A stretch of 64,000 bases of DNA. Origin: Salminus brasiliensis. Its lineage: Eukaryota > Chordata > Actinopteri > Characiformes > Bryconidae. Location: contig NC_132879.1 in NCBI RefSeq assembly GCF_030463535.1, positions 31,852,133-31,916,132 of the forward strand, in the 5' to 3' direction. The notes under the pieces were generated by a model. The model saw nothing but the letters and a program-made list of their open reading frames with translations. It did not search any database and had not been told where the DNA came from. The translations under genes and the position numbers were made by a program. This document shows positions 1 to 64,000 of this stretch, in pieces (position 1 is the first letter of the stretch; every line of letters starts with the position of its first letter).

Positions 1-713
1 GAAGCTGGGACTGTTGGTTAGGATGTGTAACCTGTAGTGTGGTCAAGGCCATTGGTTTCACTTTCTTCCCTAGCTGTCCCACAGATGCATATCCACATTT
101 GCAGTGTTGCATACTACTACACTTTAGCTAGGTACATCACTAGAGCGTACAGAAGATCGGGAGCCACCAGGTGTGGACTTGGAGTCAGGCTGTGTCTTAC
201 TCCTTCTGGCTACGTCTGTTTGGGCATAAGGTTCAAAATAGATTATAGTACTGTGTTCGCACTCCAACCCAGTCTTCCTATCTCTATGCACCCAGCAAGA
301 GGGAATAAGAGGCCTAGAGAAAGGTAGATTTAACTGGCCAGCATTAAGTTGGATGGGTGTTGGATTGCAGTGTAACGTAAAACCTGATGCACACCGGATG
401 TGCTGCATCCAAAGCTCAGTTTAGTTGCTCCGCATGTCACAATGAGCAAAGTAGCATTTAGACAGTAATGCAGTCAAATAAAGCCATCTCGAGACCACAG
501 AAGCTACAGATAACCACGCGTGACCTTAAATTTTGCACCGTAATGGGCAGCCAGCCTTGATGAACAGACCTGCTGAGGCAAAGTTACCTCTGTCTTGGCC
601 ACCACTGCTGAAATCAGTCCTAGAGGAAACTTGATAGGGTGTTAAGATTTACCAAGCCATCCTGTGCAAGAAAGTCAACTTTTTTTTTTTTTTTTTCCTT
701 CCTGTACTTTCAG

Positions 714-3700
714 GCAGGATGACCCAATGTTGTTCCACAGCACTCCAGTAAAGTCAGACCACATTATGGATCTCCTCCTGGAGGACCTCGACCTTAGTCC
801 CAGCTTTCTGCAGACTGAGACTTTGCCCCAGTCAGGTAAGGAGCTCTTGCCACACTTTGGTCAGGATGGGCACATGGCTGGGCTAGTGTGGTCATCCTTC
901 CCACCATTTCAGCTTTCAGTGCACCACAGACCCAGTAATCATGCCATTGCAAATTCCAGTTATTGCTTGTATAAGTTCTGCTAAATGAAAATGACCCAAT
1001 CCCAGTTAATTAAGCAAGTTAATGCTTTTTTTTTTTTTTTTTTTCTTCTTTCTTTAAATGTAAAACTCTTTTGCTCTCAGTGGTCAATCAGGTGTGGCAG
1101 GAGCAGACCATTCAGCGGCTTCTGCAGCTCATAGAGCTCCCTCTGCTGGATGGGGTGTTGGATTGCAGAGAGGGTACAGCTCCCCTGTCTGTTGCCAACA
1201 ATAATGAACCTGACCTGCTCTACACCAGTAACTACTTGGACCGAGAAATACTCAAGGCGTTTAAGGACTCCCAGTGGGTTATAGTCACTTCTGTGGGATA
1301 GGGGTCAATTTGTTAGCAAAGCTAATCAGGACTTGAGGGCCCCTTGAATTGTAATACAAATTGTCATGCTTTAACACTTTCTTATCTAGAGTCCTCTCGT
1401 ACCAACCGTGTTAAAGCATTACAATTTGTTACAATTTAGGGGCCCTCAAGTCAACACAATCCTGACTAGCAGGAAGGCAACTAGATTTTCTAATCTAGTC
1501 CTCTCATACCAACAATATTCTTGCCTTCCTGCAGAGAAGATGAGTGGCTCTCCGCAGCAATAGACCTGTTGGACTTCCTGCCAGATCTTTTGGTGGTTGA
1601 GGTGAGCAGGGAGCTGCCCAGCTTTTCACAGGAGAATGAGGGTGATGAAGGTCATGGTGGCTCCAGATCCACAGGCATTGAGAAGTGCAAAGCGCTACTG
1701 TTTGACATTCTGGCCAAACACTATGGACAGGCTAGTACCCAGCCTCTCCTCCCCAGTGGCTTGAACGATGTCTACACACAGATTACTGAGCTTCTAGGTA
1801 GGTCAGGACTGGATGTCCAAAAGAACAATGCTTTACACTAGCACTAGATAAAATGTGCAGTAACTACAACAGATATAAATATTGCATATTACAATGGTGA
1901 TATTCTTTCAGTAAATTAAACCTGATTGGTTAGAGTGCCTTCACTTGTTTCATTGGTCTACACTGATATTTCCACCCAAAGGTTTATTTATTTATTTATT
2001 TTTTTGCTTGCTAATGTAGGCTACAGAAATGGAAGTCACTAATTTAATAAAGGTCAATAAAACCGATCAACCGTTTGTCCGTACCAAAAATGTTGAAGTT
2101 GGGGAGTGAGGTCGGATCCTCACAGCAATGCAGATCCAGATCTACCCCCCTCCCTTTCTTATCATGCAGCCCTAATACATAGTCACTTATAGCACAACTA
2201 GCAGTGAAAGATGCTTGGTTAGTGCCTGTGTACATGAAAATTTATAGAGACCCTTGTCCATCTGGTGCATGTATGTTGGGCTGAGGAGCCCATATTTTTA
2301 AAAGGAATACTGCCACTCCTCAGCACTCGCAGGGAGAAATGTCCAGAAAAGGCTACTGCCTTTCTAAAATTGAGTTTTCTCAAAGGGCTCTTATTTCAGG
2401 CAATAACCTTACATAAAATGCTTTTATAGCAAAAAATGAGCAGTATGCTGGGCAGCAAAGTTTTGTTTTATATATGTGCAGAACGTTGATGGAAATGTAG
2501 CCATTATGGTGATTAACAATGTATATGAAATTCCCAATACAAATACTCTCCCTATTGCAAAGTTTTGCATTTTGTGATCTTTCTAACTCCTATGTGTGAT
2601 GTCAGTAACTGCTTTCTCTGTAGTGAATGGGAAGTTTGATGTAGCTTTGGAGGTGCTGCAGCTGTGTCTAAAGTTGCTTCTCGTGGAAAGCAGAGAAGAG
2701 CTGTACAGGCTGCTGACATTCATGTCTCTGGCAGCAGACCCTGAACATGTCAGACTTCATAAAGAGGTAAAGATGTGTAACTTGCTCTTCTGTCACTTAT
2801 TTCCTTGCAATTGTCTTGAATGAAGCAACTTTCAAATTTTCAGACTGAAAATCGGATGATTATGAAAAAGACCTTCTCTAAAGCCGTAATACAAAGCAAA
2901 TGCCTGTCAAAGGGCAAAGTGGACTTGCTGCTGCTGTTCATGCTGGATAACTATCAGGACATTTTCAAGGTAACAATGACTACATCCCGCAGTTAATTGA
3001 GAGGGGGAGAACAGATTTCACAAACACATTACTAAATTAAAGTTGTAGGACCCTGAGGTCATTTTTAACCTGCCTTGCCACTTTATTTTATCCAAATCAT
3101 AAATATATATAACTGGGTTCTAAAAACTATCACTGTAGAAAAACATGGCTTGAGCAACCTCTCAAAGTGGAACCACCACAGGTCTAGTGCCTCTGCTGGC
3201 TGGTTGCAGTATGATGTGTAGCTATGCCCATCCCCCATATAAGATAGATAAGATAAGATAGTCCTTTATTAGTCCCGCAGTGGGGAAATTCACAGTGTAA
3301 CAGCAGAAAGGGATAGCAGGACACTCAGTTACAAAAATTTAGATAAATAAATAATTTACACTATATACACACAATATAGATAAGAATTAAAAAAGCAATA
3401 AACAATATTATTTACAGTAAAAGACTCTTAATTGCACATGGGGGTGGGATATTGCACATAGTATTCCCTGAACATGAACGTGTGTGTGTAGTTAAGTGTG
3501 TGTGTATGTGGTCCGCTGGGAGCAGTGCTGGTTGTGTAGTCTGACGGCAGCAGGAAGGAAGGACCTGCGATACCGCTCCTTCACACACTTGGGGTGAAGC
3601 AGCCTGTCGCTAAAGGAGCTGCCCAGTGCTGCCAGAGTCTCATGCATGGGGTGGGAGCTGTTCTCCAGCATGGATGCCAGCTTGGTTGTCATCCTCCTGT

Positions 3701-6700
3701 CTCCCACCACCTGCACTGGGTCTAAGAAGCACCCCAGGACAGAGCCGGCCCTCTTTATGAGTTTGTCCAGTCTCTTCTTATCTGCCGTCGAGATGCTACT
3801 GCCCCAGCAGACCACTCCATAAAAGATGGCAGATGCCACCACTGTGTCGAAGAACGTCCTCAGGAGCGCTCCCTGCACTCCAAAGGACCTCAATCTCCTC
3901 AGCAGGTAGAGTCTGCTCTGGCCTTTCTTGTAGAGAGCTGCAGTGTTGACTGACCAGTCCAGTTTGTTGTTCAGATGAACACCCAGGTATTTATAAGAGT
4001 CCACACTCTCGATGTTCATACCGCGGATGTTCACTGATGGAGGGGGGTGTCTGCACCTGCGGAAATCCACTACCAGTTCTTTGGTTTTTCCAGCGTTTAT
4101 CTGCAGATGGTTCTGCAGACACCAGTCCACAAAGTCCTGAATAAGTTCTCTGTACTCGCTGTCCTCCTCATTGGATATGAGGCCGACGATCGCTGAGTCA
4201 TCAGAGAACTTCTGGAGGTGACAGGTCGGTGAGCTGTACATGAAGTCAGCAGTGTACAGGGTGAAGAGGAACGGTGCCAAGACCGTTCCTTGAGGGGCTC
4301 CTGTGCTGCTGACCACCAAGTCAGAGACACAGTCCCGTGCCCTCACATACTGGGGTCGGTTGGTGAGGTAGTCCAGTATCCAGTTTGACAGGTGACTGTC
4401 CACTCCACAATGTCCCAACTTGTCCTTTAGGAGGCCTGGCTGTATGGTGTTAAAAGCACTGGAGAAATCGAAGAAGGTGATCCTCACAGTGCTGCCGGGC
4501 TTCTCCAGGTGAGAAAGAGCTCTGTGTAGAAGATAGATGACAGCATCATCCACCCCGACACCAGGCTGGTAGGCGAACTGAAGAGGGTCCATGGATGGGC
4601 TCACCAGAGGGCGGATGTGGTTGGGGACCAGCCTCTCCAGTGACTTCATCAGATGGGAAGTCAGTGCCACCGGCCTGTAGCTGTTTAGGTCCTTTGGGTG
4701 CTGTGTTTTGGGCACAGGTACCACACAAGATGTTTTCCACAGCTGTGGTACTCTTCCCAGTTTCAGGCTCAGGTTGAACATATGCTCAACTACCCTGCAC
4801 AGCTGATCAGCACAGGACTTGAGGAGCCTGGCACTGATTCCATCAGGACCTGTAGCTTTCTTAGGCTTGATCTTCCTCAGCTCATTTCTCACCTGGGTTG
4901 TTGTGAAGGACAGGTTGGAGCAGGGGGGCTGGGTGCTGGAATGTGTGAATGGGTGGTTGGTGCTGCCAGACGATGAGCCATTAGGGGATGATGATGGTGA
5001 TGATTGTGAGCCAGAAGTTCTGAGAGAAGAAGAAGGGGGAGGGCAGCATGATGGTAGTGCTGCTGAGTGGGGATACAGCAGGGGTGTCTGTGTGGGGGCA
5101 GGGCTAGGTGATTGATCAAATCTGTTGAAAAATAGATTGAGATCATTCACCCACTTCTGGTCCCCCACCACCTGGGAGTTGGACTTTGAGTGGCCAGAGA
5201 TGGTTTGAAGGCCTTTCCACACTCCCCTGATGTTGTTCTGCTGCAACTTTTCCTCCAGCTTCCTCTTGTAGCTGGCTTTCCCCTCCCTGATCTTCCTTCT
5301 CAGTTCCCTCTGCACAGCTTTCAGCTCATCCTTGTCACCAGATCTGAAGGCCCTCTTTTTCGCTTTTAGGAGAGCCTTTATATCTGGATTAATCCATGGC
5401 TTGTTGTTGGAAAAACACCGAACAGTCTTGGTGGGCACGGTGTTATCCACACAGAAGTTGACGTAGTCCGTAATGCAGTGAGTGAGATTGTCAATGTCCT
5501 CCCCATTAGGATCACACAGTTCTTCCCACACCGTTGTTTCGAAGCAGTCCTTCAGAGCCTCCTCAGACTCCTTAGACCACTTCTTCACTGTACGGGTGAC
5601 AGCTGGTTCCCTATGTACAATGGGTTTGTACACAGGCAGAAGATGAACCAGACAGTGATCAGATCTTCCAAGGGGAGGGAGAGGTGACGAGTTGTATGCC
5701 TCCTTTGTGTTGGCAAAAAGCAGGTCCAGTGTTTCCATGTAACCTGCCACACCAGAGACATACTGGGTGAAGGTGGACAGAGTGGAGGATGGAGAAGCAT
5801 GGTTGAAGTCTCCGGAGATAAGAAGGAGGGCCTGCGGGTGCTGTGTCTGCAGCCTGCACACAGCTGAGTGCAGGACATCACAAGCCGAGTCAGCGTTAGC
5901 AGAGGGGGGGACGTACGCAGCGATCATGATAACGTGCGAGAATTCCCTCGGCAGATAGTACGGCCTCATGCTAACGGCTAACAGTTCAATGTTCTTACAG
6001 CAGATCTGCTCCTTAATAGTGATGTGCCCAGGGTTACACCATCTATCATTCACAAATACTGCCAGTCCGCCTCCCTTCCTCTTACCGCTCTCCTCCGTCC
6101 TGTCCGCCCGACTGAGGTGAAAGCCTTGCACAGATACGGGCGTGTCTGGAGTCAGCGTGGTTAGCCAGGTCTCTGTGAACACCATATGTTTCAGTGAACA
6201 AACAGCCAAACTTTTAATTTCCTTTTACTCCTCAATTCTTTCCAGCTCCAGTGTTCAATACAGTTAGTGATTGACTGCCTAGGTTGGAAGAGACCACCTG
6301 CAGGAACTGGGGTCTAGTCAGGCTATCAGGCAGCTAGCTAGTGAATCCTACTAGTCGATCATTTACTGTTTAAATGTTGACCATTTGCTGTTGGTTGTAT
6401 TAATAATCTGTAAAGTTCTTTGCTTTTTATCTGATGTAAACTGTCCAATGTGACTTGTCCAGACCAGAAAATAAATTCGGCGAACTCTCTGGCCGAGACG
6501 AAGTCCAGGCTAAGTACTTAATTCTGGAGTGGTTCATCTTAAAGTAATATTAAATTTAAGGCAATGATCTGTGGTTTTATCTGCCAAGACAGTTCAAGGA
6601 CCAAATTCCATCTTGCAGATATGGTCAGGGACCAGCAGCTGGATGTGTTGAGTGATTTCCTGCTCAAAGAAAAGTGCTCCATGCTATGCTCAATGGTGGC

Positions 6701-7522
6701 CTGAGAGAAGGAGGCGAGTCTAACTATTAGGCATGTCTGGCATCACTTCTGGTCTCTAGTGCATCAAAACTGCTTGCAAATTTTACAACCGGGCAGACAG
6801 TTTTTGGTTCATTTTTAAAGAACTGAAAAAAATGTAACCATGTCCTCATTGGGTGAGACGGACATCCATTACTTATTGACGTGATTTCCAGTGCCAAAAC
6901 TGAAGAGGGGAATTTCAGACACCAAACAAACAATGGCTTATTGACATTTGTGGCAGTACTCAGTAGGAACGGAGTATTATCAGTGCAACATTCCTATGAC
7001 ACTCGTTAGCACTGATGACCTTTTACAGTGTAGCTTCTTGCATGTAAATGCTGCTATTGGACTAATGTTATCCTGTCCTTAGATTCCAGGCTCTCTGCAC
7101 AAGCTGGTCAGTGACAAACTGGAAGACATTCTAAAAAAGAGGGATCCCAGCACAAACAGTAAGTCATTCTACAACCAAAGTTACTGACCTTTCCATTTAT
7201 TTAATACAGCATCAGTTTGGTCATTGATTTAAGAAGGATTGTTTTCTGTGAATTTTCTGAAACTGCAATCTGTGTAACCTTGTCTCACCCCTCTCCAGAT
7301 TATGTCTTCTGCCAGCAGATTTCAAGCAACTTGTATGACGACACTGTGAAAGAACTGACCAAGAGCGAGCTGTTGGTGTTGCTGAGGAATATCGATGAAA
7401 ATCCAAAGTATTCCACAAAGGAGAAGAACCGGCTACTGGCACAGTTTTACAAAGGCCATCCTGATATTTTTGCTCAGTATTTTGGGTCCAGACTAGGCAC
7501 CATCAGCTTGTTTGATGTGTAA
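714..7522 (+). CDS. depdc7: DEPDC7-like protein, C-terminal seven exons (5' partial)
   Basis: Seven exons join in one frame: 714-835, 1081-1273, 1535-1797, 2624-2766, 2844-2969, 7083-7158 and 7299-7522 (TAA). They give 381 residues, and the first base completes a codon begun upstream. Recognisable stretches are VWQEQTIQRLLQL, EDEWLSAAIDLLDFLPD, SKGKVDLLLLFMLDN, IPGSLHKLVSDKL and a C-terminal KGHPDIFAQYFG, which match my knowledge of DEPDC7. The family is about 510 aa, so the missing 130 residues should hold the DEP domain and lie left of the window. The second donor (1274) was chosen because only it gives the phase needed at 1535. The function of DEPDC7 is poorly known; the C-terminal half resembles the degenerate RhoGAP-like region of DEPDC proteins. 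The 4.1-kb intron before exon 6 carries an antisense LINE. The paralogue DEPDC4 is the main alternative. Confidence 0.85.
1321..1470. repeat. Imperfect inverted repeat in DEPDC7 intron, arms about 60 bp
   Basis: The left arm (1321-1377) and right arm (1408-1470) are imperfect reverse complements around a 30-base loop. The arms share GGGCCCC and the TGCTTTAACAC end. As RNA it would fold into a long hairpin. It could be a small MITE or the product of a template switch; no coding potential is seen. Confidence 0.75.
1469..1532. repeat. Short inverted repeat overlapping a splice acceptor
   Basis: GCAGGAAGGCAA at 1469-1480 is perfectly complementary to TTGCCTTCCTGC at 1521-1532, which is the pyrimidine tract and acceptor of the exon starting at 1535. 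Pairing in the pre-mRNA would mask that acceptor. The loop resembles that of the neighbouring inverted repeat. Confidence 0.7.
3241..6187 (-). mobile_element. 5'-truncated CR1/L2-type LINE with open endonuclease/RT ORF
   Basis: A single minus-strand ORF runs to a stop at 3492 from an ATG at 6185 (897 aa), without a frameshift or stop. It begins inside the apurinic-type endonuclease (VFTETWL) and keeps its catalytic motifs SGDFNH and GRSDHC. The reverse transcriptase follows, with FDFSSAFNT, GAPQGTVLAPFLF and FSDDSAI, then the usual C-terminal tail ending near RRSFLPAAVRLHN. The 3'UTR occupies 3241-3491 and ends, in plus orientation, in AAGATAGATAAGATAAGATA. The N-terminal part of the endonuclease is missing, so this is a 5'-truncated, dead-on-arrival copy. 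CCATAT occurs at both edges (3235-3240 and 6182-6187), a possible short target duplication. It sits antisense in a DEPDC7 intron. Assignment to L2 rather than another CR1-group family is from memory. Confidence 0.88.
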
Positions 7523-7596
7523 TGTTGTCTCCCTGAAAATAATACTGTACTGTGTGTGTGTGTGTGATTTGTAAACATTTTATGTGTAAAAAATGA

Positions 7597-7602
7597 AATA
7601 AA
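7597..7602 (+). terminator. Poly(A) signal of the DEPDC7-like gene
   Basis: AATAAA lies 75 bases after the stop codon, in an AT-rich stretch that follows a (GT)n run. It gives a very short 3'UTR. No competing signal is seen before the PPIB promoter. Confidence 0.7.
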
Positions 7603-7622
7603 TGTTTAAACTATAGTTTGTA

Positions 7623-8230
7623 TAGCATGTTGAGAAGGTGGCTAGTACAAGCCAGTGCCAGAAACCATGCCATTATTTTGGCATTTAAACACCTACAGTT
7701 ACACACAGCCTTTACACTATGGCCACATAAGCCACTGTAGTACTGTTATCATAACCAGACCCAGAGAGTAGGTCTGGAGTAAAATGAGCTTACCTGTGCA
7801 TAAGATAAGCACCCAAAGAGTCTGATGTTTAGACCTCAACTAGTTAGATACCCCTATAAATGAAAGGGTCTGGCCAGAGTTCAGCCCAGTCTTACTGTAC
7901 TGTCCCTAAACTCCTTCAAAATAGGCTTGACCTGCAGTCTGCATTTACGAGGAGTCCCGTTTTAACACGATGCCAAACTTGCAAGTTTCCATTTAGTTAA
8001 AGTTGAGTCAATAAGTCAAGAAGGACGATGCTTGGTCAGACGTTTGCTTCTGGGGGTTATTCAGCCTTGGAGCTGCGAAGCTACTGTAGCTAACAAGAAG
8101 CAATGGAAGTTCACTGGGTATTCTGGTTACGTTAGGGGGTAAGAGAGGGGGGGGGGTACCAGAACATCTGGGTGGATCATCGTCTTTAGCATGAAATTGT
8201 CGGACAGCTGTTTGGCCTTCCACTCTGTAC
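7623..8230. other. Intergenic spacer between DEPDC7-like gene and PPIB
   Basis: No coding or repeat structure recognised apart from a short G run near 8147-8156. The right end grades into the CpG-containing PPIB promoter. Confidence 0.5.
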
Positions 8231-8241
8231 GCGTTTCAAAC

Positions 8242-8275
8242 TCTGATTGGCTCGTTCTGGGCCTCTCGACCAATC
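8242..8275 (+). promoter_or_regulatory. Paired CCAAT boxes in the PPIB promoter
   Basis: GATTGGCTCG (inverted CCAAT) and CGACCAATCAG (direct CCAAT) lie about 25 bases apart and roughly 230 bases upstream of the PPIB ATG, with no obvious TATA box. This fits a housekeeping promoter. I looked for an ER-stress element (CCAAT-N9-CCACG) and did not find one at either box. Confidence 0.5.
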
Positions 8276-8501
8276 AGGGCTCAGTGCGTCGCTGTCCGCC
8301 TCAGCAGGAAAAAGAGCCGCTGATCTGGGGTCAGTTCTTCGGTGTTTTCTGACGTCGTGTGTGGATGAGCTTTTGCAAGCGCCGAGCTTTCCCTGGATCA
8401 GCTCATACGATCAGTTAAACGTGCCCCGTTTTCCCCCCCAGTCTCCTCCCTGGCGTCCCCCCTCCAACATTTACCGCCACACGGACAGACTGGGCTTGTT
8501 C

Positions 8502-11053
<2,552 letters not shown>

Positions 11054-11275
11054 ATCTGTCGGGGAGAAACAGGACTGTGGGTTTCGGGGGATTTGACAGG
11101 TGTACCATACCACGTACATTGTAGTGGTGTTTGTGTGTTTGGGGCTCTCAATCAACCAAATCGCACTCCTCTGCACCTGCAGCAGTCCGCAGAGCGGCAC
11201 AACTTGGGTCCATCTCGAACAAGCATTCCACGTGGTCGGTCAGACTGAACTACTACTTTTTGTAAACAAATCTCC

Positions 11276-11281
11276 AATAAA
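11276..11281 (+). terminator. Poly(A) signal of PPIB
   Basis: AATAAA lies 223 bases past the PPIB stop and is followed by a T-rich downstream element. This matches the short 3'UTR expected for PPIB. Confidence 0.75.
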
Positions 11282-11567
11282 TGATCCAGGTTTTGTTACC
11301 AGTTTTGTATGCCTCCCTCTTGATGGATGCCTTTTTTTTTAAATGTTGATCGAACACCACAGAAATTCATCCAGTATTTATTTGAAGAAATATGTAAACA
11401 ATAAATTTCGTTCACATGCAGCTGAACAGAATGGGTTAGTTGGAAAACTGTGGTTGAACTCTGTATATGAAAGCTAGCGTCACATTTGGGTAAAAACAAA
11501 ACCACTGTTTAAAATAAAGTTTGGTTTATATCAAAAGTCAAATGACCTCCACACCTCAAACCACTTG

Positions 11568-12072
11568 TTAGTTCTCAGGCTTCTCTAGCAGTGACTCCCT
11601 GTATACTCTCAGTATTCGGAGCACTATGGTATTTGGTGCAGTGGTGATTGTGAAAGGCACTTCAAATAAATCAACACTGATTGATCCAGACCTCACCGTG
11701 GATGTGTCGTAACTCGTCCCAGTCTGTGGGATGCAGTAACTGTAGAGGCATTGATTAGTTATACTGAACTCCACAGGGGCCATGAGAGACTCTCAAGAAG
11801 TTTACGAGTCCTTTAATCCGGTAAACCGTGTGGTAAGTTCGACCATCCGCCATACAGAGATGAACAGGAACAAAACTATATCCACTGAAGATCCAGATCA
11901 AGTGAAGGAGTTCATTGATCCTGAGGGCTTTCTCTTCATCCCTTGAGAACACCATTTCTTCAAGCCTTTGATAATGCAAGGTTTCTAACATCTTGAATGG
12001 TGTTGAAAAGCACCATATGTCCAGTCTCTCAGGTCCTCTGTGTCTCTGGCAGTGAGCTGAGGCTGCCTCTGT
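11568..12072 (-). other. Unrecognised protein-like reading frame beyond the SNX22 stop
   Basis: On the minus strand an open frame runs from 12072 to a stop at 11755 (105 codons: TEAASAHCQRH... PERLDIWCFSTPF... HLIWIFSGYSFVPVHLC). A second frame, offset by one base, continues from 11783 to 11568 (71 aa: CLYSYCIPQTG... VPFTITTAP... LRILRVYRE). Both look like protein in composition. One inserted base near 11785-11795 would fuse them into about 165 residues ending LLEKPEN. I do not recognise the family. The first frame starts exactly after a plausible acceptor (CATCATAG, ending 12073). The in-phase GTGAGC donor after SNX22 residues DAK (12157) would create an 85-base intron and an alternative SNX22 C-terminus. 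Equally it could be a frameshifted remnant of another gene inside the SNX22 3'UTR. Confidence 0.35.
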
Positions 12073-15000
12073 CTATGATGATGGAAGGGATAGCAGGATG
12101 CCTGGGCTGCAGTGGAGCAGGTTTAATACTGGGTTTGGAACAAGCCCTAAAGCTCACCTTGGCATCTCTGGGGTAGAGGCCCTGCAGGACACCAGCCACT
12201 ACTGTATCAGGAAGATCTGCACAAAAATGTAGGGATGTTTTGACTTGACTGAAGTAAGGTGTAAAGCATCACTCAAGTATTAGCACATACACTACTTAAT
12301 ATTCAGAATATGAGCAGTGTCCAGAGCACACTGATCAGAAAGGGTCCCAATATTCAGATTTGGATGGTCAGCTTTACCAGAATGAAAACTGACAAGACAA
12401 ATGAACCAGTTTGAATTCAGAGACATTCTACAATCTCCCAATGATCACATATAGGTATGGTACATCAACACAGTGTTACTGGTTGTTTGTTGGAGAACTG
12501 TGGGTCAGGATGCTTTAGGCTGTTGTAGCATTCGCATTAGAATGCACTACTGACTGAGTGGGGGTAAGTGCACCATCATGAGGTTTTTAAACAAAATGTA
12601 AGGGACATGTTTTCAGTGGCTGACCTTATGCCCTCATGTAAGGGACATGCCCTGCATTCCAATCCCAGTTTTAACATGTCCTTAACCACGTAGCGTCTTT
12701 CACTGCCCTCACGGGAATCCCAATGCGATCTTAAGGGCTGTTGCATTGCTTTATTAGCTGAAGTGAAGCTGGTTATATGAGAGGCGAGGGTCAAGGGAAG
12801 TTACACAAGTTACGGTTTTAACATCAGAACTTGCCCTGAAATAATTGCGACCTGACACGTTTCTCTGCTTTGCGTTGTAAAGTACTTGTATCTGTAATGT
12901 GGACAGCTGATAAGGCTTTGTGACTTGCTAGTTAGCTAGCATGCTAAAGGCTACACACGGCTATACCACAGTTTTAAACCAAAGGTTTTATGTAAGTTAT
13001 GTTTAAAAAGCATTTACAATGTTTGCATGGCTAGCTGATTAGCACACTGAAGCTAACCAAGGTAGTGTTTCCAGTGACTGCCCTTGTGCCCTTGCGTAAG
13101 GGACAATTTACTCTTTTTCTCAGGTACCCAACTACAACCCTTGGAAGGCCATATTCTGTTCATCAAGGTGTAGCATTCTTCCAGTCTTTCATAGGATGCA
13201 GTGTAAGATGCTCTATGTTTATTAGTCACAGACCAGACATGAAAGGCTCACACAGACATGCAAAAGGTAGTGATCACTTCAACAGTGATGAAATAAAATA
13301 AGAAATACATAATAATATATATAAAGGAATTATATTAGTACATATGTTACCTGAGCTTGATGCAAGGAGATAGGGGTCACTTGAGAAGCCCACCACTCTC
13401 TGATGCAGTAGCTTATAGCTAGAGGGATGAAGAGATTTCCATTAGTGAATCAAACTTTAAACTGCTTCATGATAGAGTCCATTTTCCAAATTGTAGTCCG
13501 CAAACACAAATGGAAGAATCAAGCTCTTTATGTGTGACCTCCATTCAGGTTCATAATTGGTGGCATTATAAAATGAGCAAAGAGAACAGACAACAGGGGG
13601 GCAGAAGAGGTCCAAAATAATAATAAAAATGAACAGACCAATAGAAATGCTCCAAAATGACTTATAAAATATAGAATATATAGAATTAAATATATATAGA
13701 ATGAAATATTTTAAAACTGATTTCCACTGAAAGCAAAGAAGGTTTCTTCCTTCTCTTGTGAAATTGCCTTTTTGGAGATACAAGGATTTGCATGACTATA
13801 TATTTTGCAACATGTAGGAAAAATCTTTAAAATATTTAATTCAAACAAAGTTCACATTATACTCATATGGCAGACACAATAAGATGTCCTACTATAGATG
13901 TCATTCCTAAATATGAGACTTATGTAGCCAAGTGTAGTCCATGTAATGTAGTGACTGTAGCTATCCATAAGTCGTTGGTGCAAAACTACATAAATATGGA
14001 TACAATGGTTCCAGTGAAGTCAAGTCAAGTCAAGTGGGTTTATTGTCATTTCAACTACATACAGAGTACACAGTGAAACGAAACAACATTCCTCCAGGAC
14101 CATGGTGCAACATAGACAGTGCATACAAGACACAAGTGCAACACAAACAAACAAGTGCGGACAGACAACACAACACAGTACAGACAGAGGATAATAAATA
14201 ATGACGGTAGTGTGCAAGTTGTGCAATGTGCAATAAATAGAGTCCAGTGAGGTAGTAAAGTTATTAGTGCAAATGCTTGTGCAAAAAATGCTTCCCATGT
14301 TATCTGGGGTAAATGGTTGGAAAGAGAGAGAGAGGGAGAGTGTACATGTACCAGAAAGATATCAGTTCAGAAGTTGAGTTGTGTTGAGGAGTCTGATGGC
14401 TTGGGGGAAGAAGCTGTTGCAGAGTCTGGTCGTGTTGGACCGGATGCTGCGGTACCTTCTTCCTGATGGCAGATGTGAGGTAGCCTAGTTGCTACCCCCT
14501 TACACTTCTAACCCCAAGTGCAATTGCCTTACCTGCACTGTTGGCAGTTACCAGAACCATTTATGTTCCACTTTTTTAAATATAAGTTGCAGTATTTTGC
14601 AAACACTTGTGTTTCATGTTGCAGAGGCATGTTTCAAGTCTTATCCAATGACTCTAATTGGTGTAGTAAGGTGTTCTTGCCAGGGCATGGAATCAGACCT
14701 CACGTCACCATTTAGAAGGGAGTGGTGTTACCCCAATCCACTATCTCAACTGCTAGTTGTTGTTGGTTAAGGTTCAGAATCTGAGACCATGGCCACGTCT
14801 CATGTGTTTGTCCTGGTCCTTGGTAGAATTTATTCTGTTGAGCCAAAGCTAAAACTGCACACACTGATTAACATGTCCAGCAGTTCTGTTTTTGAGCTCA
14901 CAGCATGCCTCCAGAATCCTGCCAACATTCTAATGACAGCTGGTAGGCATGTGATTCTGCAGCAGGCATGAGGTATGGCCTCATTAAGACTCTTGCTATC

Positions 15001-18000
15001 CCACTCCTCCATTTGCTTTATAACTGTGTCTTGTGACAGGTTTCAAAATTGTGTGACCTTAAGACACACTTGTGAACGTGCAGAGTGTAACTCCACAGTT
15101 TAAACATCTGCATTCGTTCTGGTCATGCATTCTATCTAAAGCTGTTACTGACCCATAATAAATACATTTATATGATCTTGAGTACTGTAAAAAAATATCA
15201 TTATACTGCCATAAGAGTTCCACTGTCTGCCAAAGAGTCAGGTACATTCGGTTGTTTGAATCTAGCCACTGCATTGTGCTTAAACTGTCAGCCACTGTAT
15301 GGATTTGTTCAGTTCCATCAGCAGCTGTTGGGTGTTGGGTGGGAACTGTAAATGCCAGCCTAACTTGAGGAGTTTGTTTTTATGGTAATTAATATTAATT
15401 CAAGATTAGAATTTAATTTCTGATCAAACAATTACCCCAAATAAGACTCTTACCTGTACCCCTGATCTTGGGAGTCATTCCACTCTTCTTCACTAAAAGA
15501 AAACAAAGAATCATGTGTCATGTGGATTGCTGTATGTTGGAGGTGACAAATAGTGTACAGGTGGACAATAGTGCAATTGCTGGTACAGTACATACTCCAA
15601 ACTGCAGATCTTGTTTGCTGAATGAAAGTGTTTCACTTTAAGGAAGTCTAGCAACTCCTGAGGAACCGCTTCATTCTCATACAGGATTACCTGCATGGAG
15701 AAAACATGTTATATTATACATGTTATATTATAACTGTATTTATTAGAGTTAAAGGATGAAGAGCTCTGTTGTACCTGTATGTAGTCCTCCAGCTCCTGAC
15801 GTCTCTGCTCTAGTGGCTTGGTTCGTAGGTGCTGGTTTCTCTTACTGGGGAAATCAGGAGGCTGCAGGATCTTCTTGAGCTTACGATGCAACGTCTGGAA
15901 TTCACTCTGCCGCCGCAGGACAAAGTGTTTCCTACCATTGAACAAAATCTCCACCCTGAAGAGCTGTTAAAATACAGAAAACAAACAACAGCTCTAACCA
16001 AGTAACGGATAGTAATATGTGTCCAAAATGAATGAGAATGAGAAGTGTGCCCTCTAGTGAACTGATTTGGTTATGACCATGTGGAAACCTTGCCTTGCGG
16101 TACAGTAAACCACACCATCTTGAGTCTGTGCTTGTATAACAAATGAAAAGACAGGCCTACATGCCTTCAGCCTGAACTGAGATGTGCTTCAATGGCCTCT
16201 ATGATCTTTTCTAAGTCAAACTGCCAGCTATTCAGCAGAAAATGTAAAAGGAGCTAGATCACACCCAAGGTCCTATAGTGACAGGACCTACTGTGCTGAA
16301 ACCTCCTCCTTCCCACCATTGTACACAACATAAAGGAACGGTTCTTGATGTGCTTTTCTGTGCCTGGTTTGAAATCGTACATGGTAAGGCTCAGTGGTGT
16401 TAGCTTGCAAGTGATTTCCAACTCTGTTCCTAACCTCCTGCTTTGAGCCTTTTGGTTTTTCCTGCACCCGCCACACCTGATTAAACTAATAAACTAATTA
16501 ACAAGCTCTTCCTGAGCTCAAGCGGATGTGTTAGAAATAACACCAAATGTGCAGAACCAACATTGGAAACCTGTGTACTACAGAGGCCTAGACTGTTTGG
16601 CAAACATAGCCAAAAGGAAGAAGGGCAACAGCTACTAGAGACAAGCGAAAACCAAAGTAGTGCATATTAAGCGTCTTTGTGAGTCTTAAGCTCTATTCGG
16701 GTGGGGTTAGTTAGCAGGTGGAGGTGGAGTAATGTAATGTGAATGTAGCAATTCACACGGCATAAAAAATTTCAGCATAAATGACTGAGATGGGAGTGGC
16801 TACTTGATTTACGCACTGCTGTCACCTCCAAAAGAAATATTCTGTAACCACTAATAAAGTATTACATGACCAATATTATAAGATATCCATAACCAATCTT
16901 ATACGTCACTTATAGTAGTAATACAATTTTAATCTGAAAAAAAAAATGTTAATAACACATATGTTGGCTATGGGCTCCACTACACAGTGACTTGCCAGAA
17001 GCGTCACACAACCCGAGGGATCAGTGCCATGCACAATGAAATGCCTTCTCAAGCGCCTCTATACTTCAGAAAAACCCATGAAGGTTATTTTTAAGGACAT
17101 GTTTAAAAAGGCGCTGGACAAGACTGTAATAATTACATTACTCTACCTCCAAATGTAACTCTAATCCCATCTAATTATTGCTATGAAGTGAGTGTAAATC
17201 TAATGAAAGAACCTCGGTTCAGGCTTGTGAACACACCTGCAGTTCTGTTATGGGAAGGGGAGCCCTGTTTGGGTTTCAGTAAAAGACTCACATCCTTGAA
17301 ATTTCCCATTTTCCCTAACTTACACTGCTCACTTCCACTTCTTAAATGTTTTCACTCTGAGCAAAACGTTTCACTTCTCAGCTGTTTCACCTCTACGAAA
17401 GGCTGTGTCTTGCCAGAAACAGAAAGAGAGAGAGAGAGAGAGAGAGAGGCATTTTCAAGCAAGCTTTAACAAGTCAGTGGCAAAATGTGCATAACTTGGT
17501 GAGAAAAGGACTACCTGAATGATGCAATGAGAGGTCTAAGAACCTGGAGGGGGGACTATAACTGATACATATAGAATCAACTCATCGAGTTAGAAATATC
17601 AATTCCAGACTTCTTAATAGGTTCCACATAGAATCCCAGAAATAACATATAGCATATGGGCAAAGGTATTATTTTGAAATCAAGGGTATAAAGAGAATTT
17701 ATCCTGCTGTTGTTAGAGTAACTGTCTCTACTGTCCACGAAAGGTTTTCTATTAGATTCTGGAGCACTGCTGATGAAAAACTGATTATGTTCAGTGAGGT
17801 CAGGATGTTGGATGATCGCCACCAAACCTCATCCCCAACTCCCCAAACTCATCCCAAAAGTATTGTATGGAGCACCATCTATCATTTCAGCAGTTCCGCT
17901 GCTCCACAGCTCAATGCTGGGGGACTTTATACCCCTCTAGCCCACCCTGGTCTAGGGGGACTAAACAAGCTGTGTGTGTGCATCTTTGTCACTAGTAGTT

Positions 18001-21000
18001 GTAACTTAACATAGCTGAATGCTACATTTATTAGAAAGGGGTGTCTACAAATTTTCAGACATATAGTGTAGAAATATTAAGCTTTGCATATTCATTTATT
18101 CTTCATCAACAACACTACATAGACCAATCAGAGATCTTAGGAAGGGACAGGGGTTCTGCTTTGGTTTACAACAACTGATCGGCATTCTCATTACATCAGT
18201 AATATAAAAGTCACAAATGATTTGTTTGTTATATTGTAATTATTAAGAGAATTTACAGTCATAAGTGTATTTATTCTGTAAGGTTTCTATGTTAACTTTC
18301 AACTGTGGGCCAGTTTTCTAAGATAATCATTCTGGTATTGCCATGAATTTTCATCTAGATTCATTTAAATATTGTTAAACAGTGTGAATGCTCTATAGCG
18401 GTATACTTCATAGTTCTTGCACTAAGTTAAAGGTAAGTTTATGTTCACAAGAAAGTAAACTGGTATTAATATGGTATTAAAAGTATTGGATACTAAGACT
18501 TCCAGGTGGCGCAACTGCCTAACTGTTGGCCCTCTCATCAGGAGATGAAGAATTTTGGGGGTGTGTGTTTACCATCATAACAGAATTGACAGTTAGTGTT
18601 CTCATCAAAGTGGGTTGATCCGTCAAGTAATGTTCATGTGAATCAGAGGAGGTCTGTACTAGCATTCACCCTCCCCATGCCTGTAGCTTCGTGTGGTATT
18701 AAATTTTTTTTTGAATGACCACAAAAGTCATTTCAATGGAAGAAATGCAGGAATTTAGTCTTTTAAATAATCTGCTATGATAAATTCTGCTCAAATGCAT
18801 AAGTTATAACAAATTAACAAGGTATAAAATGACCACATGATGACCAATGCATTTCCCTGACTTCATTAGTTAAGTGAGTTAGAGCAAGCAGAGCAAAGCA
18901 AAGAGCACTCTTCTGTTCATCATGCTGAAAGGGGACAGTCTGTCTAGCAGACAGTGATCTCCAAGCTCTGAATGCTCTGAAGGAATGTGATAAACAGCCG
19001 GACTAGCCCATAAACTCTGCACTGAAGATGCAATTTCAGGGTACCTACAAACTGCCACTAGAACAAAAAGCTCTGTGTGGAAAGACAAAAAGGAGCGTTC
19101 AGCAATAATAGGAATACCAGTCTCCTCAAAGCCAGCCTGGGCCTGTAGATGGTCCTGGAGGAGAGTATGGCTCGGTCTAAGTTGGGGTTTTTTTTTTACC
19201 CTGGGCAGAACGATTTGAGGGAAACACAGGCTATGTGTAGGCTGCTGTGTGTTTTGGGTCAGAAGCGCTGCCCGTAAAGAGCTCTATTCAGTCTTTCTGT
19301 CTCTTTCCCTCCCTCCTTCTTTCACTGACACACTCTCACACACCCGTTCTCTCTCTCACACACACAGAGCAGCCATTGTCACCGACAGGCAGGGCTGGAT
19401 GCTTTAGCTGGGATGAAGCCTTAACACACACAGGAACCCCCATGTTCACACACACATACACACAACCCCAATGTGTTCAACATACAGGCGCCATACAGTA
19501 GATTGGAGTACAAAGTGGTCAGCAATGTAGACGGTCGGTATTACATCACTGCCGCCTGCACAGCAACACAGTTACAGAATGTGAAGCAATGGGAATTCTA
19601 AAACTCTGAAATCTAAAATTTGAGAATCTGAATTTTAATTGCAGACTTTATAGATAAATCACTGACGCCCAAAAGCTTTGGTATAGGTTTGGTATAGTTG
19701 ATCTCGACACTGTCAAACTATAATGATGAATGGACCAATAGAAATGCCCAAAATAGCCTAAAATACAGATATACAGTGACACACAAGAGTTTTGGCACCA
19801 TTTAGGAAACATTATCTTTCCATTTTAAGTAAGCTTAGTGTATTACTTCTGTTTTGTACAGTTTTACAGTGAATGAAGGAGAGGAGAACCATGCATATGT
19901 TTAAACACCCTAAGAAATTTAAGCTCTCAGACCATAATCAAGCTTTTTAGGAAAATGCCAGGTAATGCACATTTCAAAGCTTCCAACAATTAGTTGCCAT
20001 TGGCTCCTCTAAGCAGCTGCCTAGCGTTCTGAAAATGGAAATAATGGATGCTCAGGAGAAGGCTATTAGAAGATAGGAAGCCGTTTCCTCAGTTTATAAT
20101 GTCATTTAGAAATGGCAGAATCGTGGAGGTCAAGCTATAGAGCTATAGAAGGCCAAGAGGACTGCTTGTCAGAATGTTAGACAAGCAACTGTATAACAGT
20201 GCAATGATCACCTCAAAAGAACACCTCAAAATCCACGACAGACCCCATTAGACAGATCCCTTCACTCTGTGAACTGAATGTTTATGTTGCATTTGGGAGC
20301 TGGTAATTATTGGGTCGTGACAGCACTGCAGTTGGCGCATGGCTGCTTCAGGCGGTGAAGGAATGGCATTCCAGCTTTGAGTGACATCAGCACCTTTTAG
20401 CACGGCTGTGATTCAGCTGACTCCCATAGGGCTCTACTTTTAGCCTCACAGATAAACATCGCACATACACACTAACAAATACACACGTTTGTTTTTTTAT
20501 ATCTTGCGAGCACAAGGCTTTACACAGAATGCCCAGATGGGTGGATCAATAGAAATGCTTCTAACTGACTTCAATAAAATCTCCATTGACTTCCATTTTT
20601 AAAATAATGATGAGTATGAAAATGAATGTTGCCATTTGCCGTTTTAGACATACGTATGTATGTATGTAATTACGGTCCTGAAAATGCAGAAACAAGTTCA
20701 CACACACATAGTCAGAGTGTTCCAGAGTGACTTCATCTACAGGTGTATGTGTGTGTGCTCATGTTTGGTGTCTTAGGACATAAATGTTAAGGACTATGCT
20801 TAGTTTATGCTTGCCTCAGAGAGCCAGAGAGCTCTTCTCTGCAATCGGCACACTCACAGCCACGTGTTTTAACATGTCAGCTCCAGGGAAACATACTTGA
20901 ATGTGCGTCAAATCTTCCTTTCCTTTGAGGTGAGTGTGAATGTAAATGAAAAGAAACATGGTGCTTAATATGAAAATCAAGCATGAGTAACATCATGCCA

Positions 21001-22155
21001 TGGCCTCAGTGATGAAGCGCACAATAGCTCGCATTCTGTTGCTCTTTGGCTGGGGCTTAGGTTGTGGCAGTAACCCAGAGACATGGGCAGGTGGCTGAAT
21101 GTGTGACCCAAACATGCTGCCTGGCGGTCCAGCTACTGACAAAACATCTCAGAATGGCAGTGCTGATCCACCCAGGATCAGATCAGCATTTACTGCTGTA
21201 AACCCACGATGGAGTCAGTCAGGGCTGTGTTATCTCTCCTTCAATTATGACTTCAGTTGAGTGTGTGTGTGTGTGTGTGTGACACGCTACTTGACAGTAG
21301 AAATCCTAGCCTGTTTTTATGCCTTTAAAAGGTGGGGACTGCCAAGTCAAGAGCTGGTCTGGGTTACTTTGAGGAATGGTGCAGGTTGAGAGGTTAGAGG
21401 ATTCTGACAGCTGATCCTACAGCTGTTACAGGGCTCACTGAAACGCTAGCCAGCCTGATGTGCTCCTGCTGAACCTCTAGTAAATGTTCTAGGTTTAAAA
21501 AACTAGATTCCACTTCTCTGCAGGTTTGAAATACACGGTAAAACTGGTTTGTCAGTGCAGTCTAAAACACTTCACGTGGGAGCAGTTAACTGGTTTTGTT
21601 CAGTTGAAATAAATGGGCTGCTTTGAATGAATTAATGCAAAACACAGTTTCAGTGTCTTACACCAATCCAAACCCCAAAACACGAACCAGCTTCCTCCCT
21701 GTCCCACTTCAGTATGGTAGGACAGTTTTTAAAGATATTTTTTTGATACATGCCATTTATTGTAATATTTTGACACAGACAAAATGCACCAGTAGTTGCA
21801 GATCATTTTTCTGAACACCCGGTACAGTGAAACAGTGCTCCAAGGTCTTTATAATAAAACTTGAAGGTGGTCAAACGTGGTTAACACTGAGGGCAGCAGC
21901 CACGGATGACTGTAGGGTACCTACCTACTGGACAGACCAGTTTTCAGACAAGCCTCAGTCTCCACAGCACAGCACAGGGTTTGAGCCTAAAACTGCACAA
22001 ATGTGGCAACCCCAAGTCATTTAGACTAGAGCTCGAGACAAGCTGTCGAGTCATATGGCTTAGCTGTAGCCTCCTTAGTAAGGTGTACTTACTTTGCGTA
22101 ACTTGCCTGAGTCGTCCACTTCCCTCTCCAGGGAGGGTATGGACACCTCGAGCAT
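12029..22155 (-). CDS. snx22: Sorting nexin 22
   Basis: Six minus-strand exons: 22155-22093, 15963-15775, 15690-15596, 15492-15454, 13418-13351 and 12216-12029 (TGA). Phases agree throughout and give 213 aa (human about 193). SNX22 is a small protein made almost only of a PX domain that binds phosphatidylinositol 3-phosphate on endosomes. MLEVSIPSLEREV starts the protein. The PX core follows: FRVEILFNGRKHFVLRRQSEF (residues 23-43), PPDFPSKR, LEQRRQELEDYIQ and EAVPQELLDFLKVKHF. The usual Tyr/Phe of the RR(Y/F)S phosphoinositide loop is Gln40 here. The tail has HQRVVGFSSDPYL and VVAGVLQGLYPRDAK, both family features. The C-terminus is read straight into SFRACSKPSIKPAPLQPRHP, which resembles the mammalian Pro-rich end. 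Intron 1 is 6.1 kb and repeat-rich. Confidence 0.92.
14018..14483 (-). mobile_element. 3' end of a second LINE family, 5'-truncated
   Basis: Read on the minus strand, the right end encodes LPSGRRYRSIRSNTTRLCN followed by SFFPQAIRLLNTT and a stop, the typical C-terminal tail of CR1/L2-group fish LINEs. About 330 bases of 3'UTR follow, ending in tandem ACTTG units (14020-14036). It differs from the 3241-6187 LINE in its UTR and tail. It lies in an SNX22 intron in the same orientation as the gene. Confidence 0.75.
17422..17449. repeat. (GA)n microsatellite
   Basis: About 13 AG units in SNX22 intron 1. Confidence 0.9.
17780..18072. mobile_element. Internally deleted Tc1-like transposon relic
   Basis: The right end matches the terminal repeat of a widespread fish Tc1-like family (AGGGGTGTCTACAAATTTTC, then CATATAGTGTA). 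The interior keeps CTCCACAGCTCAATGCTGGGG and TTTATACCCCTCTAGCCCA, which I recognise as part of the same family. No transposase ORF survives. The left boundary is approximate. Confidence 0.6.
19772..20280 (+). mobile_element. Decayed Tc1-like transposon fragment
   Basis: It starts with TACAGTGACACACAAGAGTTTTGG-like terminal sequence. It contains CAGTTTATAATGTCATTTAG and ATGGCAGAATCGTGGAGGTC, recognisable Tc1-transposase coding remnants with many lesions. It is homologous in reverse orientation to the element at 52284-53286: both share ATTTCAAAGCTTC and TGGGCTCCTCTA-like blocks. The right end is approximate. Confidence 0.55.
21260..21281. repeat. (GT)n microsatellite
   Basis: Eleven GT units in SNX22 intron 1. 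Confidence 0.9.
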
Positions 22156-22379
22156 CGCCCGGCTGCGAATACAGCTCCAGCAAACAGCGGACTGCCCTCG
22201 CACAACACCTGAGTAACAGCTGTCCGCTGTCCGTCCAGGGTCAGGACCTGTGCTCCGTCCACTCGGCGTGTGGGGGAAGACTGTCTCCGATGTAAAAAGT
22301 GAATGAAAGTGTGGAGACTAAGCTGATCTGCTCAACTCCCAGCTCCGGGTCTCCACTCAGAGCGGAGCGGCACGAGAGG

Positions 22380-22430
22380 GTCCCGTGAAGCCCCGCCCCC
22401 AGCACGCCGAGCGCCGCGCGGATTGGTGGA
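22380..22430 (-). promoter_or_regulatory. SNX22 promoter core: GC box and CCAAT box
   Basis: A CpG-rich stretch lies 220-280 bases upstream of the SNX22 ATG. It contains CCCCGCCCCC (22391-22400, an Sp1-type GC box) and GATTGGTGG (22421-22429, a CCAAT box for minus-strand transcription). No TATA box is apparent. Confidence 0.55.
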
Positions 22431-22771
22431 GCTCTCGGAGGGCTCTAAACATCCAGCGTAGAGCAGTGATTCAAACGCGCAGGGTTACCTCAGTATATGC
22501 ACAGAAATCAGGAATCAGCAGTGTTAGTTAGTGTTAGAGTTTCCAGACAAGCACGATCACATACGGCAAAAAATAATGACGTATTATTTGTAGGATATGT
22601 GCAAAAAAATCAAAAATCAAAACAGAAAGGGCAGACGGTCTTTAGCTGATCATGAGGTGATCATGAGAACTGCTCTGAGTAACACTGCTCATGCTGAAGC
22701 AGCGAATTGATTCACATGTAGATGATTAAGTGGCCATTAAGTCAGCGTGAAACTGGAACTGCCTAATTTTC

Positions 22772-22773
<2 letters not shown>

Positions 22774-22816
<43 letters not shown>
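22774..22816. repeat. (TA)n followed by a long T run
   Basis: TA dinucleotides are followed by about 26 consecutive T, perhaps the poly(A) tail of a lost minus-strand retroposon. Confidence 0.8.
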
Positions 22817-22819
<3 letters not shown>

Positions 22820-23166
22820 GCTCAACAAGTTGACTAAAAATGGAGAAAGGTAGTTCCATGCTTTGTGGGGTCTAACCTTACCCCCTAGAAGGTCACTTGT
22901 CACTTCACACACATCACATGACATCACATGTATCATTAGGTCACTGTTTTACCTCACTGCTGACTAGACACTTGAGAGCACGTGAGAAAAATCCCAGAAT
23001 GCAACGATATTATAAAAGTACTCCCTTAGAACTGCACTAAACCAACCTTGAGTCTTTGGGTTGGTCTTTTATAGGACCAAGTTGAACACTGCTGAGTGCC
23101 AGGCAAACCAGACTCTGCCAGGCTTTGGTTAAAATTAGAATCTTCGACTTGTTGCATAAGTATAAA

Positions 23167-23208
<42 letters not shown>
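23167..23208. repeat. (CA)n(GA)n microsatellite
   Basis: Six CA units run into about 16 GA units. A complementary (CT)n tract follows at 23320-23350. Confidence 0.9.
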
Positions 23209-23210
<2 letters not shown>

Positions 23211-23315
23211 TGAATGAATGTGTCCATTTCCTTCCAACAGCAAAGTAAGAACATCAGCAAATTGACCATGTGCAGACAGGGCAAAGAGGAAGTTTGCTAA
23301 GGTTAAAGTTCAGTC

Positions 23316-23319
<4 letters not shown>

Positions 23320-23372
<53 letters not shown>
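23320..23372. repeat. (CT)n(CA)n microsatellite
   Basis: About 15 CT units run into 11 CA units. The CT part is complementary to the (GA)n tract 110 bases upstream. Confidence 0.9.
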
Positions 23373-23620
23373 ATTTGACTTCTTCAGTGGCACAAACCTT
23401 ATCTGGTGCCCTACATACAGTAATTGCACGAAAAAAGATGTCTGCCTCCTCTAACGCAAATAAAACATTACACATTAGCGAAAGTCAAGAAAATAGGCCA
23501 CGGGCATTATGTACAGACACTGGCGATCTCATGGCACGTTTCATAGAATTCAGACATCTCTGAGTGCAGAGCAGACACCACTATAAAGTGGGTAAGTGTT
23601 GGTTCCCGCAGTTTGGTAAT

Positions 23621-23639
23621 GGGGGGGGGGGGGGGGGGG
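23621..23639. repeat. Poly-G tract of 19
   Basis: An uninterrupted run of G, liable to sequencing-length error and to G-quadruplex formation. Confidence 0.85.
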
Positions 23640-23989
23640 TGAGTTCCCAAACCTCTTCACACCAGCTGTGTTTAAAATGGAGCCCTCTTCAGTGGAACTG
23701 TGACAGCACATTTGCACAGCGTTGTTGGAGAACAGGAATTTTTCCACATGAACAGACAGCCAAAGAGGTGTTGCCATGTTGCCCACCTCAAAGAACTGTG
23801 GGACCACTGACACAACATATTTTATAGGGCAGAGACAGAATTGAGATCAGTTCTGGAATAGTCTTGAAAATCCATTGACAATTCAGTATACAGCATTATC
23901 AGCACATCTGGTTTCTGGCCTGCACATATGGCTTATGTATGCACATACAGGCATAACATTAAACCCCGTAGGTGATATTGTGTAGGTTT

Positions 23990-24225
23990 CCCTTCCACCA
24001 CCAAAACAACCTGAACTCCTTAAGAGTTAGCCAGCATTAATGCTTTCAGCAGCTTGTGCTTCAGCAGGTCTCCTGTGGGACCGGACCAGACAGGCTAGCC
24101 TTTGCTCCCCATGTGGTTGCTCTTCCTTGGACCACTTTTGGTAGGCACTGGCCTCTCCATACTGGGAACAAGGCCACAAGACCTGTCGTCTAGCCAGTCG
24201 CTTGACCATTTTTCTGCTTCCAACA
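23990..24225 (-). mobile_element. Fragment of the ACACCAATCAGCCATAAC-TIR repeat family
   Basis: It contains CTTGGACCACTTTTGGTAGG and GTCGTCTAGCCAGTCGCTTG. These are recognisable internal parts of a common teleost non-autonomous repeat and complementary in orientation to the copies at 26043 and 60300. No TIRs remain. Confidence 0.55.
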
Positions 24226-24707
24226 CTTCATCATTTTTTACATTGTAGGTGTTATGCTGCTGCTACCACCTGCATTTCCCATCTGGTATCTATAAACTGT
24301 TATCAGATCTGATCCTATCTAAGTCCAGATTGCAGTAGAAGCTGCTGGTGTGAATTGAATTACAGTCAGGGTACACTGTGCATTATACAGTTTGGTGCCA
24401 ACATAAAAGGCTTGAACATGCTGCTGTTTAATTGCTGCTGTAGTTGCTACCCCACAGCTCACTGGGATCAAACAGGCCTGACCTCTCTTCCCGGAGCTGC
24501 TAAGAACTAAATCATACAGTAGAGACAAAGCACGAGAGCTGTAGCTGTATAATTTGAACAAATGACACAAATTGAAACAGAAGAAGGATCCCAGGATCAG
24601 TTCCCTCTTGGCAGTGGTGTGTGTGAGAAATGTGCACCATTTCCCTTTCGCACAGAGGAACAAACGCTCACTGAGAGTGTTTCAGTTATGCACAAACCAT
24701 GTACTTT

Positions 24708-25011
24708 CACTGGCCACTTTACCAGAAACTCCCCTTAAAGATGATGTATAGAGACTACATTCACAGTTAGAGTAAGTCATGCTCTAGCTCTTCATCTGAG
24801 GTCAGCTACACACCATCACGAGTGTCACAGCTGTGCTGAGAATGGTCCAGTACTCAAACCATATCCAGTCAACAGAGCTCCTGTATTTAAGAGGAACTAG
24901 CCAATGATGAATGGAGTAGAGGGCAGCTGACCAACTGTGCAAGACAACAGGTGGTTGAGTGTGTAACTGTACACCTACTGTACAGTTAGAGCACATAAAG
25001 TGGACAGTGAG
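24708..25011. mobile_element. MITE with CACTGGCCACTTTA inverted ends
   Basis: The left end CACTGGCCACTTTACCAGAA is mirrored by ATAAAGTGGACAGTGAG at the right end (24994-25011). There is no ORF. It belongs to a common teleost family whose longer relative lies at 28640-30126. Confidence 0.7.
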
Positions 25012-26042
25012 AAGAAGCGCAGGGTTTGTGTTTCTAAGGTGGACAGTGAGTGTACGGCAGAGTCACTGTCACACTGCATCGATCCTTCCATAACTCAGAG
25101 TCACACATTTTCCCCAAGCTCACTCAGTTTCTCCTGCACCAGGTTTCAGAGTTATATTAACTGGACAGTTTTAAAGCAGCACTATGTAGCATTTTTGACC
25201 TTAAAGTAACAGCTTGAAAATTATGATGATGCTCCACTGACCTGTAATAAGGAGAGTAGCAAATTTCTATGGTTTTAGGAAACAGTAAGCACCTCAATCA
25301 CTACCTTTCGTGTTTGCATCATTCTAGAGGATTTTATACTGCATTATAAATCTCTCGCTTTCTGTTATTACAGGATCATCTACAGCTCTGTTCATCGTTC
25401 TGGGCACAGCTTGCCTTTTACAAATCAAACATTACATAATTATTTTATTCATCTGAGCTACTATATCTTTTCACATTACTTTTCAATTCCTTAAGGCCTC
25501 AGCAGAAAACATAAGCAAAGCAGACAGAAGAGAACTGGAGAACCACTCTTTAAAACTATCTTTATTGTGTTGCCCAACAGAAGGTGCACTTAAACAATGT
25601 CTACTGGCTTGGTCGGAAGATTAAAAAAATACAGTCTAATAAAGAGCATTTTACTTTCTGATCATTTATGGCAGTTAAAGGGACTATCATGTCAACCCAT
25701 GGATGGGGCCCCTCAGATTGTGGCTCCACTTGGCTTCCAGACACTACTCTCTGGAGATACAAGCTTGAAACGAGGAAAGAACCCAACCCACTTTATTAAC
25801 CAGTGGAAGGAGATATCTGAAGATGCATATATTTTTTTTATCTTCAAATACAACTTCAGCTGTTAGCTCAGCAGCGTCTGATGAAAACTGATGACTGTCA
25901 AACACCACGATTAATCATTACAATTAGAGAGAGATATACAACAAATACCATGATTATCAAAATCACTCATGGGGGGAAAAGGGTGGGGAGCAAAAGTCAT
26001 CTATAGAGATGCACATAAGGGTGATAAAGAAAAACAAAAAAA

Positions 26043-26508
26043 TACACCAAACAGCCATAACCTTAAAACCACAGAAAGGTGAAGTGAATAACATTGATTA
26101 TGTTGATTCAAGGGCATCCGTCGCAGGGTGGGATGTACGTATTAGGCAACGAGTGACCAATAGGTTCCTGAAGTTGACGTGTTGAAGCCCGAAAAAAATG
26201 GGCAAGCATACTTTGACAAAAGCCACATTGTGATGGGTAAACGACTGGGTCACAGCATCGCCAAAGCATGAGGCAGGTCTTATTGTGTGGTGTTCCTACA
26301 AAAAGTGTTACAGGGTTCAAGGAAGGACAACTGGTGGCCAAGTGGCAGGGTCATGGGTGCTCAAGGCTCCTTGATGTGTGTGTGTGGAGAGAAGTCTAAC
26401 CTGTATGACCCCACAGATAAGCTACAGCAGCAGAAATGGCTGAAAAGGCTTTGGCGGGACCTACACAACAATAGGCAGTTGGTTTTAATCTCATGGCTGA
26501 TTGGTGTA
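26043..26508 (+). mobile_element. Full-length non-autonomous element with ACACCAATCAGCCATAAC-type TIRs
   Basis: The left end TACACCAAACAGCCATAACC and the right end TCATGGCTGATTGGTGTA are imperfect inverted repeats starting and ending in TA. The interior carries GGTCATGGGTGCTCAAGGCT, shared with the copy at 60300-60686. No transposase frame survives. Confidence 0.75.
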
Positions 26509-27873
26509 TCTGTTTAAAAGAACAGACCAAATCATTTTTAAAAGGCATTTTTAAAACCTCAAGGCTGCCTTTAAGGGAAAGCCGTGGCTAGGGAATGTTT
26601 TGGGCTAGCACTGGCTGCCTATATAAGTGCTCAAACGTCACTTCTTTTAAAATGTGCTACACAGCCACTTCCTTTGAACAGGCAGTTGCTTCTGTAATTT
26701 ACTATGTATAAGTGTTTTTGTTTTTTTTGGACCTCTATACATCCAAAGTGCAGAATGTCACCTGTATATGAACAGGTCCAACCTATCAGACACTGATATG
26801 CAGATTTCTAATTTAAGTATGCAGTATTTGTTTGTTTAAAGCAAGATTAAATGCTTTATTTCTGTCGCTTAACCATTCTGATTTGGCTACAAGGTCAACC
26901 GATGCACAGCAATGTGCAATCTCTCCCCCTCCAACTACTAGACCCCATGATCACTCACACTTGGGACTTATGACAAAGGAGTCCTGGAAAAAACTGACAA
27001 TTGTGAGCCTTCCTTACAGACTAATGCAGCATACACTCACCGTCCCAGGGAATTTGATGGAATCTGCCTTGTTCTGAGGAAGCGGTTTTGGCCTGCCTTC
27101 ACTTGCACTTTAATTTTAAGCAACTACACATTTCCACACACATATATAACCACCCACTCCTTGGAATTATTTCAGCGAGAATACGCTCACACTGGCCTCA
27201 AACGGTGAGCAAACATCCGCTCATTGGCACCTCTCCCTCATCAGAGCAGATTCTGTACTAGTCCTAACACCACCAGGCATGTGGAAGGGGACGAAGATTT
27301 CAAGACCGACCTCTGTGCATTTCAAACACAGATGCAGAAACAGCAAAAAGAACAGAACAGAAGTGAGACCTAGTTAAGTGCATATGTGTGGAAGGAGAGG
27401 GCCCCCTACTGTAAACGATTAGCACTGCTGATGAGTCAACCTGTCTCCCCCTCCACGTGGTGGGAATACCATTCACACTAATGGCACCTACTATCTCTGA
27501 ACACTAGCAAACAAACAAACAAACAAACAAAAATACATTTGCATACACATGAGGAAGACAATAAACACTCACCCCACCACCATCACCATGCATGTACATA
27601 TCCTAGCAAAAGCTTTGTCAATAAGAAAATATAGGTGGAGGTTAAATGAAAAATATACAATTATTAATACAACAGTTAGTTTAGAGTAAAGAGCTGTACG
27701 ATTCTGGTGATTATTTAAAAAAAAAAAAAAAACCCTAATCGATTGTTTCTTTCTTTCCCTTTGCAACGCGTCTCTTCTCTTGGTTTATAGGCAAGAGGTA
27801 AAGTGTATAGAAAAGGCAGACTCAGTCTCAAGCAGGCCTGTGTATGCATGTGTTTATCTGTATGTGGACACGC

Positions 27874-30800
27874 TCATGCAATTGCTTTTGCCTCTGGCAA
27901 AAACGCCTCCCAGTACTTTATCAGCTAGAGAGAAAAAGAGAGAGTAATGGTTATTAATAGAATTCTGTGAAAAGTCTTAAACAGTACAACAGAACAGAAA
28001 AAGATTGTTTACAGGCCTACCTGTTGCTGTGATTGCAACAGAGACTCCAGATACCTAATAATTTGCTTCTTGAAATCCCGAGTCTTCTCTTTCTGTTCCA
28101 AAAAAAATAATAAAAAGCAGATATAATCAACACATCGGCACCTATGATTGTAGGCAACCAGCATATTTAACAACATGCGTACAGTCATGCTGCATGCCCA
28201 CCTCAAACCTGATGACCTCTTTGCGTACAGTCGCAGAAACCCTCTCAAAGTCTCTCTCGTACTGACTGACCTTGGCCTCCCACTGCAACATAAAACATCC
28301 TATAAATCACATCTGACCTGCTGAGGGATACCAAATGAAGTTAACAGAACAGCTGCTCTCATGCTCTTTCAACATGCGCGCGCGCACACACACACGCATG
28401 CAAATCAAGCATTCAATTATTGTGGTACGAAGTATTTTAATGCAAGAAGAAATTTAAACAAAAGGATGCAAACTGTACAGTACCAAGACACAGATGTCCC
28501 CCTATGTTATGCTTTACACTGCACCAAATTGTATGCTTTTTATAAAGGTGAATAAAAAAATTAATGCTTATTAGAATAGAAGAAAAGCTTCCCGTCCTCT
28601 CTTGCTTTTAAAACAGCCTAAATTCTTCTTAGAATGGACCGCAATTTTCAATGGGATGTTTCCAGCATCTTGTGGAAGCCATGCCAACAATAGTGCAGCA
28701 CACAATTTCTGCAGGAGTACTTTCATACTGCTGCCTTCATCTCCAGTTCTTCCACATCCCAAAGGTGTTTTTTAATTTAGATCTGAAGACTGGGAAGGCA
28801 TGTTAATGAAAGTACGCTGAGGCGACGTTTTCTTTGGAACACGGTGCCTTTATCATGCTGGGTGTAGTCGTTAAAAGATTGGCAAGTTGTGGTCATGAAG
28901 GTATTGACATGGTCAACAGCTATACTCAAATACACTGCAGCACTAAAGTCATGATTGATCTGTATTACCAATCCAATGTGCACCAAGAAAATATCCCCCA
29001 CACCATTACACCTTCTACTGTTGACATAAGGGAGATTGGGTCCATGGATTCAAGCTGTTGGTGATCAATTCAGACCCAACCATCTGTGTGCCTCAACTAA
29101 AAAAGGATCCATCAGACCAGGCTAAGGCTGTTTTTAATCACAATTTGAAGGGACACAATTTTCTTATTGCAGGGGATACAAAAAAACAAACAAAAAAAAA
29201 AACACCCAATACAAACGTGTGTGAAAGTCCTGCTGATGATCAATCAGAAACAGTCATTATTAATTAACAAGCAGCTTTTGACGTTACATGTCTGGGAAAG
29301 GATGAGCGCTTCATCTAAGCAATCGAGTGTGGCAATTGACGAGTTGCTACCAAAGAAAAACAGCACATCATGTGTGAAAGTATTTTGGTTTCAGGAAAAC
29401 TGACTTGCATCAAAAACAATAATGTCAGTAAACTGATAATGTATCTTAATGTTATTTATTTAGTTATTCAATTATATTTTTAATGTTTAAAAATAAAACT
29501 CAAAACTGCATTTCATCTGTAAACCTTAAGGAGTTTTTCATTTTGGAATACGTTTCTAATTATATTTGATAGAGGCTTTAACCACTAACCGGTTTGGAAT
29601 TTAGGTAAAAAAAAAAAATATATATATATATTAATAATGATTGCAATGTAAATCACAATGGCAATACTGTTCAGAAAAACCACAATCAGAGCATTTTCCC
29701 CAAATCCCCAGCCCCAGAACAGGCTACGTTTTTCCACTGTTCAACTGTTCAGGTTTGGTGAGCCTGAGCCCACTGCAGCCTCAGCTTTCTGTTCTTGGCT
29801 GACAGAACCCCATGGAGCCCAACATGGTCTTCTGCTGTTGTAACCCATCGACCTCCAAGTTTGTGGTGCATTCTGAATTACTGTAGCCTTTGTATCAGCT
29901 CAAATAATCAGCAGTTCTAGAAATACTCAAACAGGCCTGTCCGGCACCAACAATCATACTGAAAATGATTGTGACCAGATTTTAACCCTATTCTGATGGG
30001 TGATGTGAACATTACCTAAAGCTGCTGGTTCGTATCTGCATGATGTTATGCATTGCATGTCGCCACATGATTGGCTAAATAGGTAACTCCATGAATACGG
30101 TATACAGGTGTTCCTAAAAAGTGGTTTGGGAAATACCTTTAGTGTAAAATCTTCTACAGGTTTCAAAAGAGAATGCAATAATCATGCATGAAGTACAAAT
30201 TCGAAGTATCCTACTTTTGATTAAAGAGAAAGCGTTGCCACCACGGTCTACTCACTTTCGGAATTTTAGCAAAACACAATACCAGACCACAGTCCTAGGC
30301 AAGGCAGCTGTGTTGTGCGTGTGTGGTTCGGCCTTCAGGTCAGGATTACCTCAACTATCTCGTCCTTGGCCTGCTGAAGTTTGTCTGGTTTGTTGGCCCA
30401 CAGTAGTTTGGCCTCTGTCTCCCTCTTCTTCTGCAGCATGTTCTGAGCGTCCTGCCATCGCTGCCAAGCCTTCATCCGCTGGTCAAAGCAAGCCTAGACA
30501 AACATGTACACACACAGACAAAGTGTACTAGTTCAGATAGACTGATGTATGTACCAGTCTCCAGGACCAAGCCCAAGTCTCTGAGACCATCACAACCACT
30601 GTAAAGGCCTTTGGAAAACCCAAACAGTTCAAGACTAAAACTGGCTGAACAATGATGAACTGGCATTAAATCTAGGACAAGATGTGCATCAGTGTACATA
30701 AAGCCTTTATACACAAAAATAGAGACTGTTCTGTAATGTTTGTACAGGATATTAAATTCAATTTACTATGTGTGCATGTCTCTCCGTACCCTGACAGCTC

Positions 30801-33800
30801 CTAGCAGGCGTATGTAATCAGCGAGGAGCTCAGCAAAGATAAAGAAGTCGTTAGAAGCCTGGTCCTGATGGAGCTGCTCAATGCGATCTTCCACTTCAGC
30901 CAGCTGGGACAGAGCTCTGGATAGTGCAGTGTTGTCCTCAGAGCTGCCCAACATTGCCACACTCTTGGCAAACATGGCTGTGTTCATAGACAATTCTGTA
31001 AGCAAACACCACAGTTAAGCCAGCACTTCATCCACCCACTGACCCACTAAACCGATCTGTGATGCAGACAATGTGAGTAAGCATAGATACTGTACATAAA
31101 GTCCCAGCTACCTTTCCTGTGGTTGACAAGGGAGTCCACCATGGCGTGCAGCTTCCTTAGCTGCTGGTCCTCACTCTCCACTTCCTGTAGCTTCTCCTCA
31201 AACCACTACAAACATTCATTTACATTTGTATTAACACTTTTGGTCACTTTTGTATTACACTTTGTCACTTTTGGTCAAGGAAATCCTGTGGTGCAATGTA
31301 ATGACAAGGTTGTGATTGAGAAAGGGTTCTTGCAAAAACAGATTTAAGGGAGTGCAAAGAACATTACTTACAACATCTGACTCGTTCATTTTAATCGTCA
31401 TCTTGCTCACTGCGTCAGTAGCCTTGTTGATCATCTTGAGGAATCCAGCTCCACTTAGAGTTTGGGTACTAACTGCTCTGGGTAACTAAGAGAACACATA
31501 CACGGACACAGGTTTAGTGAGGCATAACTTTTTTCCCCATTCTGAGATAATTAACCGCACTGTGGATAGCATTACCTCCTCTTTTTCTAAAAACTCTCTC
31601 ACATCCGGGTCCTGCAGCAGAGACGGATGAGACACAACTCTCTGGAGGTACCTGAGCACAGAACAAGCAAGTGGGTGACACATAGGAATGCTTAAATGAT
31701 TTTAGCAGCATTTATTTGATTATCAAAACCTATTCTTAAATAAACATCAATCCATTTATTAAACATTTATTTAAAAAAATATTTTGTTAAATGAAGTAAC
31801 AAAAGGATATTGGTCTGTGAATCACCTCTCTAGAGCAGCTCTCCTCCTCTCAACAAACTCGGCTGATGAGGGGTCTTCTTTGCCAACCTTCACTTTGGTC
31901 ATTCCTAAAATCAAAACATGCATTCAAGGCCAAGCTAAGCTTAAAGGCATGGTTCGGTAAACAATCAAATTCCCATAATTGTCTTACCCCAGCTGCATGG
32001 ATCAGTCAAGATATGTTAGGTGTTTAAAGTTTGATTCTTGAGCTTTGAACTGGAGCTACAAGACTAACGCTGCTTAATAGTCAATAGTCACTAGAAGTAT
32101 AATGATACCCAAATGTGTACCCAAACATTCACGGTTCACAGTGCCTGCAATCGCATGGAGAATATATGGGTCACACAATTTGGGCAAAAAAGGTAATGTG
32201 ACAAGCACACGTGACACTTTGAAAGGTATAAAATGTTGCATTTGCATGGTATTTTGGAAACTGTAGTGGATTTAGGCGTAGCACTATGGTAACTGTAGTC
32301 TTGTTGTCTCTTTCCCTGTTCCACCCACAACAGTCGCCCAAACCTAAATACAGTCTTACGCACTCAACCCACTCAAGCCACTTTCAGTTCCTCATTATAG
32401 TGGTGCAGATTTCTTGATGAGATTTAGAGCACAGCAGGACTTAGAAACTACACCACATTTAAAATGTCTCTTCCCGGCGTTCAGCCTGGACCTGGATGCC
32501 ATTTGAGCGGATTGAGAGTGTCAGTCTGTATTTACAGAAGAAATGTAGGTGACTATTTTGTTCTAGTGCTGCATTAGATTCATTGCTCTAGTTTAAAACC
32601 AGAGAAGCAAAATTTGAACACCAAACGTGTTGGCTGATTGACTTCATATTGTGTAGGCAAATAATTATGCGAATTAAAAAAAATTGAAAATACTTCAAAG
32701 TGCAACTTGAGGGGTCCATATTATGGATTTTCCTCGTATTTTTTTTTCTCTTGTGATTCAATTACAGCAATGGTAAGCAGAAATGGTAAACTGATTTTTC
32801 TGGACATCATAAAAAACAATTAATTCTCAGCTTAGTTTGCTTACACAGACTGTATAGACTAGAAAGTGAATGGTGTAAATTGGAATTGTATTAGTGTTTA
32901 CATACAATAAACTTTTCCCAAAAGGTGCGGGGAAAAAATAAAAAAAAACAAAACAAAAAAAAACACTTTTCCATCATATGGGCTCCTTTACTCAAAAATA
33001 TTCTGAAATAGTTTTCCTTCTATAAAGACCAGGTGAGGTCTTCTTACCCAGAATGCTCTTCTCTGGTGGTGGGGGCACAATGTATCCATTCTGTGCGTGT
33101 TTCTCAGACAGTTTCTCATACAGACCGAGGAAATCACTGAAGCGCCTGCGCACCATGAACTGCTTACTGCGGAACATGGACAGCGTTGTCTGTGTGTTGC
33201 CGTATGTGTGAAAGAGAGAAGAAACATCAGAACACCACAGGTACATTATTTGCTGGAAAATAGAAGCATCAAACATTTGTAAACAGTAGGCAAATGAAAA
33301 TACCTGTGTTGAGACTTTGTAGGCCATATAGGCATTCATTCCATCTCCTGCAAAAAATAAAAAATAAAAAAAATAAAAAGAGTCCGCAGTGAGCAAATCC
33401 TGATGCTCAACACACATCAGACACAGTCACCCACATGAGAGATCCATAGGTTTTCTTACTGCAAATAAATACTCATGAAAGGTCATGTAAAAGATATCCG
33501 CCACGACCACACAGGGTGCAAGAGGACAAACAAAGCCTGGCTGCAGCTCAATAGCAGTGGCCTACTTTCACCCTCACAGGGATGAAGGCAGGAAATATAA
33601 ACTAGCTGCCATAGACAGAAAGGGGAAGTGAGACTCAAGAGTTAGGGGACGCTCAGCGTTTCTGCGGACCATTGTGTTGCGGTTTAATAAATCAAACAAT
33701 TAAAACGTCATTAGAGTGTTGTTAAGTAGGGTCAACTCAACTGTCAAAAATGGCTTACTGTCAAGTGTGGCTCAGATATCGTGTGTATGCAAATAACTTC

Positions 33801-34640
33801 CTTAGAGGTAAGGCAAGTGGAATGGGGTGGGGGGGGGAGACTTACCGACTTTCTCTGGGTTTGTGACCGAAATGTTCAAATCGAACGTGTCCTCCTTCTC
33901 CTCCTCCTCAAGCTGAGAGCAAGAGAGCATGTGAGAAAAAGATGACAATCATGGACAAAATTACCAAGAGTTTATATTGACTACAGAACTTTAGTACTGT
34001 TCCACTACAGACAACAGTCCAGCTACCTGAGCCTCATATCCCAATGCAATGCAAGTATATTACTTGAACATTGTTTGATTCAAACAGGTAAAGTAACACT
34101 CAACACATTTTTTATATTAACTAGAAAAAAAGGAATTGTCATGTGGGTGCACCACAAAAATTCTGCATGTCTGCAGGTGTTGCACTTGTACAAATGAAGA
34201 CAACAACAGAAGCATTCCAGTGTGTTTTTAAGTAGAGGGGAATCCAATCTCACACCACACGCCTGCCGTGAAAACAGTTGGGCTTGGCTCGGTCTCATAC
34301 CTCTTCTAGTGTTTTGGGCTGGGGTTTGGAGGTGCTGGCTGAGGAGGAGAGTGAGGAGGCTGGTGCAGAGGGCTTTGCTTCTCTCTTCCTTTGGTCATTA
34401 TGAGGACTGTCCAGGGACAGCTCAACTGTGGCCTCTGAGATGGAGAGAGAGAGAGAGGGAGAGAGAGAAAATATGGGTGAGAAAGTTCAAATGACAAAAA
34501 GTTCCCCAGAAGTGAGTAGAACCCTGACATCTGGGAAAGGCCAGATCATCAGTCTGCCTCCACAGAATAACACACCTCGGCATAAACCACATAAACCACA
34601 CATGCGTTACTTCCTGTACATGGCCAAAGACCACACTTTC

Positions 34641-34694
<54 letters not shown>

Positions 34695-37291
34695 CATTAC
34701 ATGCTTCCATCAGCACAGCGAGGGTCGGGTCATTGTGAAGGAAGATTTTCCTGCGCTTCCTGAACGTTTAAAAAAAAAAACATGCTGAAATGGCATTTCC
34801 TTTTCAAATACTACAGGAGGGGCTGCATTCACTTTTTTTCCTTACACAAACGACAAACCTTTAAGCACAAGAGGAAGGTACATTTCAAAATAAATAAATA
34901 AATAAAAACTGCATACCTGCAAACAGATCCTCATCATCAGAGTGCAACCCGTTAGTCTTTGTGCTGGTGTTCACGCTGGGTTTTGCAGCAGTAGCAGCAA
35001 CAGGTGGGACTGTGAAGGCCTCCTCCGTAAAGAGATCGGTTTGAGCATTACTAGATTGCTCAGATCGGGCTTTACTGGTTGCTTTTGCCTCTATGAAGAT
35101 CTCATTAGGTTGTGGTTTTTTAATCACCGCTCCCAGAGGCTCCTTAAACAGGTCCTCGTCTTCATCATCACCAAACAGGTCAGCGCTTGCTGGTTTCTTT
35201 CCAGCCACAGCGCCGCCTGCGGGCTCACTGAAAATGCCAGTGGCGGGGCCCTTCAGGGGCTCTTCAAAAATGTCCTTCTGCGGCTTTCTGATGACATCAT
35301 TTTCAGACGCCTTTAGAACCTCAGCACTGGCACCGCTCTTCACTGCTGCACTCGCAGCCTTCTCAGTGACATCACTTTTCTGTGTTTTCTCACCAAAGTC
35401 CAGTAAAGGGGCACTTTTTGTGTCAAGCACTGGAGCAGCTCCAGACTCTCCTAAGGGGTCGCTGAACAGATCATCTTGCTCCTCGCCAGCTGCCTCGTCC
35501 ACCGGGACAGCAGTCGGAACTTTACTGAGCCCCGCGCTCGCCGTCTTCTCTGGCTCGGCGCTCGTCTTGTTCAGTGGGTCGTGGAAGAGATCTGCTGGGG
35601 CTTCACTGAAAATGTCTTTAGGAGGCGCGCTGGCACTCACGAGAAGAGGAGGATCCATCGCGGAGTCTGAGAGCGTCTTCAGAAAAAGAGAGGAATATAA
35701 TCAATTTAACAACAGGAGGAAAAAAAGAAATCAAAATGCTTAGTATAATTATGTCTAAGACATTGAGCTTGGTGTAGGCTTCAGCTGAAATTGGAGGGAT
35801 TCGTTAGAAAAAGAAAAACAACATCACACGCTGTGACGACAAGACTTACATGTGTAATCTCCACTTACTGGAGCTACAGAACTCCCAAAAACAGAGCTCC
35901 AATTACTCCAAACGACAATTACTCAACCACTGTAACACTCCACACTAAGCTGCACATCCCACTGCAGTGATCCAGGCTCTTCCTGAAGGAAAAGCAGCAG
36001 TTGAAGCGTGTGAGCGCATCTGAGGATCACATGACACAGGCCTGAGCCAGCTTTACCAGCAAGCAGCACTGTGGACACGACCAGAGAACTTTGGCCACTG
36101 ACTTCCCAACCGCCTCTGTGCAGCACTGCGCCCCAGAAATTGAGTCACACAGCTGGCAACAGGCTTGCAGGAGTGTTAAAGAAGAGGGAGGAGAAATAGC
36201 TAGCTAGATACTGTTACTTTGCTAAACAGCTTTCCTTGACAAAAAAAAAAGAAAGAAAAAAAAAAAGAAAAGGAGTGACTCAGTCCCCCAACATCTCGCC
36301 CATATCTGAGCCATCTCTGATTGCTCAGCCCACATCTGGACGGCGTTACTGGTGCTTTGCTGTGCATGCAACGTTAAAAGCAGCTTAGCAGCAGCAACAG
36401 GCTCTGGACGATTAAGAGGCGATTCGCGCTCCCCAGTATTTAGCTCCAAATGCAAACCTAAAACCACCAGCTGCTTTAGTAGCCCTGAAACCTCGAGTCA
36501 CGGTCAGCGTAAGAGTGTGTCCCAGCGCTGCCAGGGTCACATTCCTACAAATGACGGTGTTTACACCGTGCAGAGCCGAAAGGCCGCGGCAAATGGACCG
36601 CAGTAGGCAGCGCTAGCTAACTTCGTTAACTACAGAGCTGATCTTGTGGTCCGACCCGTGTCTGTGTAACTGCAGCAGTCCACGCTTTTAGGTGCCACAC
36701 AAGTCGATGAATGCAAGGAGAAGTAGCTACAGATGTGAGTGAGTGAGTTAGTGAGTTAGTTAGTTAGCTAGCTGCTCTATAAACCAGCCAGCTCCTTCTT
36801 GCTTTAGGCTTGTTTGGGAGGGGGACAGGCGCTATGCCGCGGCTCGCTGATAGCTTAGCTAGCCTAACGACGAAGTTAACTTCGCTAAATGAGAAACGGG
36901 CAGCGCTGCCCGGGCGCTGTGGTGAATGACAACACGGCGAAAGGAGGAGAGCGGGCTCTCCGGCTAGCTCGCTACTAGCTAGCTCGCCCCCGGAGCGGTT
37001 TTTTTTTTCTTTCAGAGAGCAGGCAGCGCGAACAGCAGCGAAAGTCGAGTGTAGGAAGACAGCGAGCAGGGGAGGGAGAGTTTAAGCCTGAAGTTTAGAG
37101 CCACCACTACGGCTCCAGCAGCCTCCCGGCCTGCTCCAGCACCGCGGCTCTCACACACTTAGCTGGCTACTCACACCGCCTGTGAAAATATCCGCGCCTT
37201 CATCGCTGTCCTCATCCTCCAAGTCGGGCTCCAGTTCCTGCTCCTCTGACTCGGGAAAGGGAGGGGGACTCCGCTCTGAACTGGCCGCCAT
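27874..37291 (-). CDS. snx1: Sorting nexin 1 (SNX-BAR subunit of ESCPE-1/retromer), long N-terminus
   Basis: Fifteen minus-strand exons: 37291-37175, 35676-34917, 34434-34301, 33912-33846, 33347-33304, 33189-33048, 31904-31826, 31651-31576, 31485-31372, 31205-31112, 30995-30790, 30493-30350, 28282-28202, 28092-28021 and 27924-27874 (TGA). They give 726 aa against about 522 in human. SNX1 pairs with SNX5/6 to tubulate endosomes and retrieve cargo. The PX domain (about 345-473) has [33 protein letters not shown] and PPPPEKS. The BAR domain (about 500-725) has the [16 protein letters not shown] amphipathic segment, [20 protein letters not shown] and the final [14 protein letters not shown]. Extra length comes from one 760-base exon encoding repeated acidic D(L/I)F motifs. 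The start at 37291 (GAAGATGG, good Kozak) was preferred over an in-frame ATG at 37297. The exon 1-2 junction has a second phase-compatible option (donor 37176/acceptor 35666). Confidence 0.95.
28640..30126. mobile_element. Long decayed copy of the CACTGGCCACTTTA-TIR element
   Basis: Blocks such as GAAGACTGGGAAGGCATG, GAACACGGTGCCTTTATCAT, AAAATATCCCCCACACCATT, CTTGGCTGACAGAACCCCAT and GTCTTCTGCTGTTGTAACCC are recognisable parts of an abundant teleost repeat. The right end keeps CAGGTGTTCCTAAAAAGTGG, matching the terminal repeat. The stretch 29130-29700 is unrelated AT-rich sequence, probably a later insertion. It lies in the SNX1 intron between the exons at 28202-28282 and 30350-30493. Confidence 0.6.
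32707..32995. mobile_element. Small MITE in an SNX1 intron
   Basis: GAGGGGTCCATATTATGGAT at the left and CATCATATGGGCTCCTTTAC at the right form imperfect inverted ends of a non-coding AT-rich element. Exact edges are uncertain. Confidence 0.5.
34641..34692. repeat. (CA)26 microsatellite in an SNX1 intron
   Basis: Long uninterrupted CA run, 207 bases upstream (in transcript order) of the 34434 exon. Confidence 0.95.
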
Positions 37292-38659
37292 CTTCATTCA
37301 GTCTGCAGTAGACAGCCGAGGAGGAGGACGCATAAAAACTTTGGTAAAGACGGGGAAAAATACACACAAGAGAGCGCCGCCTACCGGCGGACACGGCAGC
37401 CGCACCGGCCTGCTCCATACAGACGGGGCCGCTGTAAACAAAGCCCGGCCTTTTTTCCTTTTTGGTAGCTACAGCTGTTGATTGAGAGCTGCCGAGGTGA
37501 TGCATGATGAAGGCTTGCGGAAATGTAGGAAGACATTTGAGGAATTGTTATTGCGAAGTTTGGTGAAAGACTTGGATATAAGCAAAAGCAGAAATCCTAA
37601 CAGTGTCCAATTGGAGCGTAGGTTAGGAAGCCTAGCAGGCACTGACACAGGGGAGAGGCGTTTCACCGCGGTCCTGACTTCATGTCCCAGGTTTTAGACA
37701 AGAACAAGATAATTGAAAAGGGAAAATGGATAATCACAGGCTGGTGAAGTGTATGTTAAAATTACGCAATTGTCTCACCATGCTCTGAAATCACCCTTCA
37801 CTAGATTCTCAACAAGTGGGAGAGTGCCTGTGTGTCTCACACCCAGAGAATGGTACAGGCTTGAATGACAGCCCCCTACAGAGAGGAGGCCTGGTGGCTC
37901 TGTTATGTTGTAAGGGTCACTGCACTCACAATAAAACTAATAAGTTAGTCTGACTGACCACCTTTTATCTTATTTCTATCCTTATAAGACCTTATATGCC
38001 TCTTCCAGGATGACAGCACTCCGTCTACACGGCATGAAAGGTCACTAAATGGTTTGAATGAGCAATGAAATGATGCCAGTCACATGCTCTAACTGTGATT
38101 ACTGTGAGTTTTTTCGAGGGGGGGGGGGCTTCATCTGACCTTTTTGTGTATATAATGTAATAAAAGACCAAATTACGGACGTAATTACCAATTAATGGAC
38201 GGTATTACCAAAAAGTACAGGTGTTCTCATATTAATGTGAAGAAAGCTCATCTGGCCGCGCTCCAATCTGCCTTTGCTTGTGTTCTAAGTAGAACTCGCT
38301 TAGCGAGGGCTTTTCATTCTGTTCCAAACCGTCGCAGCGAGAATCTAGTGGGCGAGAATCTAGAGTGCACTATCATGTGTAAGGGGACTCAGGACACTTA
38401 TTGGAACACAGCCACAGTTCAAGACAACGGAATCACCCACAATCCTGCGCTTTGTTTACAAATGCGGCGCCTGTCGGAGGCGGAAGTTTCAGGCTGAACT
38501 TCAACACTAGGCTCACTCGTCAAGCGTTTTTTTTAAGTACTGCTGGGTGTAATGTCAGTTTACTCACCACACCTCGGAGATGCCGTGTTGAGCCAACAGC
38601 TACAGAAGCCTGAGCTAACGGCAGTTTTTGATCACAGTGATTTAGCTAGCTAGTGATTA
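36800..38659. promoter_or_regulatory. Divergent promoter region of SNX1 (-) and the SV2-like gene (+)
   Basis: The SNX1 ATG (37291, minus) and the SV2-like ATG (38660, plus) face away from each other across 1.37 kb. Sequence from about 36880 to 37460 is CpG-rich, as expected for the SNX1 promoter and 5'UTR. Near the other gene, CGGAAGT at 38481-38487 is an ETS-type site and there is no TATA box. Whether one bidirectional core or two separate promoters act here cannot be decided from the sequence. Confidence 0.5.
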
Positions 38660-41600
38660 ATGTCTCGGAGGAATCATGCGGACACTCAGGGTGAAGGAGA
38701 AGACAGACAGCCGCTGCTTGGCGGAGAAGCTACAAAAAACGACTTAGTAGACGAGGGTGAATTTGTGATGATTTTATGAAATGCATTTAATATGTTTCCA
38801 CTCTTATTCTTGATCATAGAAGCGTTCATTTAGCTATGCTAGCTTAACTGGGTTCGTCGCAGCTCGTTTGTGTGACAGACACTATTCCCACGAATAGTTA
38901 TGAATTATAGTTTATTAATCAAATTAACAACCCGTACTGCACAAACAGATCTACACAAACTGTAGTGAAGTTTTTATGCATTTAGAATGAACACAACGTC
39001 GTTGTCACGCGAAAACCTCGTATTTCCATTTGTACCGTTTTCATTTTTGACATACTTGGCTGGCTAGCTAGAATCTGTCCGCTATTCTTTACATTGTGTC
39101 AAAAACGTGGTGAATGGAGAAGCAGAAATCCTCCAGAATGAATTGGAACAAAATCTTTTTACATTGATGTGCATTGAAACTTAAGAAGGTTTTATATATT
39201 CTAGTGGATATTTACTAGTGATTTGAAAAGACAACATAATGTAAAAAATACTATGTGCAATACCCCCCTCCCCCACATGTGCAATTAAGAGTCATTTGCA
39301 ATAACCTGTAAATAATATTGCTATTGCTTTTTTAATTCTTATTTATATTGTGTATTTAGTGTAAATTATTTATCTACTTTTGTCATTTTATCACTTTCTG
39401 CTGTGACCCTGAGAATTTCCCCACTGTGGGACTAATAAAGGATTATTTTATATGATACAAATTCAGTATGTGGTGTCAAATCAGCAGAGTAAGCAGTAGA
39501 ATTTGTAGAAACCTTTATTGATTTTCATTTTCTATGTTCATTTAACACTGCATGAGGCTGGGGTGTGTTTGTGACCCCCTCAGCTAACTCGTGTTTATGA
39601 AACAGGTGACGCTCCAAGTGGTTACCAGTCGAAGCTGAGTTATGAGGAGGCAGTTGAGGAAGCAGGTATGGGCTCCTACCTGTACTTCACATTGTTTAAA
39701 GCGGGGGTTATTACCTCCACCTGAATCATTTAACCATAGTTTGAACCCTGTAGCTGCTCTGTACACTGTGCAAGTTATTCAAATAGAAATGCTCTAAATT
39801 ACTTAAAAAAACTCTTATTGTCATTGACCTCCAAAAAACATTGTTGCTTCTTGTGTAAAGTCACCATTTTGGAGATACATGTTTTTCATGTGATCTATAG
39901 TACTTGTGTAGTATACTGTAGTGACAGGTGTGTGAATCCTTTATTAGCTATCAATTTGTACAATCATTCTAAACTTAAATATTATATAATGCTAATTAAC
40001 ATACACACCTTGGACGACTTTCTGAACCTCTTATCAACACATAGATTTTCAGTCTGTTAAAGAAAGTTCTGGTATGCAAATGAAAGAGATCTGCTCTCTG
40101 AGAGAGAGAGAAAAATGGATGAGCTTGTCCAGAAGAATAATGTGCAAATTTGAAAAGTGGAGGATGTGTAATGCAGATAGTCAACACAGAGCAATGTATG
40201 CCCAAACTAGGTGAACAAAGTTAAATGCCAGAAACAAGCAGAATAATAGCATATCATTCTGATACATATTTATGGGGCAGTGGTGGCTCAGCGGTTAGAG
40301 TGCCGGGCTATTGATAACAGGGTTGTGAGTTTGATACCCGAGCTTGGCAAGCTGCCACTGTTGGGCCCTTGAGCATGGCCCTTTACCCTCCTCGCCCCCC
40401 CCTGGAACTGGAGTTGGCTGCCCACCGCTCTGGGGGTGTGTACTCACTGCCCCTAGTTCACTAGAGTGTGTGAGTTTACTACTACAGATGGGTTAAATGC
40501 GGACATAGTACATAGTACAGTGACAAATATGTGCACCTTTACCTTTTATTCAGTATTACATATCCAGTACATATGAATATGCTGCTATTTAATAGTACAG
40601 TGTCTACAATATTTTAGCAAAATATTGCAGTAAAAGTGTGTGATGATAATAAGCCATCCCACAAGCTCCCGAAATCATCACATAAAATAAAAAAGTCAGG
40701 AGGGCACACTCCAGTAAGATAAGTAATTATTTAATTGAAGTGACATCCTCTAATTACCACCCTATTATTTACCCTGCTTGTCCTTTACCCCATCCTGTGT
40801 CCTCAGGGTTCGGGCTGTTCCATGGCCTGCTGTTGCTGGTGTGTGGCTGGGCCAATGCCAGCGATGCGGTAGAGATACTGTGTGTGTCCTTCTTGCTGCC
40901 CACAGCCCGCTGTGACCTGCAGCTCAGCTCTGCAGATATGGGATTACTCACTGCCAGCATATTTCTCGGTCAGTGACAGAATTTTAGTTGACCTTTGTTT
41001 AATGGAGCATTAAATGCCATTTTTATATTTGCTTATACGTCTTGTGCTACTTGTTTATTTCATGCTCATAGTCACATTTCAAGATTCGGTTTTATTTTAA
41101 ACCATAGTTTAACCAAGCATTATAACCATAAAATGAGTTAAAAATCCAGCAGGTAGGCTAACCAATGGTGACTTTATATTGTTCTTGTGTTCAGCAGTAG
41201 CAGACTGTGACTGAAAAGTAAGATTAAATGCTCAGTAAGGATAATTGTTTTCGGTGTGGACACCAAAAAGTAAAAAAGTGACAGGGCCTCATCAAATTTA
41301 GTTCTGCATTTGGTTCAGCTCATTTCTCGTGACAGGAAAATGGAAGGAGCATAATAGTTTCTTTTATCAGGATAAAGTTACATATTTCTAACATCATTAT
41401 AACATGGCTGACATAGTTTTATTTATACTATTATACTATTTATACTAAGGACTACCTTTTTATATACAGTTAGAATATCCTAAGGACAGCTATAACTATT
41501 TATAGTTAGATTTATACTAAAGACTATCTTTTATATATAGGTAATTATGTTAAGGACTGCCTTTCTATAAGGTTAGATTTATACTAAGGGCTGCCTTTAT

Positions 41601-44600
41601 ATAGGGTTGGTTTCCCACACATTTTCCAAGGGCGAAAGTATTCCAGGACTAGACTTAATCCTTGTCTTGTCTTGATTTTAGAGTGTGGTGTGGTAGATTA
41701 TCCAATACTAGAACTAAGGTCTGCATGATTTTAGATATACATGATCATGTTAGAACATACCTGAATTACATAGTGACTACTCATTGTCTAGATTAGATTA
41801 AATTGCAGTATTCATTATTGATGCAAGCCATTTTTTCTTGCACAGGAATGATGCTAGGAGGGTATATGTGGGGGTATCTGGCTGATCAGAGAGGCCGTCA
41901 GAGGGTGCTGGTCATCTCGTTGGCAGTGAATGGAACATTTGGTGCGGTGGCTAGTTTAGCCCCGAGCTTCTGGCTGTTCCTGCTGTTGCGGTTCTTCAGT
42001 GGAGTAGGGTAGGAAAAAACATTCGGAAAGCCACTGTCCCTTAGAGTTTAATAGAGTGAGTAAAAACTGTTTTTTGGACAGAGATCAAGACCAGTCTTAG
42101 AGCTAATCTGATTTTTAGTGGCAAATGTGTACCAAATGTGTACCAAATGTGTTACCATAAGAAAATGTTTTGTTGTAGATGTGAGAGCCTACTGTTGCTT
42201 ATCACTGCTACCACAGATATGTAACAGTGTATTTTATCTCTAGGGTGGGCGGCTCCATCCCTGTTATCTTCTCCTACTTTTCTGAGTTCCAGCCAAAGCA
42301 GCACAGAGGAGCTATGATCAGCGCTCTTGCAACTTTTTGGATGGCTGGAAACATTTTAGCAGCAGGTACAACACTGATGTACTGACCTAACTTGTAGTCC
42401 CAATCTGTACCTACCAGATGCCTATATTTTAGAAAACCCCTTGCTGTTTGGAAATAATAAGCTTGACATACCAGGCAAACACTGGTTAAAGTTTCAAAAC
42501 ATGCTCTTCTTTCACCACATACTTTTGATATCATAACCCTGAATGCATATTGCTGTCCATTCCGCTTTTACCAGTTTAGCTATTTAGCTAATGTTAACGT
42601 GATAATAATGTTAAAGTAATGCTACTGTAGACACTCTGTAACATGCCAAACTCAGTGCATGTCAATTGTTAAGAAGGCTAATACAAAAGTCTAATTATCA
42701 CTGTGGTTGATACAGGATGTGAAACTTTAAAGCAACATAATGTAGCAAATGTACCTTAAAATAACAATTCTTGCATAATGCTGATAAAAAAAAACAAAAC
42801 AAATCAAGTTAACATGATTTATTACAGCCAAGATATGTTTGCTTTTGTTCTTTAGTTTAGAACAAGAGATCCTTGGCTAACACTGAACCTAGAGTGTCGC
42901 CAGTCTCACTACTTGGGTAACAACTCGTCCAAAACCGTCTCTTAGCTGGCTGAAAACTCATCCAGACCTTTGCTGTTTTTGTGCAGACGCACTGATGTGT
43001 CTTGGAAAAAACTATGATTTACTTACGTCTATAAAACTAAAATAAACTCCATCACATAGCTGAATAGTGGGGTAGCCATTTGGAGTGACCAATTCAGTTT
43101 TAGCTTAAATGCTGTATTACGTAACCCCATATGCTCCGTGAATTTTATGACACCCTAAGGATTACTAATCGGTAACTACATGCAAAGCAATGCAAACTGG
43201 CTAAGTTGTTCCTAAGTTATAACCATCGGTGGGTCAGAGGAGTTTTAGAGGTTAAAGACTCTTGTTTAAACTCTTGTTGAAACATAGATTTAAGATTTTT
43301 TAAAGCAAATAAAAGATATTAAAATAAATAAAAATAAAGAAAAGATATTAAATAAATTATATATTTTCCAATGTAAGATTGGTTAGGTCTAGTGTTTGTT
43401 AGCAACACTAGCCTAGCAGCTCTCGCCGTAAGGTAAGGGAGTCCACATCAGATACAAAACATGTCTTGACTGATCGACTGCATCTTGGGTAAGTAATAAA
43501 TGATGGTGATTAGATATTTCACCTTTTCCTTTAACTCAAGCCCCAGCATCTGATCCATATAACCCCGGCCTGGCAAAAGTCTTTCCAAAACAGATCCAGA
43601 ATTGCCCGCCACCAACCAGAGACTGATAAAATTTCAACATTCCTGATGATAGTGCTTGCTAAGTTAGCTTAGCTTTACCAACATAAAACAAAGAATGGCC
43701 TGTTATTCACTGCTCACTAAGACGCAAAAAATGTGACTGAAAGATATGCTGAAAAGAGAAAGAGCTGAAAAAGGAGAGATGAGAGGTAGCTGATCACTTC
43801 TGTGTCTGAGGATGTGTGCAGTTTCAGGAGTGGCACTGTAAATGTACCATCCCTATTTGCTCTGGCCTGTACTACGAGCCTGAGAATAAACTACACAGCT
43901 TTTTTTTGGTTGTTGTCTTCTAAACTCCCTCTAATGCAGCCTGACAGCTTTGTATCCCGCTGAGCTCTGTGCTCTATTCTAGCTATAACACTCAGCAAAG
44001 TGTGTGTGTTTTGTTTGGTGAGAGCAGGCACTGGCACACTGCTAAAATGCCTGGCATTTTATTCCCCATGCCAGCAGCCAGCGAGTGCATGTGAAGTGGG
44101 AACATACACCGCCTTGCTTTGTTAGGCCAGTCACACCAAAAGAGTTTGAGTGTGGTTTTATATAACATAACATAAACAGCATAAAGATACAAAGTGGGCA
44201 AGCTCTTACATTTGCATGTTGGTGTGTGTGTATGTACCGTACGTGTTTGTGTGTATTGGTTTGTATGCACAGGTGCAGCCTGGCTGGTCATCCCCAGGAC
44301 ATTTCTGCATGTTGACTTAGGTTGGTTGGACTTCCAAAGTTGGAGGGTGTTTGTGGTGCTGTGTTCCATCCCCAGCCTCACCTCAGCACTCACCTTCAGA
44401 CTGGCCATGCCAGAGAGCCCCCTCTTCCTCATGGAGGTACGCCCTTGACAATGCAACACCACCACAAGGCATCAGTGCAAATAGCCGACACTACTTGTGG
44501 AACCACAACGTTTAGGCTTTTCAAATGCACATTTAAAATCACTAAACCCTAAAGCATGATGCAATTGTTCCAACATATTCCAAATTAGTTTTTTTGTGTG

Positions 44601-45607
44601 TATATGTGTGTCCATTTTGGTCACTCAGGCTGGCATGGAAAAGGAGGCACTGGCTGTGTTCCAGCTGATGTACAAACTCAACCACAGAGGAAGCCGCAAA
44701 CCCTTTCCGGTATGAGCAGCCTTAGCTATTGTATGAAATGATATTTTTACTCTGCATGTTTACTTTTAGGTACAGTTGTTTGTCCAGAATAAATCAGATA
44801 GGTAACCCCTTTAAGTTACTGAATTCAGCTCATTTGAGGTGTTAAACTGTTGCTGCCACAGTTATTCAGCTGCACACTCTCAGCTTGTATTACCTCCATA
44901 GAAATGCATTGTTAATAGAATGGGATGTCCTGCAGTAGGGTCTCCATGTTTAATGCTATGAGTCAGTGGCACCTTGTTTTCAGGAGAAATGGAGCTTTAT
45001 CCAGTACCTTTTTGATGAGTTAGAGTAGCGTTTTTACGTTGATACGTTATCCAGAACATATCACCTAACATTATTACCTGACCTTAGTGATGCTTTTGTG
45101 GCTGAATGCAGTCAAATCATTGCAGCAATGTTACAAAATGTTCCAAAGCAAACACAGGACAAACACCTTATTAGTACTCTTGATTTGAGATGTTGAATGG
45201 GCAGGGGTCTACAAACATTTGGACATATAGGGCCATGCATTACATGCATTCTGTATCTGGACAGTATCTGGATCTTCTTTGACTGGATTCTGTTTACACT
45301 TGACATTAAAATGTGTGACCACATGACCAGTCTCCAGTGTGACCAGATGAGACCTGTTTGTAATTTTCCACGTAAAATGCACATCCTGTAAACAGTGGTT
45401 TCTCATCACAATTGTCCTGCTCTGCGAGACTGTGGGCAGTTTAGAGTAACAGTGGTGGTTCGATAATGCCATGGAACAATAGATCACATTCCCATAATAT
45501 CTAGATCAGAAAATCTATCAGACACACTAAGCTGCAAGGAAACAAACTCTGTAATACTGCTTTTATCTGCCACATAAATAAACACGAGCATGAGGGTACA
45601 CATGCGT

Positions 45608-45642
<35 letters not shown>

Positions 45643-48600
45643 AGAGAGAGAGAGCACGAAGGAAATAGAGAGAAGAGGAAGAGAGAAGCTAAGATCCACA
45701 GTAATTATTGCTTGGAATAATGTTTTTTTCGACAGACATATTTTGGCTTGCCTGATGGAATCCGATCACAGAAAACATTTTGGGAGTGTTTACACCTGGC
45801 TTTTTATGCATACAAGTGAAATCTGATCACCAAAAACACATGTTAATACCAGGTATAAACAGGCTCATAGCTTAAGTATTGATCAGCACTGCCTCAATTG
45901 CGCCTTACTTATGGGCCAGGGAAATGTGTCTGAGCCTGCTTTTACAGTGCCACTCCAGATTCATGCAGGACTAGATAGTCTGGCCTGGTTTTGGGCTTCA
46001 GGGCTGCTCTGATGGGAAAAAAGTCCAGGACGGGACCCTGACACTGTTAAACTTCTGATAATTCAATTTAGAGTGTTTTATTGGTACAGATTTAACAGCG
46101 CAGGAAACACACACAAAGCACACAATTGCACGCGGCTTGACTAGTCACACAAAAGTGTAATGCAGACATCATTAAACATGCACACGCACAGATTACAAGA
46201 CAAACACTGTTACACAGCTAGCTAGCTAACAACCACAGTTCAGACCCTGTTCATGTGTAGTCGGGTATTTTCTTTTTAAATAAAGTAGATTTTTCTCTCC
46301 ATCTACAGCAGCGTTTCTGAAAATCTCTCCATGCACCCGAAACACATACATGAATCTAAAACAGAAAAACCAGCTCTAAAACACTAGCGCGAGCTTGCAG
46401 AGGAGGCTAACACCTCGCAAAGTTTATGTCAAGCAGTCCACCAAGATGCCAGTAGCTTCCAGATGTTGCTAGATGCCTCTCCAAATATGTATAAGTATAT
46501 TTACATATATAACAGAGATCTTCTCACGGTGTTGTTCATGCATGCGCAAATGAGTACACATACAGGGCGCGTGCATGAGGACAGGAAGGTAGATTTAAAA
46601 ATCTATAATTTATAAATTTAAATTGTTTTTATCAGGATGTAAGGAGTATTTCTAGAAATATGACAAACTTTTGTTTAGGACAAACCACCTACTCTAATTC
46701 ACATAATGTGCACTAAAAAGAGGAAAGTAGGACATCAGTAATGGACATACTCATACATGTTTATTTCTCCCACAGGCAGTTTTAAACCAGTGTCTCATAT
46801 GCTCAGAGGCAGAGATTATTAAAAACAGTAATGTGAAGTGGCACTATGAGATGGCTTATTAAGCTCTTAATTTAAAGATGCATGTTTTTTTTTTTAAACC
46901 ATTGTTTTATTTTTACATTTTGCTTAGAATGACTTGGTAATAATTTGTACATGAATATGGTAGAAATATATTAACTTGTAATTGTTCTTGTTATTTAATT
47001 TGACCCCCAATTATTGACTGCATTAAATGTTGATAAATCTACTGGGTTATTTCAGTATACAGGAGATGGCGCAAGATGGAGTTGGAAATTATGATGTTTC
47101 CCGGACCTTGGCTTAAAGAACTTTTCTCTAAACAGACCTTTATTTTAAATTAATTTTAATTAAATGTGACTGCACTACAGGAAAGACCTGAACTTAGTTA
47201 TAATGGTCTATCAGTCTTCTTTTGTTAGGTGTCTTTATTTTGGCATTATAATAGCAATCTGAATGTGCAGTGTTGTCTAAATACTGCAGTGGAGAGCAGT
47301 ATCACAGCCTGTTTCAGCATTACATTTATACAGATAAAAGGGTTTAAAGTGTTATTTGTTCAAAGTACAATTTTCAATGGGTAATTTATTGCTACAGACC
47401 AGCTGTAAATAGTTTTTTTGTTTTTTACAATTTACATTATGTTTTTCCCTTTAAAATCATTAGCAATTATATTTAGCAGACACTGTGATCCAGAGCAACT
47501 TACAAAAGTACTTCATTGTTTACTACCTTAGCTAGTTTGTATCAGCTAGGATTCACTGTTCACTGCTTACCTTTGTACACATTGGGTTCACTGGACTTTG
47601 TATTATTTCAGGTTATTCACTATTTGGAGGTGTTCTAAAACGTTTGACAGGTAGTGTGATTACAGACTGCACACATTAACTAGTAACAAAGCTGAGTGTG
47701 TTTGTGTGTTTCTAGACTTGTAGACTTGCTAACCCTAAAGATGATGAGGATACTGTGGAACCGTTGAGAATGCGTAGATGGTGTCAGCAACTAACCCATT
47801 TTCTTAAACAGGTGAGTTCACTTGACCAATCTTGTGCTAGATAGAAGATGCACAAACATCCATTTTGTAATCCATGAACAAATCACATGAAATTAGTATA
47901 ATGAGACAGGTATGGTAATGAGACATTAGTCTTTTTAATTTTACAAAAGCACCCTGACCCTTGCCAAAACCTCCTTGGCAGTAAAACTGCAAATAAACAA
48001 TTTCTGCAGTGGTTAATTTGTGTCTCAAAACATCTTGTAAGACTTGTGTCTCAGTCTACTTCAGCTTAGTGACATTTGTAGGCCTTCAAGCAAGAACTGG
48101 ACATTTTATCCTAGCACAACATTTGCGGTTTAGGACCAGCCTTTTACTAGGCCTTTCCCAAGTGTTAATTATTGTGAGGTCTTGCCTGTGTATTTAGGAC
48201 CATTGTCCTTTTTGCCAGCTCGCAGATAAATTACCTAAAGGGTCTTACTTTAAAGGCAGGGTTATATCAGCCAAAAAGCTCCCTTTTATTTTCACCTGTC
48301 TAGAACATATTGTTGATCATCAAGATGTTTCTTGATGTGTCTTTTTATTGGTATTAGTTATCAGTGGTTTCTACTGTACGATTCTACCAGGGATCTGATG
48401 ATTGTCCCATGTTTCTCTGATGGATATATCATGAGCACTGGCCTTAGCTAAAGCAAGAGTGGCCTGTAAATCTTTAGATATCATTCTTGGGTTCTTTGTC
48501 AAAAGATTTTGGCAGGGCATACATGCCCGGAAAGGCTGAAAGCATTTTGAGCTTTCTCCATTTTAACAGTATGGTTCTAATCGCAATTTGTGGAGCCTTA

Positions 48601-51370
48601 GAATCTAAGACATAGCATTGTGTACTGCCAAAATCACTCTAACTGAACGACCCAAAGTTAGATTTAAATTAGACAGGGCTGGCCCAAATTCAGGCTGGTT
48701 ATGGTGGTAAATGAAGCAATCATACTGGTTATGGATTGCACTGATCCTAATGAACTCAATCCTAATTGACTGATCCTAATTAACTAAAATGATTTTGTCT
48801 GTTCAGGCTGCAGGCAAATTGTATTTGTTTCTCAGATTGGATCTGAGTGAGATACTGTCTGCACTGTTATTTGCAAGTAATCAGATCGAATTTGTGGACA
48901 TCACAGCCCTATGTGCATGGGTTGCAGTGGTAACAACATAGGCGCTAACGAGCTGCTTTAATACGCAGAAGCAGGAAAAGTGGAGGTCACTCTGGATTTG
49001 GCATGGCCGCTGTCTGTTGCGTTGTGTGTGACGCAAAAGGAACTCTGAAAAGTGTCCAGACTGAGATGCATCTATCCAAATTCGATTGTAATCTTCAAAA
49101 GTAGTTTAAATTTGACTGGCAAAGATCATGTGTTTTTTAAGTGTCCAGACTACAGACTAGAATTTGGACAAAAATCAGATTTGAGCTGGCAGTCTGAACA
49201 TAGCATTTGTGTCAATAAATACACTACCACAAGCCAGTATAAAATCAGACTAAATATAATGTGGAAAATGTGCACCAAATCAGACATTCTAATTGGGGGG
49301 ACAAATATTTTTCCATTGCGCGTGTACCTGCAGCCCAGCATTGGATATCACCTCTTTTATGGTTTCTGTACTGCCGTTTTCTCCCATGTCTTAGGGTCTG
49401 GCTCCAATCAGACAACTGTTTGCTGATCCTTTGGCCTCCAGGAGCATTGCCCTGCTCGTCATTTTCTTCAGCATATCATTTGGGTATGTATGTGAAGGCT
49501 GCACTGTTGAAATAAGCTGTTACAACATCTAACAGCAACAGGACACCGTACACAAATATTACATTTTATATCTGTAGGTATTATGGCTTGTGGATGTGGT
49601 TTCCTGAGCTCTTCAGGAGAGCTGAAGATGGAGGTTCTCCATGTGCCAATATGTCTCAATCTCAAAACCAGGGGAATGAGAGCTGCTATCCAGTAAAAAC
49701 TGCAGGTGGGATATTTCAAAGATTACATTATCTTTAAGATTATGACCACTCCCATAATAAAAAATGTGGGATAGGGTGTGGGATACCTGTTAGTACCTAA
49801 AGAGTTGGTTTCTCGTAGTTGACATGTTATCTGCAGGTAAAATGGCATCAAGACATCAAGATCTCTGGTATGGCCAGAGCATCTCCGAAAGGGCAAGGCC
49901 CTTCTTCTGTGGTGCTCCCGGTCAGCAGTAGTGAGTACCTACTGACAGTGGTCGGAGGAAGGACAAACCATGAACTAGAAACAAGGTGTTGAGCGCTATG
50001 ACTCATGACTATTCCATGAGGGGCTACTGTGAAACAAGGCACAGATTTTGTTTAATGCTGGTTATGGGAGGAATGTGTCAACACACAGTGCATCCCACCC
50101 TGCTGCATGGTTGCCGACTGGACAGAGTGCCCATTTTAACCTGTGTCCACCATCAAAAGTGACTAGAAGGGATACACCCATGTTGGGACTAGACCTTGGC
50201 ACGATGGAAGAAGCACTCCTTGGCCTGATGAGCTTATATTACATCATGTAGACGACTGGATACGCCTGCACTATTTTCTTATGGGATACACTAGAACAAC
50301 AAGTTCCATCTGCAGCAGCTTCATATCACAACTTAACAGGACTTGAAGTATCTGCTGCCAAAATCTTGGTACCAGATACCACAGGGCACATTCGGCGGTC
50401 TGTAAATTGCGTGGTTGTGGTGGCACATACCATATCATTAGCATGAAGCATAAAGTGGCTTATCAGTGTACATTGAAATAGAGAAGAGCGTAATAAAGAG
50501 GCAAGGCGAGGCAAGACTAGACGTGGCTAAGGAACATTAGCACTTGGTGAATCAGGATTCATATTAATATGGTGTTTCGTTGCACAAGAAGTATTCGTGA
50601 AGTCATTGTCAGTTAACTGATGCCCACTATTTATTACAGTGTATATGGAAGGCTTTGTGACTGCAGCCTCTAACCTTCCTGGGAACATCTTTACGATCCT
50701 GCTGATGGACACAGTGGGAGGGAAGATCCTCCTCTGTGAGTAACTGTACACTTGTTTTTGGGGTTGTTAGCTTGATGTGCTTTATGTTTCTCTCTAATGT
50801 AAGGATAACAGTACTGGTCTTGGGTCAGTTGATTGCATCAGTATATCAGTGTCTGTCTGTAATCATACTGCCATTTTCTTTTTGCTCATCTTTCTCTATT
50901 CTGTCTGGTCTCTCAGCTGGGAGTCTGTTGGTGTCCAGTGTAAGTGTATTCCTGATTTATGTGGTGAAGACTAAAAGCCAGAGCCTCATAATGTCTTGTG
51001 TGTTCAGCGGTGTGTCTGTCATCTCCTGGAACGCCCTGGATGTAGTGGGCACCGAGCTGTACCCCACACAGCTACGGTATCTATCCTCAAAGATTCTCAA
51101 GAATGATTCAAGAAAACAGTGCAGTGACTGCAACATACACAAGCTTTACACAACACATGTTAAATGTTAATACGTTCTCTTTTCAGCTCCTCTGCATTGG
51201 GCTTCTTCACTGGAGTGGGCAGAGTGGCAGCAATCATGGGAAATGTAGTATTTGGCCAGCTGGTGGACTCTAACTGTGCCGTGCCTATATTGCTGGTTTC
51301 CGCCCTGTTGTTGGCTGGAGGTCTAGCAGCTCTGCGGCTACCCGGAACCAAACAGATGGACTTGACGTGA
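38660..51370 (+). CDS. SV2-family major facilitator transporter lacking the large luminal domain
   Basis: Thirteen exons: 38660-38756, 39606-39665, 40807-40968, 41846-42008, 42244-42365, 44273-44436, 44629-44709, 47716-47811, 49395-49483, 49578-49705, 50640-50735, 50917-51076 and 51187-51370 (TGA). They give 533 aa with consistent phases. Twelve membrane segments are predicted. MFS motif A is GYLADQRGRQ (residues 116-125). SV2-type signatures are GSIPVIFSYFSEF, SWRVFVVLCSIPS, MPESPLFLME, LPGNIFTILLMD and SWNALDVVGTELYP. The cytosolic N-terminus has an acidic dileucine sorting signal, DRQPLL. The TM7-TM8 luminal loop (about 355-387) is only 33 residues, with N-glycosylation sites N369 and N378 and two cysteines. 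SV2A/B/C have over 100 residues of pentapeptide repeats there. In length it resembles SVOP, but its motifs are SV2-like. The substrate is unknown. Confidence 0.88.
39249..39452 (+). mobile_element. 3'UTR fragment of the same LINE family as 3241-6187
   Basis: The sequence from ATACTATGTGCAATACCCCC to GGACTAATAAAGGATTATTT is the plus-strand counterpart of 3241-3460. It is a severely 5'-truncated insertion in intron 1 of the SV2-like gene. Confidence 0.8.
40274..40547 (+). mobile_element. tRNA-derived SINE
   Basis: GTGGCTCAGCGGTTAGAGTG matches a pol III A box, and GGTTGTGAGTTTGATACC resembles a B box with one change. The body TGCCACTGTTGGGCCCTTGA is typical of SINEs common in catfish and related fishes. 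It lies in intron 2 of the SV2-like gene. Confidence 0.75.
41425..41610. repeat. Imperfect tandem repeat of about 50-70 bp
   Basis: Units containing TTTATACTAAGGACTACCTT, TTTATACTAAAGACTATCTT and TTTATACTAAGGGCTGCCTT occur in series with related partial units, in an intron of the SV2-like gene. Confidence 0.65.
42366..44272 (+). other. Intron 5 of the SV2-like gene
   Basis: No exon or clear mobile element recognised in this 1.9-kb intron. It is AT-rich with an A-rich stretch near 43300-43360. Confidence 0.5.
45608..45655. repeat. (CA)n followed by (GA)n microsatellite
   Basis: About 16 CA units followed by a short GA run in an intron of the SV2-like gene. Confidence 0.85.
47455..47515. mobile_element. 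Fragment of a conserved SINE core
   Basis: ATTTAGCAGACACTGTGATC and CAGAGCAACTTACAAAAG resemble the conserved central domain of V-SINE-type fish retroposons. No head or tail is visible. Confidence 0.4.
48040..48660. mobile_element. Possible highly decayed Tc1-like relic
   Basis: Blocks such as GGACCATTGTCCTTTTTGCC and ATATCATTCTTGGGTTCTTT resemble a known fish Tc1-like family on the complementary strand. Ends and ORF are not recognisable, and the match is from memory. Confidence 0.3.
49835..50430 (+). mobile_element. Decayed copy of the ACACCAATCAGCCATAAC-TIR family
   Basis: TCTGCTGCCAAAATCTTGGT and ACCACAGGGCACATTC match blocks in the copies at 26043-26508 and 60300-60686. TIRs were not found. 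It lies between two coding exons of the SV2-like gene. Confidence 0.5.
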
Positions 51371-51374
51371 AACA

Positions 51375-51375
<1 letters not shown>

Positions 51376-51411
<36 letters not shown>
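51376..51411. repeat. (CA)n in the 3'UTR of the SV2-like gene
   Basis: About 17 CA units start within ten bases of the TGA stop, so the repeat is transcribed in the mature mRNA. Confidence 0.9.
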
Positions 51412-51706
51412 GGTAATATGGGACATATATACATACAAGCCTGTTGCCCTACAGCCAGACCTAACTGAACTGAACTGAAGTCTATTCAAACGCAAGCCAT
51501 GATTTCCAGATGACTGTATCGTTTGGACTTGCTGAACCACCAAACTAATATCCACTCCCACTTTTCCAGTTTAGTTGTTTGGTTAAGCACATAACCACAC
51601 AGTCATCATCCAGAACCAAAGATGATATGTTAAAGCACAGAGTAAAAAAATATCGATATATTGAAATATCGCAATATTATCTTTTGTGATACTGTACTGA
51701 TTTTCA

Positions 51707-51712
51707 AATAAA
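51707..51712 (+). terminator. Candidate poly(A) signal of the SV2-like gene
   Basis: AATAAA lies 337 bases past the stop, inside a repetitive ATCGATAT-rich stretch. It is the first canonical signal found downstream. Confidence 0.4.
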
Positions 51713-52283
51713 GTCAATATCAATATTATTGATTTTATGTGTCAATTTTTAATCAATAATTGATATGCAAATTTGGCGGCAGACAGTGGTATCTTTTTGT
51801 GTTGTGATAAACACCAACTGCTAGATAGCAGTGTTGTACTGTCTTCTGCATAAAAGGTGAACTTTTCTCTTACTCAGATTTTATGCATATGATTATATCC
51901 TATTTGTAATATATTGCAAAATATTAAAGTGTAAACCGTGTATCATAATATCATGATTCCTTTTGTATTGCCAGATTTCTGCTAATACACAGGCTTATTA
52001 TCCAGGGCGACTGATTTAATCATGTTGCAGGGGTATGTAAATGTAGCATTAGGAACAACTCCTACTGGTGTAGCCTGGTTGGAAATGGAACCCCAGTATG
52101 CCTCATGGAGGGTAGCAGTGTTACCAATAGCAACTGAAATGTGTGCCCAACAGCCTGCAGAACTGTGCTCTAAGAACCAAAGCCTTAATTCAAGCGTACA
52201 GATGCGACTTATTTTGGAATAGTTGTCAGTCTCTGCCTTTTAACTTAACACTGTCATAGTTTTAGAGTTAATATTTATTAATA

Positions 52284-53286
52284 TACAGTGGCTTTCAAAC
52301 GTGTGGGCACCCACAGTCAGAATATGTTATGGTAAATAGTTCAGCGAGTAAAAGATTCTTTCAAGTCTTTGGAGAATTTTCTCTCATTTGACCTTGCAAA
52401 ATGCTCCAAGTTATGTGGGATTCTCAAATTGTCTTGCATACACTGCTCTTTTCAGGTCTATCCACAGAGCATCAATAATGTTTAGTTTAGGGGACTGTGA
52501 GGACCATGGCAACACCTTCAGCTTGAGGTGATCCATTTTGAGGTTGGTTTAGGATCCTTATCTTGCTGTATAAGCCATCTACTTTTCATCCTCAGCTTTT
52601 CTACAGACTGTGTGGTGTTTGCTTTCCAAATTTTGATGTTCATTTTCAATTGAGTCCATTCTGCTCTTGAGCAATGAAATCAAACATGCCTTTGTTCAAA
52701 TTGGCCCCCATGACTTTTTTTCTCATGCATCATGTTTGTTTAGATGTTTCTTCAGACAGATACCACTGCAAAGTAGAACAGTGCACCAGGGTCTGCTAAA
52801 TGGTCTTGCAGTCAAACAGCCTTTCTAGGAGTCCTATGAGCAGTTCTCTCTGAAAGTTTTCTAGGTCTTCCAGACCTCAACTTAACCTCCATTATTCCTG
52901 TTAGCTGCCAAATCTTAATTACATTACATACCTGGAAACCTGGAGACACTTTGCTACTTTCCACCTGATTGTGGACATCAGTTATTTTTGTTGTTCAGAG
53001 TGCTAGGGAGGTGGGTAGAGGAGCCCACAGCTGTGATTGTTTTGAGGAGTGTTTATGAAGCTTTGAAATCTGCACCCCCTGCTTGAGTATAGGCCACTGC
53101 ACTAATGCAGTAACAAGGTATTTAAACCTTGGTAAAAGTTTTCTAAGGGCTTACATTTTCTGGGCATGCCCAAACTTTGCATGGAGCTCAGGTATTCAGT
53201 TCAGCTTTTGGACTTCAGTTCTTCTACTTACTTACTTTACATTAACATACATTTGACCAGGGGTGCTACTTTTGCATGCCACTGTA
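52284..53286 (-). mobile_element. Tc1-like transposon, near full length but degenerate
   Basis: Terminal repeats TACAGTGGCTTTCAAACGTG (left) and GCTACTTTTGCATGCCACTGTA (right, inverted) start and end in TA, as expected of a Tc1/mariner insertion. On the minus strand, transposase remnants are readable with frameshifts, for example SPKLNIIDALWIDLKRAV near the C-terminal DDE region. It is related to 19772-20280. Confidence 0.7.
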
Positions 53287-53298
53287 TGACAGATAATT

Positions 53299-53880
53299 AT
53301 GGGATGCATGATCCATCATTTTCTGTTCCAATACAGATACATGAACTTTGCGCATTGGTCAATAACTGATATCAATCCAATACCATTGTTGATTTAATAA
53401 ACCAATAAACCATCTGGGAAAGACTCAAGGCATCAGGATTGACATAATCATTACTAATTACAATAAACTATAACAAATGAACACCGATATAACTGAACCC
53501 AATTTCTGTTTATTAGTCACTAAAATTAATGACTGTGCTGGATCTCGGCACAGTGTTGTCTGGGCTCAGGACTTTTATTCTGAAATCTAGCAGCTCCTCC
53601 CTTCTCGGTTCTCCATGGAAGACAAGCTGGATGACTTGCTCATAGCTGATTGCATGCTGGTTAGATAGATGGAGTCTTGCTGTTTGCTATGATATATGTA
53701 TGATGTCTGTAGGTTACTCTGATCCTGGGTTATAAAGCCTATAATACCGGCAGTGCGAGAATCGGGTTCAGTGAATGGATCTGTCGTTTGGATCTGACTA
53801 ATTATTCGATACCCAATCCAGCTAATTTTGTTAGTATCAGGACCAATATTCAATCCTAGTATCGGATCGGTGCATCCCTA
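53299..53880. mobile_element. hAT-type MITE
   Basis: The left end TATGGGATGCATGATCCATC and right end ATCGGATCGGTGCATCCCTA are imperfect inverted repeats of the TAGGGATGCACCGAT type typical of vertebrate hAT MITEs. There is no ORF. It abuts the Tc1-like element. Confidence 0.6.
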
Positions 53881-53989
53881 ATGATGGCCATTACATTTTA
53901 TAAAACACAACTAACAATTAACATGGCTTGTTATTATACCACTCATGGATGAACCAGTTTACCAAAAGTTCTTTTGATGATCATTTCTA

Positions 53990-55283
53990 ACAGACTCTTA
54001 ATGCTTCAACAACTTTATTGTGCCCAACTGGAACAATCTCCATTTTTAGGTAACCATGGCAACACTTGCAGACCAATGAGGTAGAGATTTTTATACTCTA
54101 AAAAGCAGCTGGGCCAGGCAACAAGCTCAGCACAACAAACCTGAACAAAAAGCAAGAGAGAGGGGCAGATAGAGACCGGCAGAGGGAGAGCGAGACAGAC
54201 GGACAGACAGACGTGACACTAGGTCTTTGGCACAGAGCTTTAGAGTCCAAATGAAAACAGGGAGTAAAGTTGCATTTGATGGTTTACAGTAGATTAGGCC
54301 TAGTAACAGTTAATTCTACATTCAACAGGAACACAACAGTACAAGAATGGAAATTAAAGGGTCATGCTCTAGATGACTCTGCCTGCCCCATTCTATAAGA
54401 GTACAAGGGGGGGATCTAAAACCACCGTCTCCCGTTTCCCCAAGTGCAAATAAAAAAAAGTGCAACAATTTGATTAAAACTATGTACAGTTCACAATCTC
54501 AGAGGTCAAAGTCCGTTCCAATGTCGTTACCAAATAAACCTGACCTTGGATAGCAAGACTGCTGCTGAGCAGCAAAGGAGTCCAAAGATGGAATACTTAA
54601 TGAGTGGAGCTGCTGCATAGCCAGGTCATGCATCAACTATTTATGAACCATTTTATGTTACTCCTTAAAATTAAATTTAAACAACTTTCAAAGTCACAAA
54701 CACCTACCCCATGTAGTTAGAGAGAGTGCACAACTACAGGTCAAATACTAACTAAAAAAAACTCCCAGATCTGATCCATGCCTCAGATTACTGCAGGTAA
54801 AAATGAATAAAAACAGTGTAAAATATCTGAAATGAACTCCAAACTCTAAAATAAAAAAATACCAGATGACCTGCCGTAATAATAATAATAATAATAATAT
54901 ACAGCACAACTGTCCCCTGCTGAGGCTTCTAGACTGATGATTATAGATGCAAGGCATTTAAAAATAAAACAAAAAAATTGCTCTAAAATCAGGAAGGCAT
55001 TTTTCTATTTGCCACCTGCTGAAATCTGGGGTTATCTCCATGGTGACGGTTGTCTGGGTAACTGTGCAAATGGGTCAGCATCACCCATCCCCTCTGTCTG
55101 CATAGTGCCTTAGTGAACAAGTAAACAGCAAAAAGAGAAAGCAGTGCAATACTAGAACTTTCTACAGTGATTCTCTCCTGGCTCTATCAGCTCAGGGGAG
55201 GGGATGGCACAGTTAACCTCCCTCAGCCCAGTGAGCTCTGAGCTCTCTGGGTTAGCAGCAGAGTTATGGTTGGCGCCGCCCAC
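53990..55283 (-). other. Probable CPEB1 3'UTR
   Basis: No ORF or clear transposon occurs between the CPEB1 stop and a minus-strand AATAAA at 54014-54019, so this 1.27-kb stretch is the likely 3'UTR. It contains an (AAT)n run near 54879-54898. Confidence 0.45.
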
Positions 55284-57941
55284 TCAGCTTGAGTTGAGGC
55301 TCCTCTGGTTACGCATGAGGGGCCGGTGACTATTTAGCACATCCATAGAGTGCTGCCAGTGCCAACAGGAGCGGCAGTAGTATTTGAAACAAGCCTGAGA
55401 GAGCAACAGAGAAAATACTGAGTTACAATCACAATCAGACGTCTGACGTTTTCATTTACGTCACAAACATGAATACACTAACAGTTCTAAAAAAACCCAA
55501 AGCTTTACTTTTTAACACATTTACAGATAAACTGATAATATTGAACAGGTTGATCAATAATGCCAGCATATATTTATGACCCAAGGTTTTACATGTATTA
55601 GTAAATATACAGCCAGTAAAAACTAATAATTTGCTACTTTTGGTCAGGGCATGCATCCAACATTCCAACATGCTTTCCTTAAACGACAGGATGTAACCTT
55701 GGTTGATGGGACCACTCGGATCACCATATAAAACATACTCTGTGCAACTACATGAAAAATACAGCAAAACAGCACCACCAGCGCTACAATATTTTTTTTA
55801 GTTAATCTAGAATAGTACTATATAATGTTCGAATATAGGCCAATATTGTGGGTTACAGGATTTTTTAAAATCCAGTAAACATGAACAGCTTTTATACAAA
55901 AGTTTTAGTAAATAGCTTGATGAATTTTGTTAAAAAGCCATTGTATGCATATAAACCACAATTTAGCTCTTCCACACCTTGTCTAATGCACCCCAAAAGA
56001 CTGAAAATGTAGTTCTGAATTTTGATGGTCGCATTTTTGGCAACAACAAAATACAAAGCACAAAACTCTACAACTTACAGAGCCCCGCTGGTGACACCCC
56101 ACATAGATAAAACTAAGACTTAGTAAGGTATGTGAACGAGATACTAACTCGTGGCCATGATGTAGTAAGGTGTTGGAACAAGATTCGTAAGGTGTGGGAA
56201 CAAGATCTTAAGTTGTGGCCATAACTAAGTAAAGTGTGGGAACAAGATCATTAGTTGTGCCCGTGACTTAGTAAGGCATGGTCCTGCTCCTCACTACGCC
56301 CTGCCTCCGCACATTACTATATAGCTTACAGAATTAGTTCTTTAAGACTTTGTGTTTTTAGAGTTGTTTTTGTTTCTTAAATTCTTAAACTATTTGTATC
56401 TTTGCATCATGGATCACAATGTTCTCACCTGGTCTCTGCAGAAAAACGGGCCTGGCTGACCATTACAGACTTGGCACATGGAGTCATCAAGGTATGGGTC
56501 AATCTGAACCTAAAACAAGGGGAAGACAAAAGCATGAATAAGCAGGTGTAGCTGATAGTGGAAGAAACATAACCATTGTTTGGCTATCATGAACACTGGA
56601 CATGTAAAACTCCTGGATACAGGAGAACACACTTGCCCCCTTACCTTCTTGGTGAACTTGGTGGTTTTGATCTCCACAAACGCAGCACTCACTGCTTTTA
56701 GGTAGCTCTTCTGGCTCCTAAAAGTCACACGTCCAGATCCTGCAAAAAAAAAACCCAAATATTTAAAACTCAACAGTTGTATCGAAATATCCATGATATG
56801 CAGATACAATGCACTGATGTAGTAGCAAAAGTAGCAGACCTATGGGATATTTGTGCTTGTCTGTGTCAATCCCAGCGTAAGTGATCCCTCCGAACAGTTC
56901 CTCCATGATGTGGGCCAGAGCTTCGGCATTCAGCATGCCATGGAGAGCTCCTACAAACACTGTCCTGCTCGGGAAGAGCCGCAGCGAGGGGCAGCGTACA
57001 AAATTACTGTCTGTGATCACCCATGGAATCACCTGCACCTATGTGAACAGGAGAAACAGGAGAGCTTTATCACAATACCTAAAGCCTTCAGTCTATCTCA
57101 CCCCTAAATATGAAAAGTCAGACCAGCATGATATGGATGAAATTTCACATTTCTTTTTTAATATCATTGTTGCTATTTGCTAGTTATTTTGATTGTGATT
57201 TACTTTCCCAGTTAGTAGATGATTCTGGGCCAAATAGGGCATAGTTATGGCACTTAAGGGTCAGCTATGGCGATGGCAAATGGCAAAACTGGATTAAGCT
57301 GTAGCCGCCACATTTAGGCTACGTTCATTATTCAATTCCATTTTTTTGTTCAGATCAGATTTGGCAGCTCTTGACAGTTCACATGCATAAATGTAAGAGT
57401 TTTTTCTGGACCTGGGAGTACTTGCTCTGTTTTAGCACTAAGATTCAGACAAAGCCGTCACTGTCATTCCACAGCAGTATGTGGGCCGTATGAAAGTGTA
57501 AGTAAGTATGGGCCAAAACTGGGTCATGACTATTTGACATCTGGGGTCAACACAGTTTTAATACAGTGTTGGTATAAGCCCTTAACCTACAAGCAATCTG
57601 AACTGATGCACAGTTTGAAAGCACCCATATGAGGAGGTCCATCTTTTACTGAGGTACTCACAGTCTTGCTTCGTATCCTTTTGCTGGACATCTTGTAATA
57701 GTACTCCAGGTAATCACCAGGATGCAGATGCTGCTGGGTGCAGGCCTGCAGCAGAGCCTTCACTGACTTCTCTGACTCAAATACTAGGTACACATAACCT
57801 ATAGGGAATATTCAGTCTTAATGTGCATGCTGAGAAATCCCATAATTTCTACTTACTGGAAAATGTGCAAAATGGCTTCAAACTGAAAAAGGGATCTCTG
57901 GGAAATCTGTGTTGCTGTTAATTTAAAAAGAATAAATACTA

Positions 57942-58005
<64 letters not shown>

Positions 58006-61000
58006 CGCCTAGGATAATCTCTTTACCCAAATGACTAAAATCCTTAGGACATATGCCAGAGAAGGCAATGGGCCAAAGCGGTACTGCATTTTGCTGAGAC
58101 AAATTACCTTGAGGAGGGCATCGAGGGTGCTTGCCATCCTTTCCAGGCCACTCCACTTTTAGGGGTCCAAACACACTAAATGTGTTCAAAAGACTAGCTG
58201 TGGAGAGGGAGAGAGAGAGAGAAACGTTAACAGAAACATACATTTGAATTTCTGTTCTGTTGAATTTACAAACAACACTAACATGTTTTTTAATGAATTA
58301 TTCTATATTCTATATATTATTCTATATTCTATACTATATATATATATATATACACACAATGTATAATACAAGCCCACATTTTTTTAAGCGTTCTAGCGTC
58401 AAGCTGAGTTGGATTAAAGGTAAAACAGTTTGTGTTAGATTTTGAATCCAAACAGATATTCTGTAATCATACCACTATGGATTAAGCTACTGATTAATAT
58501 ATGTAATGAACATATATTATTCACCCTCTGTAACATCCCATGGCACTCCTCCCAGGAACACTTTACAAGAGTAGATGGGGTTTTTGTAGTTGCGTGGTGG
58601 CAGCTGTCCAGCCCAGGTACAAGTGGCCTCATTAGTTGCTGTGAGAGGAAATGAACAAAATCAGATCAAGATTCTGAAGCAACATTCTACTGAGTTTTCA
58701 AAGTATTTGCATAAATAAAGCCCTGGGGTCAAAATAAAGTCACTCAAAGAGGTTTGACGTACCACTGTGCACTGTGAAGCAAATTACCTTTTGCTAGTGA
58801 TAAGAATCAAATCAATTTAACACACACACCTTGGCCTACCAGTCCCTTCACGTTTATTGAGCTCACCAGATGTGATCTTTCTTCTTAATGATATTATACA
58901 GATTTTGGTAATCTCTAAGTTTGGTGGGATTCTTATTTTCAACCTCATAACAGCTTTCACTGGCTCTTGTCCTCATGTTGAACAACAGCATTTACAGACT
59001 GTTTGGGACTGTCTTATGCCTGCACTATCAGCTGAAACCATAATTTATGACTTTCAGATTTTAGCAATGTAATCTATACATCACATCAAACCATTTTAGA
59101 TCACGGTGCATCTAAATGAGTGAAATGTGGCTTCCAGCAAACAGTGATTCTGCCTGGGTTTAGTGGTATCTAATGTTAGCATGCTAACAGAAGAGTACCT
59201 GCAGCCTGTCTGTGTAACTGAGCCTTCCTCTCGATACTGAAGGAGTGGTCTGGTGACCCCAGTGTGTCCCAGCTGGGCCAGGTGGATGTCTTTGTCCAGC
59301 ACTTGGCCAGTGATGCTTCAGGCACAGCTGGCAGAGTAGGGGCAAGAGGAGAGATAGGCTCTTCTCTGTGCCCCACGCTGAGTCTCACAGCATCTTTCTG
59401 AGTGCCAGACAGGAGGAAGTTCATAGGTGGAGAGATCCGCAGGCTGGTCTGCAGGAGAAATGCAACTTGCATTGTAAAATGTAACAACACTGTATCAGCA
59501 AAGTGTGTTCAAACATCACTGTCATATTTTATTTAGGTTTGTGTGGATTCTGAGCTGTCTCTGTACTCTAAATGACTGCCTTCGTCAGCATGTTTTTGTG
59601 CTGTGCCTTCAATGAAGGACAGTCCAGGTTTCTCACCAGGTAGTCTCTGGACCAGATGCCTTTTGCAAAGACATCTAGATACTAGAAAATGTAACTTTGT
59701 AATTGAATCTAATTGTGTCTGCCACATTAAAATGAAAGCTGCGATCAAAATGATTTCTTAGCAACTATATATCCAAGGCGCACATTTGTTATTATAAACA
59801 GATACTGAGAGCCCTTGTTTAAGTTAGCTGATTTCTAAACAAGGTGTACCGACATTGTCCAATAGGTTATGGAAAAATCTTGTGTTACAGTAAATTAATT
59901 CAATCAATAATGGCGCAGTAGTTCAGTACTGTGTTTATGAATCCTGACAATGTTTCATAGCCTGAATTGTGATGCTGCTTACCAGGTGGTCGGAACCAGA
60001 GGAGATTCCACTGGTTTCAGAGTCAACAGGACTGCTGGATCCAGAGTTTAGCAAAGAGCAATTCTCTATTGCTGGGGTAATGCAGGCCAGGCTGCTGGAA
60101 AAATGTTCCAACAGGTCTCCTCTCCCCAAAGAACCTTGGCTCTGAGAGCAGTGCGGTGGTCTGTCCAGTACATTACCCAAAGGACCTGTCAACAACCCAA
60201 GCACTGCCAAACACAATATAGACAACATTGTATATAGGCAACAATATACATAAGATGCATATATATATATATATATATATACAACTCAGCCATGTGTGAA
60301 AAATTGTAACTCAATTGAACCTCATCACAATGGTTCCTATCATAGAGCAAACTGTAAAGGGTAGATGACGGGGTCAGAGCACCTCCAAAACACCAGGTCT
60401 TATGAGGGTGTTCCCAATATGCAGTGGTCAGCACCTACCAAAAGTGCTCCAAGGAAGGACAACCGGTGAACCGGCGTCAGGGTCATGGGTGCCAAAGGCT
60501 CACTGATGCGATCTATAGAGGCCCCACCTCACAACTTACAGGACTTAATGAATCTGCTGCTAAAGCTTTGGTGACAGTTTCCACAGGACACCTTCAAAGG
60601 TCTTGTGGAGCCCATGCTTCAATTGTTTTGGCAGCAACACAATATCAGCCAGGTGATTTTAACGTTATGGCTGATTGGTGTGTATATAAACTTTACAAAT
60701 GAGCCCTAGCCCAAATGGTAGATGTAGAATACTAACACTTATCAATACAACAAAGGAACATGGAAAAATGGCACAGCTAACAAATAATTAGTGCAGACAG
60801 CCATATTGTTTAAACCTGAAAATGATTTAATGCATAATAAACTAAGCTGTCAGAGAGAGCTGTCCTAGAATGACATTAGCTCTGAATGAGACAGCAGAAT
60901 TGAGCTGGTTTGGGTGCTGTGCTGTGCTGTGCTAGCGTCTGTCATCTGCTCTATTAGGAGAATTGGGGCAGAGCAAATGTGAGGCGTGCAGGGACTTTAC

Positions 61001-62618
61001 ATTTAGATGCGTATATGCTCTACGAACTACATCATAGTACAAGACTCACATCAAATATAAGCATGAGTTCAATATCAGGGCAAATGTCCATGTTCAAATA
61101 TCTGACCACAACACAGCCTGCTCTGACAACTGCATGTTTTCATGTCCTGAACAAATGCTAGTGGATCAATATAGCAACTAGCCCTGGTGTGTGGGGACTG
61201 GCTCAGGGGGGAAAGTGATTAGTCATGCATGAGTTAAAGATATGAGACAGCACTAAGACTGAGCTCACACCTTCCAGAATGATCTATCACACCAACACAT
61301 ATTCACTTTCTCTCTTCCTATCTCTCGCTCTCTCACACACTCATAGACACATGGGTGCCAGAAAATCTAGAATCATCTATTATCACGGCAGCAGATACTC
61401 ATGTCTATACACACACTTTTACAAAGGGCTCGAAAATACAGTGTACAATCAGAAAGAACGTAGTGATAAACCTGTTCAACTCTAGGCTTATTATTCAGTT
61501 GTTAATCTTGAGGCTTATGTGGTGCAATATGTCCCATAATTACTCAGCAATTACTACAAAACTACAATGTAAAGTGTGTGGTTACGACTGTGAGAAATAG
61601 ACGAGCCCTTAATTTAAAGGTTTAGCACTTAAATTAATGGTGGTTAATTCCTGGACCCACATTATCCATAATCCTAGACTTAAACCGCCCAGTGACATTA
61701 CCATGTGTGCACAATGTGTGTCCAGGAAACCAGCCCTTGATGTAACATAACATGATTAAAAATGTCTACATGCTGACAGCGGTTCTTACTGGTTGCTGGA
61801 GAGCAGGGCTGTGCCGGAGGTTCAGGCTCAGGGCAGGTCCAGGGCTGGTCCCAGCATGGCAGGCCGAGGGACTGCAGGCCCAGGCTGAGCTCTGTGATGT
61901 CCGGCAGGCCAAGGGAAGCATCCTGGTCCTGGCTGCAGAATGGCATCCGGCTAGCCACAGCGGAGCATCCTGCCTCTGGCAGGTCTACCGGGAAAACATA
62001 AGAGGACACAACCAAACAAATACAATCAAACATGTAGGAAACATCAAAATCTGAAAGAAAATCTGTAATCTGTAAGAATAGCTAACAAGACACACAGACT
62101 CAACCGGGTGGAGTTACCTGAACAACCAGGAAAAAAACGACATAGATTTGAGACCACCAAGCCAAATGGTTTTTAAAAACACAGAACTCACAAGACGAAC
62201 CTGCCACACTGCCTGTCGAGGCCTCCATGAGCCTCCGTGTGCATCACTGACACGTTAAACATGTGACTGGTACAGCGAGTCTCTCACTGCCCGAGCCATT
62301 CCCTTCTACAGCACATCAGATGCCAACCGTCACACCCATACCACCGGCTTCACTCACTCCAGATCTCCAGATACTTCCAAGTGCCTCGGCACGGTCCTTG
62401 TATGTGTGTGTGTGTGTGCGTGTATGTGTGTGTGATCAGGGTGTCCAGATATCTGCTGTGCTGCTCTCGGCAGCCGAGCTGCATCACACACTGATCTGAG
62501 GACAGAGAAGCGTTAGTCTCTCTCTCTCTCTCTCTCTCTCACTCGCCCGCTCCCTCTCTCAGTGTCTATGCTGAGTCAGGCCTGGAGCTGGAGGCTGGCC
62601 AGGTGACAAAGGGAGGGG

Positions 62619-62649
<31 letters not shown>

Positions 62650-63521
62650 CACAAGCTAGCTCCTGTAATCACTGTGATTCAGATGGTCTTAGTGAACAGT
62701 TTTGTTTTTCCTTTCTAGCAAGTGGACCAGACACACCCTGCCTTCAGTCGATCAGCACGTTTTGCTATGTTTGATCTAAGGGCACGCGGACAAGCTTTGA
62801 GAGATATTTAATTGACATGTTGGGGATCAAAAATAGCTTTTACACTAGTACCTGCTTGAAACCCAAAGCTTGTAACTGCTAAACCGTCAGCACACACATC
62901 AATGCCATGAAGACGGTTACTTTATCTTACACAATAAACCACAGACAAGCTGGACATACATGCACACACTGTCGGGGGCCTTGGCACGCTTGAGTGTCTG
63001 AAGTGGAGTGCTTACAGGGGCAGCATGATTCAGCAACAACTTAAAACTAGAAAACCAGCTGACAACGCCATTCTGATGCCAGATTGAGTCATTTACAAAA
63101 GCGCTGGGTGTTGGAAGCACATATGCAGGCATCGGAACAGCTGTAGGAACCACGTGCAGGCATCGCAACAGCTCAGGAATTAAACTGACGTCTGTGGATG
63201 GGACTAATCTTTTGACCATTCCTTGGAAACTCATTAGTCATTAGAGCAAACAGGCTCTTCAGCTAGTTAGGTAATATATGTCATAACTACATGAATACAC
63301 TGTGTGAGTAGATGTAAATGGAAATGGGGTTTGACTGGAAGAAGGAGCTTGTTGTTGACAACTGTGTTACCTGTGAGGTAATGCAGAGGAGTTTGACTGT
63401 GGGCCGATAAGGTCCATGTGCATGACAGAGAATTCTCCAGCCAGATGCTCATTCTGCTGAAGACATTTCCAGCACTGCAGGTGAGCTCTACGTGGCTGTC
63501 ACAGGTACACAGACCTTCTTT
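55284..63521 (-). CDS. cpeb1: Cytoplasmic polyadenylation element-binding protein 1 (first exon not found)
   Basis: Eleven minus-strand exons: 63521-63371, 61984-61790, 60185-59983, 59448-59199, 58638-58525, 58197-58108, 57798-57662, 57038-56840, 56739-56645, 56509-56429 and 55394-55284 (TGA). They give 541 aa, phases agreeing; about 10-15 N-terminal residues are missing. CPEB1 binds the UUUUAU element of dormant mRNAs and switches polyadenylation and translation in oocytes and neurons. The first exon shown has [19 protein letters not shown], aligning with the vertebrate NIFRRINAILDNSL block. RRM1 has [10 protein letters not shown] and [11 protein letters not shown]2 has [17 protein letters not shown] and GSGRVTF. 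The ZZ zinc domain is [16 protein letters not shown] plus [15 protein letters not shown]. The regulatory region keeps [17 protein letters not shown] but has no LD(S/T)R kinase site. The start exon is probably right of the window. Confidence 0.93.
56119..56285. repeat. Imperfect tandem repeat, unit about 45-60 bp
   Basis: Units of the form AGTAAGGTGTGGGAACAAGATC plus AAGTTGTGGCCATGACTT recur three to four times in the last CPEB1 intron. Confidence 0.65.
57946..58000. repeat. (TA)27 microsatellite in a CPEB1 intron
   Basis: Uninterrupted TA run 108 bases from the exon at 58108. It is self-complementary and likely unstable. Confidence 0.95.
60259..60281. repeat. (AT)n microsatellite
   Basis: About 11 AT units, close to the decayed transposon copy at 60300. 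Confidence 0.85.
60300..60686 (+). mobile_element. Copy of the ACACCAATCAGCCATAAC-TIR family, left end lost
   Basis: The right end TTAACGTTATGGCTGATTGGTGTG is the family's terminal repeat. The interior AGGGTCATGGGTGCCAAAGG and CCAAGGAAGGACAACCGGTG matches 26043-26508. The left terminal repeat is absent. Confidence 0.7.
62401..62650. repeat. Cluster of (GT)n, (CT)n and (GA)n microsatellites
   Basis: (GT)n at 62403-62433, (CT)n at 62517-62540 and (GA)n at 62621-62649. The CT and GA tracts are complementary and 80 bases apart. They lie in the long CPEB1 intron. Confidence 0.85.
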
Positions 63522-64000
63522 CTAGAAAGAAACAAGAGTTACGAAGAGTACAGAGAACTCAATCCTCATTCACACATTTGCTGTTCCCAGTTAAAAATGG
63601 CCGGTCTTTACAAATGAATGGGTGATCGTACAATAAGTGTATACCATTTGGATTCGAGCAATAGGGACGAGCCCTATGCATCATAAATGCAGTGCATATA
63701 TTTGTGGTGCAGGGCACATGCAACATCCATCATGTACTGTACAGCATGTGCATAATAACACAGAAAATACCACCACTATTACACTTTAATGTTTATGTTG
63801 TAAATATGATTATAATAGTGTTGCACTGCAAATCCTGATATCATTATTATTATTATTATTATATTATTCTGTTTCCATTTTTTCATTCCATTTATTTTCA
63901 GATTGTTTCCATGTTGCTTGTCCTGGAGCTTTCCAGACATCAAAATGGTCCAACTCCATATTTTCACATTTGTAGGGTATTTTTGGGGTACAAACGTTGG
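63522..64000. other. Right edge: CPEB1 intron, nothing else recognised
   Basis: Contains an (ATT)n run at 63842-63861. I looked for the CPEB1 start exon here and found no convincing ATG-donor pair. Confidence 0.4.

Follow-up and report, generated by a model that had tools for sequence, protein, structure and literature searches.

A tail of D[LI]F and FAM21-like PL motifs in an SNX1 copy of Salminus brasiliensis: a candidate docking array for SNX27 and VPS29

The fish Salminus brasiliensis carries an SNX1 gene whose first two exons encode a far longer N-terminal region than that of human SNX1, crowded with D[LI]F tripeptides, and the question raised by this locus is which partner or partners such a tail might serve. 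The first-pass annotation took the array to suggest raised avidity for SNX27 or another partner, and noted in passing that many of the motifs are followed by (D/E)PL. We analysed the window (the whole 64,000-nucleotide stretch containing the gene), set it in the 1.07 Gb assembly from which it comes, and compared it with human SNX1 and with two relatives from that assembly, SNX2 and another copy of SNX1 (the second SNX1 copy). The tail is likely to be an SNX27 ligand, as had been proposed, and we tentatively suggest that it also docks on the Retromer subunit VPS29.

Gene structure and identity of the window SNX1

A complete SNX1 gene occupies the minus strand of the window. When its 15 exons are spliced at their AG acceptors and GT donors, they yield a protein of 726 amino acids with no break in the reading frame. 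Exon 1 (37175–37291, minus strand; 117 nt, donor GTGAGT) encodes residues 1–39, exon 2 (34917–35676, minus strand; 760 nt, donor GTATGC) encodes residues 40–292 plus one base, and exons 3–15 (27874–34434, minus strand) supply the linker, the PX and BAR/Vps5 domains and the stop codon. The 292 residues from exons 1 and 2 agree with the first-pass estimate of about 290, and the 760-base length given there for exon 2 is exact. In a search of the PDB the best match to the whole protein was 8afz_A, Sorting nexin-1 (E = 8.4e-230), which we take to be human SNX1, and the Pfam families PF09325, PF00787 and PF03700 all scored above their cut-offs, the last of these (the N-terminal sorting-nexin family) matching residues 4–42. 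The PX part (89 residues) matches human SNX1 at 84%, compared with 73% for the SNX2 of the same genome. Judged by its PX domain, its Vps5-type BAR domain and its closest resemblance to SNX1, the gene classifies as an SNX1 ortholog, the identity it was originally given.

The length of exon 2 could in principle be an artefact of the gene model, the real exon being short or skipped. Its acceptor at 35676 is indeed weak (4.3 on a home-made PWM, compared with 3.1 to 13.8 for the gene's other 13 acceptors), one out-of-frame AG inside the exon scores slightly above it (4.6), and some internal GT sites are moderate (the best out-of-frame site at 6.7 and the best in-frame site at 4.8, against 7.6 for the exon 2 donor). 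Set against this, the in-frame internal acceptors all score lower (2.2 at best) and the frame is open up to a valid acceptor. Skipping of the exon would shift the frame, because it enters in phase 0 and leaves in phase 1 (760 = 3 × 253 + 1), and the phases read from the splice sites of the homologous exons in the second SNX1 copy and in SNX2 are identical. The frame remains open over all 253 codons, as did none of 20,000 order-1 Markov sequences, with the qualification that composition contributes to this openness, since one antisense frame of the exon contains only a single stop. We consider a mistaken exon 2 very improbable and infer that the exon is used at full length.

Several other features were observed in the window. 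At 3495–6224 (minus strand) an open frame of 910 aa encodes a reverse transcriptase domain (PF00078) and looks like a non-LTR retrotransposon with its frame unbroken. Judged by eye, cyclophilin-type isomerase frames (PF00160; 9240–10947, plus strand) belong to PPIB and a frame with a PX domain (PF00787; 15712–15966, minus strand) belongs to SNX22; SNX1 lies together with SNX22 and PPIB on human chromosome 15 as well. Tc1-like transposase remnants, also named by eye, lie within SNX1 intron 12 (approximately 28600–29900, minus strand). A frame at 56766–57038 (minus strand) resembles a CPEB RRM exon and frames at 40686–40973 and 50706–51167 (plus strand) resemble exons of an SV2-type transporter, in each case by eye and with no Pfam match to the single frames.

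Short motifs in a probably disordered tail

Residues 1–292 of the window SNX1 contain nine D[LI]F tripeptides, one in exon 1 and eight in exon 2, together with one GIF and one EIF, making 11 [LI]F in all and bearing out the first-pass count. The exon 1 motif is a DIF (37184–37192, minus strand) aligned to the first human SNX1 motif, and the last DLF (34921–34929, minus strand; residues 289–291) takes the position of the second human aDLF and recurs in both paralogs, SNX2 and the other SNX1 copy. Shuffling of exon 2 (100,000 times) produced a mean of 0.11 and a maximum of three D[LI]F, and the observed eight were never reached. The consensus reported for SNX27 binding is D/E-x-x-D-I/L-F (PMC9038204). 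Four of the nine motifs fit this strict aDLF form and five have no acid at position −3, such that the earlier description of the array as acidic D(L/I)F holds for the former and fails for the latter. An acidic residue is found two places past the phenylalanine in 10 of the 11 [LI]F. The LFa motif of FAM21, given as L-F-[D/E]3-10-L-F (PMC4786876), has no strict match in the window SNX1 and one near match, a segment with a single non-acidic residue (35146–35178, minus strand; residues 206–216). A motif scan of residues 1–292 found no clathrin box and no DPF/DPW, FxDxF, NPF or DLL motif, and on this basis a role as an endocytic adaptor was rejected.

Four of the exon 2 motifs run on into a proline–leucine pair, giving [LI]F-x-[DE]-P-L in the forms LFHDPLN, LFSDPLG, IFEEPLK and LFKEPLG. 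DLFHDPL (35572–35592, minus strand; residues 68–74) is followed by N and comes nearest to the IFDDPLN of FAM21 repeat 21. DLFSDPL (35452–35472, minus strand; residues 108–114) is a strict aDLF motif followed by G, its DPLG being that of Chaetomium thermophilum Vps5. DIFEEPL (35254–35274, minus strand) spans residues 174–180, and DLFKEPL (35134–35154, minus strand; residues 214–220), again followed by G, combines a strict aDLF with EPL. The composite pattern [LI]F.[DE]PL has a shuffle mean of 0.0017 and a maximum of one in 100,000 shuffles; where LF blocks were kept intact it arose at most twice, and never in the four copies observed. The weaker pattern [DE]PL (four observed, mean 0.32) was equalled by 17 of 100,000 shuffles and PL alone (six observed, mean 1.7) by 350 of 100,000. 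The pattern of a VPS29 PL ligand, namely P-L in a tail segment in the form of FAM21 R21, is present in the window SNX1 in four copies. On the strength of this match to the VPS29-binding PL of FAM21 repeat 21, the (D/E)PL tails are probably more telling than the number of D[LI]F. Caution is warranted here, given how very short the PL motif is and given the secondary contacts reportedly required by other proteins that carry it (PMC12311110). Our search of titles and abstract openings found no description of PL motifs in vertebrate SNX1. The FAM21-like PL array is likely to be the new element of this protein.

The region encoded by exon 2 is probably disordered. AlphaFold2, run on exon 2 alone, is in agreement (mean pLDDT 50.6, pTM 0.12, 1 of 253 residues at pLDDT 70 or more and no secondary structure reported), although the prediction was made without an alignment and is weak evidence. 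The charge–hydropathy rule is not informative here: exon 2 falls slightly on the folded side (mean H 0.451 vs boundary 0.445), residues 1–340 have H 0.430 vs 0.453, and the PX–BAR part has 0.431 vs 0.415. A search of the PDB with exon 2 alone returned no match at E up to 10.

Origin of the extension

The second SNX1 copy (contig C29, 7389700–7399600) is 80% identical to the window copy over 351 PX–BAR residues, its exons having been joined by eye, and we presume the two to be duplicates from the teleost whole-genome duplication. Its exon 2 is 142 nt long, compared with 760 nt, and exon 2 of the window copy is therefore 206 codons longer. The exon 2 of SNX2 (contig C6) measures 115 nt. Counts made on N-terminal pieces of 146–156 residues gave three D[LI]F in the second SNX1 copy, two in SNX2 and two in human SNX1 (from residue 9), with no [DE]PL in any of them; human SNX1 has no PL at all, and the other two have one each, of a different kind and not preceded by an acidic residue. 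Residues 1–340 of the window SNX1 hold nine D[LI]F and four [LI]F.[DE]PL. The excess of motifs over human SNX1 noted at first pass is thus real, at nine versus two, and the first and last motifs are common to all four proteins in a MAFFT alignment. A published alignment of SNX1 proteins, with Danio rerio among them, is reported to show no PL conserved across metazoan SNX1 (PMC12000511), which means that the PL feature may be limited to some fishes or to one paralog. Counts of aDLF motifs across species are presented in figure S4C of PMC9038204.

The third D[LI]F of the second copy, TDIFSEE, is one above the human complement. It resembles an 11-residue segment of the window SNX1, although MAFFT placed it on GIFSEPA instead, and because of this likeness one middle motif may predate both SNX1 copies.

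It had been suggested that the repeats grew by internal duplication within exon 2. A recent event of this kind is not visible in the DNA and is not supported. Exon 2 contains a single tandem array (11 nt, two copies) and five families of direct repeats (16–24 nt, two copies each), while the flanks of the motifs share a mean identity of 30%, compared with 28% (sd 7%) at random in-frame anchors; 4 of 45 flank pairs exceed the random 95th percentile (39%), the best reaching 43%. Leucine codons are shared in 7 of 15 pairs at the motif core and in 3 of 6 at the PL, against 25% expected (the numbers being small), and codon agreement in the six other classes of motif position is near or below expectation. 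One repeat pair, IFSEAP/IFSEPA, agrees at 85% over 20 nt and could be a small duplication. Going by these repeats and codons, stepwise gain of short motifs, or an old duplication, fits better than a recent internal duplication.

A source outside the gene was also considered. The exon 2 protein, searched against the 1.07 Gb assembly at E up to 1, found only itself (four candidates scored) in a search insensitive enough to have missed the short exon of the second copy, and no relatives were confirmed in viral_contigs or genome_contigs. A blastp comparison with FAM21 tail pieces gave 43.9 bits, a score reached by 0 of 100 plain shuffles and by 5 of 100 shuffles that kept the motifs. Neither this insensitive genome search nor the FAM21 score, matched by some motif-keeping shuffles, gives clear support for descent of the extension from FAM21, from a transposon or from some other gene.

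Candidate partners and known Retromer ligands

Repeat 21 of FAM21 contains a PL motif, 1330-IFDDPLNAF-1338, that is reported to bind a hydrophobic groove of VPS29, and its equivalent is described as missing from human SNX1 and SNX2 (PMC7618989). Human SNX1 is reported as having no PL motifs and not binding Retromer, and binding of a GST-SNX1 N-terminus to human Retromer is given as undetectable (PMC12000511; mouse SNX1 1–139 in the table, human in the legend). In the same report Vps5 of C. thermophilum docks on Vps29 via DPLG, and its 71–80 peptide, which contains DPLGPL, binds mouse VPS29 at 54 µM. Both sides of the FAM21 contact are retained in the fish. Its FAM21 (contig C4) ends in IFDDPLNVFGGN, that is, IFDDPLNVF plus three residues. 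The last exon of its VPS29 (contig C18) is identical to 6vab_A residues 145–182, with all of the pocket residues named in PMC12000511 and PMC12311110 (L152, Y163, Y165, K173 and V174) kept. The fish thus has the partner surface, and its SNX1 motif is very similar to the ligand known for that surface. In the pieces of the fish FAM21 tail that were examined, PL is attached to 1 of 18 [LI]F.[DE] motifs, so it is not obvious that SNX1 would need four copies. One VPS29 exon (C18; locus positions 598–1806) has a frame that stays open, for 403 aa in all, into a preceding L/S/W-rich low-complexity repeat that is presumably intron.

The reading we favour, with somewhat less than even confidence, is that exon 2 forms a two-surface docking array for SNX27 and VPS29 with a layout like that of FAM21. 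Exon 2 would be a disordered docking tail combining two kinds of short motif, in which the D[LI]F motifs would engage the FERM domain of SNX27, as those of mammalian SNX1 and SNX2 do, and the four R21-type [LI]F-x-[DE]-P-L motifs the hydrophobic pocket of VPS29, possibly with assistance from VPS35. A BAR-domain dimer bearing such a tail would hold SNX27–Retromer through several weak simultaneous contacts, and the membrane-tubulating ESCPE-1 complex would be tied directly to Retromer, unlike what is reported for human SNX1. Altered cargo recycling would be the expected outcome of such docking. Taken separately, SNX27 is a likely partner on the evidence of the motifs, and binding of the exon 2 tail to it can be expected with good confidence; binding to VPS29 is a serious but uncertain prospect.

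That the array raises SNX27 avidity and does nothing else, with the (D/E)PL tails as mere acidic context, is an appreciable though unlikely alternative, close to what was first proposed. Nine D[LI]F are present, single aDLF peptides of human SNX1 and SNX2 are reported to bind SNX27 at 13–38 µM with binding weakened by mutation of either SNX1 motif (PMC9038204), and FAM21 too is described as using aDLF motifs for the SNX27 FERM groove (PMC7618989). It sits less well with the five motifs that have no acid at −3, and with a composite spacing that recurs four times, beyond what shuffles with intact LF blocks produce; the published descriptions of SNX27 binding contain no P-L requirement that we could find. 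An array serving chiefly VPS35, in the manner of the FAM21 LFa motifs and with SNX27 and VPS29 as secondary partners, is improbable. LFa motifs are reported to bind VPS35, the LF sequences of yeast Vps5 being predicted to do likewise (PMC12000511, PMC7618989), and the acid two places after nearly every [LI]F and the near-LFa segment would suit such a role, but strict matches to LFa are absent from the protein. Near-neutral growth of a disordered tail, with the motifs as tolerated drift that gained no partner, is more doubtful still. The length of disordered tails changes easily, and the second SNX1 copy and SNX2 have no extension; on the other hand, the motifs exceed what composition predicts, and exon 2 has none of the long copy-paste DNA repeats that might have multiplied them passively.

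The two-surface reading could be extended to the paralogs, at a more speculative level. In some fishes one SNX1 copy may have gained FAM21-type PL motifs, binding VPS29 directly and rejoining ESCPE-1 with Retromer by a new route into a yeast-like assembly. It would then have FAM21, TBC1D5 and VARP as competitors for the pocket, while the second copy would stay separate. The lack of PL motifs and Retromer binding in human SNX1 has been used as a partial reason for the splitting of the yeast pentameric Retromer in animals (PMC12000511, PMC7618989). A vertebrate genome in which one SNX1 copy has four PL motifs of the FAM21 kind and its paralog has none of these would allow that explanation to be tested in nature, as well as the way in which endosomal recycling is tuned by multivalent short motifs.

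Among the closest known systems is the tail of the orthologous mammalian protein. Mammalian SNX1 and SNX2 carry tandem aDLF motifs that are SNX27 FERM ligands. The fish protein aligns with human SNX1 at its first motif and again at its last; the window copy differs in having nine D[LI]F to the human two and four [LI]F-x-[DE]-P-L where human SNX1 has none. The tail of FAM21 (WASHC2), described as unstructured, is likewise an array of LF–acidic motifs, and the [LI]F-x-D-P-L-N core of its repeat 21 is nearly identical to one in the fish SNX1 (IFDDPLN vs LFHDPLN). FAM21 is, however, a WASH subunit and the window protein an SNX-BAR, PL occurs on four motifs in the latter and one in the former, and the likeness does not clearly extend beyond the motifs, as 5 of 100 motif-keeping shuffles score equally. 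Fungal Vps5 is the counterpart of SNX1. Yeast Vps5 is reported to depend on a [K/R]-hydrophobic element besides PL, and no such element was found in the 20 residues preceding any of the four fish motifs, where the PL is instead preceded by D[LI]F. The absence of PL from human SNX1 makes it unlikely that the fish motifs were inherited from the fungal state, even though the D-P-L-G of the disordered Vps5 N-terminus recurs in LFSDPLG.
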